NCBI RefSeq assembly: GCF_000144645.1
Contig: NC_014377.1
Location: forward strand, 1,612,001 to 1,676,000
Reading direction: 5' to 3'
Origin: Thermosediminibacter oceani DSM 16646
GTDB lineage: Bacteria; Bacillota; Thermosediminibacteria; Thermosediminibacterales; Thermosediminibacteraceae
Length of the DNA: 64,000 bases
Shown: positions 1 to 64,000 of the stretch, piece after piece
Layout: each line of letters begins with the position of its first letter
How positions within the stretch are numbered: position 1 is the stretch's first letter
The notes under the pieces: generated by a model
Told to the model about the DNA's origin: nothing
The model's input: the letters and a program-made list of their open reading frames with translations, nothing else
The model's database searches: none
Program-made: the position numbers and the translations under genes

Positions 1-1106
1 GTGATCTATTTGAAAAGATATTCGAGCGGGTGTTGATGGAAGCAATAGAATGCGGGTTTGTTAAAACAGATGCAGTATTTATCGATGCTACTCACATAAA
101 AGCCAGTGCCAATAAGAATAAATATATCGAGAAAGTCGCTAAGCAACGGACTCAAAAATATAAGAAAGAACTTTTAAAAGAAATCAACGCCGAACGGGAA
201 GCAAACGGTAAAAAGCCCTTTGAAGAAGAAGATGATGATGACGATAACAACAAAGGAGAAAATAGCTCTAAAAAAGTCAGGGTAAGCACCACAGATCCTG
301 AAAGTGGGATGTTTCAAAAAGGGGAAAAAGAGCGCTGCTTTGCCTACACAGCTTCTGTAGCCTGTGACCGGAACAACTTTGTCCTTGGTGTCAAAATAGC
401 ACCTGGAAATGTTCATGACAGCCAGGTATTCTCCGATTTATTTCAAGAAGTAAACGATAAATTTTCTAAAATAGAGGCGGTAGTGGTTGATGCAGGCTAC
501 AAAACCCCCGGGATATGCAGAGAAATCATTGAGGCAGGAGCGCTTCCCGTTATGCCCTACAAGAGGCCGATGACCAAAGATGGCTACTTTAAAAAACGCG
601 AATACGTCTATGACGAATATTATGATTGTTACATATGCCCCAACAACCAAATATTAGAATACAGCACCACCAACCGGGCGGGATACCGGGAATATAGGAG
701 CAACCCCCAAATATGCTGTAAATGTCCCATGCGCCTACAGTGCACCAAAAGTAAAAATTACACAAAAATCATAACTCGGCATATATGGGAGCATTACATA
801 GAAATAGCGGAAGATATAAGACACACCCAATGGGGTAAAGAACTATACAAAATGCGCGGCCAGACCATCGAGCGGGTATTTGCCGATGCGAAGGAAAAGC
901 ATGGCATGCGCTATACAAATCTACGAGGCTTGAGGAAAGTTGGACATTACCTCACGCTTCTTTTCGCATGCATGAATTTAAAAAAGCTGGCTTTATGGAA
1001 GAAAAGACGGGGAACGTTTCCGCCAACAGTCCCCGCTTTACATTCGTTTTTCTTAAAAATTTTCTTCGCCTTCAACAAAAAGCCGCTTTTAGGTTATGCA
1101 TCCTAA
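1..1106 (+). CDS. IS1182-family DDE transposase, 5' truncated by window edge
   Basis: The reading frame is open from the first bases of the window (codons from position 3), so the real start lies upstream and only the catalytic and C-terminal parts are seen. Visible motifs are an N-terminal-catalytic Asp region (VFIDATHIKA), a second Asp in VVVDAGYKT, a Cys-rich segment (CPNNQ...CCKCPMRLQC) and the ERVFADAKEKHGMR stretch with the catalytic Glu typical of IS1182/IS5-like transposases. A charged low-complexity run (EEEDDDDDNNK) sits near residue 67 of the visible part. A hairpin follows the stop. The family assignment rests on motif order and is fairly secure; whether the element is complete cannot be seen here. 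Confidence 0.85.
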   Translation, partial: DLFEKIFERVLMEAIECGFVKTDAVFIDATHIKASANKNKYIEKVAKQRTQKYKKELLKEINAEREANGKKPFEEEDDDDDNNKGENSSKKVRVSTTDPESGMFQKGEKERCFAYTASVACDRNNFVLGVKIAPGNVHDSQVFSDLFQEVNDKFSKIEAVVVDAGYKTPGICREIIEAGALPVMPYKRPMTKDGYFKKREYVYDEYYDCYICPNNQILEYSTTNRAGYREYRSNPQICCKCPMRLQCTKSKNYTKIITRHIWEHYIEIAEDIRHTQWGKELYKMRGQTIERVFADAKEKHGMRYTNLRGLRKVGHYLTLLFACMNLKKLALWKKRRGTFPPTVPALHSFFLKIFFAFNKKPLLGYAS

Positions 1107-1157
1107 AAGCGGCTTTGTCTACAAGCTGAGCTGCCTATCTTTTATAGGCAGCTTTTT
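1081..1157 (+). terminator. two hairpins at the 3' end of the IS1182-like gene
   Basis: GCCGCTTTTAGG and CCTAAAAGCGGC (about 1082-1113) form a 12-bp stem overlapping the transposase stop. A second stem, GCTGCCTAT (1130-1138) with ATAGGCAGC (1144-1152), is followed by TTTTT. The second is a good intrinsic terminator reading rightward; the first may be part of the element end. Confidence 0.65.
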
Positions 1158-2286
1158 AAAAAATTCTTTTCCACGAAAGCCCGCCGCTATTGCTGTGAAG
1201 TATCTCTGTTCCCGTGTCAAGATTAATAAGTGCCCACCCTACTTTAGGATTAACGAACTGAATCTGAACTGCGCCTTTAGGATGATGGAGCTCGTTCCAA
1301 GTATTACCGCCATCGCGGGTTCCATATAGCTTTGATTCTGTTAAAACCCACCAATGGGATCTATCCGTTATATTTATAGAAATAATCCTTTCTTTTGCTC
1401 TGAAAGGAGGTGCTCCAGACCAGCTTTCCCCTTTATCATGGGTAATGAAGAAAACTACCGAATAGTCGCCTTCTTTATTCATAAACCAGACCGGTAATAT
1501 CCCGGTGGACTCTTTTTCATCATTGAAAAAGATAGGGGCAGTAATATAAATACTACTGTCACTGTATTCTGATGGTATTGGAAGAATACTTTGCAGCCAG
1601 GTATAACCACCGTCCCTGGTGACATATAAACCGTACTTTCCCAGTTCGCGGTATTCGATGGTTACAAATCCGGTTTTGGTATCCGGCAGGAATACAAAGC
1701 CGTTTTTATATCCGGCATAGGGGAGAGTGCCTGGTTTTTCTAATGTAGTACCCGGACCCTGACCCTTGTGAATCATCGACCAGGAGCCGTTTATCAGTTT
1801 ATATACATCGACGGGACTGCTTCCCGAAGCAGGGCCGTAATTTTTTAAAGCCCATCCGTTATAAGACTTTTCGCCGGGGATAAAGAATAGTAGCCCTAAA
1901 TTAAAAGGCACCTCCTCTTCAACCCAATGCCTTCCTCCATTTTCCGTTCTGTAGAGTGTACCCTTTAAATCTCTCGAAGATACGATCCACGCCAAATCTG
2001 AATTCAGAAAATACCAGGTATAGATTTCCTTCGCACCCTGTGGGGTTACGTCTTCCCACGTTGCCCCGCCGTCGATGGTTCGGTATACTTTATCCGATCC
2101 AATAGCCCATCCTTCATTTTCCGTAACCATTTTTAAATATACCAAACTGATATTTTGAGATTGCGAATTTGTTTTATGCGCCAACTCTTCCCGCTTTATT
2201 AAATGGTTAAATCTTGAGACTCCAATCAAAACCAGTATTATAATCAGACACCCGTAGAAAAGTCTCTTTTTGAACTTCATTGACAT
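1156..2286 (-). CDS. membrane-anchored BNR/Asp-box repeat protein (Ycf48-like beta-propeller)
   Basis: After a basic N-terminus (MKFKKR) comes one hydrophobic segment (LFYGCLIIILVLIGV), so the protein is probably anchored with its body outside the cell. The rest is built of Asp-box repeats of the form (S/T)xDGGxTW: TIDGGATW, TENGGRHW, TRDGGYTW, THDKGESW, TRDGGNTW and SNSGGLSW, spread over the whole length as in a beta-propeller. A longer frame opens at 2334, but an AGGTGG ribosome site lies just before the ATG at 2286, so that start or the ATG at 2280 is preferred. Such proteins are often annotated as sialidase-like or photosystem assembly-like; no catalytic residues identify a sialidase, and the function is unknown. 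Confidence 0.75.
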   Translation of the reverse strand: MSMKFKKRLFYGCLIIILVLIGVSRFNHLIKREELAHKTNSQSQNISLVYLKMVTENEGWAIGSDKVYRTIDGGATWEDVTPQGAKEIYTWYFLNSDLAWIVSSRDLKGTLYRTENGGRHWVEEEVPFNLGLLFFIPGEKSYNGWALKNYGPASGSSPVDVYKLINGSWSMIHKGQGPGTTLEKPGTLPYAGYKNGFVFLPDTKTGFVTIEYRELGKYGLYVTRDGGYTWLQSILPIPSEYSDSSIYITAPIFFNDEKESTGILPVWFMNKEGDYSVVFFITHDKGESWSGAPPFRAKERIISINITDRSHWWVLTESKLYGTRDGGNTWNELHHPKGAVQIQFVNPKVGWALINLDTGTEILHSNSGGLSWKRIF

Positions 2287-2569
2287 ACATCCACCTGGTT
2301 CATAAAACTTGACCTTTTTACTTTGGCCAAGCAATCTCCGAACCAGGTATGCACATCCTTTACTTAAAATCTTATGCTTTTGGGATAGTATTAGTGAATC
2401 TAGGCGCTTTTCCCACCGGAAGCCCTGATAAAAGGTCCTTTATATCTTTTTATTGCCGATTTTTCTTACAATTTTTACCTTAATTAATCAAATAATTAAA
2501 TTTTGGACAGATTATTAAAATGTTTTTTAATTATTATTAATAATAGAGGTCCAGAAGGAAGGTGTCAAG

Positions 2570-3004
2570 ATGGTCTACAAATCCCAATTTAACGTAAATT
2601 TTAAAGACCTTGATAAAGAAGACGCAAAAATACTGTCGTGGTTTTTAGTCGGGCTTCGGCATGAAGCTATTAGGCTATTAAAAAAGGAAAAAAAGTTGAA
2701 GCAGCATGAAATATTGATCTTAAACGATTTCGTAAATCCTGACGATAGTAAACCTGTGGAAATGATTAACACTATTTCAGATCCCACCGATCCTTTCAGT
2801 GAAGTTGAAGATAAGATATACATACAACAAGTTCTATCAGTACTTACTCTACAACAAAGAAAAGTTATTGAATTAATTATTTTTAAAGGGTTGACGGAAA
2901 AAGAGATTGCCAAACAATTAGGTATATCTCAACCTTCTGTTCACCGTTTGAAAATACGTGGACTAAATAAAATAAAAAACATTATTTATATTAGTATGGT
3001 GTAG
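2570..3004 (+). CDS. sigma-70 family-like transcription factor (region 4 HTH)
   Basis: A 144-residue protein. Residues about 90-140 match sigma region 4: LSVLTLQQRKVIELI then GLTEKEIAKQLGISQPSVHRL, a helix-turn-helix expected to contact the -35 element. The N-terminal half is acidic and charged and could hold a reduced region 2. The start is supported by AGAAGGAAGG about 8 bases upstream. It is divergently placed from the BNR protein with an AT-rich 235-bp gap between them. It could be an ECF-type sigma factor or a small mobile-element regulator; no anti-sigma gene is next to it. Confidence 0.7.
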   Translation: MVYKSQFNVNFKDLDKEDAKILSWFLVGLRHEAIRLLKKEKKLKQHEILILNDFVNPDDSKPVEMINTISDPTDPFSEVEDKIYIQQVLSVLTLQQRKVIELIIFKGLTEKEIAKQLGISQPSVHRLKIRGLNKIKNIIYISMV

Positions 3005-3305
3005 GTTCAGGTGATACCCGGCATAGAAAATACATTCCCTGTCAATCGGATGTTTAGCCTTTAGGCTGCTTACTGGTTTGTTTGAATAATCCGATATTAC
3101 CCAAGGACTTTTTGGGGATCGTAATTTTCTCTCTTTTTGGCAGGAGTAAATATAACCCTTATCAGTTTAACTGAAATCGTTGTCACCGCCGGTGTAAATT
3201 TTCCAGGAGCAACGAAAAGGAATTGATCCCCCCTGGCGAAATATCCCTCTGATACCAGCGCAAAAGATCGGAGGGAAATAAATGCTAGGGAGTGAATCTA
3301 TCATC

Positions 3306-3517
3306 ATGTTACATGAATTAAGAACAATGGGCAAGACATTCGTGCAATTACACGAGAAACAGGTCGCTCAAGGAATATGGTAAGAAAATACCTTAGAGCA
3401 GACGCAATTCCGAAAGGAAGCCGCATCCTAAAAGAGGATCAAAACTCGATCCATACAAAAATACCATTCAAGAACTCATCAATCTTGGTATATTCAATTG
3501 CGCAGTCATACCGGTAA
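3306..3517 (+). pseudogene. IS21-family istA transposase remnant, frameshifted
   Basis: Bases from 3306 encode MLHELRTMG and then continue in another frame from 3335 with DIRAITRETGRSRN and MVRKYLRADAIPKGS, the HTH start of IS21-family IstA proteins, before a stop at 3515. One frameshift and loss of the catalytic part make it a fragment. The rest of the 820-bp interval (3005-3826) shows no intact gene; downstream bases up to about 3720 may be further decayed IS sequence. Confidence 0.65.
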
Positions 3518-3826
3518 CTATTCGTAACCGCCGAAAGCATCCGGTATCAAGGACGGGCAAAGCTCGGCGATAGCATATCCTTGACGCCTAAAAAAAGGGG
3601 AGGGCGGAGGCGGTATAATAGGCTAAACGGTGGTGATGAGAAACTCCTGGTTCTAGCCAGAAGGGTTTTCACAAAAAATTGGACTTGATCAAAATTCCTG
3701 GACCCTACTTTTCACTGTAATTATTTAGCCCAGGTCTTATATATTTTTATGCTCCTTTTCCTGTTGTCTTTATCTGCTGCTGATATTTATCAAAAAGTCC
3801 ACCTGCTGCCTCTAGAAGAACTCAAC

Positions 3827-4705
3827 TTAGTCTTTCTTAGAGCCGGGGGTGTCTTTAATATCACTCCAGCAAGTTCTGGTGTAATGGAAAAGGTACTGCT
3901 GAGCGAACCCGGCGAGTGGGCCGAATCTATTTTCCGCAAACTCCTGCAGTTTTTTTACCGGCATTTCCCTGCCGTCAAAATAAAGGTGCTCCACAACCCT
4001 TTTTATCCATACGTCTACCGGGAAGGCGTCGAATTTCCGCAGGGAAAAAAGCAGCACGCAGTCGGCTATCTTCCGCCCTACTCCGGGGATCTTCATGAGA
4101 TAGTCTCTTGCTTCGCCGGTGGGAAGCTTCTCCAGTTCGTCCAGGACGATGTCGCCACCGGCGACCATCCTGGCCGCTGCAATCACGTACTTGCCCCTGA
4201 AACCGCAGCGGGTATCTCTGATCTGGGCTTCCGATAAAGAAGCCAGCACTTCCGGGGTGGGAAAAGTATAGTAGATTTCTCCCTCAAATTCCACAGGAGT
4301 TCCGTAACAGCTGCACATCCGCTCTATCGTCCGCTTTATATTAGGTATGCTGTTGTTGGCTGAAAGGATAAATGAAATCAGGGTTTCCCATGGTTGTTGG
4401 TGGAGTATGCGGTTACCGCTGCAGAACTTTACCGCTGGTACCAATTCGTCGAAACCGCTGAGCTTATCCTCGATCTCCCGGTAATCTCTTTCCAGGTCAA
4501 AATAATCCCGAATAAACCCGATCGAATCATTACCGCCGTTGGTAAATATCCTTAGGGTATCTTCCTCCTGGTAGGCCTTTATCACCAGGTTACCGACCAC
4601 GCCCAGGTAACCCCCGTCTTCCAGCCTGTTCCAGCGGAAGGCCTGACCGCTTTCGGCTATCGCTTCCAGGTTGAAAGGTTGAATGCCTGTAAATGTTATC
4701 TCCAA
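3827..4705 (-). CDS. OGG1-type 8-oxoguanine DNA glycosylase/AP lyase
   Basis: Base-excision repair enzyme predicted to remove 8-oxoguanine and nick the abasic site. The 292-residue protein has the OGG N-terminal domain (GQAFRW near residue 20, as in the G-Q-x-F-R-W family motif), the SANNSIPNIKRTIERMC segment matching the OGG1 asparagine-rich motif, then the helix-hairpin-helix IPGVGRKIADC holding the catalytic Lys, and FPVDVWIKR holding the catalytic Asp. No Fe-S cluster cysteines follow, as expected for OGG1 rather than EndoIII or MutY. Monocistronic, convergent with the IS remnant region. Confidence 0.9.
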   Translation of the reverse strand: MEITFTGIQPFNLEAIAESGQAFRWNRLEDGGYLGVVGNLVIKAYQEEDTLRIFTNGGNDSIGFIRDYFDLERDYREIEDKLSGFDELVPAVKFCSGNRILHQQPWETLISFILSANNSIPNIKRTIERMCSCYGTPVEFEGEIYYTFPTPEVLASLSEAQIRDTRCGFRGKYVIAAARMVAGGDIVLDELEKLPTGEARDYLMKIPGVGRKIADCVLLFSLRKFDAFPVDVWIKRVVEHLYFDGREMPVKKLQEFAENRFGPLAGFAQQYLFHYTRTCWSDIKDTPGSKKD

Positions 4706-4881
4706 CGCTGTTTCCCCTCTCCGAATAAAATGTAACCGCTTTTAAAATTACACCGCTGGACAAGCATAATAGCTCCCACTAGTAATTTTTCTACGGCTAT
4801 TGCCCTTTTCCTGCTCCCGTTTCAAGATTTGCCGAAAATCACCGTCAGAGGGCTATACATGCCATTAGACTAATAACCGAA

Positions 4882-4922
4882 CTAAAAAAATAACCCGAGG
4901 GTGTAGGGTGCACCCTCGGGTC
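4882..4922 (-). terminator. intrinsic terminator of the ileS-nitroreductase unit
   Basis: CCCGAGGGTG (4894-4903) pairs with CACCCTCGGG (4911-4920); read leftward the stem is followed by TTATTTTTTT. Confidence 0.85.
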
Positions 4923-4927
4923 AGATT

Positions 4928-5428
4928 TTATTCGTATTTTTCCCACTTCAGCACTTCCGACAGCGGCTTCTTGGGCGGATTCGGCGTCTTATCAGAGTAT
5001 CCCAGGGGTACCAGCGAGATAAGTTCGTATTTTTCGGGCACCCCCAGTAACCTCCTGACCTCATCGCTGTAAGGCCTCCTGTATCCCGCCACCCAGCAGG
5101 AACCGATACCGTAAGCTTTAGCTGCCAGTATGATATTTTCGGTAGCAGCCGAACCGTCTTCCACAGCGTGGTTGTTGTCCTTTTCGCAGAACACAGCCAC
5201 GCAGGCGGCGGCATCGGCGATAAACTTCCCCCAGGTTGCGAGCCGGGCCAGTTCCTTTTTGCCTTCTTCGTTGGTTACTACCACGAATACCCACGGTTGA
5301 ACGTTGTTGGCCGATGGAGCAAGCCTTGCGCAATCTACGATGTCCTCCAGGATTTCCCTGGGTATGGGTCTGGCTGCATATTGCCTTATACTTCTTCTTT
5401 CCTTTAAGACCCTGATCGTTTCATTCAC
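4928..5428 (-). CDS. nitroreductase-family FMN oxidoreductase
   Basis: A short (about 166 residues) member of the nitroreductase family, FMN-dependent NAD(P)H oxidoreductases acting in the cytosol on nitro compounds or quinones. It shows the family start RRSIRQYAARPIP, the APSANNVQPW FMN-binding region, and a C-terminal GYRRPYSDEVRRLLGVPE segment. It begins 2 bases after the ileS stop in the longest frame (GTG at 5437); the inner GTG at 5428 is better spaced from the AGGTG site. It is probably co-transcribed with ileS and shares its terminator. The physiological substrate cannot be read from sequence. Confidence 0.85.
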   Translation of the reverse strand: MNETIRVLKERRSIRQYAARPIPREILEDIVDCARLAPSANNVQPWVFVVVTNEEGKKELARLATWGKFIADAAACVAVFCEKDNNHAVEDGSAATENIILAAKAYGIGSCWVAGYRRPYSDEVRRLLGVPEKYELISLVPLGYSDKTPNPPKKPLSEVLKWEKYE

Positions 5429-5438
5429 AGCCCTCACC

Positions 5439-8400
5439 TCACGCTTTTTTTACTCCAAGCAACGCCCCGTGCCCGTTTATATCCCACTCCCTGGCAAAGC
5501 TGTCTTCCGGCGGGGCGGCTTTTTCGATGGAAATCGCCAGCGTATCGCCTTTAATCTCCCCTCCGTGGACGTCCATGGCTTCATCAATTACTGCGTCACC
5601 CTGGTAATAGACGTATATTTTATCTTCTACTTCAAATCCGGCTTCCTTCCTCATGTTCTGTATTTTGCTGGTGAGCTCCCGGGCTATACCTTCCAGCACT
5701 AGTTCGTGGGTAATCGTTGTATCGAGCACCACGTAGTAGCCCCCTTCTCCCTCGGTGCAGAACCCTTCTTTGTCCTGGGCTCTTATATCGAGATCGTCCT
5801 GGGTCAGCTTTACCTCCTGCCCTTCTACCGTCAGGACTACCTCGCCCTTTTCTCTGGCTTCCCTGATCAATTCGGCAGCATTGGCCTTAGAAATTTCCCG
5901 GGCAATAGCAGGCATGAGCTTACCGTATTTGGGCCCCAGCAGGTCGAAACGGGGCTTTAGCATGTAGGTAAAGTACTGTTCGGCCATGTGGATATACTCG
6001 ATTTCTTTTATATTCAGCTCTTCTTTGATAATATCGGTCAGATCTTTTAAAAGCTCTTCATCGTTGGGATTCCTCAGCTGGACCATCATTCTCGAAAGGG
6101 GCTGGCGGTTCTTGATTTTAGCCTTGTTCCTGGCAGCCCTTCCTAATTCCACGATCTTGCGCGCCAGCTCCATCTTGTGCTCCAGTTTTAAATCGATAAG
6201 CTCCTCCCTTACCTCAGGGTAGTAGCAAAGGTGTACGCTCTCCGGCGATTCGGGATAAGGCACTCTCACCAGGTTCTGGTAAAGTTCTTCGGTGATAAAC
6301 GGCACGAAGGGAGCCGCTATCTTTATGAACTCCACCAGCGCTTCGTACAGTGTGAGGTATGCTGCGATTTTGTCCTGGTCCATTTCGGATTTCCAGAACC
6401 TTTCCCTGCACCGGCGGACGTACCAATTGCTCATATCGTCTACCAGCTCTTCCAGGGCCCTGGCTGCAGTAGTTATATCGAATCCGTCCAGGCATTTCCT
6501 TACTCTCCTGTTGGTGCTGTTTACCCTGGACAGAAGCCAGCGGTCCATTTCGTGCCTGGATTTCGGATCCAGCGAATGTTTTCTCGGGTCGAAATTGTCG
6601 ATACTGGCGTAAAGTGTAAAGAAGGAATAGATGTTCCACAGGGTGCCCAGGAATCGCCGCTGGGCTTCGCTTACAGCCTCTTTGTAGAAGCGGCTGGGGT
6701 TCCACGGAGGACTTGCCACGTAAAGGTACCAGCGCATGGCGTCGGCACCCTGCTCGTTCAGGATCTCCCACGGGTCCAGCACGTTACCCTTGTGTTTGCT
6801 CATCTTCTGCCCGTACTGGTCCAGCACGTGCCCCATTACCAGTACGTTTTTGTAAGGCGAATCGTCAAACAGCAGAGTAGATATCACAAAGAGGCTGTAG
6901 AACCATCCCCGGGTCTGGTCGATGGCCTCGGATATGAAATCCGCCGGGAAATGGGTTTTAAAGGTCTCTTCGTTTTCAAAGGGGTAGTGGAGCTGGGCGA
7001 AAGGCATCGAGCCCGAATCGAACCAGCAGTCTATGACCTCGGGCACGCGCCTCATATCGCCGCCGCAGCCGGGGCATTTTAATACGACTTCGTCAACGTA
7101 GGGCTTGTGCAGTTCTATATCTCCCAGCGGCAGCTTGCTCATCGCCTTCAATTCCTCTATACTGCCGACGGCGTGCTCTTTGCCGCATTCCTGGCATATC
7201 CAGATGTTGAGCGGCGTTCCCCAGTAGCGCTCGCGGCTCAGACACCAATCTATGACGTTTTCAAGGAAATTGCCGAAGCGGCCGTCCCTTATGTGCTCCG
7301 GATGCCAACCTATCTTCCGGTTTATCTCCAGGAGCCTGTCTTTAATAGCTGTTGTCTTGATAAACCAGCTGCTGCGGGCATAGTATAAAAGCGGCGTATC
7401 GCAGCGCCAGCAAAAAGGATATGTGTGCAGGTACCTTTCAGCCTTGTACAGAAGCCCCCTCTGCTTCAGGTCTTTTATGATGCCTTTATCGGCGTCCTTT
7501 ACGAATACCCCGGCCCAGGATTCCACCTGTTCTGTAAACCTTCCCTGGGCATCTACGGGCTGTAATACCGGCAGTCCGTGCTTCTGTCCCGTCCTGTAGT
7601 CGTCCTCGCCGAAGGCCGGCGCCATGTGCACGATTCCGGTGCCTTCGTCCATCACGACGAAATCCGCGGTGACCACATAAAAGGCTCTTTCCCTCTCGTT
7701 TTCAAAGAACGGGAATACGGGCCTGTACTTAACGCCGGAAAGTTTTTCGCCCGTGAACTTTTCCAGGACGGTGTATTCCCCATCCAGGACGCTCAGCCTT
7801 TCTTCAGCAAGTATGAGTTTTTCGCCGTTATGCTCAACCTTTACGTAGGTGGAGTCTCCTTTTACTGCCAGGGCTGCGTTGGAAGGCAGCGTCCACGGAG
7901 TAGTGGTCCATACAAGGAAATAAGTATTTTCTTCTCCCTCCAGCGGGAACTTCACAAATACGGATGGGTCTTCGACCTCGTCGTAACCCTGGGCTACCTC
8001 GTGGCTGGACAACGATGTCCCGCACCTGGGGCAGTAGGGCACAACTTTGTGACCTTTATATAGAAGACCCTTCTCCCAGATTTTTTTCAAGGCCCACCAC
8101 ACCGATTCGATGTAGGTGTTGTGGTAGGTGACGTAAGGGTTCTCCATGTCGATCCAGAACCCTACCCTCTCGGTCATCCTCTTCCATTCCTGTTCGTAGG
8201 TAAAGACGCTATTTTTGCATTTCTTTATGAACTCTTCCACTCCGTATTCCTCTATCTGGGGTTTCCCGCTGATTCCAAGCTGCTTTTCAACTTCCAACTC
8301 CACCGGAAGCCCGTGGGTATCCCACCCGGCTTTACGGTCGACCCTGTACCCCATCATGGTCTTGTACCTGGGGATCAAGTCCTTGACGACCCTGGTCAGC

Positions 8401-8576
8401 ACGTGGCCGGCGTGGGGCTTTCCGTTAGCCGTAGGAGGCCCCTCGTAAAACACGTAGTTGGGGGCATCCTTCCTGTTTTCTATGCTCTTTTCGAAAATCT
8501 TTTCCCTTTTCCAGAAATCCAGTATTTTCTCTTCGATCGGGACAAAATTCATAGTAGGCTCAACTTTTTTAAACAT
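5439..8576 (-). CDS. ileS: isoleucyl-tRNA synthetase, IleRS2 (eukaryotic-like) type
   Basis: Charges tRNA-Ile. At 1045 residues it is longer than standard bacterial IleRS. Class I signatures are PPTANGKPHAGH (HxGH near residue 55) and KMSKHKGN (near 600), both of the IleRS2 form rather than the bacterial HIGH/KMSKS spelling. The CP1 editing domain (WTTTPWTLPSN near 225) is present, followed by an anticodon-binding domain and a C-terminal extension. Internal Cys pairs (CPRCG, CQECG, CPGCG) suggest zinc sites. GGAGG precedes the ATG, and a T-box leader lies directly upstream. IleRS2 enzymes are known as mupirocin-tolerant in other bacteria; that property is inferred here only from type. Confidence 0.95.
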   Translation of the reverse strand: MFKKVEPTMNFVPIEEKILDFWKREKIFEKSIENRKDAPNYVFYEGPPTANGKPHAGHVLTRVVKDLIPRYKTMMGYRVDRKAGWDTHGLPVELEVEKQLGISGKPQIEEYGVEEFIKKCKNSVFTYEQEWKRMTERVGFWIDMENPYVTYHNTYIESVWWALKKIWEKGLLYKGHKVVPYCPRCGTSLSSHEVAQGYDEVEDPSVFVKFPLEGEENTYFLVWTTTPWTLPSNAALAVKGDSTYVKVEHNGEKLILAEERLSVLDGEYTVLEKFTGEKLSGVKYRPVFPFFENERERAFYVVTADFVVMDEGTGIVHMAPAFGEDDYRTGQKHGLPVLQPVDAQGRFTEQVESWAGVFVKDADKGIIKDLKQRGLLYKAERYLHTYPFCWRCDTPLLYYARSSWFIKTTAIKDRLLEINRKIGWHPEHIRDGRFGNFLENVIDWCLSRERYWGTPLNIWICQECGKEHAVGSIEELKAMSKLPLGDIELHKPYVDEVVLKCPGCGGDMRRVPEVIDCWFDSGSMPFAQLHYPFENEETFKTHFPADFISEAIDQTRGWFYSLFVISTLLFDDSPYKNVLVMGHVLDQYGQKMSKHKGNVLDPWEILNEQGADAMRWYLYVASPPWNPSRFYKEAVSEAQRRFLGTLWNIYSFFTLYASIDNFDPRKHSLDPKSRHEMDRWLLSRVNSTNRRVRKCLDGFDITTAARALEELVDDMSNWYVRRCRERFWKSEMDQDKIAAYLTLYEALVEFIKIAAPFVPFITEELYQNLVRVPYPESPESVHLCYYPEVREELIDLKLEHKMELARKIVELGRAARNKAKIKNRQPLSRMMVQLRNPNDEELLKDLTDIIKEELNIKEIEYIHMAEQYFTYMLKPRFDLLGPKYGKLMPAIAREISKANAAELIREAREKGEVVLTVEGQEVKLTQDDLDIRAQDKEGFCTEGEGGYYVVLDTTITHELVLEGIARELTSKIQNMRKEAGFEVEDKIYVYYQGDAVIDEAMDVHGGEIKGDTLAISIEKAAPPEDSFAREWDINGHGALLGVKKA

Positions 8577-8620
8577 GACATACTACCTCCATCTTTAGCA
8601 ATTGAAGGTTAGAATATATA

Positions 8621-8875
8621 AAAAAATCCCGTCCCTCAAAAAGGGACGAGATTTCTCCCGCGGTACCACCCTGGTAAGGTGCGGAAAATTCCCGCACCTC
8701 CCTTGTCTAGATAACGGCAATAGCCGTAGGCTCCTACTCCGCTGGTTTCGGGCCTCACTCAGGGGTGATCTTCAGCCACCGGTAAATCCACCGGGCTCCC
8801 ACCCAACCCCGGCTCGCTGGGGGCTTCCCGGCGCTTACTGTCCCCTTCATCGTTTTTGCTTTTCAAGTTTTAATA
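8621..8875 (-). promoter_or_regulatory. T-box riboswitch leader of ileS
   Basis: Read leftward, the leader carries the conserved T-box GGTGGTACCGCGG (8658-8670), which pairs with the uncharged tRNA acceptor end. It is followed by a terminator stem (GTCCC...GGGAC, 8631-8646) with a T-run (8621-8627). Upstream are the AG-box-like GGGAGCCCGG region and a Stem I in which ATC (8767-8769), preceded by GAAG and followed by ACCCCTGAG, is the likely specifier codon for isoleucine. This fits uncharged tRNA-Ile switching on ileS. Confidence 0.93.
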
Positions 8876-8911
8876 TTTAAAATACCACACTTTTTTTTCT
8901 TTGTCAACGCT

Positions 8912-8926
8912 TTTGCCCCGGTCGGT
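8912..8926. repeat. 15-bp target-site duplication, left copy
   Basis: TTTGCCCCGGTCGGT is identical to 10198-10212 and abuts the left end of the IS481-like element. Confidence 0.9.
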
Positions 8927-10197
8927 TTGTAGATGAGCCACAGTTTCGTTCACACTACTTTATTAAAGTGAAAAAGACATTGCAAAGGGTGGGTATCCCT
9001 GGGGTATTATGGATATGGAACAACAGAAACCCACTAAGGAGGGATCCCACCCAATGACATTATACCAAAAACTTAAAGCTTCGGGTAATCCCCAGGCTGT
9101 TGCTCAAATCACTATCTCTTTACTTGAGTCTCATTCCGTTAAAGAAACCGCTAAAATCTTGGGTGTTACTCCAAGATGGGTGTATAAATTAAGAGAGCGT
9201 TTCAGGCTTTCTAATGGGGATATATCGGCCTGTATCAAAAAACGAGGACCTAAATTCCGCATGCCTAACAGAACTCCGGAGCACATCGAAAATTTGGTCG
9301 TTACTCTGGCAAAAGAAACTAATCTGGGCTCTAAAAGGCTGGCATTGTTCATTAAAAATACCTTCAATATTCAACTTTCCCCTTTTACTATTCGAAATAT
9401 TAGAAGACGTTACGGTATACACTGCCGTAAACACAAGACGCTTACCGGCTCCCGCCGATTTGCTACAGATTTCTCCGCCTTCGAACCTTTGCAGCTCTGG
9501 CAGATCGATGCAAAACATATCGCCGATCAATCGGCTTTGCCTCCCGAAGCTTATGCATCTATTTTCAAAAATAAGCTGCCTCCTTTTCAGTTCACTGCTA
9601 TTGATATTAAAACAAGGTTGCGCTTTATTGCGTATGCCGATTCTCTCGATTTTAAAAATGGGTTGACTTTCATGCTGCTTGTGGCAGCCTGGCTTAGAGC
9701 CTTCGGTGTAAAACATCAACTCTTCTTTCAAACAGACAATGGAGCAGAGTTCGGAGGCAGTGCCGGCTCTCGTAAAAGAAAACTCATTCAAAAACTTATT
9801 TTCGATCATTGGAACGTATCTTTGCTTAATATCCCGGAAAGGAATAAGGAAACAAATTGCTTCGTTGAACGCTCTCACCGCACTGATGATGAGGAGTTTT
9901 ACGCTTTAAACTTGAAAAAAGTAACTTCAAGGACTTCATTCCTAAAGATGGCTCAAAATTGGATACTATATTTCAACTACAGGCGGCCGCATTTTGGCAA
10001 AAACATGAATGGAATGACTCCTGTTGAGGCGTTGAAGTTTTATCGCTGCTTTTATCATCCTGCAATTGGTTCTATGCCTGTAGTTGTTTTGGATCAGCTT
10101 TCTAATTACACTTCTTTGCTTTTTGACATCTCTTCTTTGCCCTGGGATAACCTGCCCAGAAATAAAAAGCTATTGAACGAAACTATGGCACATTACA
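8927..10197 (+). mobile_element. IS481-like insertion sequence (about 1.27 kb)
   Basis: Bounded by imperfect terminal inverted repeats: left TGTAGATGAGCCACAGTTTC (from 8928) and, on the other strand from 10197, TGTAATGTGCCATAGTTTCG; the pairing runs about 25 bp with one gap and two mismatches. It is flanked by an exact 15-bp direct repeat. Length, TGT ends, one rve-type transposase and a long target duplication fit the IS481 family. Confidence 0.85.
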
Positions 10198-10214
10198 TTT
10201 GCCCCGGTCGGTAA
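9009..10214 (+). CDS. IS481-like DDE (rve-fold) transposase
   Basis: A 401-residue integrase-core transposase. An N-terminal HTH (KETAKILGVTPRWVYKLRERF near residue 50) is followed by a second DNA-binding segment and the retroviral-integrase catalytic core: LWQIDAKHI (first Asp), FFQTDNGAEF (second Asp) and NCFVERSHRTDDEEF (Glu region). All three acidic positions are present, so it may be active. The reading frame runs past the right inverted repeat and ends in the flanking duplication. An inner ATG after GGAGGGATCC (MTLYQKL, 9054) is an alternative start. Confidence 0.88.
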   Translation: MDMEQQKPTKEGSHPMTLYQKLKASGNPQAVAQITISLLESHSVKETAKILGVTPRWVYKLRERFRLSNGDISACIKKRGPKFRMPNRTPEHIENLVVTLAKETNLGSKRLALFIKNTFNIQLSPFTIRNIRRRYGIHCRKHKTLTGSRRFATDFSAFEPLQLWQIDAKHIADQSALPPEAYASIFKNKLPPFQFTAIDIKTRLRFIAYADSLDFKNGLTFMLLVAAWLRAFGVKHQLFFQTDNGAEFGGSAGSRKRKLIQKLIFDHWNVSLLNIPERNKETNCFVERSHRTDDEEFYALNLKKVTSRTSFLKMAQNWILYFNYRRPHFGKNMNGMTPVEALKFYRCFYHPAIGSMPVVVLDQLSNYTSLLFDISSLPWDNLPRNKKLLNETMAHYICPGR

Positions 10215-11266
10215 ATCAGAGCCTCTTGGTCTATGTAAAGCTCGCAGGGCATAGACTTATTTTCCATTCCCTTGAAGCCGCTTAACGTCTCTATGCGGTA
10301 CATTGAGGACCTGTACCAGTTGAGCCTGGGTTTTACCTGCACGAAAGAGTAATCGTCTCGAATGCTACCCAGCAGGTAATCCCAGTTGACGTAGTGGTTG
10401 AAGTCGTCAATTATATCGGTAATGGCCACCTTGAATTTATCTACCAGCATCTGCTGGAACAGGTTCCATTTCTTCAGGGAAGCCTCCGTACGGGTTAGCC
10501 CGAAGTAACCGGCACACCCCTCGCCTGAAAGGCCCGTGAGTCCCCTGCCCATGCAGACCTCAAGGGCTTCCAGGGTCTCCGGCGGGTCTGTGGTAAAAGT
10601 ATCGAAATAACCCACGTATTCATCGGGCAGTTTTTCCCTGAAATCGTACTTTATAGCCTTTACCGGTAGCCCTAATTTAGTGGCTTTGTCATTAATATAT
10701 TCAACCAGCCTGTCGTCGATCTCCATGACGACGACCTCCGCTGGCATCCCCGAAAGGCCGGCGGCTATGCTCACAAGATCGTCGTCTCCCAGAACCAATA
10801 GCTTTTTACCCTCCAGATCCCCCCTGTCCGCCATGAGGGCTATTCTGCTCACCACGGTTCGTGTTGTCACGAATCCCTGGTCGTAATCGATTATGGCTTT
10901 GGGACGGTCGGCGGTCACTTCATCAAATTTTTGCACCAGTTCTTTCAGCTTCTCGAGCCCTATTCCCCGTCCCTCGCACGCCGGACAGGTGTAATCTTTC
11001 CTGGGGGTTATCCCGCGGCTTTTTAAAAATTTCATGCCTTCAGGAGTAAAATATATGTCCCCCTGTTCATCTACTTTTACCAGTCTTGTCCGCTTTAGTA
11101 CCTCGACTACTTCAGCTACAACGCTGAACGGCTCCCGGGCTGTACAGACGACCTCCCAGAAATGGGAACTGCTTGTCAGCCCCGACAGTACTTTTTCCAC
11201 ATCGCGCCCTGTAGTTTCAACCCCTGTCTTTTTGCAGACTTCCTCCGCTATCCCTTTGATGTCCAT
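10193..11266 (-). CDS. bpsA: N4-bis(aminopropyl)spermidine synthase (branched polyamine)
   Basis: Transfers aminopropyl groups to spermidine to make branched quaternary polyamines known in thermophiles, where they stabilise nucleic acids. The 357-residue protein has a winged-helix-like N-terminal part, a CPACEGRG knuckle near residue 94, and a Rossmann methyltransferase-like domain with KKLLVLGDDDLVSIA and the acidic active-site region (TTDPPETLEALEVCMGRG). The final codons have been altered by the adjacent insertion: the present ending is RPGQM-stop, whereas the sequence across the left duplication would give RPGQKR-stop. It is divergent from the ABC exporter operon. Confidence 0.85.
   Translation of the reverse strand: MDIKGIAEEVCKKTGVETTGRDVEKVLSGLTSSSHFWEVVCTAREPFSVVAEVVEVLKRTRLVKVDEQGDIYFTPEGMKFLKSRGITPRKDYTCPACEGRGIGLEKLKELVQKFDEVTADRPKAIIDYDQGFVTTRTVVSRIALMADRGDLEGKKLLVLGDDDLVSIAAGLSGMPAEVVVMEIDDRLVEYINDKATKLGLPVKAIKYDFREKLPDEYVGYFDTFTTDPPETLEALEVCMGRGLTGLSGEGCAGYFGLTRTEASLKKWNLFQQMLVDKFKVAITDIIDDFNHYVNWDYLLGSIRDDYSFVQVKPRLNWYRSSMYRIETLSGFKGMENKSMPCELYIDQEALIYRPGQM
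10198..10212. repeat. 15-bp target-site duplication, right copy
   Basis: Identical to 8912-8926 and located in the last codons of bpsA; it marks the integration point of the IS481-like element. Confidence 0.9.
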
Positions 11267-11532
11267 GGCTTCACCTCCATCCCGAGATTTAAAAAGGACC
11301 CTGCTTTTTTACAAGGCCCAACGGTAGACAGAGGTATAAAATTACCACGAACGGTAAAAATTATATAATTTTCACTCCAATAAGTCAAGTGACGAGCCGG
11401 GAGCTGGTTGTTGAGTCGTGCTTTTCGGCCTTTTTTGGCGGTTCTCGTTTAAAATTATATTTAAATTTATTAAAATAAAGGGTTTCCTTATTTTACATAG
11501 AATAATTATGTATCTGGAAACGGAGTGATTTT

Positions 11533-13281
11533 ATGAGAAATTTTCTTGCCCTGCGGGATTTTTTTTACCGCTATAAGGGTATGTACGCAGTGGGTGTGCT
11601 GTGGCTCGTAGTTGTGGACTTCCTGCAGATAATTTACCCCAGGTTGCTGGGCGAAACGGCTGACGCCATAAACCGAGGGACTTTTAATAGAGATTTCGCC
11701 GTCAGGTACGTTTCCGCTCTCATATTAATAGCTTTTGCCATCGCGCTCCTAAGGTACCTGTGGCGGATGTACCTGCTTGGAAGCTCCCGGAAAATCGAAT
11801 ACGAGCTGAGAAATAAGCTTTACGCCCACCTGCAGACCCTATCACTGACGTATTTTCAGCACCATAAGACCGGCGATATAATGGCGCACGCCACCAACGA
11901 TATCCAGGCGGTAAGACAAGCTCTGGGTATGGGAATCGTGCTGGCGGTAGATGCAGCATTTATGACGCTGGCGGCAATTTTTATGATGGGAAAGACCATA
12001 AGCTGGGAGCTGACGCTTTTTGCTCTCCTTCCCCTCCCCTTTCTGGTCTTTACCGTAACGCGGTTCGGCGCGATGATCCATAACCGCTTCAAAGCCGTCC
12101 AGGAGGCTTTTTCAAAACTCACCGAATGCACTCAGGAAAATTTCGCGGGTATCCGGGTAATTAAGTCCTTCGTACAGGAAGAAAAGGAGATGGAGAAATT
12201 TTCCCGGATCTGCCGGTATAACATGGAGACGAACATGCAGCTCGTAAAGATATGGGGGATGTTCTTCCCGCTGATCGAGTTGATCTCGGGCCTTAGCCTC
12301 CTCATCGTTATTTGGTACGGTGGAAAACTTACGATGTACGGCCGCATTTCTGTGGGCGATTTTGTGGCTTTCATCTCGTATCTTGGCCTCCTCACCTGGC
12401 CCACAATAGCCATTGGCTGGCTTATAAATTTGATACAGAGGGGTGCCGCGTCCATGGAGAGAATCAACGCTATTTTACAGGAAAAACCGGAGGTGCTTGA
12501 CGGGCCCGATACTCTGCCTGTCGATGACCTGCGGGGAGAGATAGAAATCAAAAACCTGACTTTCACCTACCCGGGAGCTCAAAAACCTTCCGTCAGCGAT
12601 ATAAGTTTGCGGGTCCCCGCCGGCGGGAGCCTCGCCATCGTGGGCGCCGTAGGCAGCGGAAAAAGCACAATAGCAAGTCTTCTTCTCCGCCTTTATCCGG
12701 TACCGCCGGATACCGTATACATCGACGGCATCGACATCAACAGAATTCCCCTCAAAACCCTGCGAGAAAAGGTGGGGTACGTCCCACAGGATACTTTTCT
12801 CTTTGCCACCTCCGTCCGGGAAAACATAGCTTTCAGCGGTGAATATTCCGATGAAGAAATAGTGGATGCTGCAAAAATGGCAGGCATTCACGAAGATATA
12901 CTGGCTTTACCCGAGCAGTATGAAACCCTCCTGGGCGAACGGGGTGTCAATCTTTCCGGCGGTCAGAAGCAGAGGATTTCGATTGCCAGGGCCCTGATCA
13001 AAAACCCGAGAATAATTATCCTCGACGACTGCCTCTCGGCTGTGGATGCGGCCACGGAAGAGAAAATCCTCGTCAATTTAAAACGGTTCTGCCGCGGCCG
13101 GACCAGTATTCTAATTTCCCACCGCATATCGACTGTAATGCACGCCGATGAAATCATAGTTCTGGACGGCGGGAAGATCGTCGAGAGGGGAACCCATGAA
13201 GAGCTGCTCGAAATCAAGGGCATATATTACAACCTCTACCAGAAACAGCTTCTTGAAAAATCTCTCGAAGAGATGAATTGA
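11533..13281 (+). CDS. heterodimeric ABC exporter subunit, degenerate site (BmrC/YheI-like)
   Basis: Type IV ABC exporter half-transporter: six predicted membrane helices (residues about 15-300) fused to one ATPase domain. Walker A is VGAVGSGKS and the signature is LSGGQKQR. The Walker B run ends IIILDDC, with Asp where the catalytic Glu is expected, so this subunit supplies the non-hydrolysing site. Its 582 residues match the BmrC/YheI class. It is followed 16 bp later by its partner. The substrate (drug, lipid or peptide) is unknown. The ATG follows CGGAGTG. Confidence 0.92.
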   Translation: MRNFLALRDFFYRYKGMYAVGVLWLVVVDFLQIIYPRLLGETADAINRGTFNRDFAVRYVSALILIAFAIALLRYLWRMYLLGSSRKIEYELRNKLYAHLQTLSLTYFQHHKTGDIMAHATNDIQAVRQALGMGIVLAVDAAFMTLAAIFMMGKTISWELTLFALLPLPFLVFTVTRFGAMIHNRFKAVQEAFSKLTECTQENFAGIRVIKSFVQEEKEMEKFSRICRYNMETNMQLVKIWGMFFPLIELISGLSLLIVIWYGGKLTMYGRISVGDFVAFISYLGLLTWPTIAIGWLINLIQRGAASMERINAILQEKPEVLDGPDTLPVDDLRGEIEIKNLTFTYPGAQKPSVSDISLRVPAGGSLAIVGAVGSGKSTIASLLLRLYPVPPDTVYIDGIDINRIPLKTLREKVGYVPQDTFLFATSVRENIAFSGEYSDEEIVDAAKMAGIHEDILALPEQYETLLGERGVNLSGGQKQRISIARALIKNPRIIILDDCLSAVDAATEEKILVNLKRFCRGRTSILISHRISTVMHADEIIVLDGGKIVERGTHEELLEIKGIYYNLYQKQLLEKSLEEMN

Positions 13282-13297
13282 GGAAAGGGTGTAACTG

Positions 13298-15373
13298 TTG
13301 AACGGTTTTCACGAGGACGAACTGCAGGAAAAACCTATCGACCTTCATATTTTCAGGCGGCTCCTGAAATATGCGCGCCCTTATGCTGCCCTGATGGTAT
13401 TCTGTATCCTTCTCTTAATGGTTGTCACCGCCGCGGACCTGGCTCAGCCGTACATAGTGCGCTCTGCCCTCGACGGCTATATCAATGCCTTTAAAATTCC
13501 GTATTTGGAAGTCCCCCGAGATAAAATCCCGCCGGGAGCACACACAGTCAGCTGGCATGACAAAACGCTGGTGCGAAGCAGTGACCTTTCCCAGGCACCA
13601 CCCGGTGCGACTCACTACCGGATTGTAGAGCAGCACGGAAAGTATTACCTGGTCCAGGGCTTTGCGGAAAACGGTAACGTCATTATCGAAACCGTTGACG
13701 GCGAAATCGTCGCCAGGCAGGGAGAAAAGCTATTGAAAGCTTTCCCGCTTGATCCCGATGAACTCAAGCGTTTCAGGGCCCGCGACGTAGAAGGGCTCAC
13801 CAGATTGTCGCTAATTTTTGTTTTAATACTTTTCATCAGGTTTGCGGTCAACTATGTCCAGGTGTACCTGCTCCAGTATGCCGGCCAGAACATCATACTC
13901 AATTTAAGGAAGGAAATATTCAGCCATATCGAAAACATGCACCTTTCATATTTCGACAAGAATCCGGTAGGGAGGCTGGTTACCAGGGTAACCAACGACA
14001 CCGAAACCCTCAATGAGATGTACACCAGCGTGCTGGTAAACCTGTTCAAGGACCTGTTTTTGCTTTTGGGTATCATCATTGTCATGATGAGGATGAATTT
14101 TAGGATGGCGATAGCAGCGCTCTCCGTAGCTCCCATCATAGCCGTAGCCACCGTTATTTTTCGGAATAAAGCCCGCGAAGCTTATCGGGAAGTTAGAAAG
14201 AAAATCGCCCGCATCAATGCGACATTGAGCGAAAACATTACGGGGATGAAAGTTATTCAGATATTCAACAGAGAAGCAAAAAAGTTTGCCGAATTCGACC
14301 GTATAAACCGGGAATATTACCTGGCCACTATGAGGGAGCTTCAGGTATTTGCCGTTTTCCGGCCATTCCTGGACCTAGTGTACTACCTATCCCTCTCACT
14401 ACTCATCTGGTACGGCGGGCCGAGGGTTATAAGGGGGATGCTGAGCTTCGGCACCCTCTATGCTTTCGTCCATTATATGGGCCAGTTCTTCCAACCCATC
14501 AACGACCTGGCCGAAAAATTCAACATCCTCCAGTCGGCTATGGCCTCTTCCGAAAGAATCTTCCAGGTGCTAGATACCGAAAGCCCGATCAAAGACCCGT
14601 CCGATCCGGTAGCGGTAGGCAGGTTCAGGGGAGAAATAGAATTCAGAAACGTATGGTTCGCCTATGAAGGTGAAGACTGGGTACTGAAGGACGTGAGTTT
14701 CAAAGTAGAACCCGGCGAAACCGTGGCCTTGGTAGGCGCTACCGGCGCGGGAAAGACTTCTATAATCAATCTGATCTGCCGGTTTTACGACGTGAACAGG
14801 GGCCAGATCCTCGTAGACGGCGTAGATATAAGGGATATGAGGCAGAGCGACTTAAGGCGCCAGATAGGCGTGGTGCAGCAGGACGTGTTTTTATTTTCCG
14901 GAGACATAAAATATAACATCCGTCTCAACGACACCGAAATAGACGATGAAAAGATCCGGGAAGTGGCGCGTTACACCAACGCGCACCGATTTATCGAAAC
15001 AAAACCGAACAAATACGACGAAGAGGTCACCGAAAGAGGCGGCACCCTTTCCGCCGGCCAGAGGCAGCTTCTGGCCTTTGCCAGGGCTCTGGCCTTCGAC
15101 CCAGCCATCCTCATACTGGATGAAGCCACATCGGCCGTTGATACCGAAACTGAGTCTCTTATTCAGGATGCGCTGGAGAAGATCACCCGGGGCCGCACGA
15201 CGATAATAATAGCCCACCGCCTGTCAACCGTACAGCATGCCGACAAGATAATTGTGCTCCACAAAGGGCGGATAAGGGAATGCGGAACTCACGAAGAGCT
15301 GCTGGAAAAGAGGGGACTTTACTACAAGCTCTACCTGTTGCAGTTTAAGGAAAACCGCTCCGGAACCAACTGA
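13298..15373 (+). CDS. heterodimeric ABC exporter subunit, catalytic partner (BmrD/YheH-like)
   Basis: A 691-residue half-transporter with a TTG start behind GAGGAAAGGG. The membrane domain contains an insertion of about 100 residues (roughly 55-160) between the first two helices, predicted outside the cell, as in the longer BmrD/YheH subunits. Its ATPase domain has Walker A VGATGAGKT and Walker B ILILDEATS with the catalytic Glu, but a non-standard signature (LSAGQRQ). Together with the upstream subunit this gives one competent and one degenerate ATP site, the usual asymmetric exporter design. Confidence 0.92.
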   Translation: MNGFHEDELQEKPIDLHIFRRLLKYARPYAALMVFCILLLMVVTAADLAQPYIVRSALDGYINAFKIPYLEVPRDKIPPGAHTVSWHDKTLVRSSDLSQAPPGATHYRIVEQHGKYYLVQGFAENGNVIIETVDGEIVARQGEKLLKAFPLDPDELKRFRARDVEGLTRLSLIFVLILFIRFAVNYVQVYLLQYAGQNIILNLRKEIFSHIENMHLSYFDKNPVGRLVTRVTNDTETLNEMYTSVLVNLFKDLFLLLGIIIVMMRMNFRMAIAALSVAPIIAVATVIFRNKAREAYREVRKKIARINATLSENITGMKVIQIFNREAKKFAEFDRINREYYLATMRELQVFAVFRPFLDLVYYLSLSLLIWYGGPRVIRGMLSFGTLYAFVHYMGQFFQPINDLAEKFNILQSAMASSERIFQVLDTESPIKDPSDPVAVGRFRGEIEFRNVWFAYEGEDWVLKDVSFKVEPGETVALVGATGAGKTSIINLICRFYDVNRGQILVDGVDIRDMRQSDLRRQIGVVQQDVFLFSGDIKYNIRLNDTEIDDEKIREVARYTNAHRFIETKPNKYDEEVTERGGTLSAGQRQLLAFARALAFDPAILILDEATSAVDTETESLIQDALEKITRGRTTIIIAHRLSTVQHADKIIVLHKGRIRECGTHEELLEKRGLYYKLYLLQFKENRSGTN

Positions 15374-15450
15374 AGAGCCGTTGGGTTATGGTATGTAACT
15401 ACCGCCGGGTCGGGGTCATGAAACCAACAGGCTGTATTGTAAAGTAAAAT

Positions 15451-15495
15451 CCAACAAAATAAGAGGCAAGTCATATAAATGAAGGCTTGCCTCTG
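15451..15495 (-). terminator. intrinsic terminator after uppP
   Basis: AGAGGCAAG (15462-15470) pairs with CTTGCCTCT (15486-15494); read leftward the stem is followed by TTATTTTG. Confidence 0.75.
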
Positions 15496-15523
15496 TAAAA
15501 AAATAATATAATTATGAAATGTT

Positions 15524-16333
15524 TTATCCCACTAGCCCGGTATATACGAGTATAAGCATGATTACTCCTGCGACGATCCTGTAATACGCAAAAGATTTTA
15601 AGGAATGCTTGGTAAGGTACGCCAGAAATCTGTCCACCGCCAACAGGGCCACCAGGAAGGAAACGACAAATCCCACGCCTAAAGCCTGCCACTCCGCGGG
15701 AGTTACGGCGGAAAATCCCTTCATCAGTGAAAAGGCGGTGGCTCCCAGCATGGTGGGGATGGCCAGAAAAAAGGAAAACTCCGCGGCGGCTTTCACGGAT
15801 AATCCTGCCGCCATACCGCCCATTATTGTGGAAGCGGAGCGCGACATGCCGGGAAACAGTGAAAGGCACTGGGCAATCCCGACGATCAGCGATTTCCCGG
15901 CATCCATATCATCCACGTCGTTTATACCGTAACGGCCGAAGACGTTTTCGGCTAATATCATGAGAAAACCGCCGGCTATGAGGGCAATAGCTACCGTAAA
16001 AGATGAAAACAGATACTCCTCAATATAATCATTAAGCAGCACTCCGGCTATGGCCGACGGGAAAAATGCTATCAAAATATTGAGCCAGAAACGAAACCCC
16101 TTTTGCCCCGGAGAAAGCTGCCTCAGGGAGCTCGCTATTCTCTTCCTGTAATAAAACACCACTGCGAGTATTGCGCCGAGCTGTATCACTATATCAAACA
16201 TTATGTGGAAGGGGCTACCCTTAAAACCTATCAGGTCACCGGCAATAATTAGATGGCCCGTTGAGGATACGGGCAGGAATTCGGTCAGACCTTCGACTAT
16301 TCCCATGATGACTGCTTTAAGCAAAAGCGGCAT
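15524..16333 (-). CDS. uppP: undecaprenyl-diphosphatase (BacA/UppP)
   Basis: Polytopic membrane enzyme that dephosphorylates undecaprenyl diphosphate, recycling the cell-wall lipid carrier; its loss or gain alters bacitracin sensitivity in relatives. The 269-residue sequence has the two family motifs EGLTEFLPVSSTGH (residues 14-27) and PGMSRSAST (near 160), with about eight hydrophobic helices. It ends just ahead of a terminator and lies 2 bp downstream of the phosphoribosyltransferase gene, so the two are probably one transcript. Confidence 0.95.
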   Translation of the reverse strand: MPLLLKAVIMGIVEGLTEFLPVSSTGHLIIAGDLIGFKGSPFHIMFDIVIQLGAILAVVFYYRKRIASSLRQLSPGQKGFRFWLNILIAFFPSAIAGVLLNDYIEEYLFSSFTVAIALIAGGFLMILAENVFGRYGINDVDDMDAGKSLIVGIAQCLSLFPGMSRSASTIMGGMAAGLSVKAAAEFSFFLAIPTMLGATAFSLMKGFSAVTPAEWQALGVGFVVSFLVALLAVDRFLAYLTKHSLKSFAYYRIVAGVIMLILVYTGLVG

Positions 16334-16335
16334 TT

Positions 16336-16983
16336 TTACTCACCTTTTCTTTTATTTTTTAACATTACCAGGACTTCATCGTCCTGCACCTCTCTGAAAT
16401 CACTGTAAAACTGTCCTACAGCGTAAAAGGGCTCCTCGGAGTAAATGTAAACCACTTCGTCGACAAGATCTTGAAGCTCCCTCAGGGTATCGGGTGCTAT
16501 AACCGGGGCGGCTACTATGATGCGGCCGGCGTTTAGGCCCCGGACGAACTCCACGGCAGCCTTGACCGTATAACCGGTGGCGATACCATCGTCCACTATG
16601 ATGGCCGTCTTGCCTTCCAGGTTGGCGTAAGCGTCGCTTCCCCGGTACATTTCCAGCCTCCGCCTGATCTCCTCGATTTTGCGCAGCCTCTGCTTTTCGA
16701 TGTAGTCCTCGCTCACCCTCAGTATTGCTACGGCATCCTCGTTCAATAAAACTCTGCCGCCGGGAACTACCGCTCCAATCGCCAGCTCCTCGTTAAACGG
16801 AGCCCCAATTTTGCGTGCAACGACAATATCCATGGGAAGGTTAAGATAGTCGCAAACAACCCTGGCTACCACCACCCCACCCCTGGGTATTGCGAAAACC
16901 ACCGCATTCGCGGTGTTTTTGTATTTTTCAAGAATCCGAGAGAGCCTTTTACCTGCATCGATGCGGTCTTTAAACACGCGCAT
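16336..16983 (-). CDS. phosphoribosyltransferase-domain protein
   Basis: Type I PRTase fold: FAIPRGGVVVARVVCDYL early, then the PRPP-binding loop IIVDDGIATGYT (near residue 128), the expected diphosphate-binding acidic pair followed by small residues. The substrate base is unclear. Relatives are usually called predicted phosphoribosyltransferases of about 215 residues, matching the frame from the ATG at 16983 (MRVFKDRIDAG). The longer frame to 17079 would run through the ndk promoter on the other strand and is not used. AAGGTG sits directly against the ATG, so the nearby GTG two codons later may be the true start. Confidence 0.8.
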   Translation of the reverse strand: MRVFKDRIDAGKRLSRILEKYKNTANAVVFAIPRGGVVVARVVCDYLNLPMDIVVARKIGAPFNEELAIGAVVPGGRVLLNEDAVAILRVSEDYIEKQRLRKIEEIRRRLEMYRGSDAYANLEGKTAIIVDDGIATGYTVKAAVEFVRGLNAGRIIVAAPVIAPDTLRELQDLVDEVVYIYSEEPFYAVGQFYSDFREVQDDEVLVMLKNKRKGE

Positions 16984-17059
16984 CACCTTACATAAAAAAC
17001 TTGCACTGTAAAATAATTTTATGTAAAATATAGTCAAAAAATTCTGGGAGGTATGGCTT

Positions 17060-17464
17060 TTGGAAAGAACCTTTGTCATGATAAAGCCCGACGGCGTAAA
17101 ACGGGGACTCGTCGGGACTATTTTACAGCGCTACGAACAGAAAGGGCTAACTCTCGTAGCGGCCAAGCTCCTCACCGTTTCACGGCAGCTGGCCGAAGAA
17201 CACTACCGGGAACACTCTTCTAAACCCTTTTTCCGGGAACTGGTAGATTATATTACTTCCGGACCGGTTTTTGCCATGGTGCTTGAGGGCGAAAACGCTA
17301 TAAAGCTGGTTCGGCTCCTTAACGGTGCTACAAAAGTGGAAGAAGCCCTCCCCGGCACAATCAGGGGTGACTTTGCCACGTCAACTACCCACAACTTGGT
17401 TCACGCCTCCGACAGCCCGGAGAACGCCCGCCGGGAAATAAACCTTTGGTTCCCGGAGCTTTAA
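17060..17464 (+). CDS. ndk: nucleoside diphosphate kinase
   Basis: Equalises nucleoside di- and triphosphate pools by phosphate transfer through an active-site His. The 134-residue protein starts at TTG ([15 protein letters not shown]) behind GGGAGGT. The catalytic His is in [16 protein letters not shown] near residue 116, and RGDFATST holds the neighbouring phosphate-binding region. Usual family length is 130-150. Convergent with the nicotinate phosphoribosyltransferase gene, whose stop is 3 bp away. Confidence 0.95.
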
Positions 17465-17466
17465 CT

Positions 17467-18501
17467 TTACTTTAATTTCTTTAACCTGGGATTCTCGATA
17501 ATCCCAGGGATTCGTCCGCGTTTTGCTACGGGCTTACCTTCTACCATCTTGATGTCCATGGTCATATCTATGGGTGATGCACCCGATATATAGCTTCCAA
17601 CCCCGAAGGCATCGGCCCCGGCTTCCGAGAGTTCCCTTATCCGGTCGGGGGTAAGCCCACCTGACACGAAAATCTTTACATAATCGTAGCCTTTCTGGTC
17701 CAGTCTCTTTCTGACTTCATAGACCAGCTCTTTGGTCACGCCTCCCCTCTCGCTGGGGGTATCAAGCCTTATCCCTTCCAGGGCTCTGCCCAGGGCCTCC
17801 GCCACCGCCAGGGATTCCTCGACCTCATCTTTAAAGGTGTCTACCAGGATAATCCTCGGCGAATCCGGCGGCATTATCTCGTTGTAAGTTCTGGCCACCG
17901 ATATGGTATCCCCGGCGATCAGCATAGCGGCGTGGGGCACCGTGCCCGAAGGCTGCTTGCCCAGCAACTTGGCGGCGAGTATGCAGCTGGCGTTGCTGGC
18001 GCCGCCTATTAAGGCCGCCCTCTCCATAACCGGTGCCACTGCAGGGTGCACGTGGCGAGCCCCGAAGCAGATCATAACCTTGTCTCCCGCCGCCTCCCTG
18101 CATTCCCTGGCCGCTGTGGCCCAGCCGCTGGAATGAGCCAGTATGCCGAGGAGAGCCGTCTCAAAAATTGCGAATTCCTCGTAAGGCCCTTTTATTCGCA
18201 TTATCGTCTCTTTTGGTGAGAAACTTTCTCCCTCCTGAAGGCCGTAAATCTCCACGTCCTTGTCCTTCAACAGATTCAGGACCTCTTCCACTCCGCATAT
18301 AATGCCCGATTTCCTCGGGAAAACCTCTGCCACCACCTCCTTGCGGGCGAGCCCCATGTGATTCAAAATCTCCATGGTCTTTACGAAGTAAATGTCGGCG
18401 GTGGCTCCTGTTTTTATTTCTTCGTGGCTGGCCGAATAAAAAAGCCTCTGCGGTTCCAGGTTCAATTTTTTTACATCCTCAAGAGTCCTGATTTCCTTCA
18501 T
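17467..18501 (-). CDS. nicotinate phosphoribosyltransferase
   Basis: Forms nicotinate mononucleotide from nicotinate and PRPP in NAD salvage. The 344-residue sequence is the shorter bacterial/archaeal-like form; it contains the catalytic His region GARHVHPAVAPVMERAALIGGASNAS, GTVPHAAMLIAGD, the Asp-rich DTFKDEVEESL and the C-terminal FVSGGLTPDRIRELSEAGADAFGVGS phosphate-binding loop typical of the NAPRTase/QAPRTase fold. GGAGG precedes the ATG. Separated from the lytic transglycosylase gene by about 28 bp, possibly one operon with polA-coaE. Confidence 0.9.
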   Translation of the reverse strand: MKEIRTLEDVKKLNLEPQRLFYSASHEEIKTGATADIYFVKTMEILNHMGLARKEVVAEVFPRKSGIICGVEEVLNLLKDKDVEIYGLQEGESFSPKETIMRIKGPYEEFAIFETALLGILAHSSGWATAARECREAAGDKVMICFGARHVHPAVAPVMERAALIGGASNASCILAAKLLGKQPSGTVPHAAMLIAGDTISVARTYNEIMPPDSPRIILVDTFKDEVEESLAVAEALGRALEGIRLDTPSERGGVTKELVYEVRKRLDQKGYDYVKIFVSGGLTPDRIRELSEAGADAFGVGSYISGASPIDMTMDIKMVEGKPVAKRGRIPGIIENPRLKKLK

Positions 18502-18529
18502 AAACTAACCTCCATAAAAAATTCTTAAT

Positions 18530-19087
18530 TCATAGTTTGTACAATCTCTTGTACCAGGTATAGGCTCTTTTGACCTTATACACGAAATTTCTGGTTTCAC
18601 CGAAGGGGATCAAATCTACGTCCCTTTTTCTGCTTAATACTCCGTTTTTTATCCACTCTTTTACATTGCCAGTCCCTCCGTTGTACGCCGCCAGTGCCAT
18701 ATTCGTATCCCCGTCAAATTCCTTTATTAGCATCGACAGATACCAGGTACCTATACGGATATTCAGCTCCGGATTGAATAAATCTCCGTTAAAATTACGG
18801 ACTCCCATTTGGTCTGCAGCCCACCTGGCGGTCTCAGGCATAAGCTGCATCAATCCTATGGCCCCCTTAGGGGAAACAGCCGTGGGGGAAAAGTTGCTTT
18901 CTACTTTTATCACGGCAGCCACCAGATAAGGATCTACCTCGTATTCGGCAGCATACCTGACGATATACTCCTCGTATCTTAGAGGGTAAAGATACTTTAA
19001 AAACCAGGAAATGTTGTTATAAAGCGCCAGTAAACCCAGTAACATTAAAATGTAGACTGCTGCGTTTCGTGTTTTGAATCTTCCCAC
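18530..19087 (-). CDS. membrane-anchored lytic transglycosylase (SLT domain)
   Basis: Cleaves peptidoglycan glycan strands. An N-terminal hydrophobic helix (VYILMLLGLLALY) anchors it to the membrane. The Slt70-type domain has catalytic Glu in VIKVESNFSP, then SPKGAIGLMQLMPETA and LALAAYNGG motifs in order. 185 residues is the common length of the short Firmicute forms. Its start overlaps the end of coaE by 43 bp in another frame, suggesting translational coupling in the polA-coaE-slt unit. Confidence 0.92.
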   Translation of the reverse strand: MGRFKTRNAAVYILMLLGLLALYNNISWFLKYLYPLRYEEYIVRYAAEYEVDPYLVAAVIKVESNFSPTAVSPKGAIGLMQLMPETARWAADQMGVRNFNGDLFNPELNIRIGTWYLSMLIKEFDGDTNMALAAYNGGTGNVKEWIKNGVLSRKRDVDLIPFGETRNFVYKVKRAYTWYKRLYKL

Positions 19088-19683
19088 GACTTTTCAATTT
19101 CCCTCCATATCCTGTCTACTTGTTTTTTAGTATTTTCTATATCGCCGTTGTTATCTATAACCCTGGTTGCAAACTTGAGTTTTTCTTCCAGCGGCATTTG
19201 AGCCCTAATCCGTTCCAGTGCCTCGGTATAGCTTATAGATCGCTCTCTCTCAATAAGCCTTTTAACCTGGGTTTTTTCATCGACCGACACGAGCCATACC
19301 TCGTCCACCAGCATGTCGAGGCCTATTTCCAGAAGAAGGGCGGCGTCTACCACAACGACCTTCTCGTTCCTTTGCCTACATGCTTCAAGCTCTTTTTTGA
19401 TCTCCTCGACAATCCTGGGGTGGGTTATCCTGTTCAGCACGGCCAGCTTTTTATCATCGGAAAAAACGATTCTCCCCAGTTTTCTTCGCTTTATACTACC
19501 GTCTTCGTTCAAAATGTCGCTGCCGAAATAATCCACGATTTCCTTCCATGCCGGTTTACCCGGCTTAACAATTTCCCTGGCTATCTCGTCGGCATCTATA
19601 ATATATGCCCCTTTTTGGCGTAAAATCGCGGATACGGTGCTCTTGCCGCTAGCAATGCCACCGGTAAGGCCTATAACCTTCAA
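19045..19683 (-). CDS. coaE: dephospho-CoA kinase
   Basis: Last step of coenzyme A synthesis: phosphorylates the ribose 3'-OH of dephospho-CoA. The P-loop GLTGGIASGKST is at residues 5-16, followed by the CoaE hallmarks IDADEIAREIV, HPRI and VVVDAALLLEIGLD. 212 residues, slightly longer than typical (about 200), with the extra C-terminus overlapping the next gene. It starts 13 bp after polA, the usual Firmicute order. Confidence 0.94.
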   Translation of the reverse strand: MKVIGLTGGIASGKSTVSAILRQKGAYIIDADEIAREIVKPGKPAWKEIVDYFGSDILNEDGSIKRRKLGRIVFSDDKKLAVLNRITHPRIVEEIKKELEACRQRNEKVVVVDAALLLEIGLDMLVDEVWLVSVDEKTQVKRLIERERSISYTEALERIRAQMPLEEKLKFATRVIDNNGDIENTKKQVDRIWREIEKSWEDSKHETQQSTF

Positions 19684-19696
19684 GGATGTCTCCTCC

Positions 19697-22291
19697 TCAG
19701 CTTATTTCTTCCCAGGTATAGCCCTCCTTAAAATCGACCACCAGCGGGACCTTCAGCGGAATGGCGTTTTCCATATCATCTTTAACGATATTTTTCACGA
19801 CTTCAAGCTCGGACTTCGGAACGTCGAAGATCAGCTCGTCGTGAACCTGAATTAGCATTTTGGCCTTGAGTCCATACTCACGAAAGTGGTTGGTAATTTT
19901 CACCATGGCAACCTTTATTATATCTGCAGCACTCCCCTGAATGGGGGTGTTCATCGCCACCCTCTCGGCAAAGGACCTGAGGTTGTAGTTCCTGCTGTTA
20001 ATTTCCGGAATGTAGCGCCTGCGGTTGAGGATGGTGGTCACATACCCGCTCATCCTGGCATTCCTGATGGTCTCCCGGATATAATCCCTTACCTTCGGAT
20101 ACCTGTTTAAGTAATTTTCGATATACTCCCGGGCTTCCGCGGTGGATATGCCCAGGTTCTGGGCAAGGCCGTAATCGCTTATACCATAGATTATACCAAA
20201 ATTTACGGCTTTTGCTCTATCCCTTAAAAGAGGGGTAACCTGTTCGGGAGGAACCCCGAAGACCTCGCTGGCGGTCCTGGTATGGATATCCTCCCCTTTT
20301 ATGAAAGCCTCGATAAGCCCCTCATCTCCCGATAAATGTGCCAGGACCCTCAGCTCTATCTGGGAATAATCCCCGGACAGCAAGACATGCTCGGGACTTT
20401 CCGCCACAAACACCCCCCTTATCTTCCTGCCTATATCGGTCTTGACGGGTATGTTCTGCAGGTTCGGCTCGGTACTGCTGATACGGCCGGTGGCGGTTAT
20501 AGTCTGATTGAAATTGCTGTGAATACGATAAGTGCTTTTGTCAACAAGGGCCAACAGCCCATCGGCATAGGTTGACTTCATTTTCATCAAGAACCGGTAT
20601 TCCAGAATCTTCTCCACGACCGGATGGGCGTTTTTCAGTTTTTCCAGGACTTCGGCATCGGTGGAATAACCGCTCTTTTTTTTCTTTATGACCGGCAGGT
20701 TTAGCTTTTCAAAAAGCACTTCCCCCAGTTGTTTCGGCGAGTTTATGTTAAACTCCACCCCCGCAAGCCGGTAAATTTCTCCGGTTAGTTCCTCCAGTTT
20801 TTCCCCGAACTCCCTTGATAGAGATTCGAGCTTTTCGGGGTCCACTTTTATCCCCGTCATCTCCATATCAGACAGCACGAAGCTCAGCGGCATCTCAACT
20901 CCGAAAAAGAGCTCTTCCATTGCGCAGCTTTTAAGTTTTTCGCTCATTATCTCCTTCAAAGGTATGAGGTACGCTACCCTCCTGCCGGGATCTTCGGTGC
21001 CTTTCAATTCCACGCCCAGGTTATCGAAGACTACGCTCTCCAGGTCATATCTGGGCTTTGAGGGGTCCAGCAGGTAAGCTGCCAGCATGGTATCAAAATT
21101 GTATACAAAATCCATTCCTATTTTAGCAAGTACCGTCCTCGCGTACTTTCCGTCGTGGATTATCTTAGTAATCCCCGGGTCGGCCAGTACGGCTTTTAGA
21201 TCGGATTTCACCTCCGGGCTTTTTTCCAGTACTTCTGCCGGTACGTAAAACCCTTCCCCGCGGGAAGGCGAAAAGCCTATGCCTATAAGGTGGGCATCCA
21301 TGGGATTTCTACCGTCGGTTTTCAGTTCCACGGCCAGAACTCCCGCAGCTCTTACCCTTTCCATCATCCGGCCGAAACCGCTGTAGTCGATTACGGTGCA
21401 CGACAGCTTCTCAGGATGTTCTTCTTTCTCTTGCGGGCGGGGCAGTTTATTTATGAGAGTGTAAAACTCCAGCTCCCTGAAAATTTTTAGGAGCTCTGCG
21501 TAATCGGGTTCGGTTAAAGCAATCTCTTCCAGGTCGACGTCCAGCTCCACATCCCTGACGATGGTCGCCAGGCGCTTGCTGACTCGAGCCTGCTCACCGT
21601 ATTTTAATATATTTTCCCGTAACTTCCCCTTGAGCTTCTCTGCATTTTCCAGGATATTTTCCAGGGAGCCGTATTCCTGCAAAAGTTTCAAGGCCGTTTT
21701 TTCTCCTACCCCCGGAATGCCGGGTATATTGTCGGACGAGTCGCCCATGAGCCCCTTCATATCGGGGATGGCCTGCGGTGGTATACCGAACCGCTCAGCC
21801 ATCTTATCGGGATCGTAAATCTCCATTTCCGATATACCCTTCCTGGTAAGCATCACGTGGACCATGGGAGATACCAGCTGAAGGGTATCCTTATCCCCTG
21901 TTACGATGAGCGTAAAGATCCCTGCTTCTTCGGCTTTTTTCGACAGGCTCCCGAGTATGTCATCGGCTTCGTATCCGTCTATTTCGATATATCGGATGTT
22001 CATCGCCTTTAGTATTTGTTTTAAAACGTCGAATTGGCCCACCAGCTCTTCGGGTGTCCTGACCCTGTTGGCCTTATACTCAATAAATTCCTGGTGCCTG
22101 AATGTGGGTGACTTTTTATCAAAGGCCACCGCTATGTAGTCGGGCCGCTGTTCCTTCAGAATCCGCATCAGCATGTTCATGAAGCCGTATACAGCGTTGG
22201 TATGCACTCCCTTGGATGTCATCAGCGGCGGCAAGGCATGAAAGGCCCTGTGGATCAGGCTGTTTCCATCAATCAACATTATTTTCTTCAT
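19697..22291 (-). CDS. polA: DNA polymerase I, proofreading domain degenerate
   Basis: Repair and Okazaki-fragment polymerase. Domain order is 5'-3' exonuclease (MLIDGNSLIHRAFHA to about residue 290, with GYEADD and GDSSDNIPGIPGVG), a vestigial 3'-5' exonuclease domain (about 300-460), and the family A polymerase domain with DYSQIELRVLAHLSGD, the finger helix RAKAVNFGIIYG and the catalytic QVHDELIFD. The exonuclease DxE motif reads VELKTDG and the second Asp motif is altered, so proofreading is probably lost, as in Taq and Bst polymerases. The ATG at 22291 follows AGGAGTGA at good spacing; the frame open to 22324 is not used. Confidence 0.96.
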   Translation of the reverse strand: MKKIMLIDGNSLIHRAFHALPPLMTSKGVHTNAVYGFMNMLMRILKEQRPDYIAVAFDKKSPTFRHQEFIEYKANRVRTPEELVGQFDVLKQILKAMNIRYIEIDGYEADDILGSLSKKAEEAGIFTLIVTGDKDTLQLVSPMVHVMLTRKGISEMEIYDPDKMAERFGIPPQAIPDMKGLMGDSSDNIPGIPGVGEKTALKLLQEYGSLENILENAEKLKGKLRENILKYGEQARVSKRLATIVRDVELDVDLEEIALTEPDYAELLKIFRELEFYTLINKLPRPQEKEEHPEKLSCTVIDYSGFGRMMERVRAAGVLAVELKTDGRNPMDAHLIGIGFSPSRGEGFYVPAEVLEKSPEVKSDLKAVLADPGITKIIHDGKYARTVLAKIGMDFVYNFDTMLAAYLLDPSKPRYDLESVVFDNLGVELKGTEDPGRRVAYLIPLKEIMSEKLKSCAMEELFFGVEMPLSFVLSDMEMTGIKVDPEKLESLSREFGEKLEELTGEIYRLAGVEFNINSPKQLGEVLFEKLNLPVIKKKKSGYSTDAEVLEKLKNAHPVVEKILEYRFLMKMKSTYADGLLALVDKSTYRIHSNFNQTITATGRISSTEPNLQNIPVKTDIGRKIRGVFVAESPEHVLLSGDYSQIELRVLAHLSGDEGLIEAFIKGEDIHTRTASEVFGVPPEQVTPLLRDRAKAVNFGIIYGISDYGLAQNLGISTAEAREYIENYLNRYPKVRDYIRETIRNARMSGYVTTILNRRRYIPEINSRNYNLRSFAERVAMNTPIQGSAADIIKVAMVKITNHFREYGLKAKMLIQVHDELIFDVPKSELEVVKNIVKDDMENAIPLKVPLVVDFKEGYTWEEIS

Positions 22292-22471
22292 CACATTCAC
22301 TCCTGTATACTTATTATTCACCAAAATCTTTTAAAAACCTTCTCTATGAGGAAAAATATTTGTGGGGCGACCGACATTATTCGACTCATTTTTTAATACT
22401 TATATTCTCTTTACTTTAGTTACCAAAAATTGCACCATATAGTAAGGGATACTTGTAGGGAGTTGGTCTAT

Positions 22472-22837
22472 TTGGAAAACGGGGAATTTTTCAAGAATAT
22501 AGGCAAACGAATAAGGCAGATAAGGTTGCAACGGGACTTGACGCAGGAAGAATTGGGTGAGAGGGCGAATCTCCACTACAGCTACATCGGACAGGTGGAA
22601 AGAGGCGACAAATTACCCTCCCTCAAGACCCTTTCCAAAATAGCGAAAGCCCTGAACGTGAGCCTGGATTACGTGCTGGAGGACCCCGCGACTTACGAAG
22701 CCCAGCCGGATACCGAAGCTGCCATAAATGAGCTGGTTACGATGGTTAGGACCAGGCCTGTGCAACAGATAAAACTGCTCATATCGGTATGCAGGACCAT
22801 TTTGGAGGAACTGGACTCCTGGGAAAGAGCAACCTGA
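22472..22837 (+). CDS. XRE-family transcriptional regulator
   Basis: A 121-residue DNA-binding protein. The Cro/C1 HTH (IGKRIRQIRLQRDLTQEELGERANLHYSYIGQVERG) spans about residues 9-45, and the C-terminal half (EAAINELVTMVRTRPVQQIKLLIS) is helical with no known ligand domain. The TTG at 22472 lies 9 bases after GTAGGGAG and is preferred to the upstream ATG at 22430. It is divergent from polA and close to it, but a regulatory link is not shown. A compact terminator follows. Confidence 0.8.
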   Translation: MENGEFFKNIGKRIRQIRLQRDLTQEELGERANLHYSYIGQVERGDKLPSLKTLSKIAKALNVSLDYVLEDPATYEAQPDTEAAINELVTMVRTRPVQQIKLLISVCRTILEELDSWERAT

Positions 22838-22842
22838 TTATT

Positions 22843-22870
22843 AAAAAAAGCCCCTGCAGGGCTTTTATAT
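22843..22870. terminator. bidirectional terminator
   Basis: AAAAGCCC-CTGCA-GGGCTTTT (22847-22867) is flanked by A-runs on the left and T-rich sequence on the right, serving both the XRE gene and splB, which are convergent. Confidence 0.8.
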
Positions 22871-23875
22871 AAAGATTTTTTCGGAGGGCAGGTACTTTTT
22901 CACCAACCCGGATACATATTCAATTATCTCTCCTTTTTTCCGTTCCGGATAGCTATAGATTCCATTCCTTTCTTCATAGGGATAAAAGATTATATCAGAA
23001 GCTGGAGTGATTTTCCTCATCCTCTTCAGGTAATCCCGGGAGATTCTGAACACGCCGATGCCGGCGTCGTATATTTTTTCAGGCTGAACGATAGAAAAAG
23101 TTCGGGTTATGAGATTTTCATAAGCCCGCTGCCAGTTTTCAAAATATAAAACCGGATCGAAACACAGCCTCACCTTCCAACCGTCGTCAACAGCATTTTT
23201 TATGCATTTCAGCCTGTGTTCCAGGGAAGGCGTCTTTCGCTCGTATTTCTCGATCACCTCGGAGGGCGAAAGCGTCCAGGCTAAAATGATATTATCAGCC
23301 GGTGGTAGTCGCCTTATGGCTGAATAATTTGCGCTCTTTGTTCTGATTTCGACTTTTAAGTTCCTCTTCTCCCTCGCGTACGCAATCCACCTGGAAGTAA
23401 GGGGCACTATCCTCTCCATTGCCAGAAGATCCGAATCATAGGAAAGGCAGAGGTAAACCGGCTGTCGTTCCAAGAGGCTCTCTACTTTTCTAAAATAATC
23501 CTCTATGTTGACAAAGATCACTATGTTGGCGGAAGGGTACATTCCGCGAAGGTAGCAGTACTCGCAGCTATAAATGCAGTTTAAAATTGGAGCGGTGTAG
23601 TAAAAATTTTTATTCCCGAAATCCTGGCAGACTTCAGGGCCGGGGTAAATCATTTCACCGTTTTTCTCGGCAAGGATCAATTTCCTGCTCATTTCCTGTA
23701 CGATAAAATTCTGCCTTGGTCTGCAGAATACATCCTTATAGTGCTTTATCCTGATTTTCACCGCACCGGGAAACTTTTTTATAATTTCCCGCGTCACCGG
23801 GTGATCCATTACCCCTTCCTCTATGTAGATGTGGGAAAAACTTTTAATGACTGAGCATTTCTCTAATCCTTTCAA
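22865..23875 (-). CDS. splB: spore photoproduct lyase (radical SAM)
   Basis: Repairs the thymine dimer-like spore photoproduct in DNA of germinating spores. The radical SAM cluster motif is CIYSCEYCYLRGMY (CxxxCxxC, near residue 104). Around it are family landmarks: FCRPRQNFIVQEMSRKLILAEKNG, ILAWTLSPSEVIEKYERKTPSL and VRLCFDPVLYFENWQ. The 336-residue length fits the family. The first about 12 residues overlap the upstream gene by 32 bp, so the true start may be slightly inside; either way the two genes are coupled. Its presence implies a spore-forming lineage. Confidence 0.92.
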   Translation of the reverse strand: MKGLEKCSVIKSFSHIYIEEGVMDHPVTREIIKKFPGAVKIRIKHYKDVFCRPRQNFIVQEMSRKLILAEKNGEMIYPGPEVCQDFGNKNFYYTAPILNCIYSCEYCYLRGMYPSANIVIFVNIEDYFRKVESLLERQPVYLCLSYDSDLLAMERIVPLTSRWIAYAREKRNLKVEIRTKSANYSAIRRLPPADNIILAWTLSPSEVIEKYERKTPSLEHRLKCIKNAVDDGWKVRLCFDPVLYFENWQRAYENLITRTFSIVQPEKIYDAGIGVFRISRDYLKRMRKITPASDIIFYPYEERNGIYSYPERKKGEIIEYVSGLVKKYLPSEKIFI

Positions 23876-24689
23876 AGTATACCTTCCCCTCGTTTTTAGA
23901 GCATACTTTAATATTCAAAAAACCCTTCAGTTCTTCCGGCCCTCTTTTGTGCCTCGCCACATAAGCCCTTACCATATCTTTTAGCTGATGGGTCATTGTA
24001 ACTGAAAGTTTCAGATTCCGGCTGATTTCGCGAATTATTTCCGGTTCTCCCTCATCGAAAACCATTGGATACTGCTCGTCCAGTGCATTATAGCAGGTCA
24101 TCAAACTCTCTATTAAAGGAATGTTCCCCCGGATATACTCCAAAACCCTGACTGGATCCACCCTTTCCCCGTCCAGATAGTCATAGACCACCTTCACGCA
24201 GTGGATTTTATGCGGTGGAAGAAAAAAAGACGCCGCTTCGAAAAAACCTGCCCCCTCCATATCGACCAGATCACCTTCTATATGGGATTCGGGATATTCA
24301 TCCTTATCTACCGGGAACGAAAAGGTCTCGAGTACCCCTTCCTTCATTGCGTGCTTTACGATAACGTCGGGGTAAAAAGCCCTTTTCGTATCGTGATTTA
24401 TTACCTTGTGGCAGAGTACCGCATCTCCTTTTTTTAAGCTCTTCTCTTTCGCTCCGCAGATGCCTACGTTTAAGATTACATCCCTTTCCCCTGCTTTGAA
24501 TTCCGTCAGCAAAAATGAGGTGGCGGCAGCGGAAGCCACAATTCCCATGCCGCTTTCCACAAGGACCATGTTGTCCCCGGCGAAAACCTGAAACCTGCAG
24601 GGTCGAGGTATTTTCTTCAAGCCGAAATGCTCAATTATCGGCTTTGCTTCGGTATGAAACGCGGTTACTATGTAAAACAAATGTATCAC
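23844..24689 (-). CDS. nucleoside phosphorylase/MTAN-like protein coupled to splB
   Basis: The first about 190 residues look like the PNP/MTAN fold: LVESGMGIVASAAATSFLL, VILNVGICGA and GDLVDMEGAGFFEAA, the region that in MTA/SAH nucleosidases binds the ribose. The remaining about 80 residues (EPEIIREISRNLKLSVTMTHQLKDMVRAYVARHKRGPEEL) form a helical extension not found in classical MTAN. Its stop lies inside the start of splB. Because radical SAM enzymes can release 5'-deoxyadenosine, a salvage or product-removal role beside SplB is possible, but this is inference. Confidence 0.75.
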   Translation of the reverse strand: MIHLFYIVTAFHTEAKPIIEHFGLKKIPRPCRFQVFAGDNMVLVESGMGIVASAAATSFLLTEFKAGERDVILNVGICGAKEKSLKKGDAVLCHKVINHDTKRAFYPDVIVKHAMKEGVLETFSFPVDKDEYPESHIEGDLVDMEGAGFFEAASFFLPPHKIHCVKVVYDYLDGERVDPVRVLEYIRGNIPLIESLMTCYNALDEQYPMVFDEGEPEIIREISRNLKLSVTMTHQLKDMVRAYVARHKRGPEELKGFLNIKVCSKNEGKVYFERIREMLSH

Positions 24690-24734
24690 CCTATGGTTCG
24701 CTTACTAAATTTTATTCTACATAATATTAATAAT

Positions 24735-24763
24735 GCAAAAAGGGGGCTCAGTAAAGCCCCCTT
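24735..24763 (-). terminator. intrinsic terminator of coiled-coil gene A
   Basis: GGGGGCT-CAGTAA-AGCCCCC (24742-24761); leftward the stem is followed by TTTTTGC. Confidence 0.85.
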
Positions 24764-24827
24764 CAGACTGCCGAAAGTACTTTGTCGACGGTTTCTTTTC
24801 TAATTCACGCTTGCTCTTTCTTTATTT

Positions 24828-25460
24828 CTATAAGGTGTAATTCTTGCAGTCAAGCTTTTCTTCAATATCTTTTATCTCTTTCTTTATTTCTTTCAGGCCG
24901 AAATCCTTGTTGTCAAGTTTGTCTTCGATATCTTTTATCTCCTTCTTTATTTCCTTTAATCCAAAATCCTTGTTGTCAAGTTTATATTCGATTTCTTTTA
25001 TCTCCTTCTTAATTTCTTTTAAGCCGAATTTGTCATCATCGAGCTTTTTCTCTATTTCCTTTACTTCTTTCTTAATTTCTTCTAAGCCGAAGTCTTTGCT
25101 GTCAAGTTTATCTTCGATATCTTTTATCTCTTTCTTAATTTCCTTTAGGCCGAATTTATCATCATCGAGTTTTTTCTCTATATCCTTTATTTCTTTCTTA
25201 ATTTCTTTTAAGCCGAAGTCTTTGTCGTCCAGTTTTTTCTCTATATCTTTAATCTCCTTCTTTATTTCCTTCAAGCCGAACTTTTTGTTCAAGAGCAGGG
25301 CGATTATTGCTAAATCGAAGGTAGAAACTTTGGCGCCTTCGTCTGATTCCAGCTCGCCTACGAGTCCGTCAACAAATTGATCTATACTATCAAGGCCTTC
25401 AACGGATTCCAGTTGTTCAAATTTATCTATTAGCTTTTTTAACAGTTCAGTTTTTGTCAT
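24828..25460 (-). CDS. coiled-coil protein with seven 21-residue repeats (copy A)
   Basis: Not a recognised family. A 210-residue acidic/basic protein: a unique N-terminal domain of about 65 residues (MTKTELLKKLIDKFEQLES, FDLAIIALLLNKK), then seven tandem repeats of 21 residues beginning FGLKEIKK and ending with LD plus a variable tripeptide (DKD, DDK, SKD, NKD). Hydrophobic residues at repeat positions 3, 6, 10, 13 and 17 give three heptads per unit, so a long coiled coil is expected. No signal peptide or membrane segment is seen, so it is probably cytosolic. The ATG at 25460 is common to both copies; GAGGGGG lies 12 bases upstream. A closely similar gene is at 41134-41835. Confidence 0.75.
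   Translation of the reverse strand: MTKTELLKKLIDKFEQLESVEGLDSIDQFVDGLVGELESDEGAKVSTFDLAIIALLLNKKFGLKEIKKEIKDIEKKLDDKDFGLKEIKKEIKDIEKKLDDDKFGLKEIKKEIKDIEDKLDSKDFGLEEIKKEVKEIEKKLDDDKFGLKEIKKEIKEIEYKLDNKDFGLKEIKKEIKDIEDKLDNKDFGLKEIKKEIKDIEEKLDCKNYTL
24840..25280 (-). repeat. 63-bp tandem repeats inside coiled-coil gene A
   Basis: About seven units of 63 bp, each encoding one 21-residue block. Neighbouring units differ at silent and tripeptide positions, so the array is old enough to have diverged but is still prone to slippage. Confidence 0.8.
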
Positions 25461-25511
25461 ATCTTTGATAATCCCCCTCTTTGTTGTTTTATTGTTTTGT
25501 TTTTCTACTGT

Positions 25512-25542
25512 ATAATATGAACATACCAACAAAAATGTTCAT
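25512..25542 (-). promoter_or_regulatory. dyad operator/promoter of coiled-coil gene A
   Basis: Read leftward, ATGAACAT-N10-ATGTTCAT (25517-25542) is a perfect 8-bp dyad whose inner edge touches a -10-like TATTAT (25512-25517). The same arrangement precedes copy B. No good -35 hexamer is visible where expected; the dyad covers it. Confidence 0.6.
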
Positions 25543-25586
25543 CGTACACGAAAGATAATTAGCCGTAGAACTAGAACAAAAAGCTC

Positions 25587-25615
25587 TTGAATTATTCAAG
25601 AGAATGTGGTAATAT
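25587..25615 (+). promoter_or_regulatory. tRNA-Leu(CAG) promoter
   Basis: TTGAAT (25587-25592), 17-bp spacer, TAATAT (25610-25615), 15 bp before the tRNA. Identical hexamers and spacing precede the other tRNA-Leu. Confidence 0.75.
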
Positions 25616-25630
25616 AATAATGCGGTTCGT

Positions 25631-25718
25631 GCCGAAGTGGTGGAATTGGCAGACGCGCTACATTCAGGGTGTAGTGTGCGAAACGCACGTGTGGGTTCGA
25701 ATCCCACCTTCGGCACCA
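25631..25718 (+). tRNA. tRNA-Leu (CAG)
   Basis: 88 nt with a 7-bp acceptor stem (GCCGAAG with CTTCGGC), encoded ACCA end, long class II variable arm, T-loop GGTTCGAATCC and anticodon loop TTCAGGG between CTACA and TGTAG, giving anticodon CAG. Confidence 0.95.
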
Positions 25719-25725
25719 GGAAAAC

Positions 25726-25763
25726 AAGGCTCCTGGTTGAAAAAAGGAGCCTTATTTTATTTT
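25726..25763 (+). terminator. terminator after tRNA-Leu(CAG)
   Basis: AAGGCTCC (25726-25733) pairs with GGAGCCTT (25746-25753), followed by ATTTTATTTT. Confidence 0.85.
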
Positions 25764-25864
25764 GTAAGAAAAAGAGCCAAAGCGGTTCTTTTTTTATTTT
25801 CAAAAACTTAGTATATATTTTTGCGGAAAAGAAGAAATATTAATATACAAAAGGAGGAGTCATC

Positions 25865-26098
25865 ATGACACCCCCGATTGAAACCGGCGAGGACATCGAA
25901 AGAACCATCAGCGTCATAAAGTCGGCGATAATGAAAGCAGGAGCTCTGTCCGAAGACTTGGTGGAATCCATTAAAGCCGAATTGCGGGAGGCAAAACCCG
26001 ATGTAGTCTGCGATTTTTTAAACAAACTTGCTCGGGAATGCCCGGCTGCGGTGGAACATTTTACAAATAGTGAAAGGGCAGAAAACCCTATTTTATAG
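25865..26098 (+). CDS. small hypothetical protein (77 aa)
   Basis: Not recognised. A strong AAAGGAGGAG site lies 7 bases before the ATG and a terminator follows, so it is probably a real gene. The predicted protein is soluble and helical (GEDIERTISVIKSAIMKAG, VVCDFLNKLARECPAAVEHF) with two Cys. No membrane segment. Position between tRNA-Leu and a cell-wall enzyme gives no functional clue. Confidence 0.65.
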   Translation: MTPPIETGEDIERTISVIKSAIMKAGALSEDLVESIKAELREAKPDVVCDFLNKLARECPAAVEHFTNSERAENPIL

Positions 26099-26125
26099 CC
26101 GTTGGAGGATCCATATTAAAAAATT

Positions 26126-26154
26126 TAAAGTCCGCTTTCGCGGACTTTTTTATT
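26126..26154. terminator. bidirectional terminator
   Basis: AAAGTCCGC-TTTC-GCGGACTTTTTT (26128-26151) lies between convergent genes. Confidence 0.85.
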
Positions 26155-26839
26155 CGAACCTGCATATACCTAGGGCCTTGTAGGTGGCTTCGTCCACTAT
26201 GCCGGTAGCCTTGAGACCTTTGGCCTTTTGAAAGGCTTTCACGGCTTCGCGGGTTCCGGACCCGTAAATTCCGTCAAAGCTGCCATTGTAAAACCCGTGA
26301 TTTGCCAGCCTCTTTTGTACTTCCATCACATCCGAACCCCTGCTGCCCTCAACGAGGGTCCTGAAGCCGAAGGTGAACGGGCCGTCCACACCGCCGACTA
26401 TATAAACCTTTGTGCCTACCTTTACCCAATCGTAAAGCTGTTCGACGTGCCTGTTATGCATGCGGATACATCCGTGTGAGGCGAAACTGCCTATGGAATG
26501 GGGTTTGTTCGTGCCGTGGATGCCGTAAGTTCCCCAGGGGACGCTTAGCCTCATCCAGCGGGTGCCAAACCCCTCTCCCCATTTAGATTTTTCCGTTATC
26601 CTGAAAAGCCCGATCGGGGTAGGCGTATCAAAGGTGCCCACCGCTACCGGAAAGGTTTTGAAGGGTTTGCCGTCCACCATGACGACCAGCTTTCTTTCCA
26701 GGGCGTATATTACAATTGAAACATCACCCTGGGGTTTATCAGGTGGTTTAGGTGAGGTGGGTTGATATGCCGGTGAAGGTGAATAAAAAGACATCAAAAA
26801 TATAATCATAAAAGCGATAACTCTAATACTTTTTCTCAA
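26150..26839 (-). CDS. L,D-transpeptidase (YkuD) with C-terminal peptidoglycan-binding domain
   Basis: Secreted cell-wall crosslinking enzyme. The start is TTG at 26839 behind GGGAGGTGA, giving a signal peptide (RKSIRVIAFMIIFLMSFYSP) and 229 residues; the longer frame to 27079 would overlap the divergent gene and is not used. The YkuD domain (about residues 40-150) has HGTNKP and the catalytic SHGCIRMHN motif with its Cys. A PG_binding_1 domain (GSRGSDVMEVQKRLANHGFY ... GSGTREAVKAFQKAKGL) ends the protein. Convergent with the small hypothetical gene; divergent from a glycosyltransferase. Confidence 0.93.
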   Translation of the reverse strand: MRKSIRVIAFMIIFLMSFYSPSPAYQPTSPKPPDKPQGDVSIVIYALERKLVVMVDGKPFKTFPVAVGTFDTPTPIGLFRITEKSKWGEGFGTRWMRLSVPWGTYGIHGTNKPHSIGSFASHGCIRMHNRHVEQLYDWVKVGTKVYIVGGVDGPFTFGFRTLVEGSRGSDVMEVQKRLANHGFYNGSFDGIYGSGTREAVKAFQKAKGLKATGIVDEATYKALGICRFE

Positions 26840-26908
26840 AAATTTCACCTCCCAGCGTTTCGGTTTTAGTTTAACCTTTAAATTTAATTTACATTCAGAG
26901 GGATCGGG

Positions 26909-27577
26909 ATGGAAGTAAGCGTAGTGATTCCCGCCTTTAATGAAGAAGATAATATTGCATCGGTCGTAAAAAAGGCTATGGAACTTCATAATCTGCGGGA
27001 AGTAATAGTGGTGGATGACGGTTCGTCCGACCGTACTGCCAGGACGGCGGCCAGCGCTGGTGCCATTGTCATAAAACATAATGCGAATTTAGGGAAGGGA
27101 AAAGCCCTTATGACGGGATTTGAAGCCACCAAAGGCGAAATCGTTGTTTTTCTCGACGCCGACCTCCGCTTCGATACCGGTGATCTCGAGAAGCTGATAG
27201 AGGCGGTTGTGCGTGGTGATGCCGATATGACCATAGCCAGGTTCCCGCGGCCGCTAAAGAAAGGCGGCTTTGGTTTTGTAAAGGCGCTGGCAGGTTGGGG
27301 AGTTTACCTGCTGACAGGCCACAGAATATCGGCACCACTGTCGGGGCAGCGGGCGATAAAGCGGGAGGTGCTGGAGAGTGTAAAGGAGATACCCGGCGGA
27401 TTCGGAGCTGAGGTCGGCTTTTTAATCGATGCGCTCCGGAAGGGCTTTAGGGTTGTCGAAGTGGATGTGAACATGAGGCACCGTGAGACGGGCAGAAGCC
27501 TCCGGGACTTCGCACACAGGGGGCGGCAGTTCGTTGACATCCTGGTGACATTGTTGCGAAAAGTGTACGCAGTATAA
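26909..27577 (+). CDS. family 2 glycosyltransferase (dolichyl-phosphate mannosyltransferase-like)
   Basis: A 222-residue GT-A fold enzyme without membrane helices. It opens with VSVVIPAFNEEDNIASVV, contains VVDDGSSDRTA, LGKGKALMTGF and the metal-binding DxD motif VFLDADLRFD, then SGQRAIKREVLESV. Predicted to transfer a sugar from a nucleotide donor to a lipid or wall acceptor; the acceptor cannot be inferred. Divergent from the L,D-transpeptidase with about 70 bp between starts. Confidence 0.88.
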   Translation: MEVSVVIPAFNEEDNIASVVKKAMELHNLREVIVVDDGSSDRTARTAASAGAIVIKHNANLGKGKALMTGFEATKGEIVVFLDADLRFDTGDLEKLIEAVVRGDADMTIARFPRPLKKGGFGFVKALAGWGVYLLTGHRISAPLSGQRAIKREVLESVKEIPGGFGAEVGFLIDALRKGFRVVEVDVNMRHRETGRSLRDFAHRGRQFVDILVTLLRKVYAV

Positions 27578-27622
27578 TATTTGATACATTGTGGTTACCT
27601 GGTCGAAAAGGATGATTCAAAG

Positions 27623-28438
27623 TCATCCAATGAAGCGTATTAACTCGCGATTAAATTTCTCCCACTCTTCGTAAAACAATCCATGACCACTATACATAAA
27701 GGGGATGAGTTCCGATCCCTTGATTTGGGCATGCATCAATTCGGCAAACTTAAACGGGCAGACTTTGTCGTGTATACCATGGAAAATTCCAGTAGGAACA
27801 TAAATTTTAGACAAATCTTGCCCTAAATCTTCATCTCGAAGGGAAACGGCACACATAGCTGTTGCATGGCCAGACGCTTCTATTCCCAGTCCATGGAACC
27901 AGTCCTTGAAACTCTCTGTTACATAACGTGCAAAAAATACGTCCCCAACGCCATCAAGCATTTTGGGGCGATCGATATAGGTAGCTTCTATTAAATCATT
28001 CCATGTCCGTTCCCACCGCTTAACTTCCTCTTTTGTTAGTCCAAATGGGCGTCTGGTGAAAGCCGCAGCACCAATAAGGACTAGTTTAGATACTTTATGC
28101 CCTGCATGCCGGGCCATGTACCGGATGGCAATTGCGCCTCCCATGGAGTGTCCAGCAAGGGTGATATCCTCTAACTGTAGAGTATCAATCACGATCCGGA
28201 TGTCATCTGCCAATCGGTTGTACGAATATCCTTTCCACGGGCGATCCGACTTCCCGAATCCGCGCAAATCTATCCCAATGCAACGGTAACCCATTTTTGG
28301 AAGTTGGTTGAACTGATATTCAAACTGTTTATGATTGAGCGGCCATCCATGTATAAATAAGATTGGTTTTCCATGTCCCGGATCCAAATCCTCAACGAAA
28401 ATATTTACATTTTGTTCAACCGAAATGTAGTAACCCAT
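27623..28438 (-). CDS. alpha/beta hydrolase
   Basis: A 271-residue single-domain hydrolase. The oxyanion region ILFIHGWPLNHKQFE, nucleophile elbow LAGHSMGGAIA (Ser), an acid in the late third and the catalytic His in YSGHGLFYEEW are all present in order. The closest visible type is the chloroperoxidase/esterase group; the substrate is unknown. AGGAGGAG lies upstream of the ATG. Monocistronic. Confidence 0.9.
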   Translation of the reverse strand: MGYYISVEQNVNIFVEDLDPGHGKPILFIHGWPLNHKQFEYQFNQLPKMGYRCIGIDLRGFGKSDRPWKGYSYNRLADDIRIVIDTLQLEDITLAGHSMGGAIAIRYMARHAGHKVSKLVLIGAAAFTRRPFGLTKEEVKRWERTWNDLIEATYIDRPKMLDGVGDVFFARYVTESFKDWFHGLGIEASGHATAMCAVSLRDEDLGQDLSKIYVPTGIFHGIHDKVCPFKFAELMHAQIKGSELIPFMYSGHGLFYEEWEKFNRELIRFIG

Positions 28439-28603
28439 TTAACACTCCTCCTAGATAAAAAATATGTTTTTTGCCCACTTTGCTTCATTAGTTAAATCTT
28501 ATGTTATGTTATGAAAAAAGGATAATATTGAACACTTGTCTATTTAAGGATCCCACCATTGGTCAAAAAATAAGGCATCTCCGTCTGGAGATGCCGTTAA
28601 ATT

Positions 28604-29890
28604 TTATCCAAGCATATCGGGCAGGTCTTTGTTTACGTCGCTTATGAGTTTTAGGTTGAAGTTGTCCTGCAGCACCTTTATTACCCCGGGTGTGAAGAAT
28701 TCCGGAGCCTTGGGGCCGATGTAGATATTTTTTACGCCGAGGCTCAAAAGGCCCAGCAGTATGGCTACGGCCTTCTGCTCGAACCAGGAAAGCACTATCG
28801 TAAGCGGGAGGTCATTGACCGAGCAATTGAAAGCTTCCGCCAGGGCTGCAGCTATTTTAACCGCCGAGATGGAGTTATTGCACTGCCCGAGGTCTATATA
28901 GCGCGGTATATTGGTCCCGGGCACCGTGCCGTAATCCACATCGTTGAAACGGAACTTGCCGCAGGATGTGGTGAGGATCACGCAGTCTTTGGGCAGCGAC
29001 AAGGCCAGTTGCCTGTAGTAGTCGTTGCCGCTTCCGGGCGTATCGCAGCCTGCTATTACGAAGAACCTCCTGATCTTTCCGGCTTTGACTGCTTCGATGA
29101 CCTCGGGAGCAATCTTGAGCACTGTTTCGTGGTGGAAACCGGTTATGACCTTTTTATCGGAGTCTGCGTTGGCCGGCGGCAGCGAGAGGGCCTTTTCGAT
29201 GACGGGTGTGAAGTCATCGTTTTCTATTTTCTGAACTCCTTCCAGGCCGGCAACGCCGTAGCTGAAGAAGCGGTCGGAATAGCTGCCTTTAATGGGCATA
29301 ATGCAGTTGGTGGTTCCGAGAATCGCACCGGGGAATTCCTCGAAAAGTTTCCTCTGGTCCGTCCAGGACTTACCTATATTGCCCTTGAGGTGCTTGTATT
29401 TTCTGAGCTCGGGATAACCGTGAGCCGGCAGCATTTCCGAGTGGGTATAGACGTTGACGCCCTTTCCTTCGGACTGCTTCAGCAGTTCTCCAAGGGCATG
29501 GAGGTTGTGACCCGTTACGAGTATGCAGTGACCTTCGATTTTATCCTGAGAAACAGTTACAGGTTCCGGAATGCCGAATTTGGATGTATGGGCTTTATCG
29601 AGGAGCTCCATCACCTTGATGGTGGCCTTTCCTACCTTCATTGCCATGTCGATGTGTTCCTTCAGGTTGAAGTTCACGTTGGTCAGCGTCATGTACAAGG
29701 CTTCCTGTACGGTGGCGTCTACTTCGGGATCGGTAAAGCCAAGTTCCCTGGCGTGGACCGCATATGCTGAGATTCCCTTGAGTCCCAGAATGATAATATC
29801 CTGGAGGCTGGAAATGTCCTCGTTTTTACCGCAAACTCCGATCCTGGTGCAGCCGCCTTTCGGAGTCTGCTCGCACTGATAGCAGAACAT
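28604..29890 (-). CDS. hcp: hybrid cluster protein (Hcp), short form
   Basis: Hydroxylamine/nitric oxide reductase with an Fe-S-O hybrid cluster, used against nitrosative stress. The N-terminal cluster motif is MFCYQCEQTPKGGCTRIGVC. Hybrid-cluster ligands are seen in HNLHALGE, LGTTNCIMP, VIAGCDTPG, LTTSCGKFRFN and SWFEQKA. The ATG at 29890 follows GGAGGGATTCT and is preferred to 29917. At 428 residues it lacks the internal block of the 540-residue forms and matches the compact class. A CRP/FNR-type site lies upstream at an activator position. Confidence 0.93.
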   Translation of the reverse strand: MFCYQCEQTPKGGCTRIGVCGKNEDISSLQDIIILGLKGISAYAVHARELGFTDPEVDATVQEALYMTLTNVNFNLKEHIDMAMKVGKATIKVMELLDKAHTSKFGIPEPVTVSQDKIEGHCILVTGHNLHALGELLKQSEGKGVNVYTHSEMLPAHGYPELRKYKHLKGNIGKSWTDQRKLFEEFPGAILGTTNCIMPIKGSYSDRFFSYGVAGLEGVQKIENDDFTPVIEKALSLPPANADSDKKVITGFHHETVLKIAPEVIEAVKAGKIRRFFVIAGCDTPGSGNDYYRQLALSLPKDCVILTTSCGKFRFNDVDYGTVPGTNIPRYIDLGQCNNSISAVKIAAALAEAFNCSVNDLPLTIVLSWFEQKAVAILLGLLSLGVKNIYIGPKAPEFFTPGVIKVLQDNFNLKLISDVNKDLPDMLG

Positions 29891-29921
29891 AGAATCCCTC
29901 CTCGTTTTGTCGTTCATTTAA

Positions 29922-29964
29922 ATAATAGCGTTCTGTAACGGCAAATTCTGTGATAAAAATCACA
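29922..29964 (-). promoter_or_regulatory. hcp promoter with CRP/FNR-family operator
   Basis: TGTGAT-AAAA-ATCACA (29949-29964) is a perfect dyad. Read leftward, a -10 hexamer TATTAT (29922-29927) has its centre 32 bp from the dyad centre, the geometry of class II activation (operator near -41.5). HcpR, a CRP/FNR-family regulator, is known to control hcp in other anaerobes through similar sites. Confidence 0.7.
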
Positions 29965-30047
29965 TCCCGGAGGAATTCTCTTCATGAACGGAAGCGTAAA
30001 GTTGGGCATAGAATACTATTGCAAAAACAAACAGCGGAGGCGTTACC

Positions 30048-30880
30048 TTGGATATTCAGCATGATTTGTTCCTGCAGAGAGAAATCAACTTCGGGGTTGA
30101 AATAATGAAAGATCACGCCAGGTTTATGAGAAACGCCTTCGATCCCACCGAAGAATTTCTGTTCAATGAATCCGACGAATTTTACAGGCGGTTTAACTTT
30201 CTAACCGACGAGTTAGAACCAGAGCGCGACGGTGCCGGTATGCTCCTTCCTGCAGAACCTGGTGCTGGACTTCATAGACTTTAAAGGCAGGGTAGCGGCA
30301 GGAATCCGTGCCTGCAGAATTCTTTCGATTTTGCCCGCTGAGCTAGTTGATCATATAAGGCGTGAAGCGCTGTTTTTCTCAGAATACTGGCCAGGGTCAA
30401 AGGTAGGCCGAGACCATCTAGGCGGGAACTGAACATACCCGGCGAAGGCACGGCCACGACAGCGCCGCAGGTTCTGATACCCCGGCTGCAGGAGGAATTC
30501 AGGGAAATTGCTCATGATGAACTCTTTTTCTGGTTGGAGATTGGCTTTGAAAACATGCCGGTGTAATGGCCTTATACTTCAGGCCGGGCCAGGAAGCGTA
30601 TATGAAAGAGATGCTCCAGTGGGAAAGGCAAATAAGAAGACTTTACAATGAAATAGGAAAGGCTTTCAGAGCTTCCAGGTCACCAGAACCGTTTATATCC
30701 ATTAGCATTAACATTATGAAGCATTGGGGAGGCTTTTTGCAGAGGCTTTTAGCGGATCTTACAAGGTGTACCATCCCGGGCAGGCAGATGAATGTATGGC
30801 CTAGGATAGTCGATCACATGATCCGGGAGAATAATTATTTTATAGAAGTGCTTGAAATACTCCAGAAGATGCGGTGTTGA
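30048..30880 (+). pseudogene. DUF2935-type (hemerythrin/ferritin-like helical) gene, multiply frameshifted
   Basis: Consecutive segments in different frames read as one protein: LFLQREINFGVEIMKDHARF and EEFLFNESDEFYRRFNFL (from 30048), then QNLVLDFIDFKGRVAAGIR and PAELVDHIRREALFFSEYW (from about 30232), then EFREIAHDELFFWLEIGFE (about 30490), then the 30566-30880 frame (YMKEMLQWERQIRRLYNEIG, WGGFLQRLLADL). The pattern resembles DUF2935 proteins of two helical bundles with conserved His/Glu. At least three frameshifts are needed, so it is decayed unless the sequence has errors. It lies divergent from hcp. Confidence 0.65.
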
Positions 30881-30914
30881 GCCGCCTGCATCTTTTTTTT
30901 GGGTTGAAAGCCTC

Positions 30915-30943
30915 TTGAATTATGGCCGGGTATATGGTAATAT
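30915..30943 (+). promoter_or_regulatory. tRNA-Leu(CAA) promoter
   Basis: TTGAAT (30915-30920), 17-bp spacer, TAATAT (30938-30943), 14 bp before the tRNA. Confidence 0.75.
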
Positions 30944-30957
30944 AAAAGTGTAACTGT

Positions 30958-31045
30958 GCCGAAGTGGTGGAATTGGCAGACGCGCCGGACTCAAAATCCG
31001 GTGGCCGATAAGGCCGTGCGGGTTCGACTCCCGCCTTCGGCACCA
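30958..31045 (+). tRNA. tRNA-Leu (CAA)
   Basis: 88 nt, same acceptor stem and encoded ACCA as the other tRNA-Leu. The anticodon loop CTCAAAA between CCGGA and TCCGG gives anticodon CAA. Variable arm GTGGCCGATAAGGCCGT. Confidence 0.95.
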
Positions 31046-31053
31046 GGAAAATC

Positions 31054-31098
31054 AAAGCTTCCGAGGTTTTGAATTTTTTCGGAAGCTTTATTTTTTAC
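31054..31098 (+). terminator. terminator after tRNA-Leu(CAA)
   Basis: AAAGCTTCCGA (31054-31064) pairs with TCGGAAGCTTT (31079-31089), followed by ATTTTTT. Confidence 0.85.
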
Positions 31099-31769
31099 TG
31101 CAGTTTGGAGTAAATTTAACCGGCAGTTAATGCCTGCCGGATGGGTTAAATAATTACTTTTGGCCTTGCGTTTTCGCGAGGTCTTTTTCTTTGGTTAGTA
31201 ATCCGTTAACGTAGCTGCCGCCGCTTCCTGTAAACCAGGCACATCGGGATTTAGGAGATGAATTCAAAAAATTTTCTCTTTTTAAGAAGGATTTTTTGTA
31301 ACTTTGTAGAAAATTCTTATGCACTCATTGTTGGCGCAGGTAAGTATGCGGGGAAAATGCTCCAGGCGGGACACGGCAACTCTTTAAATAGATGATGATA
31401 AATTCGCAAAAGCTTATGAGGAAAAAAGCCTTTACTGGCGGGTTTTTCGAAGAAGTGAGAGATATGCGTAATTTAATTTTGATTGTTGAAGGTTTTATTT
31501 TGGCAGTCATTGGGGTCAGGTTGGCTTTTAACATAAGAATAGGAGAGGAGTTTGATGGTCTTATATAATTAAGACAATCCGCTGGATGATCAAAGTCATT
31601 TATATAACGAAGGGGATAACATTCTATACAAAATATTATCTATTTAATGCGGTTACACTGTTGATGTTTTTCTTAGCGAAAACCGTCACTCTTTCGGCAC
31701 CATTAAAATTAAAACTCTCTACGAAAGTAGAGGTTTGACTTATGTTTATCATTAGGTATGTTTGAAATA

Positions 31770-31828
31770 AACTTGTCGTCGACCTCCGGTACTGCAAAAA
31801 CCCCCGGGGGTCGACGACAAACGCGAAT
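31770..31828. repeat. inverted repeat upstream of the CRISPR array
   Basis: TTGTCGTCGACC and GGTCGACGACAA form a 12-bp exact stem, with CCGG and CCCCCGGGGG in the loop region. It is GC-rich inside very AT-rich sequence. The rest of 31,100-31,770 shows no convincing gene. Confidence 0.75.
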
Positions 31829-31951
31829 CATGCTTGAAATCAAAATTTACGCTGCTTAAGAAGGATTTTTGAAATTTGCGACGAAATGGTTATTAATGGA
31901 TCCGATATGTATTTTTCGTTGTAGATCTTAGTTTTTTATGAAATTTTACGG
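31829..31951 (+). promoter_or_regulatory. probable CRISPR leader
   Basis: AT-rich sequence immediately before the first full repeat, on the side expected for the leader because repeats end in ATTGAAAC reading rightward. A TTAAGAAGGATTTTT string at about 31856 is nearly repeated at about 31282. Confidence 0.55.
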
Positions 31952-32968
31952 GTTCTTAGTCTACCTATAAGGGATTGAAACAGAAATAATAATCGAATAA
32001 CCTATCATTATTATGAGTTCTTAGTCTACCTATAAGGGATTGAAACCCGACCGTTTTTCCGCCTGATGGATTTTCACTTCTTCGTTCTTAGTCTACCTAT
32101 AAGGGATTGAAACCATGGACAATAAGAAAGAGCTAATTGCAGAAATTATGTTCTTAGTCTACCTATAAGGGATTGAAACCCAGCTGCGAGAAGCGATTAA
32201 GGCGGAGAAGGACAGTTCTTAGTCTACCTATAAGGGATTGAAACAGGGTGTATTTGCTTCGCCTTCTATGGCGACTAACCTGGTTCTTAGTCTACCTATA
32301 AGGGATTGAAACATGAAATGGGATTCATTACGCCAGCAATCAGCTCAGGGTTCTTAGTCTACCTATAAGGGATTGAAACACATGGCATTAGCAACGTCTA
32401 TGATTGAGAGCCCGAGTTCTTAGTCTACCTATAAGGGATTGAAACCTTGTATATCTCGCACCTGCCGCCTACCGCATAGGGGTTCTTAGTCTACCTATAA
32501 GGGATTGAAACTTATAAGGCAGGAGTATTCGCCGCTCACCAAAGGTTACGTTCTTAGTCTACCTATAAGGGATTGAAACACACAAACCTCCCCCGCTTCG
32601 AGCAGGGTGCATTCAGCGTTCTTAGTCTACCTATAAGGGATTGAAACTACAGCCGCCACATCGCCTCTTTTTGCCCCGCTATACGTTCTTAGTCTACCTA
32701 TAAGGGATTGAAACCCAAAAGATAGCCCTACAATCTGGTCTGTAAACAAAGTTCTTAGTCTACCTATAAGGGATTGAAACAAGCGTTCTTTAAGACTACT
32801 AGCTTGAATATCTAACCGTTCTTAGTCTACCTATAAGGGATTGAAACAACTCTTGCTCTTTCATAGGCATCTACTCCTTGAAGAGTTCTTAGTCTACCTA
32901 TAAGGGATTGAAACCTCACAACGGATTGAAAAAAGTTTGCCGCTACCCAAGGTTCTTAGTCTACCTAT
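31952..32968 (+). CRISPR. CRISPR array, 15 full repeats plus a split 16th
   Basis: The repeat is 30 bp, begins GTTCTTAGTC and ends GGATTGAAAC. Full copies start at 31952, 32017, 32084, 32150, 32215, 32283, 32350, 32416, 32482, 32550, 32618, 32685, 32751, 32818 and 32885 and look identical by eye. Spacers are 35-38 bp (15 in all). The 16th repeat at 32952 stops after its first 17 bases, where an IS110-family element begins; its second half reappears at 34550-34562. The ATTGAAAC ending is the 5' handle of crRNAs in many type I-B and III systems. No cas gene lies in the window, so adaptation and interference proteins must be elsewhere or absent. Confidence 0.98.
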
Positions 32969-33078
32969 CCTGAAAATAATGATCCGCAAAAAGGCAATAA
33001 AAAACTAAGCCCATACATAATTTAAAAATATGGGATAAATCCTGAGCTTAATGTGCGTAATAACAAATCTCAAAATAG

Positions 33079-34299
33079 TTAAGACACTATCGTTTCGACC
33101 GTAACCTTCAACCCTAAAGACTCAAGCTTCTTCAAAGACTGCCGGATGACCATATTGCGCCTTTTCTCTTCGTAAAAATTCGGACCTAATTCAATATAAG
33201 GTTGCTTACGCTTGAGAATATGATAAACTATAGTTAGGATGCTGTTAGCTACCGCAACAGCTGCTCGATTCGATCCTCTTCGGGCAGCGATGCGGTGGTA
33301 TTGACTTGAAAGATAAGTATCTTTTGCTCTGGAGGCGGCCCGGGCAGCTTCTACAAGAGCGCTACGCAACTTCTTGTTTCCCTTTCGGGTCCTGGCGGAC
33401 TTTCGTTTACCGGCGCTTTCATTCTGACCTGGACACAGCCCCGCCCATGAACACAAATGAGCGGCGGAGGGGAACTGATCCATATTGGTTCCGATTTCAG
33501 CAATTATCTGTTCGGCAGTCCTTCTTCCCACTCCTGGAATCGTATCCAGCAGTGCCAGGTCCTCTTCAAAAGGGAGCATTCGATTTTTAATTTCTTCATC
33601 CAATCTTTCTATTTCTTCATCGAGGTAATCAATATGTTTTAGCTTTATTTCCAGCATCTTTCTCTGGTGATAATTAATAAATCCTTTTAAAGCGCGCTTT
33701 AGATCTTCCTTTTTATTCTTTAACTTACCATGAGAAAGCTCTGCCAGGATTTCGGGGTCATCTACACCGCTGATGAGAGCTTCCAGTATAGCACGGCTGG
33801 ACATGCCGTTAATATCGGAGACCACCGAAGACAGCTTGATATTGGCTCCTTCAAGCACTTTCTGGATGCGGTTAAGCTCCCTTGAGCGCTCTTCAACAAG
33901 GCCGTGCCTGTAACGGACAAGTTCGCGAAGCTCCCTTTGCTCTCTGTCGGGGACGAAGCTGCCTTTCAAAAGGCCGTGGCGGAGTAGACTAGCAATCCAT
34001 TCAGCATCCTTGACATCGGTTTTTCTGCCAGGCACATTTTTAATATGCTTTGCATTGACAAGTAGAATCTTCAAATTCTCAAGCTCCAGCAGGTTGTAGA
34101 TGGGTTTCCAGAAAGAACCGGTGCTTTTCATGGCGACGACAGTACATCCTTTGTTTTTAATGAATTCCTTTAAGGCGAACAGGTCATCGGTCATAGTTGA
34201 AAAAGAGCGAATTTCCTTACCATCGGGAGTAATTACACAAGCCACGACGCTCTTTTTATGAACGTCCAGGCCGCAGACGTGAGAATACACTACATCCAT
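33079..34299 (-). CDS. IS110-family transposase with altered DEDD motif
   Basis: RNA-guided recombinase family: N-terminal RuvC-like DEDD domain and C-terminal Transposase_20 domain with a catalytic Ser. Seen are GLDVHKKS (first Asp), KTDVKDAEW (third and fourth Asp), [21 protein letters not shown] and the [17 protein letters not shown]-terminal motif holding the candidate Ser. The usual M-E-(S/A)-T-G is here AMKSTGSFW: the catalytic Glu is replaced by Lys (codon AAA, one transition from GAA). Length 406 residues is normal. AAGGAG lies upstream of the ATG. The substitution suggests the copy may no longer move by itself. Confidence 0.93.
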
Positions 34300-34313
34300 A
34301 AAAGCAACTCCTT

Positions 34314-34480
34314 AGCGGCTTTAATATTGAAGGGCTGGTGCAACAACCATAAATAGTTATTCTATCCTTCGTGCTTCCCGTAACGGGAGCAACAATCTGT
34401 GGTGCACCTGGTCGTTGGGGTCTGTCTATAAGTCGGGCTCGAAGCACCAAGGTAAGAACGACCTGCCTTCGCCAGCCGCT
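34314..34480 (-). ncRNA. candidate IS110 bridge RNA
   Basis: Read leftward from 34480. A terminal stem AGCGGCT (34480-34474) pairs with AGCCGCT (34320-34314), giving 167 nt. A target-type loop is closed by GGTCGTT/AACGACC (34463-34457 with 34416-34410); inside it TACCT (34454-34450), an internal hairpin and CTTATAG (34432-34426) match the two sides of the CRISPR insertion site around CT. Further along, AGGATAG (34368-34362) is complementary to the element's own left junction CTATCCT (32965-32971), as a donor guide would be. Order (target loop then donor loop) and position fit known IS110 bridge RNAs. Found by eye only. Confidence 0.65.
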
Positions 34481-34486
34481 ATACTG

Positions 34487-34495
34487 ATTATATCA
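34487..34495 (-). promoter_or_regulatory. extended -10 promoter for the candidate bridge RNA
   Basis: Read leftward, TGATATAAT (TG extension plus consensus TATAAT, 34492-34487) would start transcription near 34480, where the terminal stem begins. No consensus -35. Confidence 0.6.
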
Positions 34496-34549
34496 TGAAA
34501 GTGCATTTTCATCCTCTGATGGTGCCGCTTTTGCGGCATGGGAGTCTAT

Positions 34550-34562
34550 AAAGGATTGAAAC
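34550..34562 (+). repeat. second half of the split terminal CRISPR repeat
   Basis: AAAGGATTGAAAC matches the last 13 bases of the CRISPR repeat with one G-to-A change, directly following the right end of the IS110-family element. Confidence 0.85.
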
Positions 34563-34690
34563 CTGATATTCAGAGGATTGATGGGAGCAGTGGTGGCGAG
34601 TTTTTGGTTTTAGGATTGGATACGAGAGATTACTTCAATGAATCGCCAAGGATGAAGCAAGGCATGCGATCCTATCAGGTTTATGTGTGA
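34562..34690 (+). pseudogene. 3' end of an unidentified gene abutting the array
   Basis: From the end of the split repeat a frame stays open for 42 codons (PDIQRIDGSSGGEFLVLGL, DTRDYFNESPRMKQGMRSYQ) to a TGA at 34688. It has a coding-like composition but no start and no recognised family. It is probably the tail of a gene cut at the CRISPR boundary. Confidence 0.35.
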
Positions 34691-34748
34691 TGTGCTATAA
34701 TATAAATAAAAATATTAAGAACAAACTATTCAACTGGGAGGGGTTTGA

Positions 34749-35051
34749 ATGCCGCTACCACCTTTTCTGGCATCGGTGGAAAAAAACGATCCTGATTTTG
34801 CAAAAGCCATAGAGGGTGTATTTTCTTCTGCTATGGGGCCCGGAGCGCTTGACCAAAAGACAAAACTCTTAATCGCCCTAGCTCTCGATGCTGCCCATGG
34901 AGCCTATCAGGGTGTGATGAACATATCAAAACAGTTAAAGAACATGGGAGTTAAAGATGAGGAAATTGCCGAGGCGATTAGAATAGCTTATTTTGCTTTC
35001 GGTAATTCTATTTTAGCTTCATATTCGGCAGCCTTTTCCGAAAATAAGTAA
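34749..35051 (+). CDS. carboxymuconolactone decarboxylase/AhpD-family protein lacking the CxxC
   Basis: A 100-residue helical protein of the CMD fold: LDQKTKLLIALALDAAHGAYQGV and GVKDEEIAEAIRIAYFAFG match the family core. The AhpD redox pair CxxC is absent (the region reads AAHGAY), so peroxidase activity like AhpD is unlikely. A TATAAT lies about 50 bp upstream, GGGAGGGG precedes the ATG and a terminator follows. Function unknown. Confidence 0.75.
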   Translation: MPLPPFLASVEKNDPDFAKAIEGVFSSAMGPGALDQKTKLLIALALDAAHGAYQGVMNISKQLKNMGVKDEEIAEAIRIAYFAFGNSILASYSAAFSENK

Positions 35052-35124
35052 TAGGGTGAGACTCAAGATTTCGGCTCGTTCGAATTAATGAGCACCGTTA
35101 AAAATTAAGGAAATTTAAGCATAA

Positions 35125-35172
35125 AAACCCACCGCTGGCGAATAAATGCCGTTAGGTGGGTTTGTTTTTATT
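35125..35172 (+). terminator. terminator after the CMD-family gene
   Basis: AAACCCACC (35125-35133) pairs with GGTGGGTTT (35155-35163), followed by GTTTTTATT. The remaining bases to 35,395 are AT-rich and hold no convincing gene. Confidence 0.8.
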
Positions 35173-35395
35173 AGCGCAGATTATCGTTTAAGCGATTTAG
35201 TTCACGATCATAAGGAAAGTTTAACAAAAAATACCATTAATTGCAGGATTATTCAAAAAAAATATCGAATATTAATTTTCAGGAAATTGTGTTTTACAAG
35301 TCCGTATTTGATAATGATCTTTCATAAACAAAAAAGGGGGGGTATAGAGAAATTCTTTATAAAAATCAATTTTTTAAACTAGGAGGTGTTAAATC

Positions 35396-38300
35396 ATGGG
35401 TAGACCGGTCAGCAAATTACTAGCTTTTTTGATAAGTTTTTGTTTGCTGGCGAGTTCCATGGCATTTCCCCTGCAGGCCGCAGCTCAAACGCAAGAGGTA
35501 AAAATAACCATCCTGGCTACATCCGATCTGCACGGCAACATCTATCCGTTCGATTATTTCACTCTAAAAGATAGCAACGTTGGCCTCGCAAAAATAAGCA
35601 CTCTAGTCAAAAAAGTTCGTGGTGAAAACCCCAATACCCTTTTGCTGGACAACGGTGATACCATTCAAGGAACGCCCCTCGTCTATTATTTTACCAAGGT
35701 TGAACCGGACAAACCCCATCCGATGATAAAGGTAATGAACGCTATGGGCTATGACGCCATGGTAGTTGGAAATCATGAGATTCAGGATTTCGGATACGAT
35801 TGGCTGGAAAAAGTAAAGAATCAGGCCAATTTTCCCATCCTAGCAGCCAACTTATATCTACCCGACGGGCAGCCGGCCTATACCCCTTACGTAATTAAAG
35901 AAATAGCCGGCGTTAAAGTGGGCATATTGGGACTTACCAGCAAAAATCTGCCTAACTGGACTACCAAGCAAAAGCTAGGGCCCCTTACCGTTAAAGATGC
36001 GGTAGAAGAGGCTAAAAAGTGGGTACCCCAGTTGCGGGATAAGGTTGACCTATTGGTCGTTTCGGCCCATATGGGTTTTGAGGTGGATTTGAAGACAGGA
36101 GCCAGCAACGGCACCGCTTACGAAAATCAGGCTTATGCTCTGACTAAGGAAGTGCCCGGCATTGATGTTCTGATTACCGGCCACTCCCATATGGATATTC
36201 CACCTCAGCTGGTCAATGGTGTGCTGGTAGTCCAGCCCTACCGCTGGGGGAGCAAACTGGCGCGGCTTGATATTACCCTGCTTAAGACCGACAATGGTTG
36301 GCAGATAAAAGAAAAAATGGGAGAAGACCTGGCAGTTGACGGTGTGGAGGCCGATCCCGAAGTAATGGCTTTGGCCGGGGATTATCATGAGGCGGCATTA
36401 GCTTATGTAAACAGCACTATCGGAGAAGCGGCTGGCGATTTTCACGGCACCTATTCCCGCCTGAAAGATACCGCTATTATGGATCTCATTCATAAAGTCC
36501 AGTTAAAAGTTACCGGGGCCGACCTTTCCATGGCTGCCATGCTGCCTGCCGATCCGCCGACTTTGAAGAAAGGGCCTCTGACCGTTCGAGATATCTATTC
36601 CCTCTATATTTACGAAAATACCCTTCTAAAATTAGAGGTCACGGGCAAGCTGATAAAAGAAGCTCTTGAATGGTCCGCCACCTATTACAATACTTACGAC
36701 TTCGGCGCCGGATCTTCCCCATTGATCAATCCCGACAAGCGCCATTACAACTTTGACACCATTCAGGGCGTGGAATATATCATGGATATCTCCAGGCCTC
36801 CGGGACAGCGGATCCGGAATCTTACCTACAAAGGCAAGCCGGTGCGCGACGACCAAAAATTTACTATAGCCGTAAACAGCTATCGGGCTTCCGGTGGCGG
36901 CGGATACACCATGTTTAAAGATGCGCCGGTACTTTTCCAGACCACGGAAGAGATCCGCAACCTGATAATTGAATACATAAAGGAACAAAAGGTTATCTAC
37001 CCCGAAACGGACAACAACTGGCGGCTTTTACCCGATCACATTACCCATTGGGCTAAAGAAGATGTAGACCGCCTTGTACGCAACAAGGCCCTAACGGGCT
37101 TTTCCGACGGCACCTTTGCACTTGAGCAGCCCATTACCAGGGCCCAGTATGCAGTCCTTGTGGCGAGGGCTTATGGTATAGAGCCGGTAAAAGCGCCTGC
37201 TTCCCGGTTTAAGGATGTCCCCGGAGGACACTGGGCATCGGGCTATATAGAAACTTTAGCGCAAAAAGGTCTGGTCAACGGTAAACAAGCTGGTCTTTTT
37301 GCACCGGAAGCACCCCTCACCAGGGAAGAAGCTGCAGTTATCCTGGCTAGAATAATGGGGGCAGCCGGTACGGCTAAAAAGGAGAACGCTCTAGCCGGCT
37401 TTACCGATGCTTGGTCCGTCAGCCCCTGGGCTAGGGAAGCTTTGGCCTTTGCCCTGGAGAAAGGATTGCTAAGGGGTTACCCCGGCGGCACATTAAATCC
37501 GAAAAAAGAAGTAACCCGGGGCGAGGTAGCCGCCCTGGTAGCCAGAGGCCGGTATCCCGTGGTTACCATCCTGCACCTCAACGACCTTCATGGGTATATT
37601 ACCGAGCGGCTGGATAACAACAATAAGCCCTTTGGCGGTATGGCCCGGGTGGCGACGGTGGTAGCCGAGACCAGGAAGCAAAACCCATGGACTTTGATGG
37701 TTGACAGCGGTGACCACATCCAGGGCGCACCTATTGCCAATTTCTTCTACGGGAGCAACGTAATTGAAGCTTACAACGCCATTCAGCTGGATTTGGCCAC
37801 TTTTGGCAACCATGAGTTCGACTGGGGCCGAGAAACTATTAAAAACAGAATGAATGAAGCCAAATACGACTACATCTGCGCTAACCTTAATGACAGTAAA
37901 AGCGGCCAGCTTTTTACCGGCAAAGGTTATGTAGTAAAAGAGGTAGGTCCTGTTGCCATTGGCTTTACCGGCCTTATCACTCCTGAATTGCCCACCCTTG
38001 TTAATCCTAAAGGGATCGAAGGATTGAAGGTTTTAGACCCGGTCGCCGCTGCCGGTGAAACTGTTGCAGCGTTGAAAAAGAACGGATCCGTTTATAATAT
38101 CGTTCTCTCCCACATGGGGGTTGAGGAGGACAAGAAACTGGCCCAGAAGGTTGAAGGCATCGATCTCATTATAGGTGGGCACTCTCACACCAGGCTGGAT
38201 CAACCCGTTGAGGTATCAGGGGTAAAAATCGTCCAGACCGGCCAGCACGGCGAGAACCTGGGCAGGATCGACCTTGAATTTGCCGTAGACCGCAACGGAG

Positions 38301-39043
38301 CCAAGCTTCTAAACATGAAGTACAGGCTCATACCCATTGATGAAAGCATAAAACCGGACGAAAAAATCAAAAACCTGATAAAACCCTATGAAGAAGAACT
38401 AAATGCTAAGATGGACGAGGTTATAGGCGAAGCGCTGGTTGACCTGGTAGGAGAACGGGAAAAGGTAAGAACAGGTGAAACCAACCTGGGTAACTTCATC
38501 GCCGATTGGATGCGGACTGCGCTGGGTGCCGATATAGCTATAACCAATGCTGGTGGAATTAGAGCCAGTATTGCAAAAGGGCCCATCAGGGTTAGGGATA
38601 TCTATTCCGTATTGCCTTTTGATAACTTGCTGGTATTGGTTGAACTTACCGGCAGCCAGGTAATTGAGGCTCTGGAAAACGCCTATTCCAAGTATCCCTT
38701 GGCCGATGGCCGTTTTGCCCAGATCTCCGGCATTAAAGTCACAATCGATCCCAGCAAAGAACCCGGCCAGCGGGTTACCGAAGTTTTGGTCAATGGTGTG
38801 CCCATTGACCCGCAGGCCAAATATAAGGTTGCCACTAATGACTTCCTCTATAACGGTGGCGACGGTTATGAAGTTTTCAAGAATGGGAAATTCCTTGGCT
38901 GGTCTACCGGTGAGTGGATGCGCGATGAACTCATCCGGTATCTGCGCCAGTATCCGCAAGTCAATCCGGCTGTGGAAGGGCGGATTATTATACCGAAGCA
39001 GCAAAGCAGAATGCTTCCCGCTATTAATAACAGGGCTGCCTGA
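35396..39043 (+). CDS. surface-anchored double 5'-nucleotidase/phosphoesterase with internal SLH domains
   Basis: A 1215-residue secreted enzyme. Signal peptide at residues 1-31. Two complete UshA-type modules: metallophosphoesterase 1 (ATSDLHGN, LLDNGDTIQG, VVGNHE, TGHSHMD) with 5'-nucleotidase C domain (about 330-545), and metallophosphoesterase 2 (HLNDLHGY, VDSGDHIQG, TFGNHEFDWG, GGHSHTRLD) with its C domain (about 1000-1180, NLGNFIADWMR, NAGGIRASI). Between them lie three S-layer homology repeats (about 550-720: ITRAQYAVLVARAYGIE, LTREEAAVILARIMG, VTRGEVAALVARG). It should hydrolyse extracellular nucleotides or cyclic nucleotides for phosphate and nucleoside uptake. AGGAGG precedes the ATG. 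SLH domains are usually terminal; a central position is unusual. Confidence 0.93.
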   Translation: MGRPVSKLLAFLISFCLLASSMAFPLQAAAQTQEVKITILATSDLHGNIYPFDYFTLKDSNVGLAKISTLVKKVRGENPNTLLLDNGDTIQGTPLVYYFTKVEPDKPHPMIKVMNAMGYDAMVVGNHEIQDFGYDWLEKVKNQANFPILAANLYLPDGQPAYTPYVIKEIAGVKVGILGLTSKNLPNWTTKQKLGPLTVKDAVEEAKKWVPQLRDKVDLLVVSAHMGFEVDLKTGASNGTAYENQAYALTKEVPGIDVLITGHSHMDIPPQLVNGVLVVQPYRWGSKLARLDITLLKTDNGWQIKEKMGEDLAVDGVEADPEVMALAGDYHEAALAYVNSTIGEAAGDFHGTYSRLKDTAIMDLIHKVQLKVTGADLSMAAMLPADPPTLKKGPLTVRDIYSLYIYENTLLKLEVTGKLIKEALEWSATYYNTYDFGAGSSPLINPDKRHYNFDTIQGVEYIMDISRPPGQRIRNLTYKGKPVRDDQKFTIAVNSYRASGGGGYTMFKDAPVLFQTTEEIRNLIIEYIKEQKVIYPETDNNWRLLPDHITHWAKEDVDRLVRNKALTGFSDGTFALEQPITRAQYAVLVARAYGIEPVKAPASRFKDVPGGHWASGYIETLAQKGLVNGKQAGLFAPEAPLTREEAAVILARIMGAAGTAKKENALAGFTDAWSVSPWAREALAFALEKGLLRGYPGGTLNPKKEVTRGEVAALVARGRYPVVTILHLNDLHGYITERLDNNNKPFGGMARVATVVAETRKQNPWTLMVDSGDHIQGAPIANFFYGSNVIEAYNAIQLDLATFGNHEFDWGRETIKNRMNEAKYDYICANLNDSKSGQLFTGKGYVVKEVGPVAIGFTGLITPELPTLVNPKGIEGLKVLDPVAAAGETVAALKKNGSVYNIVLSHMGVEEDKKLAQKVEGIDLIIGGHSHTRLDQPVEVSGVKIVQTGQHGENLGRIDLEFAVDRNGAKLLNMKYRLIPIDESIKPDEKIKNLIKPYEEELNAKMDEVIGEALVDLVGEREKVRTGETNLGNFIADWMRTALGADIAITNAGGIRASIAKGPIRVRDIYSVLPFDNLLVLVELTGSQVIEALENAYSKYPLADGRFAQISGIKVTIDPSKEPGQRVTEVLVNGVPIDPQAKYKVATNDFLYNGGDGYEVFKNGKFLGWSTGEWMRDELIRYLRQYPQVNPAVEGRIIIPKQQSRMLPAINNRAA

Positions 39044-39556
39044 TGAAGACAGAGGGGGCTTTACTAAGCCCCATCTACGAAAGAGGAAACGATGCTCCCC
39101 GCGGTTGGTATGCTTTTGTAAATACAATTGATAGTACTCAGGACTGGCGTAGCTCAGTCCCAGTTCTTTCCACAGATTCGACATCATTTACAATGAAGCT
39201 GATATCAGAACTACGATTCCGGGCGGGGTAAGTACGCAGTTGTCTTCTTTATCAACGACACTCTTCAACGACGTGTCTATCTGGATCTTGGCAACCAGAA
39301 AGTACGATACAAGTACGTCAATGATACGTACGAGGATGGGGATACTGGAGGTGCCGGAGAAGTCAAATATAACTGGATGAGATGGACAGGGATGAGCTTA
39401 AAAACTGGCCCGGGAGAAACCTGGAGTTTATGGACCACTAGCTACAATAGTATAACAGAAAGCGGAACTTTCACAAATCCTCCAGGCAATGATCCCAAAT
39501 ATACGATTGAGTGGATAAGTCAGTGGCATGAAAAGAGAATAAAACATAACTACTAA
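39043..39556 (+). pseudogene. remnant of a secreted or surface protein, frameshifted
   Basis: Two coding-like pieces in different frames: APRGWYAFVNTIDSTQDW up to about 39230, and from 39209 NYDSGRGKYAVVFFIND, VYLDLGNQKVRYKYVNDTY and YTIEWISQWHEKRIKHNY to a stop at 39554. The second piece has no start codon of its own. The family is not recognised; the aromatic, beta-rich composition suggests an extracellular domain. Confidence 0.45.
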
Positions 39557-39577
39557 ACTCTAATCCGATACGTACAT

Positions 39578-39608
39578 TAAGAGCCGGAGATAATCCGGCT
39601 CTTTTTAC
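39578..39608 (+). terminator. intrinsic terminator
   Basis: AAGAGCCGGA-GATAA-TCCGGCTCTTTTT (39579-39607), reading rightward after the gene remnant and convergent with the next gene. Confidence 0.8.
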
Positions 39609-39622
39609 GGATATTAAGTATA

Positions 39623-40594
39623 TTAATTGTTAATTGGGAACCAATATCCAGGTCCGGGCCTATATCCCTGCAGTTTAACCCCAAGCAAATCAGGTTTTGT
39701 CCCATTAACTACTCTGTATCCCCAGTCTGCTCCGTGCCACTTTTCCATGTACGACTTCAAAGTCAAATCGATAGTGTCATCTTTAAAAGTAATAATTTTT
39801 TCATTTGCTTTCCCAAGATAAGCGAGCCAAACGAGCGAAGGCTTCTCTCCCGAGAGGTCTATGAACGTCACCACATCTATAATTGGGGAGCCCGTTTGCT
39901 CGTAAGGAGACTGGTCAAGACTATAAGGTCGATTCACGAAACGGGCCAAGAAGCGCAAAGCTTCCCCCTCGGGGAACCAAATGTTATGCAGATCCGTAGT
40001 CTCATACTGGAGTATATTGCTTTTTGCTATCCAGTCCTCCTTCGTTAATAGCAGATAACGCCACAATCCATTGTTATTTATAACCAATTTCCTTGCTTCT
40101 TCCAAGTTTTGATTTTTTGTCTGCTCTACCATCTGGGCCAATTTATTTAGATTGTAAGTTAGGATGTCTTGGCTAAAAATAAGCACAGTACTTGTTTTAG
40201 GAATCCAATAAACCCTTTCCCCCAACGCCTCCGAAACAAATCTAACTGGGACCAATGTTCTCCCATTTACTATTTTAGTCGGAACGTCAAGTTCGACCCT
40301 GGCACCATTCTTATAAGCCATGTTTTCACCAACCGTTAATGTGACGATACTATTACCTTTAGCTGCCGTTACTGTGCCTGTAGTACCGTTCCAATCTACA
40401 GTTGCCCCTAAAGTCTCAAAGATAGCTCGAAGTGGTACTAGCACCCGACTGTTCTCAAGAATCGGTAAGACATCAAAGTGGAGTTGCTCACTATTAAGAG
40501 TCACAGCAATTGGTTGATCTGCCATAACACTACCTGGCAAACTGGTTATCAGAAGTACTACAATCAAAAGATTCCATAGCCACTTTTTCCTCAC
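39623..40594 (-). CDS. secreted protein with copper amine oxidase-like N-terminal domain
   Basis: A 323-residue exported protein. GTG at 40594 lies 8 bases after GAGG and gives a signal peptide (RKKWLWNLLIVVLLITSLPG). Residues about 30-150 form the stalk-like Cu_amine_oxidN1 domain (VLVPLRAIFETLGATVDWNG, TLVPVRFVSEALGERVYW), which does not bind copper in most Firmicute proteins but is a wall/surface module. The C-terminal half is unrecognised. The frame opens at 40693 but lacks a ribosome site there. Confidence 0.8.
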   Translation of the reverse strand: MRKKWLWNLLIVVLLITSLPGSVMADQPIAVTLNSEQLHFDVLPILENSRVLVPLRAIFETLGATVDWNGTTGTVTAAKGNSIVTLTVGENMAYKNGARVELDVPTKIVNGRTLVPVRFVSEALGERVYWIPKTSTVLIFSQDILTYNLNKLAQMVEQTKNQNLEEARKLVINNNGLWRYLLLTKEDWIAKSNILQYETTDLHNIWFPEGEALRFLARFVNRPYSLDQSPYEQTGSPIIDVVTFIDLSGEKPSLVWLAYLGKANEKIITFKDDTIDLTLKSYMEKWHGADWGYRVVNGTKPDLLGVKLQGYRPGPGYWFPINN

Positions 40595-40731
40595 TGGCAA
40601 AACCTCTTTCAAAAATTTCCTTTCCAAAAAGTACAGACGCACAAATTGACTATTTTGTTCCGCTTCCCGAAAAATCTTTGACAACCTCGCCAACGTAACC
40701 TCCCTGGCATTGCCGTAGACCTAAACGCGTC

Positions 40732-40917
40732 CTACATTTCACCAGTCACCAAGCCCAACCGCCAGATGGCGATGTCGATGAGGCCGTACCGCTTGATGAT
40801 GCCAACTTTAGTCAGCATGCTTTCTGGTGTTTCTGTTGGAGTGAAAATACCCAGTACCAGTTTTTCCGGTGGGATAGAAACTCTAGCCATCGCTTGGTAC
40901 AAACTCGCTTCTCCCAT
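40732..40917 (-). pseudogene. possible C-terminal remnant of a glycoside-hydrolase-like gene
   Basis: A 61-codon frame (ASLYQAMARVSIPPEKLVLG, YGLIDIAIWRLGLVTGEM) reads like the end of a TIM-barrel glycosidase of the GH18-like type, but no start region or ribosome site is seen and the rest of 40,695-41,050 is not coding. Confidence 0.3.
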
Positions 40918-41055
40918 ATATTATACCATTAATAGCCAGGTCATAGTAGCACCTTCTCCCAATTATCCGGCCTTTGCCATCCTGTTCGGCTTTTTGTCAG
41001 GAGATTGCCATATTTGTCCAGACTGAAGTGGGATTTTTTTATCCCTTTGTGGGCT

Positions 41056-41086
41056 ATGAACATTTTTGTTGTTGTGTTCATATTAT
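41056..41086 (+). promoter_or_regulatory. dyad operator/promoter of coiled-coil gene B
   Basis: ATGAACAT (41056-41063) and TGTTCAT (41075-41081) form the same dyad as upstream of copy A, touching TATTAT (41081-41086). One arm has lost one base pair of symmetry. Confidence 0.6.
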
Positions 41087-41133
41087 ACAGTGGAAAAACA
41101 AAACAGCAAGAAAAGAGGGGGATTATCAAAGAT

Positions 41134-41835
41134 ATGACAAAAACTGAACTGTTAAAAAAGCTAATAGATAAATTTGAACAACTGGAGTCCGTTGAAGACC
41201 TTGATAATATAGATCAATTTCTTGACGGATTCCTCGGTGAACTAGAAACCGCCGGAGACGCTCAAATTTCTAGCTTCGATTTAGCGGTAATCGCCCTGCT
41301 ATTGAACAGAAAGTTCGGCCTGAAGGAAATAAAGAAGGAGATTAAAGATATAGAGAAAAAGCTGGATGACAAAGACTTCGGCTTAAAAGAAATTAAGAAA
41401 GAAATAAAGCATATAGAGAAAAAACTCGATGATGATAAATTCGGCCTAAAGGAAATTAAGAAGGAGATAAAAGATATCGAAGATAAACTTGACAGCAAAG
41501 ACTTCGGCTTAGAAGAAATTAAGAAAGAAGTAAAGGAAATAGAGAAAAAGCTCGATGATGACAAATTCGGCTTAAAAGAAATTAAGAAGGAGATAAAAGA
41601 TATCGAAGATAAACTTGACAACAAGGATTTTGGATTAAAGGAAATAAAGAAGGAGATAAAAGATATCGAAGACAAACTTGACAGCAAGGATTTCGGCCTA
41701 AAGGAAATAAAGAAGGAAATAAAAGATATCGAAGACAAACTCGACAACAAGGATTTTGGCCTGAAAGAAATTAAGAAAGAGATAAAAGATATTGAAGAAA
41801 AACTTGACCGCAAGGATTTCATCTTTGAGAAATAA
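41134..41835 (+). CDS. coiled-coil protein with eight 21-residue repeats (copy B)
   Basis: Paralogue of the gene at 24828-25460, in the opposite orientation 16 kb away. 233 residues: the same N-terminal domain (TELLKKLIDKFEQLESVED; LDGFLGELET; FDLAVIALLLNRK) and eight tandem 21-residue units starting FGLKEIKK; the fourth unit reads FGLEEIKKEVKEIE in both copies, so the first four units correspond one to one and one unit has been gained or lost after them. The final unit ends LDRKDFIFEK. A cytosolic parallel coiled coil is expected. Function unknown. Confidence 0.75.
   Translation: MTKTELLKKLIDKFEQLESVEDLDNIDQFLDGFLGELETAGDAQISSFDLAVIALLLNRKFGLKEIKKEIKDIEKKLDDKDFGLKEIKKEIKHIEKKLDDDKFGLKEIKKEIKDIEDKLDSKDFGLEEIKKEVKEIEKKLDDDKFGLKEIKKEIKDIEDKLDNKDFGLKEIKKEIKDIEDKLDSKDFGLKEIKKEIKDIEDKLDNKDFGLKEIKKEIKDIEEKLDRKDFIFEK
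41311..41815 (+). repeat. 63-bp tandem repeats inside coiled-coil gene B
   Basis: Eight units of 63 bp, one more than in copy A. Confidence 0.8.
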
Positions 41836-41885
41836 AGAAAGAAAAACTGAACCGGATGCTACCGTGCGCGGACAAATACAAGTAA

Positions 41886-41922
41886 AGATCCCACTTGAAA
41901 AAGTGGGATCTCTTTTTTATTC
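41886..41922 (+). terminator. intrinsic terminator of coiled-coil gene B
   Basis: AGATCCCACTT-GAAA-AAGTGGGATCT followed by CTTTTTT (41886-41919); convergent with uvrA. Confidence 0.85.
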
Positions 41923-41935
41923 ATCAACATGAAGT

Positions 41936-44791
41936 TTAACCGGCCGAAGATACCTTTTTCATTTCGTGCATCCCCAGAACCTTCTTGAGAAAATACCCTG
42001 TGTAAGACCTCTCGTTGGCCGCCACTTCCTCGGGGGTACCCAGAGCTATAACTTCTCCTCCCCCGTCTCCCCCTTCGGGCCCCAGGTCTATTATATAATC
42101 GGCCGTTTTGATTACATCCAGGTTGTGTTCTATGACTATGACCGTGCTGCCGCTTTCTACGAGTCTGTGGAGCACATCCAGCAGTTTCTTGATATCCGCC
42201 GGATGGAGTCCCGTTGTGGGCTCGTCCAGGATGTACACCGTGCCGCCGTTGTTCTTCCTAGAAAGTTCGGTGGCTAGCTTGACCCTTTGGGCTTCACCTC
42301 CCGACAGCGTCGTCGAGGACTGGCCCAGTTTGATGTATCCCAGCCCCACATCCCTCAGGGTCTCCAGTTTACGCTTGATTTTGGGGATGTTCTGGAAAAA
42401 TTCCAGGGCTTCGTCCACCGTCATGTCCAGCACATCGGCTATGCTTTTCCCTTTATATTTCACTTCCAGGGTTTCCCGGTTATAGCGCTTGCCTTTGCAT
42501 ACTTCGCAGGGCACGTAGACGTCCGCCAGGAAGTGCATTTCTATCTTTATAATACCGTCGCCCTTGCACGCTTCACAGCGGCCACCTTTTACGTTGAAGC
42601 TGAACCTGCCTGGTTTGTAGCCCCTCATCCTGGCCTCCGGGGTCAGGGAGAAAACCTCCCGGATATCGTTGAACACTCCGGTGTAGGTGGCCGGGTTGGA
42701 CCTCGGGGTCCTGCCGATGGGCGACTGGTCTATATTTATCACTTTGTCCACATATTCGACGCCTTCAATATCGTCAAAATCCCCGGGTCTGGTTTTTACC
42801 TTGTATAGCTTTTCCCTCAGAGCCTTGTAGAGGATTTCGTTCACGAGGGTACTTTTTCCGGAGCCGGAAACCCCTGTAACACAGGTGAAAAGGCCCACGG
42901 GGAACTTAACGTCGATATTTTTCAGGTTGTGCTCCCGGCAGCCCTTAAGGACGATCCACCGGCCGTCGGGCTTCCTCCGCACAGGAGGCACCGGTATGGT
43001 CAACCTGCCGCTTAAATACTGTCCCGTAAGGGACTCTTCGCACTTTTCGATGACTTCAACCGGCCCTGCCGCAACGACCCTCCCGCCATTTTCCCCGGCC
43101 CCCGGACCTATGTCGATAATGTAATCGGCGGCCCTCATGGTATCCTCGTCGTGTTCGACTACCAGAACCGTGTTTCCCAGATCCCTGAGCTCTTTAAGAG
43201 TCTTTATCAGCCGTTCGTTGTCCCTCTGGTGCAGGCCAATGCTAGGCTCGTCCAGGATGTAGAGGACACCCACCAGTCTGGAGCCTATCTGGGTAGCAAG
43301 CCTTATCCTCTGCGACTCGCCACCGGAGAGGGTCCCCGAGGGCCTGTCCAGGGTCAAATATTCCAGACCTACGTCGATCAAAAACTGTAACCTACTTTTA
43401 ATTTCCTTCAACACCTGGTGGGCGATGAGCCGCTCCTTTTCGGTGAGCTGCAGGTTGTTGAAAAAGTCCATGGCATCTTTTATGGAGAAAGCTGTAACCT
43501 GAGCGATGGAAAGACCGCCCACCTTCACGGCCAAGCTTTCCGGCTTCAGCCTGGCCCCCTTGCACGCGGGACACGGCCTGGTACTCATAAACTCCTCGAT
43601 CTCTTCCCGGGACCATTCGGAATCCGTCTCTTCGTAACGCCTCTTTAAGTTGTTTATCACGCCCTCGAAGTATCCCCTGAAATGCCTTGAGCTGCCGTAA
43701 CGGCTCTCGTAGTAAAAGTCTATGACCTCATCGGACCCGTAAAGCAGTATTTCTATCATGCGCTCGTCCATTTTCTCGATAGGAGTTTCCACATCGTAGC
43801 CGTAATGTTCCAGTACCGCCTGCAGCATCTGGAAATAATAGCCGTCGGGGCTGCTGTTCCAGGGCACTATGGCACCTTCGGCCACGGACTTGGACCTATC
43901 CGGTATAACCAGGTCCGGGTCAATCTCCATGTTCACCCCAAGACCGCTGCAGGCCGGACAGGCGCCGTAAGGGCTGTTAAAGGAGAACATTCTGGGTGAC
44001 AGTTCCTCAAGGCTTATACCGCAGTCCGGGCAGGCAAAATTCTGGGAAAAAAGTATTTCTTTATCTCCAATAACATCTATGACCACCAGCCCTCCCGCCC
44101 GGGCTAGAGCCGTCTCTATGGAATCGGCCAGCCTGGATTCCACTCCAGGTTTTACAATTATCCTGTCCACGATTATATCGATGTTGTGCTTTTTATTCTT
44201 GTCCAGTTTGATTTCTTCTGCGGTTTCTCTGATTTCCCCGTCAACCCTTATGCGGACAAAACCGTCCTTCTTTATCTGTTCGATGAGCTTCAGGTGTTCG
44301 CCCTTCCGGCCTCTGATCACGGGTGATAGCACCTGTATCCTGGTACCTTCTGGCAGTTCCATCACCGCGTCCACCATCTGGTCTACGGTCTGCTGCGATA
44401 TCTCCCTACCGCACCTGGGGCAGTGAGGCTTACCGATCCGGGCAAAAAGGAGTCTTAGGTAGTCGTAAATTTCCGTAACCGTTCCTACGGTGGAACGCGG
44501 GTTCTTGCTCGTGGTCTTCTGGTCTATGGATATAGCCGGGGACAACCCCTCTATATAATCCACGTCGGGCTTATCCATCTGGCCCAAAAACTGCCTGGCA
44601 TAGGCAGATAGGGACTCCACGTACCGCCTCTGACCTTCGGCGTAAATCGTATCGAAGGCGAGGGTGGATTTACCCGAACCCGAAATGCCCGTTATGACAA
44701 CCAGCTTATCCCTGGGGATTTCCACGTCTATATTTTTCAGATTGTGCTGTCTTGCACCTTTTACGATTATTTTATCCTTGGACATGAGCAT
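41936..44791 (-). CDS. uvrA: excinuclease ABC subunit A
   Basis: DNA damage sensor of nucleotide excision repair. About 951 residues with two ABC ATPase modules: Walker [10 protein letters not shown] near residue 31 and GVSGSGKST near 640, two signature motifs ([16 protein letters not shown]) and zinc-finger Cys pairs (CPRCG, CPDCG...[14 protein letters not shown]...CEVCKGKR). The ATG at 44791 follows the uvrB stop by 10 bp with AAAGGG between; the longer frame to 44863 would lie inside uvrB. Operon uvrBA, as in many Firmicutes. Confidence 0.96.
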
Positions 44792-44801
44792 CACAACCCT
44801 T

Positions 44802-46817
44802 TTAGCTTTTTGAAACCGTCTTGCGGTCTCTAACCACGCTGAAAGCCTGGGCTTTGATTTCAAAGATTATATCGCGGAGCTGGGCCGCCCTTTCAAACTC
44901 CAGGTTCCTGGCAGCCTGCTTCATTTCCTTTTCCAGCTTGTCAAGATAAGCTTTCAGCTCTTTCTTGCTCATCCTGGCCAGGTCCTTTTCAGGCAGGTAA
45001 TCGGCTCTCTCTTCAGCGGCTTTTGTGGCCTCGATCATTTCCCTGATTCCCTTTTTGACGGTCGTAGGCACTATGCCATGCTTCCTGTTGTACTCCATCT
45101 GTATCATGCGGCGGCGGTTGGTTTCACTTATTGCCCTGGCCATTGATTCGGTTATCGTATCGGCGTACATTATCACCCTACCCTCTGCATTGCGCGCCGC
45201 GCGGCCGATGGTCTGGATGAGCGAAGTTTCCGACCGCAAAAACCCTTCCTTATCGGCGTCGAGGATGGCCACCAGCGAAACTTCAGGGAGATCAAGGCCT
45301 TCCCTGAGGAGGTTGACGCCAACCAGGCAGTCAAATTTTCCAAGCCTCAGGTCGCGTAAAATCTGGAGCCTCTCCAGGGTGTTGATCTCAGAATGCAGGT
45401 ATTTCACTTTTATCCCGGATTCCCTTAAGTAATCGCACAGGTCTTCGGCCATCTTCTTTGTAAGGGTGGTGACCAAGACTCGCTGGTCTTTTTCGGCCCT
45501 TTTTCTTATCTCCCCGATGAGGTCGTCGATCTGCCCCTTCGTGGGCCTCACTTCCACCTCCGGGTCTACCAGACCCGTGGGCCTTATGATCTGTTCGACC
45601 ACCTGGGAGCTCTTCTCCAGCTCATAGGGGCCGGGTGTTGCAGAGAGAAAGATGACCTGATTTATCCTTTCCTCGAACTCTTCGAAGGTGAGAGGTCTAT
45701 TGTCGAAGGCCGAAGGCAGCCTGAAACCGTGTTCTACCAGTGCTTCCTTCCGGGACCTGTCTCCCGCCCACATGGCGCGTAGCTGGGGTATGGTGACGTG
45801 GGATTCATCTATTATTATGAGGTAATCCCTGGGAAAATAATCGAGAAGCGTGAAAGGAGGTTCACCGGGTTTTCTCCCGGTAAGATGCCTTGAATAGTTT
45901 TCTATGCCCTTGCAGTAACCGGTCTCCCTGAGCATCTCTATGTCGTAATTGGTGCGCTGCTCGAGCCTGGCTGCTTCCAAAAGCTTCCCTTTAGCTCTCA
46001 GTTCGGCCAGCCTTTCCTCCAGTTCCTCCTTTATGGATTTGATTGCGGCTTCCAGCTTGTCTCTCGGAGTGACGTAGTGGGAAGCCGGGAAAATGGAAAC
46101 ATGGGTCCTCTCACCCATCACTTCCCCGGTGAGGGTGTCTATCTCGGTTATCCTGTCGATGACGTCGCCGAAAAATTCCACCCTTATGGCTCTTTCCGTG
46201 AAGGATGCCGGATAAATTTCAAGGATATCCCCGTGCACCCGGAAGGTGTTCCGGCTGAATTCGAACTCATTCCGGGTATACTGGATTTCCACCAGCCTCC
46301 GGATGATCTCGTCCCTGTCTTTTACCATACCGGGCCTCAGGGAAATCACCTGGTTCTCGTAATCCACCGGGGAACCAAGGCTGTATATACACGAGACGCT
46401 CGCCACGATCACCACATCCCTGCGCTCGAACAATGCGGCGGTAGCCGAATGGCGCAGCTTGTCTATTTCGTCGTTTATAGAAGCGTCCTTTTCTATATAA
46501 GTATCGGTCTGGGGGATGTATGCCTCGGGCTGGTAATAGTCGTAGTAACTGACGAAATACTCGACGGCATTGTTCGGAAAAAATTCTTTGAGCTCGCTGC
46601 AGAGCTGCCCGGCCAGGGTTTTGTTGTGAGCTATTACGAGAGTGGGCTTTTGTACCTTCTCTATGAGATTGGCTATTGTAAAGGTCTTACCTGTGCCGGT
46701 GGCCCCCAGCAGCGTCTGGAATTTGTAACCCTTCCTGATCCCTTCGGACAGCGCGGCAATGGCTTTAGGCTGGTCTCCCTTGGGAGTAAATTCTGAAACA
46801 ACCCGAAACTCCCCCAT
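44802..46817 (-). CDS. uvrB: excinuclease ABC subunit B
   Basis: Damage-verifying helicase of nucleotide excision repair. 671 residues with Walker [11 protein letters not shown] near residue 39, the beta-hairpin region [12 protein letters not shown], helicase motif [32 protein letters not shown] and a C-terminal UVR motif ([22 protein letters not shown]) that contacts UvrC. A TATAAT-like -10 with TG extension lies at about 46851-46859. No Bacillus-type LexA box was found upstream. Confidence 0.97.
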
Positions 46818-46923
46818 AAGATCACCTTCTTCATCGATTTTACTTTAAAAATTATATCATAATTAATACAGGGAAGAAAGCCAATCCCCAAAACTATGTT
46901 TGTGAATTTTTCTTCACAACAGA

Positions 46924-48792
46924 TTAGATAGCCCCCAAAAACTGGCTTTTATAAAGTTCCGCATAAAAACCACCTCTATCCAGAAGTTCCTTATGAGTAC
47001 CCTTTTCTATGATTTTCCCATTATTTACAACGAGAATAATATCAGCATCCTTTATAGTGGATAGCCTGTGGGCAATGACAAAACTCGTCCTCCCTTTCAT
47101 AAGGTTTTTCATAGCCTTTTGAATGTAAATTTCCGTCAGGGTATCCACATTACTCGTCGCCTCATCTAAAATGAGGATCTCCGGGTCCGCTAAAAAAGCA
47201 CGGGCTATAGTAATCAGCTGTTTTTGCCCCTGGGAAATGTTTGAAGCTTCTTCATTCAAAAGCGTATCATAACCACCGGGTAATGTTTTAATAAAGTGGT
47301 GAGCATGAGCCGCTTTTGCAGCTTTTATAATTTCCTCATCGGTAGCACCTTCTTTTCCGTAAGCAATATTTTCTTTTATAGTACCACTGAAAAGCCAAGT
47401 ATCCTGCAGTACCATCCCGAATATTTTTCTTAAATTGGCACGACTTATGTCTCTTATATCCACTCCATCGATAGTGATTCTTCCATCCTGAATTTCATAA
47501 AAACGCATCAAGAGGTTTACAAGGGTTGTTTTCCCCGCACCGGTTGGGCCTACTATTGCTACTGTCTGCCCGGGGCTTACCTCAATATTTAAATTGTCTA
47601 TCAAGGGCATATTTTGTTTATAACTGAACTTTACATTTTCAAATTTTATCTTTCCCTTTATATCATTCAAGAAAAACTTTGCTTTATCCGGAACTTCTTC
47701 CTCTTCATCCAGTATTTCAAATACCCGTTCAGCGGAGGCAATCGTCGATTGAATAATATTTACTATATTTGCAGTCTGAGTTATGGGATGATTGAACTGT
47801 CTCGAATACTGTATAAAAGCCTGAACATCCCCTATTTCCAGAATCTTCTTTATTACAAAAATCCCTCCCACGACGCAAACAATTACATAGCCAATATTGT
47901 TAATAAAGTTCATAACGGGCATTATAACACCCGACATAAACTGAGCCTTCCAGGCAGCATTATAAAGTTCTTCGTTTATATCATTAAAAATTTTTAGAAC
48001 ATCTTTTTCTCGATTAAAGGCTTTTACAATATTATGGCCTCCGTAAGTTTCTTCCACATGGCCGTTTAATTCACCCAAAACCCTTTGCTGTTTTGCAAAT
48101 AATTTTTGAGATTTCGCTGCTATTGACATCGTTGCAATAATACTTAAAGGCAATGTCACAAAAGTAATGAGAGTTAAAACCGGATTTATTGTAAGCATCA
48201 TTACAACGATACCTATAATTGTAACAACAGCAGAAATCAGCTGGATAATGCTCTGCTGTAAAGTGCTGCTTACATTATCAATGTCATTCGTAATCCTACT
48301 CAGTATTTCGCCATGGGTTCGCGAATCAAAATATTTGAGCGGAAGCTTGGAAAGCTTTTCCACAACATCGTTTCTCATTTTCAAAACCGTTTTTTGGGAA
48401 ATACTCACCATTATATATTGCTGAATATAGGTAAACAGAGCACTTGAAGCGTAAAGGCCGGCTAAAATAAATAAAATTTTTGCTATATACTCGAAATCGA
48501 TTTTAGCACCGGGCACATGCATCCTTTTTGCAATCAAACCTTCAAAAAGTTTGGTCGTAGCTTCACCCATTATTTTGGGACCTAATATATTAAATACAGT
48601 GCTAAGTAATACCAGGATAAGAACAATGAAAAATTCAAAAGCATAGGGTTTTAGATATTTTATAAGCCTTCCCAAAGTCCCTTTAAAATCCTTCGGTTTT
48701 TCCGCGGGCCTCACCATCGGTAGCCCACCGACGAATCCCCTTCCACCATGCCTTCTCCCGGTAAAAACAGGTCCGCCTGGCCCGGCACTCAT
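46924..48792 (-). CDS. heterodimeric ABC exporter subunit, catalytic partner
   Basis: A 622-residue half-transporter with a Gly-rich N-terminus (GPGGPVFTGRRHGGRGFVGG) ahead of six predicted helices, then one ATPase domain. Walker A is VGPTGAGKT; Walker B ILILDEATS has the catalytic Glu; the signature is non-standard (ISQGQKQ). Its start overlaps the stop of the preceding subunit by 4 bp. With that subunit it forms an asymmetric exporter under MarR-type control, most likely a multidrug or toxic-compound pump. Confidence 0.92.
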   Translation of the reverse strand: MSAGPGGPVFTGRRHGGRGFVGGLPMVRPAEKPKDFKGTLGRLIKYLKPYAFEFFIVLILVLLSTVFNILGPKIMGEATTKLFEGLIAKRMHVPGAKIDFEYIAKILFILAGLYASSALFTYIQQYIMVSISQKTVLKMRNDVVEKLSKLPLKYFDSRTHGEILSRITNDIDNVSSTLQQSIIQLISAVVTIIGIVVMMLTINPVLTLITFVTLPLSIIATMSIAAKSQKLFAKQQRVLGELNGHVEETYGGHNIVKAFNREKDVLKIFNDINEELYNAAWKAQFMSGVIMPVMNFINNIGYVIVCVVGGIFVIKKILEIGDVQAFIQYSRQFNHPITQTANIVNIIQSTIASAERVFEILDEEEEVPDKAKFFLNDIKGKIKFENVKFSYKQNMPLIDNLNIEVSPGQTVAIVGPTGAGKTTLVNLLMRFYEIQDGRITIDGVDIRDISRANLRKIFGMVLQDTWLFSGTIKENIAYGKEGATDEEIIKAAKAAHAHHFIKTLPGGYDTLLNEEASNISQGQKQLITIARAFLADPEILILDEATSNVDTLTEIYIQKAMKNLMKGRTSFVIAHRLSTIKDADIILVVNNGKIIEKGTHKELLDRGGFYAELYKSQFLGAI

Positions 48793-50516
48793 ATTAATTC
48801 CTCCCCTGAAAGCTGAGATAAAACTATTTCGCGATATATCTGGCAGGTGTTCAGCAGTTGTTTATGCGTCCCGATTCCTGCTATTTCCCCTTTTTGCAGT
48901 ACAATAATTTGGTCAGCATCCATAATCGTCGCCACTCTCTGCGCCACTACGATGACAGTCGCGTCTTTCGTTTCCTCTCTTAATGCTGCCCGGACTTTCG
49001 CATCGGTTTTAAAATCAAGGGCGGAAAAACAATCATCAAAAAGATAAATCTTCGGCCTTTTTACTACAGCTCTGGCAATAGCTAATCTCTGCTTCTGGCC
49101 CCCCGAAAGGTTCTTACCTCCCTGGGAAATTTCCGAATTAAATTCATCTTTCATCTGAAAAATAAACTCGGTAGCCTGAGCAATACAAGCAGCTTTCCTT
49201 ATTTGTTCATCGGCAGCATCGTTTTTACCAAATCTGATATTGTCAGCGATCGTACCAGAAAACAATACAGCTTTTTGCGGCACGTATCCTATCATGTCCC
49301 TCAATTTTGTTTGAGGTAAAAGTTTTATGTCCACACCATCGATCAAAATACTTCCACTGTCTGCATCGTAAAATCTCATAATAAGATTCAAAACAGTAGA
49401 CTTACCCGAACCGGTCCCGCCAATAATTGCAGTTAACTTCCCGGGTTCTGCCTTGAAAGAAATATTTTTCAATGCAGGCTCATCAGCTCCCGGATAACTG
49501 AAGGTAACATCTTTGAATTCAATTACACCTCTGATATTTTTTATTTCTTCTGGTTTCTCGGGCTCCTTTATTTTAGGCACGATTTCCAGCACTTCATTTA
49601 TCCTCAAAGCAGAAGCCGAAGCGCGAGGAAGCATAACGAAAACCACTGAAACCATTATAAGTGAAAACATGATCTGAATTATATACTGAATAAAAGCCAT
49701 CAAATCGCCTACCTGCATCGTTCCTTTATCTATCCTAATTCCTCCAAACCAGATAACCGCTATTATAGTAAAATTCAACAGCAGCATCATTGCAGGCATA
49801 AGCCAAGCCATTATTCTATTTACCTTAATTGACATATTAGTCAAATCTATATTGGCCTCGTTAAACCTTTTCTTTTCATATTCAATTTTGTTAAATGCCC
49901 GGATAACCCTTATTCCTGTAAGATTTTCACGCAGTATAAGGTTCACCCTATCGATTTTCTTTTGGATGGCATCAAAAAGCGGCATTGCCTTTTTATATAG
50001 AACAAAAACCAAGAAGGCAAGTATAGGGACAGTGATTAACAAAATCAACGAAAGTCTCGCATCCTTTGATACCGCCAATATTATACCGCCTATACATATT
50101 AAAGGTGCCCTTGCCACCATGCGCAGAGTTATCATGATCACCATCTGAATCTGGTTAACGTCATTTGTCGTGCGGGTAATCAACGATGCGGTACCAAATT
50201 TATCGAATTCTTGTAATGAAAAATTTTCTACTTGGGAGAAAATTTTATTTCTTAATATTTTCCCAAATCCCATTGCAGCTTGAGAGGATAAATAACTGGC
50301 AACAATAGCAGATACAGTCCCTCCCGCTGCTACAAGCAGCATTATTTCTCCTTTTTGCAAAATGTATCTTATATCACCCTTTACAATTCCTATATCTACT
50401 ATATCTGACATCAAATTGGGCAGGTATAGTTCTGAAATAGATTGAAAAAAGATTAAAATTAAAGAAACTATAACATAATTTCTATAGGGTTTTAAAAATT
50501 TCAGCAGTTTTATCAT
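48789..50516 (-). CDS. heterodimeric ABC exporter subunit, degenerate site
   Basis: A 575-residue half-transporter: six helices, Walker A IGGTGSGKS, signature LSGGQKQR, and Walker B IYLFDDC with Asp in place of the catalytic Glu. This mirrors the split of functions in the other exporter pair of the window. Start and stop overlap its neighbours (marR on one side, the partner on the other), so the three genes form one tightly coupled operon. Confidence 0.92.
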   Translation of the reverse strand: MIKLLKFLKPYRNYVIVSLILIFFQSISELYLPNLMSDIVDIGIVKGDIRYILQKGEIMLLVAAGGTVSAIVASYLSSQAAMGFGKILRNKIFSQVENFSLQEFDKFGTASLITRTTNDVNQIQMVIMITLRMVARAPLICIGGIILAVSKDARLSLILLITVPILAFLVFVLYKKAMPLFDAIQKKIDRVNLILRENLTGIRVIRAFNKIEYEKKRFNEANIDLTNMSIKVNRIMAWLMPAMMLLLNFTIIAVIWFGGIRIDKGTMQVGDLMAFIQYIIQIMFSLIMVSVVFVMLPRASASALRINEVLEIVPKIKEPEKPEEIKNIRGVIEFKDVTFSYPGADEPALKNISFKAEPGKLTAIIGGTGSGKSTVLNLIMRFYDADSGSILIDGVDIKLLPQTKLRDMIGYVPQKAVLFSGTIADNIRFGKNDAADEQIRKAACIAQATEFIFQMKDEFNSEISQGGKNLSGGQKQRLAIARAVVKRPKIYLFDDCFSALDFKTDAKVRAALREETKDATVIVVAQRVATIMDADQIIVLQKGEIAGIGTHKQLLNTCQIYREIVLSQLSGEELI

Positions 50517-50968
50517 TATTTCACCCTCTGGTTATTTAAGGCTTTTTCTAAGTTAATAGTCATTTTCTGAAATAGCATTGCAAGAGTTTCTTTTTCCTGT
50601 TCGTTAAAATCTTTAAAACATTCTCTATCAATGGTTAAAATTATTTCGCGGAGCTTACTGCATATCTCTCTTCCTTTTTCGGTAATATACACCCTTGAGA
50701 TCCGCTGATCGTTATCATCCTGTTTTCGCACAATCAAACCGGCTTTTTCAATTCTGTTTAGCATTACCGTAATGGTCGCCGGTTTAACCTTCAACCTTTC
50801 TGCGAGTTCCCTTTGACTTTGCCCGCCATGTTTATAAAGAATTAGAAGCAGCGGAGGTTGGCCGGGATAAATATTGATTTTTTCTAAAAGTTCACGGGTC
50901 ATTAAATAATGGAGCCGGCTTACCTTCAAAAAAAGGCTGTAGAGTGAGTTAGGATCGATAACCTCCAT
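50516..50968 (-). CDS. MarR-family transcriptional regulator
   Basis: A 150-residue winged-helix repressor. The core QSQRELAERLKVKPATITVMLNRIE and the wing GLIVRKQDDNDQRISRVYITEKGRE are typical MarR. First gene of the marR-ABC-ABC operon, whose expression it probably represses until a ligand binds; a palindrome lies about 25 bp upstream of its start. GGAGGAGA precedes the ATG. Confidence 0.93.
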   Translation of the reverse strand: MEVIDPNSLYSLFLKVSRLHYLMTRELLEKINIYPGQPPLLLILYKHGGQSQRELAERLKVKPATITVMLNRIEKAGLIVRKQDDNDQRISRVYITEKGREICSKLREIILTIDRECFKDFNEQEKETLAMLFQKMTINLEKALNNQRVK

Positions 50969-50989
50969 ACATTCTCCTCCAAGAATATT

Positions 50990-51028
50990 ATTTAGACGTC
51001 TAATATTATATAATTATAATATCAAAAT
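50990..51028 (-). promoter_or_regulatory. MarR-type operator and promoter
   Basis: TTAGACGTCTAA (50992-51003) is a perfect 12-bp palindrome, 24 bp upstream of marR, within AT-rich promoter-like sequence (TATAATT repeats). Confidence 0.6.
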
Positions 51029-51101
51029 CAAAAAGAGTAAATCTCTCTGTAAAATTTCATTAGAAGCAGGCACGTCAGATAAAGCCGCTTTACTTATAAA
51101 G

Positions 51102-51137
51102 AAAAAACTGCCCCCTGTAACGGCGCAGTTTTTATTT
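51102..51137. terminator. hairpin in the marR-tauE gap
   Basis: AAAAACTGC and GCAGTTTTT (about 51103-51133), usable in both directions. The rest of 51,140-51,345 may hold a decayed gene on the minus strand but nothing identifiable. Confidence 0.55.
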
Positions 51138-51345
51138 CTGCTAGGCCCGTAAAACTAAATTTCAAAAAGTATGCGAATTCTCACCAGACTTTCCCCAGCA
51201 TCAATACCTTACCGCTGACCAATTTGCCGAAATCGGGTTTTATAAAAGCGACACACGTTACGGTACCGATAGCCTAACCCATATCAGCAGATATAAATCC
51301 AAAAACGTGTAGCAAGCAACCTTTTTCTACTCATCTTCCCTCCAT

Positions 51346-51390
51346 AAAAATTTTTCAGGACCCTGAATCTCTCCCAGGGTCCTGAAAATA
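51346..51390 (-). terminator. terminator after the TauE-family gene
   Basis: CAGGACCCTG (51357-51366) pairs with CAGGGTCCTG (51376-51385); leftward it is followed by AAAAATTTTTATGG. Confidence 0.8.
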
Positions 51391-51395
51391 AAGTT

Positions 51396-52265
51396 TTATT
51401 CGTTAGCCACCTGATTATTAAAGGCCGATCTCAGCATTGTGATGGCGGTGTAAATTATTACGAAAACCACGAGCCACTTCAGCAGGTTAAGGGGCAAGGT
51501 TTTTACGATGTATGCCGCTATTAGAACGCCGATGGTCCCGGCGATTGTTATCGCAACGGAGGCCTTCCTGTCGTATGCGCCTTCCTGTACGAATTTGATC
51601 GAAGCAGCTGGCATGAGGAAAGCACAGGAACCCATCATTATCGGGAAAGCTACCCTCGGGCTCATACCCAGGGCGTAAACCAAAGCCATGCACGGTGCGT
51701 AGAGACCGATGCCTATTGTCATCAGGGCGCCGAGGATGAAGTTGCCCACGACACCGATTATAAGTTTGGTTCCGGTAAGACCTATGGCTTCACCGCCGAC
51801 GGGCATGAGGTTGAACATGCCTGCCAGGAAAATCATTGCCACCACCAGCAGGGCAATACCCATACCGATCTGGATTTTTTTCTCGGGCAGTTTGGAAACT
51901 ATACCGGCACCGACAACGGCGCCGAGGGTCGCCGAAGCGAGCATTGATATGAGGGTGATAGGTTCTACTTGAATTACTGTTATAAAGATCAGTGCTTCAA
52001 GAACAACGGGTATTGTCATGCTTACGTTCAGCGTGCCGGGTATCAATTTATCGGGGACGAGCTTCATCAGTTTAAAAAATGCGGTGGTGGGAGCGAAACT
52101 GCCTATGCCCAGGGTATCGAAGAAGTTCACGATAAATCCCACCAGAGAAAGTTTTGCCCAACTGGCGTCGGAAAACGTATGCTTGTTTTTCACCGTATCT
52201 TTGAAAAATACATAAGAGAATCCGAGGGTGAGCAGTCCGAGAACCGAAAGTACTGCCTGAGTCAT
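51396..52265 (-). CDS. TauE/SafE-family membrane permease
   Basis: A 289-residue membrane protein with about eight hydrophobic helices and the duplicated TauE/SafE layout: GFIVNFFDTLGIGSFAPTTA early and VVGNFILGALMTIGIGLYAP in the second half. Family members export sulfite or sulfoacetate or carry other organic anions; the substrate here is unknown. AGGAGGGG precedes the ATG. A promoter TTAATT-N17-TATATT lies between it and the IS110-type element. Confidence 0.88.
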   Translation of the reverse strand: MTQAVLSVLGLLTLGFSYVFFKDTVKNKHTFSDASWAKLSLVGFIVNFFDTLGIGSFAPTTAFFKLMKLVPDKLIPGTLNVSMTIPVVLEALIFITVIQVEPITLISMLASATLGAVVGAGIVSKLPEKKIQIGMGIALLVVAMIFLAGMFNLMPVGGEAIGLTGTKLIIGVVGNFILGALMTIGIGLYAPCMALVYALGMSPRVAFPIMMGSCAFLMPAASIKFVQEGAYDRKASVAITIAGTIGVLIAAYIVKTLPLNLLKWLVVFVIIYTAITMLRSAFNNQVANE

Positions 52266-52354
52266 ATTTCCCCTCCTTGTACAATATAGTTAGCTTTAAT
52301 AATGTAATTAAGGGTCATTCAAAGTTTTTTGACAACCACACAGGAATTCTGATA

Positions 52355-52560
52355 AAACTTAGCTAATATTTCTCGTAGCGGCAGGGGACTTCGATCTTCC
52401 TCCTTGGGAAGCTCTTTCGCTGTCCCGAAATTAAGAGTGAAGCCCCTCCTCTATGAGATGTCTCGAATGAGCACGTTGCGGATGTAGCTTGCTGCATGCC
52501 TCGAGTTACGCGCAAGGTTGAGACTTATAGAGGATTGCGGGAACCCTGCCTAATTCAGTG
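52355..52560 (+). ncRNA. candidate guide (bridge) RNA of the second IS110 element
   Basis: Between a TTGACA in the left inverted repeat and the transposase ATG. Two structured lobes are visible: GGGAC/GTCCC (52385-52389 with 52422-52426), and CCTCTAT/ATAGAGG (52448-52454 with 52527-52533) enclosing CTCGA/TCGAG (52462-52466 with 52501-52505). The two-lobe layout in the 5' noncoding end matches IS110 guide RNAs. Guides were not assigned. Confidence 0.5.
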
Positions 52561-52578
52561 AAAGCAAGGATGTAAATC

Positions 52579-53802
52579 ATGTTCTATGGCGGTATTGATG
52601 TGGCTAAACACAGTCACGAAGTATGCCTCGTAAACGACTCCGGTGATATAGTCTTAAAAATGCATCTAGACAATAACCATAAAGGAATGAATAAGCTTTT
52701 GCAGGCATTGGAAAGACTCGGTTTAAAGCCTGATGACGTAAAGTTCTGCTTAGAGGCTACCGGCCATTACTGGCTCCCTATCTACTGCTACCTCACTAAC
52801 CAGGGATTTGAACTTCATGTCATCAATCCCATTCAGTCGGATGCTTTGCGGAATCTCTATGTGCGTAAAACTAAAACCGACCAAAAAGATGCTCTGCTCC
52901 TTGCTGACTTGCTGCGATTGGGAAGAGCCCCCGAGACCAGACTCCCTTCCGAAACAACCCTCAAATTGCAGTCGCTCTCCCGACTCCGCTTTGAGTTCGT
53001 ACGCCAGGTCGGTGGCCTTAAGAACAGGGTGCTTGGTATTTTGGATAGGATTTTCCCTGAATACCCAGACTGCTTCTCCGATGTGTTTATCCGGACTTCA
53101 AGGGAGCTGCTTAAATCTTACCCGGAGCCGGAAGAATTAGCCGAAGTGGACCTTTCAGAGTTATCTGCTTTCCTGAAAGAACATTCCCGCGGTCGGTTCG
53201 GTGAAGAAAGAGCTAAAAAGATTCAATCTCTGGCTAAGGGGACCTTCGGTATCACCATGGCTTTAGACGCTTTCACATTACAGCTTCGTTTGTTGGTTGA
53301 GCAAATTGAATTTATTGAAGAACAGATAAAGGTTATTGAAGATGCAATTAACGAGGTTATGGAGGAGCTTCGTCCTAGTAAGGATACCCCTTATCGCCAC
53401 GTAATTGAAACTATTCCAGGTATTGGCCCTGTCCTGGCTGCCGCAATTATCGGTGAGATAGGTGATATTTCTCGTTTCCCTAACCCCCGGGCTCTCGTAG
53501 CTTATGCCGGTTTAGATGCTACAGTCAGGGCTTCAGGATTGTTTGAGGGTACTCGTAACCGTATGTCTAAACGCGGTTCCCCTGTTTTAAGAAACAGCTT
53601 GTGGTTAGCCGCTGTTTCAGCCCGCCGTTTTAACCCGGAGTTGAGGGCTTATTATGAGCAAAAACGCAGCCAGGGAAAGCACTCGAATGTTGCTACAGGA
53701 GCCGTTGCAAGAAAACTTGTTCACCTGATCTACTCTCTCTGGAAGGATAACCGGCCGTATGACCCGGATTATCAATGGTCTCCTCCCGGCAAAAATGCGT
53801 GA
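52579..53802 (+). CDS. IS110-family transposase, intact motif
   Basis: 407 residues. The DEDD tetrad is complete: GGIDVAKHSHE (Asp), CLEATGHYW (Glu), RKTKTDQKDALLLADL (two Asp). The C-terminal Transposase_20 domain has IETIPGIGPVLAAAIIGEIGD and GTRNRMSKRGSPVLR with the candidate catalytic Ser. Sequence similarity to the other IS110-type protein in the window is only at family level, so these are different elements. Probably active. Confidence 0.95.
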   Translation: MFYGGIDVAKHSHEVCLVNDSGDIVLKMHLDNNHKGMNKLLQALERLGLKPDDVKFCLEATGHYWLPIYCYLTNQGFELHVINPIQSDALRNLYVRKTKTDQKDALLLADLLRLGRAPETRLPSETTLKLQSLSRLRFEFVRQVGGLKNRVLGILDRIFPEYPDCFSDVFIRTSRELLKSYPEPEELAEVDLSELSAFLKEHSRGRFGEERAKKIQSLAKGTFGITMALDAFTLQLRLLVEQIEFIEEQIKVIEDAINEVMEELRPSKDTPYRHVIETIPGIGPVLAAAIIGEIGDISRFPNPRALVAYAGLDATVRASGLFEGTRNRMSKRGSPVLRNSLWLAAVSARRFNPELRAYYEQKRSQGKHSNVATGAVARKLVHLIYSLWKDNRPYDPDYQWSPPGKNA

Positions 53803-53871
53803 ACAGAATTTCTATGTGATTGTCAAGAAATTTTTGCTCTAGCCTATTGACTTTTCATAGCACGTCTTAAA

Positions 53872-54912
53872 TTAATTCATTTTGCAGCATTCGCCCGATC
53901 CGGGCTTTCCTAAAAGAAAACCGTATTTTACGGGGTCTTCGGGGTCGATGACGAACTGGTTAAATCCTGTGATATAAGCGCTTCCGGTTATTTCGGGTAT
54001 AACGGCTTTGTAAGGTCCCACCTGGGTTTCGGCAACCAGCTTGCCTTTAAATACTGTGCCTATGATGCTCTCATAAAAGAATTCCTGGTTCAAAGATAGC
54101 TTACCTTTAGCGTAAAGGGTTGCCATTTTGGCACTGGTACCGGTACCGCAGGGAGAGCGGTCGGCCTGTCCATCTCCAAAAATGACGACATTTTTTAAAT
54201 GAGCGTTCGGATTTTCCGTTTCATCGTAAATCTCCACGAGGTCAATGGTCTTTATATGCTCCTTTTCCGGGTGCTGAACCTTAATCTGTTCGTTCGCGGC
54301 TCTCTTTATCGCCATTCCGGCCTTGATTAAATCGTCGATATTGGAGGGGTCCACTTTTATTCCAAGCTGTTTGGCGTCGACTATTGCGAAGAAGCTGCCT
54401 CCGAAGGAAATGTCGGCGGTAATTTCACCTATTCCCGGCACATCGATTTTAACGTCGGGTTCGTATAGGAATGCCGGAACATTCTTTATAGTAACGGATT
54501 TTACGATGTTATCCGATAACTCAGCCCGCGCTTCGATCAGCCCCGCAGGAGTATCCAGCTTTACGTGGGTCACAGGCGATAAGGGCTTTACCATCCCAGT
54601 TTCTATTGCAACGGTGACCGCACCGATCGACCCATGGCCGCACATGTTGAGATAACCGCCGCCGTCCATGAATATTATTCCGAAATCCGCCTCCTGGTTC
54701 ACCGGGGCAGTAATTATTGAACCGAACATATCCCTGTGTCCCCGGGGCTCATGCATGAGCGCGGTCCTGATATGATCCATGTTCTGCTCCAGATATGCTT
54801 TTTTCTCGGCCATAGTCCTTCCCGGAATGTGAGGAATACCCCCGACTACTACCCTTGTCGGCTCTCCCATGGTGTGGGAGTCCACTGCGATTATATACCT
54901 GCTGAATCTCAT
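53872..54912 (-). CDS. prdF: proline racemase
   Basis: Converts L-proline to D-proline, the substrate of proline reductase. 346 residues of the PrdF/DapF-like fold. The two catalytic Cys are in MCGHGSIGAV and SPCGTGTSAKMA; both are Cys, which separates true racemases from the trans-3-hydroxyproline dehydratases. Last gene of the operon, 6 bp after prdE. Confidence 0.94.
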   Translation of the reverse strand: MRFSRYIIAVDSHTMGEPTRVVVGGIPHIPGRTMAEKKAYLEQNMDHIRTALMHEPRGHRDMFGSIITAPVNQEADFGIIFMDGGGYLNMCGHGSIGAVTVAIETGMVKPLSPVTHVKLDTPAGLIEARAELSDNIVKSVTIKNVPAFLYEPDVKIDVPGIGEITADISFGGSFFAIVDAKQLGIKVDPSNIDDLIKAGMAIKRAANEQIKVQHPEKEHIKTIDLVEIYDETENPNAHLKNVVIFGDGQADRSPCGTGTSAKMATLYAKGKLSLNQEFFYESIIGTVFKGKLVAETQVGPYKAVIPEITGSAYITGFNQFVIDPEDPVKYGFLLGKPGSGECCKMN

Positions 54913-54918
54913 TTTATA

Positions 54919-55383
54919 TCATCCCCTTTTCTTTTTCATTTTTTGCTTTAAAATCTTTAGCGATTTTACCGCATCCGCTTTGACAACACAATTTTGCCCG
55001 ACAACTTCTGTCTCCATGCCCTGGCCGGCTTTGTCCAGGTCGATTATATCCTCCATATACTCGTTTTCCACCACAAGACCGTTGCCCGCAAAGGTGAGAC
55101 CTACGACGGGAATTCCCCTTTTACCCAGCTCCTCGATATGGGCAGCGAAATCCACGTGCTGGTTTCCAAATCCCTCCGCATAAATCAGCACTCCGTCGAC
55201 TCCTAGGGCTTCGGCCAGCATACCCAGCCTTTTCGCTACGTAGAACTTCTCCAGGTTATCCTGGGGGCTTCCTACAACGGCTATTCCTACCAGATCCACA
55301 TCCTTGTCGTTCTGCACAATTTCTACCAACGGATCTCTCATATGATGCAACGTAGTTTCTTTAGTCGAAGGGCCTACTCCCAT
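54919..55383 (-). CDS. prdE: PrdE, homologous to the PrdA alpha (C-terminal) part
   Basis: About 154 residues. From its start (MGVGPSTKETTLHHMRDPLV) it aligns throughout with the C-terminal part of PrdA that follows the self-cleavage Cys (CIGPASKENTRHYFREPLV), sharing VGSPQ, EKFYV, ALGVDG, EGFGN and GKRGIPVVG. The pyruvoyl-forming Cys is absent. The ATG at 55383 is better spaced from the GGGGG site than the GTG at 55392. Its exact role in proline reduction is not established. Confidence 0.88.
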   Translation of the reverse strand: MGVGPSTKETTLHHMRDPLVEIVQNDKDVDLVGIAVVGSPQDNLEKFYVAKRLGMLAEALGVDGVLIYAEGFGNQHVDFAAHIEELGKRGIPVVGLTFAGNGLVVENEYMEDIIDLDKAGQGMETEVVGQNCVVKADAVKSLKILKQKMKKKRG

Positions 55384-55395
55384 TTTTGTCACCCC

Positions 55396-56274
55396 CTAAG
55401 TCATAGAATGTATGCCGCCATCCTTTACCTCATTGGGAGTAAGTATAACCGGAACGTTCCCGAGATCGATGATCGATTTTCCACCCCTTACTCCTCCGGG
55501 TTCCGACGGCATGATGATTTTTTCATGCATGGCACCCTGGCCGCCCAGTTCCTTAACGATCAGCACTTTCGGTCTGCCTTCACGCCTTATATCCTTGAAT
55601 TCCTGCGTAAAGACGGCCTCCTGGGGGGGCATTTTTTTCAGTTCCCGCCTTATATGGTCTAAAATCCAGTCGCAGACCTGATGCGCCGCCAGGGGACCCC
55701 GCCTTTCCATTCCCGCTCCCTTTTCTATAACTACATCGATCCTCAGCACAATCTCATCGATTTTGGGCGTCCCCGGCATGCCAAAGGCAACCTTGTCCTT
55801 TAAAATACCGTGGGATGAGCCGAATTCGGCTATCTGCCTGCCGGCCTCGTCGATTCCTGTCAGAAAGACTACCACACCCCGCAGGCAATGAGTTATCCCC
55901 TCGCCCATTTTACCCTCAACCTTGGTAGCTATGGGCATAATATCCATTATGGTATTCGTGAAAACATCGTGCTGACCGGGTTTTATCACATCTATAGTTA
56001 CTTTTTTCACAAGTGGGTTAATACTAAGCGCTTGCTGGGCTAAAGCCCCATCCAGATAAAGGGTGTTGTCGACAATTTTGGTATTATTAGAAATTTGTAC
56101 ATTGTTTACTGAAAATTCGCGCCAAATTAGGGTACGTAAAACATTTTCTTTAGGCAGTGGGGTTACTGCTTTCGATTTACTCTGCTGTGGCTTTTCTCTC
56201 AGTGCCATCTGTGCTAATTTTTCCGGCATTTCCATCGTTATGCTTTTGGCCTGTTTGACCGATATTTTGAACAT
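55396..56274 (-). CDS. prdD: PrdD, homologous to the PrdA beta (N-terminal) part
   Basis: About 292 residues. It matches the middle of PrdA (TNTIMDIMPIATKVEG, GMERRGPLAAH, GRPKVLIVKELGGQGAMHE, NEVKDGGIH) and ends SMT-stop at the point where PrdA has ALT before the cleavage Cys. The N-terminal 250 or so residues of PrdA have no counterpart beyond a short piece. The ATG at 56274 is preferred over the GTG at 56286. It sits directly before prdE with 12 bp between the stop and the prdE start. Confidence 0.88.
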   Translation of the reverse strand: MFKISVKQAKSITMEMPEKLAQMALREKPQQSKSKAVTPLPKENVLRTLIWREFSVNNVQISNNTKIVDNTLYLDGALAQQALSINPLVKKVTIDVIKPGQHDVFTNTIMDIMPIATKVEGKMGEGITHCLRGVVVFLTGIDEAGRQIAEFGSSHGILKDKVAFGMPGTPKIDEIVLRIDVVIEKGAGMERRGPLAAHQVCDWILDHIRRELKKMPPQEAVFTQEFKDIRREGRPKVLIVKELGGQGAMHEKIIMPSEPGGVRGGKSIIDLGNVPVILTPNEVKDGGIHSMT

Positions 56275-56357
56275 TCCTTTTCTCACCCCCTTTTTATCGG
56301 TTGAGGAATTTATCCTCCGCCGGCAGGCAGTTTTTTTGGCCCACCGGCGGAAAGGTT

Positions 56358-57083
56358 TTATATCTTTGCCTTGTACTCGTAAGGCAGGTTTACCACTTTT
56401 CCGTAAGAGTCTATTGTGACCAGAGCGTTAAGGGCATCCTTCAATATCGCGGTCTGCATCACCTTGTTGTTGGGTTCACCCACGTTGGCACCCATGGGCA
56501 CCATCGGAGCGACTATTCTCGGGGACCCCTGCTGCTTCGCCACCGGCGGCAGCGCGGCAATCAGTACCGTGGGAATCCCTACGCTTTCGATTGCTCTCTG
56601 CACAATCACGGCAGAGCGGTGACAGGTCCCTCACCCGGCGGTCAGAACGACCGCATCAACTCCTTCCCTTTTCAGTACTTCGGCGATCTGGGGACCGGTT
56701 TCTTCCTGGAATTTCTTAACATTTCCGCCACCGCCCATAAATCCAACATGGACGGGAGCAACCGCCTTTATAAAGCCTTCCTTTGCCAGTTCCCTCAGGC
56801 GGTCGATGGGGAACATGCAGTTGATGTCTTTGTTTACGTCGGTGTTGTCGTATCCGCCGTGCGTTACCATCAGCTCGGAGGACGGCGTGTCTCCGGGTAT
56901 TTCCCTGAAGGTGAAGTCCCCTGCCAGGTTAAACGGCTTTTGGGATTTCATGTGAATTCCTGCAGCGGACACCAGAGCCACGGTGCAGTCCCTGAGCTGT
57001 TTTGTAAACGGCGTATAAACAGGGGGCGGGGTTATCGGAACGTAAATTTCCGATTGCAGCCCTTGCACAACCGTTAGTTTCAT
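56358..57083 (-). CDS. prdB: D-proline reductase selenoprotein subunit PrdB
   Basis: Selenoenzyme subunit that, with PrdA, reductively opens D-proline to 5-aminovalerate. 241 residues with selenocysteine at about residue 151, encoded by TGA at 56631-56633: the frame reads VDAVVLTAG-U-GTCHRSAVIVQ, the known UxxCxxS context, and continues in frame to 56358. Standard gene callers would split it here. GGGAGG precedes the ATG, and a hairpin suitable as a bacterial SECIS follows the UGA. It lies 5 bp after the 66-residue gene and before prdD. Confidence 0.96.
56594..56633 (-). promoter_or_regulatory. candidate SECIS element of prdB
   Basis: Directly after the UGA, CTCTGC-CGTGATTGT-GCAGAG gives a 6-bp stem (56616-56611 with 56601-56596) and a loop containing GU, about 14 nt downstream of the UGA, as expected for SelB binding. 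Confidence 0.55.
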
Positions 57084-57088
57084 TTATT

Positions 57089-57289
57089 CTACCTCCCATC
57101 ATTTTTTAGTTTGACGTAGCTCATCATGAGTTCGACTTCATCGCCGACCTCCGGACGCTTATCGCAGATAAGCATCCGGAGCGGGATTCTCAGCATCCCC
57201 ATGCGGCCGTAAAATTCAATCTTAACATCGCGTTCGGTAACCTCTATAATCCTTCCCTTTACGGGCCGGGCTTCGGGGTATATTTCCAT
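57089..57289 (-). CDS. small conserved prd-operon protein (66 aa)
   Basis: Compact basic/acidic protein, EARPVKGRIIEVTERDVKI then KRPEVGDEVELMMSYVKLK, likely a small beta-barrel. Similar short genes sit between prdA and prdB in other proline-reducing Clostridia; no function is assigned. Strong ribosome site GGGAGAAAGAG before the ATG. Encoded 12 bp after prdA and 5 bp before prdB. Confidence 0.8.
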   Translation of the reverse strand: MEIYPEARPVKGRIIEVTERDVKIEFYGRMGMLRIPLRMLICDKRPEVGDEVELMMSYVKLKNDGR

Positions 57290-57301
57290 TCTCTTTCTCC
57301 C

Positions 57302-59056
57302 TTAAGCTTTCTCGACGAGTTTCTGGTTGTTCTCGATTACCGACTGATCCCACTTTTTCGGCGCGGGTTTAATTTCTGCACCAGCCATTTTAGCCTTGAG
57401 CATGGCCAGAGCCCTTACGGCGTCTTCCTTCGTCAGGGTATTGTCGCCCAGTATCTCGGACTCCATACCGTTGGGGTCTTTATTCAGTTCAACCATGGCG
57501 TCCATATACTTGTTGCCCACGATGAGCTGACCCTGGTAAGCGGCATAAGTCACGCCTACAACGGGAATGCCCCTCTTGCCTATCTGCTCGATGTGGGAAG
57601 CGAAGTCTATGTGATTGTTTCCGAAACCTTCGGTAGTTACGATGGCGCCGTCAACGCCCAGCGCTTCCACGAGGGCTCCAAGGCGCTCCGATACGTAGAA
57701 CTTTTCTTCATTTACCTGCGGGCTACCCACGAATACCACGCCTACCAGGTTTACTTCCTCGTCGTCAGCTACCAGGTTTACCAGCGGTTCCCTGAAATAG
57801 TGACGCGTATTCTCCTTGGAGGCGGGGCCTATGCAGGTGAGGGCGTGGATTCCGCCGTCCCTTACCTCGTTGGCGGAAAGCACCACCGGGATGTTGCCGA
57901 GGTCTACGTTGGGCCTTCCACCCAGCACTCCGGCCGGTTCCTTCGGCAGGATGACGTTGTCGTGCATTGCGCCCTGGCCCATGATCTCCTTCACAATGAC
58001 TACTCTGGGCCTGCCGATCCTTTCCACGTCTTTGTATTCGATTTCCCTGGCGGCTTCGGAAGCAGGTTTCTTTTTCAGCACTTCACGGATTTCCTGAATT
58101 ACAGCATCGCAGGCCTTGTGAGCAGCATAAGGCCCTTTCCTCTCCATACCCGTTCCAGCCTGTATCGTCACATGGATACGGATCATTATATCGTTTTCAT
58201 CGGGACATCCGGGCCTGCCGAACCTCACTTTTTCGCCGATAATTCCCTCGCAGGATCCGAATTCGTGCACCTGGATGCCGCTCTCATCCACGCCGGTGAG
58301 GATTACGACGGCACCGGACATAACGTGGGTGACACCTTCGCCAAGGGAACCCTCAACTTTTGTGGCAATCGGTATAACGTCCATAATGGTGTTTGTAAAT
58401 ACATTTTTATTATCGGGCGTTATTATATCTATCTCCATCTTCTTGGCGATAGGATCGGCTTTCAGCGCATCTTCAACGAGGCCCTTCCTGATCGTAAGGA
58501 CTCCGTTTTCAAAGGAAGTCTCGTCTCCGAGTCTTACCTCTTTAACCTCAAATTCCCGCATCAGAAGGGTTCTCCTTACCCTGTCTTCCACTCTGGGTTT
58601 TACAGCCTCTTGGGCTCCCTCCACCGGTTTTGCGGCAGGTTCGGCGGTCCCTGCTGCAGTTACGATGGCGGGAATCTCCAGGTTAATTCCCTTACCCTCT
58701 TCAATGTGGATCCTTATCACATTGCCGGCACCCGTTACGGTCTGGGCGGCTCCGGATTGCACCATCTCAGCTTCCTCTACTACCTCAGGCTTTTCCCCTT
58801 GATCCAGACCACCCTCGATCATGTCGGGGGTAATAGGCGTCAGGGCGTCGATGGTTTTTATCAATTTTTTTCCAAGAACTTGGCCGATGGTAAGAACGTT
58901 TTCAGGTATGGTGAGCAAGCCCGAGTCCTCCAGGTCAGGGAATATGGCTGGATCCTCCAGGTCTGCCGGGCTGATGATCGTTCCTTCGTGGGTAAGACAG
59001 CAAACGACTGCCGGGTCATTTTTATGCTGATTGGCGGTTTCCGGAGTGATGGACAT
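57302..59056 (-). CDS. prdA: D-proline reductase proprotein PrdA
   Basis: Pyruvoyl-containing subunit precursor. 584 residues; by homology the chain is cut before Cys408 in the motif GGIHALT-CIGPASKE (codon TGC at 57833-57835), giving a beta part of about 407 residues and an alpha part of about 177 residues whose N-terminus becomes the pyruvoyl group that binds D-proline. Other landmarks: GPYAAHKACD, VKEIMGQGAMHDNVILP and EGFGNNHIDFASHIEQIG. GGAGG precedes the ATG. Follows prdC by about 20 bp. Confidence 0.95.
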   Translation of the reverse strand: MSITPETANQHKNDPAVVCCLTHEGTIISPADLEDPAIFPDLEDSGLLTIPENVLTIGQVLGKKLIKTIDALTPITPDMIEGGLDQGEKPEVVEEAEMVQSGAAQTVTGAGNVIRIHIEEGKGINLEIPAIVTAAGTAEPAAKPVEGAQEAVKPRVEDRVRRTLLMREFEVKEVRLGDETSFENGVLTIRKGLVEDALKADPIAKKMEIDIITPDNKNVFTNTIMDVIPIATKVEGSLGEGVTHVMSGAVVILTGVDESGIQVHEFGSCEGIIGEKVRFGRPGCPDENDIMIRIHVTIQAGTGMERKGPYAAHKACDAVIQEIREVLKKKPASEAAREIEYKDVERIGRPRVVIVKEIMGQGAMHDNVILPKEPAGVLGGRPNVDLGNIPVVLSANEVRDGGIHALTCIGPASKENTRHYFREPLVNLVADDEEVNLVGVVFVGSPQVNEEKFYVSERLGALVEALGVDGAIVTTEGFGNNHIDFASHIEQIGKRGIPVVGVTYAAYQGQLIVGNKYMDAMVELNKDPNGMESEILGDNTLTKEDAVRALAMLKAKMAGAEIKPAPKKWDQSVIENNQKLVEKA

Positions 59057-59075
59057 AAATCTCTACCTCCTTTTC

Positions 59076-60365
59076 TTATTTTTTAAGCCTGCGCACCAGC
59101 GGATGACCCACCGTGCGGAGCACGTGATCGGTATGATGGTAAACGGGCAATTTAAGTTTCGGTGCAACACCCATTACGGTGTTGGTACAGTCACTGCATG
59201 TCCCTACTATGAGTACGTCTGCTCCCATTTTCTTTAGCTTCAGGATCTTTTCAGCCTGTCCCGGGCAGTTTCCGGGATTCTCGCATTTAATTCCTCCCTT
59301 GACGTCAACTACCTGCTTACAGCGCTCAACTCCGGCAACGCAGGCCCCCATCTTTTCGGCTACTTCCCGAAGCCTTGCCTCATTGGCACCGCAGCCGCAG
59401 ACGAGGAGCCCGGCTTTTCTCTTCTCCCGGGGCAGTGGATCAGTGACTATTATACCTCCCGTTGTCTTGGTGACAACACAGTCCAGATCTACGGCTTTGC
59501 CCGTGAAGGGGCCTCCCATTATTATTTCCCCGAAGTCCCCCTCAAAACCCCCGGCCTTCTCAATCAGCTCAGCAATTGGTGTTCCGATGGGTACATCGAA
59601 AAATACGCGGGCTTGGCGGCCGCTCTTCAGCCGGCCGATCACTGTGACGTTTTTCGATATGACCGGTTTCCTCTTTTCTACCGCCTCGCAGATACGGGAA
59701 AGGGTCTCCACGTTTGAAATAACGGCTCGAGCCGCCGATGGCAGCTGATCGGGCCTCAAAAGCTGTCCCAGAATTTCCCGGACCAGCGCCCTTTCTTCCC
59801 CCATCGGGTAAATGTCGGGCATTTCCCTCACTTCTATCCTGGGATCGTCGATCACCGATTTCATGGCTTCTACGGCTTTCTTGTTTTTAGCCTTAATGGC
59901 TATATAGCCGCGGGAAGCATTGGTTATTTGCATGGCGTATTTCAGCCCACGGTAGACGATTTCCGGGTTCTGCTCCATCTGCCGTACATTGTGAGAAAGC
60001 AGCGGCTCGCATTCCACGCCGTTGGCAATAACAGTGCCACCCTGTAAATCGACATCCATCTTTACATGAGTGGGGAACCCGGCTCCGCCCATACCAACTA
60101 TACCCGCCTCTTTGATCGCCTCAAGCATGCTGGAGGTTTCCTTGATAGGCACGTAATCCTCGGGTTGCTCTTTATCGGGCTCTATTTCTATATACTCGCC
60201 GGTTACTGCCGTCACCACGCCGCTGAGGCTGGCGTGTATGTTGGCCCCCAATTTCTCCGGAGCGGCTATTAACTGGCCTTTTTTTACCCTTTCACCCGCA
60301 CTGACGACGGGTTTGCAGGGCGCTCCTATATGCTGTTGCAACGGTATTTTCAATTTATACTCCAC
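59076..60365 (-). CDS. prdC: PrdC, RnfC-like electron-transfer protein of proline reductase
   Basis: About 429 residues resembling RnfC without the ferredoxin-like end. QHIGAPCKPVVSAGERVKKGQ is the RnfC barrel-sandwich region; GIVGMGGAGFPTHVKM is the Gly-rich nucleotide (FMN/NADH) binding motif; a C-terminal Cys-rich part (GLLVCGCGANE, CENPGNCPGQAE, VGTCSDCTNTVMG) could bind a metal cluster or perform thiol transfer. The position that may be selenocysteine in some relatives is a normal TGC here (Cys19 of the longer frame). GTG at 60365 is 6 bases after GGAGGTGA and preferred to the TTG at 60371. First gene of the operon. Confidence 0.92.
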   Translation of the reverse strand: MEYKLKIPLQQHIGAPCKPVVSAGERVKKGQLIAAPEKLGANIHASLSGVVTAVTGEYIEIEPDKEQPEDYVPIKETSSMLEAIKEAGIVGMGGAGFPTHVKMDVDLQGGTVIANGVECEPLLSHNVRQMEQNPEIVYRGLKYAMQITNASRGYIAIKAKNKKAVEAMKSVIDDPRIEVREMPDIYPMGEERALVREILGQLLRPDQLPSAARAVISNVETLSRICEAVEKRKPVISKNVTVIGRLKSGRQARVFFDVPIGTPIAELIEKAGGFEGDFGEIIMGGPFTGKAVDLDCVVTKTTGGIIVTDPLPREKRKAGLLVCGCGANEARLREVAEKMGACVAGVERCKQVVDVKGGIKCENPGNCPGQAEKILKLKKMGADVLIVGTCSDCTNTVMGVAPKLKLPVYHHTDHVLRTVGHPLVRRLKK

Positions 60366-60404
60366 GCGCAATCACCTCCTTTGTGAATGTGGTAACAATG
60401 TTAT

Positions 60405-60421
60405 TGCAATTTTCGTGCCAA
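60405..60421 (-). promoter_or_regulatory. sigma-54 promoter of the prd operon
   Basis: Read leftward, TTGGCAC-GAAAA-TTGCA matches the -24/-12 consensus (TTGGCACN5TTGCW) exactly, about 40 bp before prdC. Confidence 0.92.
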
Positions 60422-60519
60422 TACTCGCTAAAATTAGACAAAAGCTTTTCTGAGCGGCTTTCATTAGTTAATATCGACAATTAACAAGCCTATTATGCTT
60501 AGGAGATGAAATATAGTAT

Positions 60520-60530
60520 GTACAATGTAC
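60520..60530. promoter_or_regulatory. candidate PrdR upstream activating site
   Basis: GTACA-A-TGTAC is a perfect dyad about 100 bp upstream of the -24 element, the usual distance for a sigma-54 activator. A second dyad, GTTAAT-N7-ATTAAC, is at 60467-60485. Confidence 0.45.
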
Positions 60531-60589
60531 CGACACCTTTTGATAAAAATCTACCGCAATCAATTTCAAACATTTGTGATTACTATCAC

Positions 60590-60636
60590 GAAAAATGTCC
60601 AACCTGCTGACGCATGTCAATCGGTTGGACATTCTA
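60590..60636 (-). terminator. prdR terminator, overlapping its stop codon
   Basis: AATGTCCAACC pairs with GGTTGGACATT (60594-60635); the stop of prdR lies in the loop side. Leftward it is followed by TTTTTCG. Confidence 0.75.
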
Positions 60637-62029
60637 TTTTTAATGTTTTAATTTTGTAATAAAGGGTGCTGCGTGGAATGCCCAGCATTTCAGCGGCCTT
60701 GGCCTTATTATTCCCCGTCATCTTCAAGGCGTGGGTGATAGCCTTCTTCTCTGCCTCGGCCACTACCTGCTCCAATTTCATGAATCGGTCTTTATCAGTA
60801 ATTCTGGTGGTATTTTCAAAATATTTCTTTATAGACTGAGGTAGGTGTTCCGCCAGGATCGATCCGTCTTCAGCCAGTATTACCAGCCTTTCGACCACAT
60901 TTTTTAATTCCCTGACATTGCCGGGCCAGGGATAATTGAGCAACATCTCCACGGCGGCGGGTTCTATCCTGTCGATGACTTTTTTATTTTCCACCGAATA
61001 TTTTTTCAAATAATAATCTATCAGTACCGGTATATCCTCCGGGCGCTCCCTTAACGGTGGTATTTTCAGCGAGACTACATCCAGCCTGTAAAAGAGGTCC
61101 TCCCTGAATTTCCCCTGTTTTACCATTTCCGCGAGATCCCTGTTCGTAGCCGAGATAATCCTTATATTTACCTTTACCGGTTTTACACCTCCGACCCGGT
61201 AAAATTCTCGATTCTCCAGCACCCGAAGCAACTTTGACTGCATTTCCAAAGGCATTTCACCTATCTCGTCAAGGAAGACAGTTCCGCCTTCAGCTAGCTC
61301 AAATTTCCCCGGTTTACCCTTTTTCTGGGCGCCGGTGAAAGCCCCAGGCTCATAACCGAAAAGCTCGCTTTCCAGCAGGCTTTCCGGTATAGAACTGCAG
61401 TCCACTACTACAAAAGGCTTATCTTTTCTCTGGCTGCCCTGGTGTATGGCGCGGGCAAACAGGTCCTTGCCGGTACCGCTTTCGCCTTGAATCAGTACCG
61501 AAGCGTCGCTTTCGGCCACCTTCATTGCGAGCAGAATCAGATCGTACATGGTCTTGCTCTTATAAACGATGTTTTCAAAATTGAAATCCCGATGCAGTTT
61601 CTTGATCTCTTCTTCGACGTATTCCAGATACTGGATCCTATTTCTTGCCTTTTGCAACTCGTAGCTGAGCTTTCTTATCTCGGTTATATCCTGGTCTATG
61701 GATACCACGCCCAGAAGTTCACCGTCTTTTTTTATGGGTATTGAGCTGATGACGACCACGTTGCCTTCTCTAGGCCTGTGTTCAACATATTCTATGGGTT
61801 TTCCCGTTTTCAGCACCTCGAGCGCCAGGGCGTTGGGGAAAAATTGCACTATATCCCTGCCCAGAATCTGGTCTTTTTTTATGCCGTAGAGCTTTTCGGC
61901 CTGTCTGTTCCAGTATATAACGCGCCTCGAGCGGTCAATTACACAGATACCCTCGTTTATATTCTCCAGGATGCTCTCAAGCGGTATGTCAAAGGTTGCG
62001 TAGGCACTTCTGGCGTTAGCCTCTATCAT
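60617..62029 (-). CDS. prdR: sigma-54 activator PrdR
   Basis: Enhancer-binding protein that activates the prd genes in response to proline in C. difficile. 470 residues: PAS domain (about 15-130, [21 protein letters not shown]), AAA+ domain (about 150-385) with [15 protein letters not shown] for sigma-54 contact and the second GNVRELKN region, and a C-terminal Fis-type HTH ([20 protein letters not shown]). Same strand as the prd operon and separated from it by a terminator and a sigma-54 promoter. No receiver domain, so sensing is by PAS. Confidence 0.93.
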
Positions 62030-62240
62030 ATCTAAGATAACCTCCGAAAAAACTTTTGCATCAATATATGGTGCAATTTTCGTACCATTCTGCGTCTAAT
62101 TTTGCCGTAATATGTCGATATCTCGCTTTAATAATTATAATGCAACGAAAAACTTCAATAAATGAATATTTTTTACCATTAAAAATAAGCCCTGCGGTTC
62201 AGATTTTATACTCCTTAAATTTTAGTATTTCCAGGACATA
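62030..62240. other. AT-rich upstream region of prdR
   Basis: Holds only promoter-like sequences for prdR (for example TATAAT on the minus strand near 62130-62141); no gene seen. Confidence 0.5.
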
Positions 62241-62268
62241 AAAAAAAAGGAGGATTTAACATTCCTCT
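62241..62268 (-). terminator. terminator of the 65-residue gene
   Basis: Read leftward, GAGGA-ATGTTAAA-TCCTC followed by CTTTTTTTT. Confidence 0.7.
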
Positions 62269-62282
62269 CCGTTTTCGATATG

Positions 62283-62480
62283 TCAGTTGACGTAAATTAT
62301 CTTGTTCCGGCGGCGGGTAAAAAATCCGTTGGACCTTTGCCCATAAGTATCCTTGTCATCATGTATGGTGTCTATGTTCATTATTTTCAACATAATTTCA
62401 CGCTTTTCTTCTTCAGAAGCGGTAAGGTAAGCCCTGAGGAGCATGTCTCTTTCCCTCTCTAAGTACTGCTGCCGCGTCAT
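62283..62480 (-). CDS. small charged hypothetical protein (65 aa)
   Basis: Not recognised. Helical and highly charged (TRQQYLERERDMLLRAYLTA, EEEKREIMLKIMNID). The ATG at 62480 follows GAAGGAGGG with correct spacing; the frame opening at 62555 has no ribosome site. It has its own terminator, so it is probably expressed alone. Confidence 0.65.
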   Translation of the reverse strand: MTRQQYLERERDMLLRAYLTASEEEKREIMLKIMNIDTIHDDKDTYGQRSNGFFTRRRNKIIYVN

Positions 62481-62696
62481 TTTTTCCCTCCTTCGTGATG
62501 TTGAGACTGTTATATCTTTCACAAATATTATATCAGACGTTAAAAAATTAATCAAGTATGTAAGTTATAAATATCTTATAATTTTCTTAATTTTTATTGT
62601 TAATTCTCTACGACCTCCAATCTACCTCCCCTCTTTCATTAATATTTTTGCTCATTTTACCACAGTTTATACATAATTGCTGGAAAAATGGTAAAA

Positions 62697-62731
62697 AAAA
62701 AAGCTGCAGGCAAATCCCTCCTACAGCTTTA
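62697..62731 (-). terminator. terminator of the PDZ membrane protein gene
   Basis: Read leftward, AAAGCTGTAGG and CCTGCAGCTTT pair (62700-62730, one mismatch) and are followed by a long T-run. Confidence 0.8.
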
Positions 62732-62736
62732 TTCCC

Positions 62737-63981
62737 TTATCCATTCCTTTTCCTAAAAAATCTCTTCAACCCCTCTAAAAGACCCTTTTCTTCCATCACT
62801 ACAAAAGGCACATCCTGGCTTTTAGGAACGAGTAGGACCCCTAGGATGCTTACTCCGTCGAGATATGTATTCATCTCCATGGTTTTAAAGCTGCCGTCGG
62901 TTTTGAGCACATCAAGCCAGATATAGGTGGGCATCATTGTTTTTATCAGTCTTATATCTTCCGAATCCTCAACCTGCCGTCCGTTTATTGAAAGGATTAT
63001 ATCTCCGGGTTCTATTCCCATTTTTTCCGCCGGAGAATCCTTCAATACATCCAGGACCCTGACTCCTCTTGTGGGAGGAGTAAACAGCGGCGGTCTTTCC
63101 CTCTCGTTCTTCCGCCCCATAATTATTAATGCTTCATGGGCTATGGGTGCGAACAGGGCAGCTATATACTTGAAAGCGTGGATCCTGGAAGCCATAATTG
63201 CTAGAAGCAGAAGAACCACGCTGAAAATCAAAAGGTTCAACGCCGACGCCCTGCTCCTGGCCCTGGGAGGCCTGGTAAGAGCTATGTCGCCGTATCCTAA
63301 GGCAGCTACCACCGGCATCATGAGATAGACAAGATCCTTTCTTCCGAGAATTTCGGCAGGAGGTTTAATTATCGGCCACCAGGCGGGCATGTTGATTATA
63401 TCCTGTGTGGGTACCTGCCCCAGCATAACCGCCAGCATCATTATCGGAACCGGCCAGAATTCCTGGAGGGAAAATCCCCCCACTATGCCGTACTTCTTAT
63501 CCTGTATGAAGACGGGGGCCGAATTTAGATGGCCCGCTGTGTAAATGAGGAGGCTTTCCACCATGTGGAGCACTCCTACCAGTGCCATAAGTCCGGCGAC
63601 GTCTATCCTGGGATAGCCGAACAGTAAAGAAAATAGAGAAACTATACCCCCTGCGTAAGAAAAACACATCAGATGCGGGTGTATCAGCATGAGAATAATC
63701 GCCAGAGGCCAGACGTAAATCAAACCGGCCTCCGTTATGCTGATACCCAAAAAGACTATAACAAAGCTGCCGACGATACCTCCCAGTATTCCGAAAAAGA
63801 CGGCGTAAAGCACTTTTTTCCCCGGGCTTACTTTTACGACTCCGAACATCCTCTCTTCCAGGTCGGCAGACTTCCTGTATTGTAGCCATATAATGAGAAG
63901 CACCGTCCAGAAAAATGGATTGGTCACCGCAAGGGGCAGTCCTTTCAGGATAAAAACAAGAATGCGGAATAATGGAAACAT
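62737..63981 (-). CDS. polytopic membrane protein with C-terminal PDZ domain (MinJ-like)
   Basis: About 414 residues: seven or eight predicted membrane helices (residues 10-300), then a PDZ domain (about 310-400, VRVLDVLKDSPAEKMGIEPGD, INGRQVEDSEDIRLI). The layout matches Firmicute PDZ membrane proteins of the MinJ/SwrAA type, which link division-site proteins in Bacillus, but no specific motif proves that role. No protease residues are seen. The ATG at 63981 follows GAGGAG; a longer frame reaches 63996. The gene is complete but its upstream neighbours are outside the window. Confidence 0.8.
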   Translation of the reverse strand: MFPLFRILVFILKGLPLAVTNPFFWTVLLIIWLQYRKSADLEERMFGVVKVSPGKKVLYAVFFGILGGIVGSFVIVFLGISITEAGLIYVWPLAIILMLIHPHLMCFSYAGGIVSLFSLLFGYPRIDVAGLMALVGVLHMVESLLIYTAGHLNSAPVFIQDKKYGIVGGFSLQEFWPVPIMMLAVMLGQVPTQDIINMPAWWPIIKPPAEILGRKDLVYLMMPVVAALGYGDIALTRPPRARSRASALNLLIFSVVLLLLAIMASRIHAFKYIAALFAPIAHEALIIMGRKNERERPPLFTPPTRGVRVLDVLKDSPAEKMGIEPGDIILSINGRQVEDSEDIRLIKTMMPTYIWLDVLKTDGSFKTMEMNTYLDGVSILGVLLVPKSQDVPFVVMEEKGLLEGLKRFFRKRNG

Positions 63982-64000
63982 AGCTATTCTCCTCAATTAG

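What the first reader, a model, noticed from the sequence alone, without database searches (positions are those of the whole stretch)
34314..34480. Candidate bridge RNA whose target loop matches the CRISPR repeat
The noncoding end of the element folds by eye into a 167-nt RNA closed by AGCGGCT/AGCCGCT. A 7-bp stem (GGTCGTT/AACGACC) closes a loop with TACCT (same strand as the left half of the repeat, ending in the CT core), an internal hairpin, and CTTATAG (complement of CTATAAG, the core plus right half). This is the arrangement of left and right target guides in IS110 bridge RNAs. A donor-type guide AGGATAG also matches the element's own junction. If right, this would be an RNA-guided transposon programmed to enter CRISPR repeats.
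Basis: partly seen in the sequence, partly recalled or inferred. Interest (0 to 1): 0.9.

Follow-up and report, generated by a model that had tools for sequence, protein, structure and literature searches.

The report
RNA-guided jumping gene targets CRISPR repeats
A small bacterial jumping gene carries an RNA whose two guide stretches match the repeats of the host's CRISPR immune memory, and across two bacterial groups its copies mostly sit inside those repeats at the same base, which offers an explanation for a known but unexplained pattern.

Summary
The window carries an IS110-family element (about 32967-34545; transposase 33079-34299, minus strand) inside a CRISPR repeat. All four copies in this genome lie in four different CRISPR arrays, cut at the same base. 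In its clade 29 of 40 right ends and 17 of 30 left ends sit in CRISPR repeats, always in one orientation.

The upstream RNA has a conserved structure (96% of cells paired, 12 of 23 pairs with compensatory changes). Its guides covary with the flanks of relatives that have other targets: 3' guide with left flank z 17.6, 5' guide with right flank z 7.5, donor guide with the element's right end z 16.4. It is a bridge/seek RNA whose guide spells the CRISPR repeat.

Corrections: relative to the element, guide order is the reverse of IS621/ISEc21 and equals that of IS1111, though the RNA lies upstream as in IS110; the conserved outer stem is GGCTGG/CCAGCC; the window copy is probably dead (E58K), a 97% identical copy keeps E58; IS110 insertions in Thermoanaerobacter CRISPR repeats were published in 2016 without mechanism. 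Some relatives' guides fit CRISPR imperfectly. No experiment was run.

The parts
31952..32966 (+). CRISPR array: 15 intact 30-nt repeats, then the left half of the interrupted repeat (32952-32966) ending in the core CT (32965-32966)
   Evidence: Direct repeats, Rfam CRISPR-DR2 hits
32967..34545 (-). IS110-family element between its two CT cores (AG on the element's strand)
   Evidence: Ends from alignment of four genomic copies and many relatives
33079..34299 (-). DEDD transposase/recombinase, 406 aa, with K at the position of the catalytic glutamate (E58K)
   Evidence: Pfam PF01548 and PF02371; alignment; IS621 alignment
34314..34480 (-). Bridge/seek RNA (5' end near 34480); closing stem GGCTGG 34472-34477 with CCAGCC 34333-34338
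   Evidence: Comparative structure, conservation
34450..34456 (-). 5' target guide CTTACCT: pairs with the element-orientation top strand of the right flank (left half of the CRISPR repeat plus core on the window plus strand)
   Evidence: Covariation with right flank, z 7.5
34434..34448 (-). Hairpin GGTGC..GCCCG between the two target guides
   Evidence: 100% of cells paired in 39 sequences
34426..34432 (-). 3' target guide CTTATAG: same letters as the left flank in element orientation (complement of core plus right half of the repeat); the next two bases (AC) match the left end of the element
   Evidence: Covariation with left flank, z 17.6; two following bases
34410..34463 (-). Stem closing the target loop, GGTCGTT (34457-34463) with AACGACC (34410-34416)
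   Evidence: 89.7% of cells paired, mostly one-sided changes
34371..34393 (-). Hairpin GTTGCTCCC..GGGAAGCAC before the donor guide
   Evidence: 98.4% of cells paired, 4 pairs with double changes
34362..34368 (-). Left donor guide AGGATAG, equal to the element's right end plus core
   Evidence: Covariation with right ends, z 16.4
34487..34492 (-). TATAAT, candidate -10 box six bases upstream of the RNA start
   Evidence: Sequence, recurring in many relatives; no expression data
34523..34538 (-). Conserved small hairpin TGCCGCAAAAGCGGCA close to the left end; role unknown
   Evidence: Stem kept with compensating letters in relatives, by eye
34546..34562 (+). Right half of the interrupted CRISPR repeat, CTATAAAGGATTGAAAC, starting with the second core copy; no further repeats follow
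   Evidence: Sequence

Best explanation
The element is an IS110-family transposon of a subgroup with a transposase of about 406 aa and an upstream RNA. The RNA, bound by the DEDD recombinase, pairs through one loop with both strands of a CRISPR repeat around a CT core, and through a second loop with the element's own right end, so that the circular element is recombined into the repeat at one base and in one orientation. Positions where repeats differ (A or G) face U in the RNA, so G-U wobble lets one RNA pair with the repeat variants of several arrays. Shown here: location, precision, orientation, RNA structure, and covariation of guides with target and donor. Inferred: expression, the RNA-protein complex, the chemistry, and that guide pairing (not only correlation) selects the CRISPR repeat. 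The window copy itself is probably a dead descendant.
For: Four of four home-genome copies in four arrays with different repeats, same base; 29/40 right and 17/30 left ends in the clade in CRISPR; guide-flank covariation over 59 and 41 distinct guides; donor covariation; RNA structure covariation; pairing of the guides with each repeat variant; guide string nearly confined to CRISPR in the genome; homology to experimentally proven RNA-guided IS621 and ISCro4 (PMC11208160, PMC11208158).
Against: No expression or transposition data. G005/G006 copies have 3' guide CAAGTAG, a poor match, yet one sits in CRISPR; most Thermoanaerobacter guides have one C-A mismatch to their own repeat; about a quarter of right ends are outside CRISPR. 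The right donor guide was not found. The window copy has E58K.
Confidence: 0.87

Rival explanations
1. The guides act, but CRISPR is only a convenient high-copy landing site: specificity is loose, CRISPR copies are over-represented because each genome offers over a hundred identical sites and insertion there is nearly harmless, and there is no upkeep of the guide for CRISPR.
For: Imperfect guides in several relatives, and copies outside CRISPR with one matching half (L072 and L048 left flanks). In the home genome insertions lie at or near the array end where harm would be least.
Against: Both guides match the same repeat around a shared core in the home genome and the match survives variation between four arrays; many interior insertions in G154.
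Confidence: 0.3
2. The CRISPR specificity comes from the protein or from the shape of the repeat, and the guide matches are coincidence.
For: Other IS110/IS1111 elements prefer repeated, partly palindromic sites such as REP and attC (PMC11208160, PMC11187229).
Against: Relatives with other loops sit at other sites that match those loops (z 17.6 and 7.5); same protein family, different targets.
Confidence: 0.03
3. The copies spread among arrays by homologous recombination between repeats or by duplication of arrays, not by targeted transposition.
For: Repeats are natural homology, and some copies are truncated.
Against: Ends have different neighbouring spacers; the four home arrays have different repeat sequences; relatives with other guides sit at other matching sites, so precise junctions do not need CRISPR homology.
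Confidence: 0.04

Closest known systems
IS621 bridge RNA system (IS110 group; PMC11208160, PMC11208158)
   Same: DEDD plus PF02371 recombinase, RNA encoded upstream on the gene's strand, two-guide target loop sharing a CT core, donor guide matching the right end, bases in the target loop that match the donor next to the core (handshake-like).
   Different: Target guides are in the reverse order relative to the element (control read from IS621 copies); transposase about 406 aa against about 326; target is a CRISPR repeat, not REP.
IS1111 group seekRNAs (ISEc11, ISKpn4, ISPa11; PMC11187229)
   Same: Guide order: top-strand complement first, bottom-strand complement second.
   Different: RNA upstream of the gene, not downstream; longer protein; no clear long subterminal repeats.
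IS110 insertions in Thermoanaerobacter CRISPR repeats (PMC4852346, 2016)
   Same: Same phenomenon in the same genus: IS110 copies within CRISPR repeats, and an IS with an ATAG duplication in the repeat of T. italicus.
   Different: That paper describes broken arrays; it predates bridge RNAs and gives no guide, mechanism or specificity argument.
IS110 branch with RNA-guided redirection (ISEc21/ISMch6; PMC11187229)
   Same: Upstream RNA and natural redirection between close relatives.
   Different: Opposite guide order and shorter protein (358 aa).

Membership tests
[quoted passage not shown]
   intact relatives keep D12, E58, D95, D98 while the window copy has K58
IS110 family in the broad sense (RNA-guided DEDD recombinases) | Conserved serine in the C-terminal domain | tested here: met
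   S295 invariant in alignment A1; aligned region with IS621
IS110 family in the broad sense (RNA-guided DEDD recombinases) | Structured noncoding RNA whose loops match target and donor | tested here: met
IS110 family in the broad sense (RNA-guided DEDD recombinases) | Circular intermediate and RNA-dependent recombination | not testable with these tools
   Needs an experiment
IS110 group (IS621/ISEc21 type) | RNA upstream of the transposase gene | tested here: met
[quoted passage not shown]
   Order reversed in this family; IS621 control shows the standard order
IS1111 group | Top-strand complement 5' of bottom-strand complement in the RNA | tested here: met
   with PMC11187229
IS1111 group | RNA downstream of the transposase gene | tested here: not met
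   Upstream in all relatives aligned; PMC11187229 notes a few IS1111 exceptions
IS1111 group | Transposase of 330-350 aa | tested here: not met
   406 aa
IS1111 group | Subterminal inverted repeats of 7-17 bp | tested here: inconclusive
   TGAAAAT near the left end and ATTTTCA near the right end are conserved but at unequal distances from the core; read by eye, not tested for function

The most novel reading that the evidence does not exclude
A distinct IS110 branch, with upstream RNA but IS1111-like guide order, contains a lineage whose guide has been kept on CRISPR repeats, using wobble-tolerant bases to cover the repeat variants of several arrays, so that a mobile element lives in and repeatedly interrupts its host's immune memory in at least two bacterial groups.
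Probability: 0.45. Interest if true: 0.8.

Novelty: new variant of a known kind. Interest (0 to 1): 0.7.

Why it matters
It gives a testable RNA-guided mechanism for the published, unexplained abundance of IS110 copies in Thermoanaerobacter CRISPR arrays. One RNA-guided system is aimed at the memory of another. It points to probably thermophilic bridge recombinases with a naturally repeated target, and it separates guide order from RNA position, which in the IS110/IS1111 split largely go together. Interrupted arrays also give natural experiments on CRISPR adaptation (one duplicated chimeric repeat was seen).

Tried and rejected
Rfam: no bridge-RNA family hit, only CRISPR-DR2; published bridge-RNA covariance models are not in that library. 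Single-sequence folding did not discriminate strands or prove the RNA, so I used comparative structure. The outer AGCGGCT/AGCCGCT stem was tested: only partly conserved, perhaps an alternative pairing near the ribosome site. A first tally of ends collapsed CRISPR copies because repeats are identical; replaced with 40-45 nt flank keys. I considered that insertion is confined to the array end far from the leader (true or nearly so in the home genome) and dropped it, because G154 and T. wiegelii have interior insertions. Spacers against the element: none convincing among 806. The right donor guide could not be located. Structure prediction was not used, because nothing hinged on it.

Full report
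What is there. Between 32967 and 34545 the window carries an IS110-family element on the minus strand, inserted in the 16th repeat of a CRISPR array. The transposase (33079-34299, 406 aa) has the DEDD domain PF01548 and PF02371; a 97% identical copy matches NCBIfam 'IS110 family RNA-guided transposase'. The residue aligned with the catalytic glutamate of IS621 is E58 in all seven other aligned relatives and K in the window copy, so this copy is probably inactive.

All copies in this genome are in CRISPR. A whole-genome search gave four copies (two full, two truncated). All four sit in CRISPR arrays, each with a different repeat (GTTCTTAGTCTACCTATAAGGGATTGAAAC; GTTACTAGCTTACCTATGAGGGGTTGAAAC; GTTTTTAGCTTACCTATGAGGGATTGAAAC; GTTTTTAGCCTACCTATAAGGGATTGAAAC), and all are cut at ...ACCTAT. 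The genome has 158 repeats of this type, all in one orientation.

Relatives. Close relatives in the same family and in Thermoanaerobacter show the same habit. Counting ends with distinct 40-45 nt flanks in 15 genomes, 29 of 40 right ends and 17 of 30 left ends are in CRISPR repeats at the same base and orientation; genome G154 alone has 7 of 7 on both sides, most of them inside one long array. The more distant relatives fetched (about 46-79% protein identity) showed no CRISPR array around them. That IS110 copies split CRISPR arrays in Thermoanaerobacter, with an ATAG duplication noted in T. italicus, was published in 2016 (PMC4852346); that paper gives no mechanism, and my searches found no paper linking this to a guide RNA. 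Most subscription papers and bioRxiv preprints are not held, so this is not proof of priority.

The RNA is real. In 39 diverse relatives the upstream noncoding end aligns well. A structure of four helices has 96.3% of cells paired and 12 of 23 pairs with changes on both sides, and no shuffle out of 500 reaches it; slid controls fall to 33-42%. A TATAAT six bases upstream of its start recurs in many relatives; expression itself was not tested.

The guides are real. For each relative I extracted the flanks and the loop. The 3' guide equals the left flank: over 59 distinct guides, 4.39 of 6 non-core bases match against 1.93 after shuffling (z 17.6), with 66-92% agreement at the five positions next to the core. 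The 5' guide complements the right flank: 41 pairs, 3.00 against 1.72 (z 7.5); here the linker length was set by a simple rule chosen after seeing the data, and fixed linkers of 1 or 2 still gave z 4.9 and 3.9. The donor guide equals the element's right end: 6.66 of 7 against 5.00 (z 16.4). The two RNA bases after the core in the 3' guide match the first two bases of the left end in 57 of 64 distinct cases against 38 expected; this resembles the handshake guides of IS621 (PMC11208158). Related sequences are not independent, so the z values overstate certainty, but the signal is spread over many unrelated targets.

Pairing with CRISPR. The window RNA (CTTACCT and CTTATAG, sharing the core) pairs with the repeats of the three other home arrays over 7 + 7 positions with Watson-Crick or G-U pairs; for its own array the outermost position of the 5' guide fails. 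The two A/G positions at which repeats differ face U in the RNA. The string YTACCTATRAG occurs 160 times forward and once reverse in the genome, with 2 hits for the reversed control.

Geometry. In the transposase orientation the 5' guide complements the right flank and the 3' guide repeats the left flank. In IS621, read here from three E. coli plasmid copies as a control, the 5' guide (ATCGGGCCT) resembles the left flank (ATCAGGCCT) and the 3' guide (GCGTAG) complements the right flank (CTACGC). So the order is reversed. It is the order reported for IS1111 seekRNAs (PMC11187229), but the RNA lies upstream and the protein is 406 aa, in the length range that paper gives for the subgroup of IS110 itself. 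I therefore file it in the IS110 family in the broad sense, and as a variant that fully fits neither experimentally tested type.

What does not fit. In G005 and G006 the 3' guide is CAAGTAG, a poor match to CRISPR; one such copy is nevertheless in a CRISPR repeat, while another is at ACAAGTAG outside CRISPR. Most Thermoanaerobacter copies have CTCATAG, with one C-A mismatch to their own CTATAAG repeats and a perfect fit to the CTATGAG repeats of the other family. Either mismatches are tolerated, or guides drift after insertion, or another copy's RNA acted in trans. About a quarter of right ends in the clade are not in CRISPR.

Consequence for the host. Insertions are always antisense to the presumed crRNA direction (repeats end in ATTGAAAC; this direction is from general knowledge, not tested). 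In the home genome they lie at or near the far end of the arrays; in Thermoanaerobacter they also split arrays internally. In T. wiegelii one array has a chimeric repeat (the first half of the repeat plus the first bases of the element's right end, about 29 nt) duplicated with a spacer of about 38 nt before the interrupted repeat, which looks like spacer acquisition after insertion into the first repeat. This is a single case and an inference.

Verdict. The element is, with high probability, an RNA-guided transposon whose lineage is largely aimed at CRISPR repeats. Guidance is inferred from covariation and from homology to proven systems; no experiment was run.

Noticed in passing
L212 (T. wiegelii region), minus strand 15540-15690; also L155, L070: A chimeric repeat (GTTTTTAGCCTAC plus about 16 nt of the element's right end) is duplicated around a spacer-sized sequence, 67 bp apart, as if spacer acquisition had copied the interrupted first repeat by length.
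   Followed up: partly
L048, L045 8466-8736, L039 (G005, G006): Copies with the same loop (3' guide CAAGTAG) sit at ACAAGTAG outside CRISPR and inside a CRISPR repeat: natural redirection or drift among close relatives.
   Followed up: partly
L035 about 6148-7548 and L037 about 4434-5868 (home genome): Two nearly identical 1.4-kb IS3-like elements lie in spacers of two CRISPR arrays, not in repeats, which makes them a contrast to the repeat-specific element.
   Followed up: partly
window 52591-53760 (+): Another IS110-type transposase (28% identical), one of about six copies in this genome; its ends and target were not studied.
   Followed up: no
window 34523-34538: Conserved small hairpin near the left end, between the core and a TGAAAAT motif that is inverted near the right end; function unknown.
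   Followed up: no
L035 near 3047 and window 32388-32415: A spacer of one home array matches a spacer of the window array over 28 nt in the other orientation, so two arrays seem to have sampled the same source.
   Followed up: no
window 24828-25532 (-) and 41005-41835 (+): Two related proteins made of repeated KEIKDIE-type coiled-coil units on opposite strands.
   Followed up: no
window 31773-31820: A 17-bp inverted repeat (TTGTCGTCGACCTCCGG/CCGGGGGTCGACGACAA) about 130 nt before the first CRISPR repeat.
   Followed up: no
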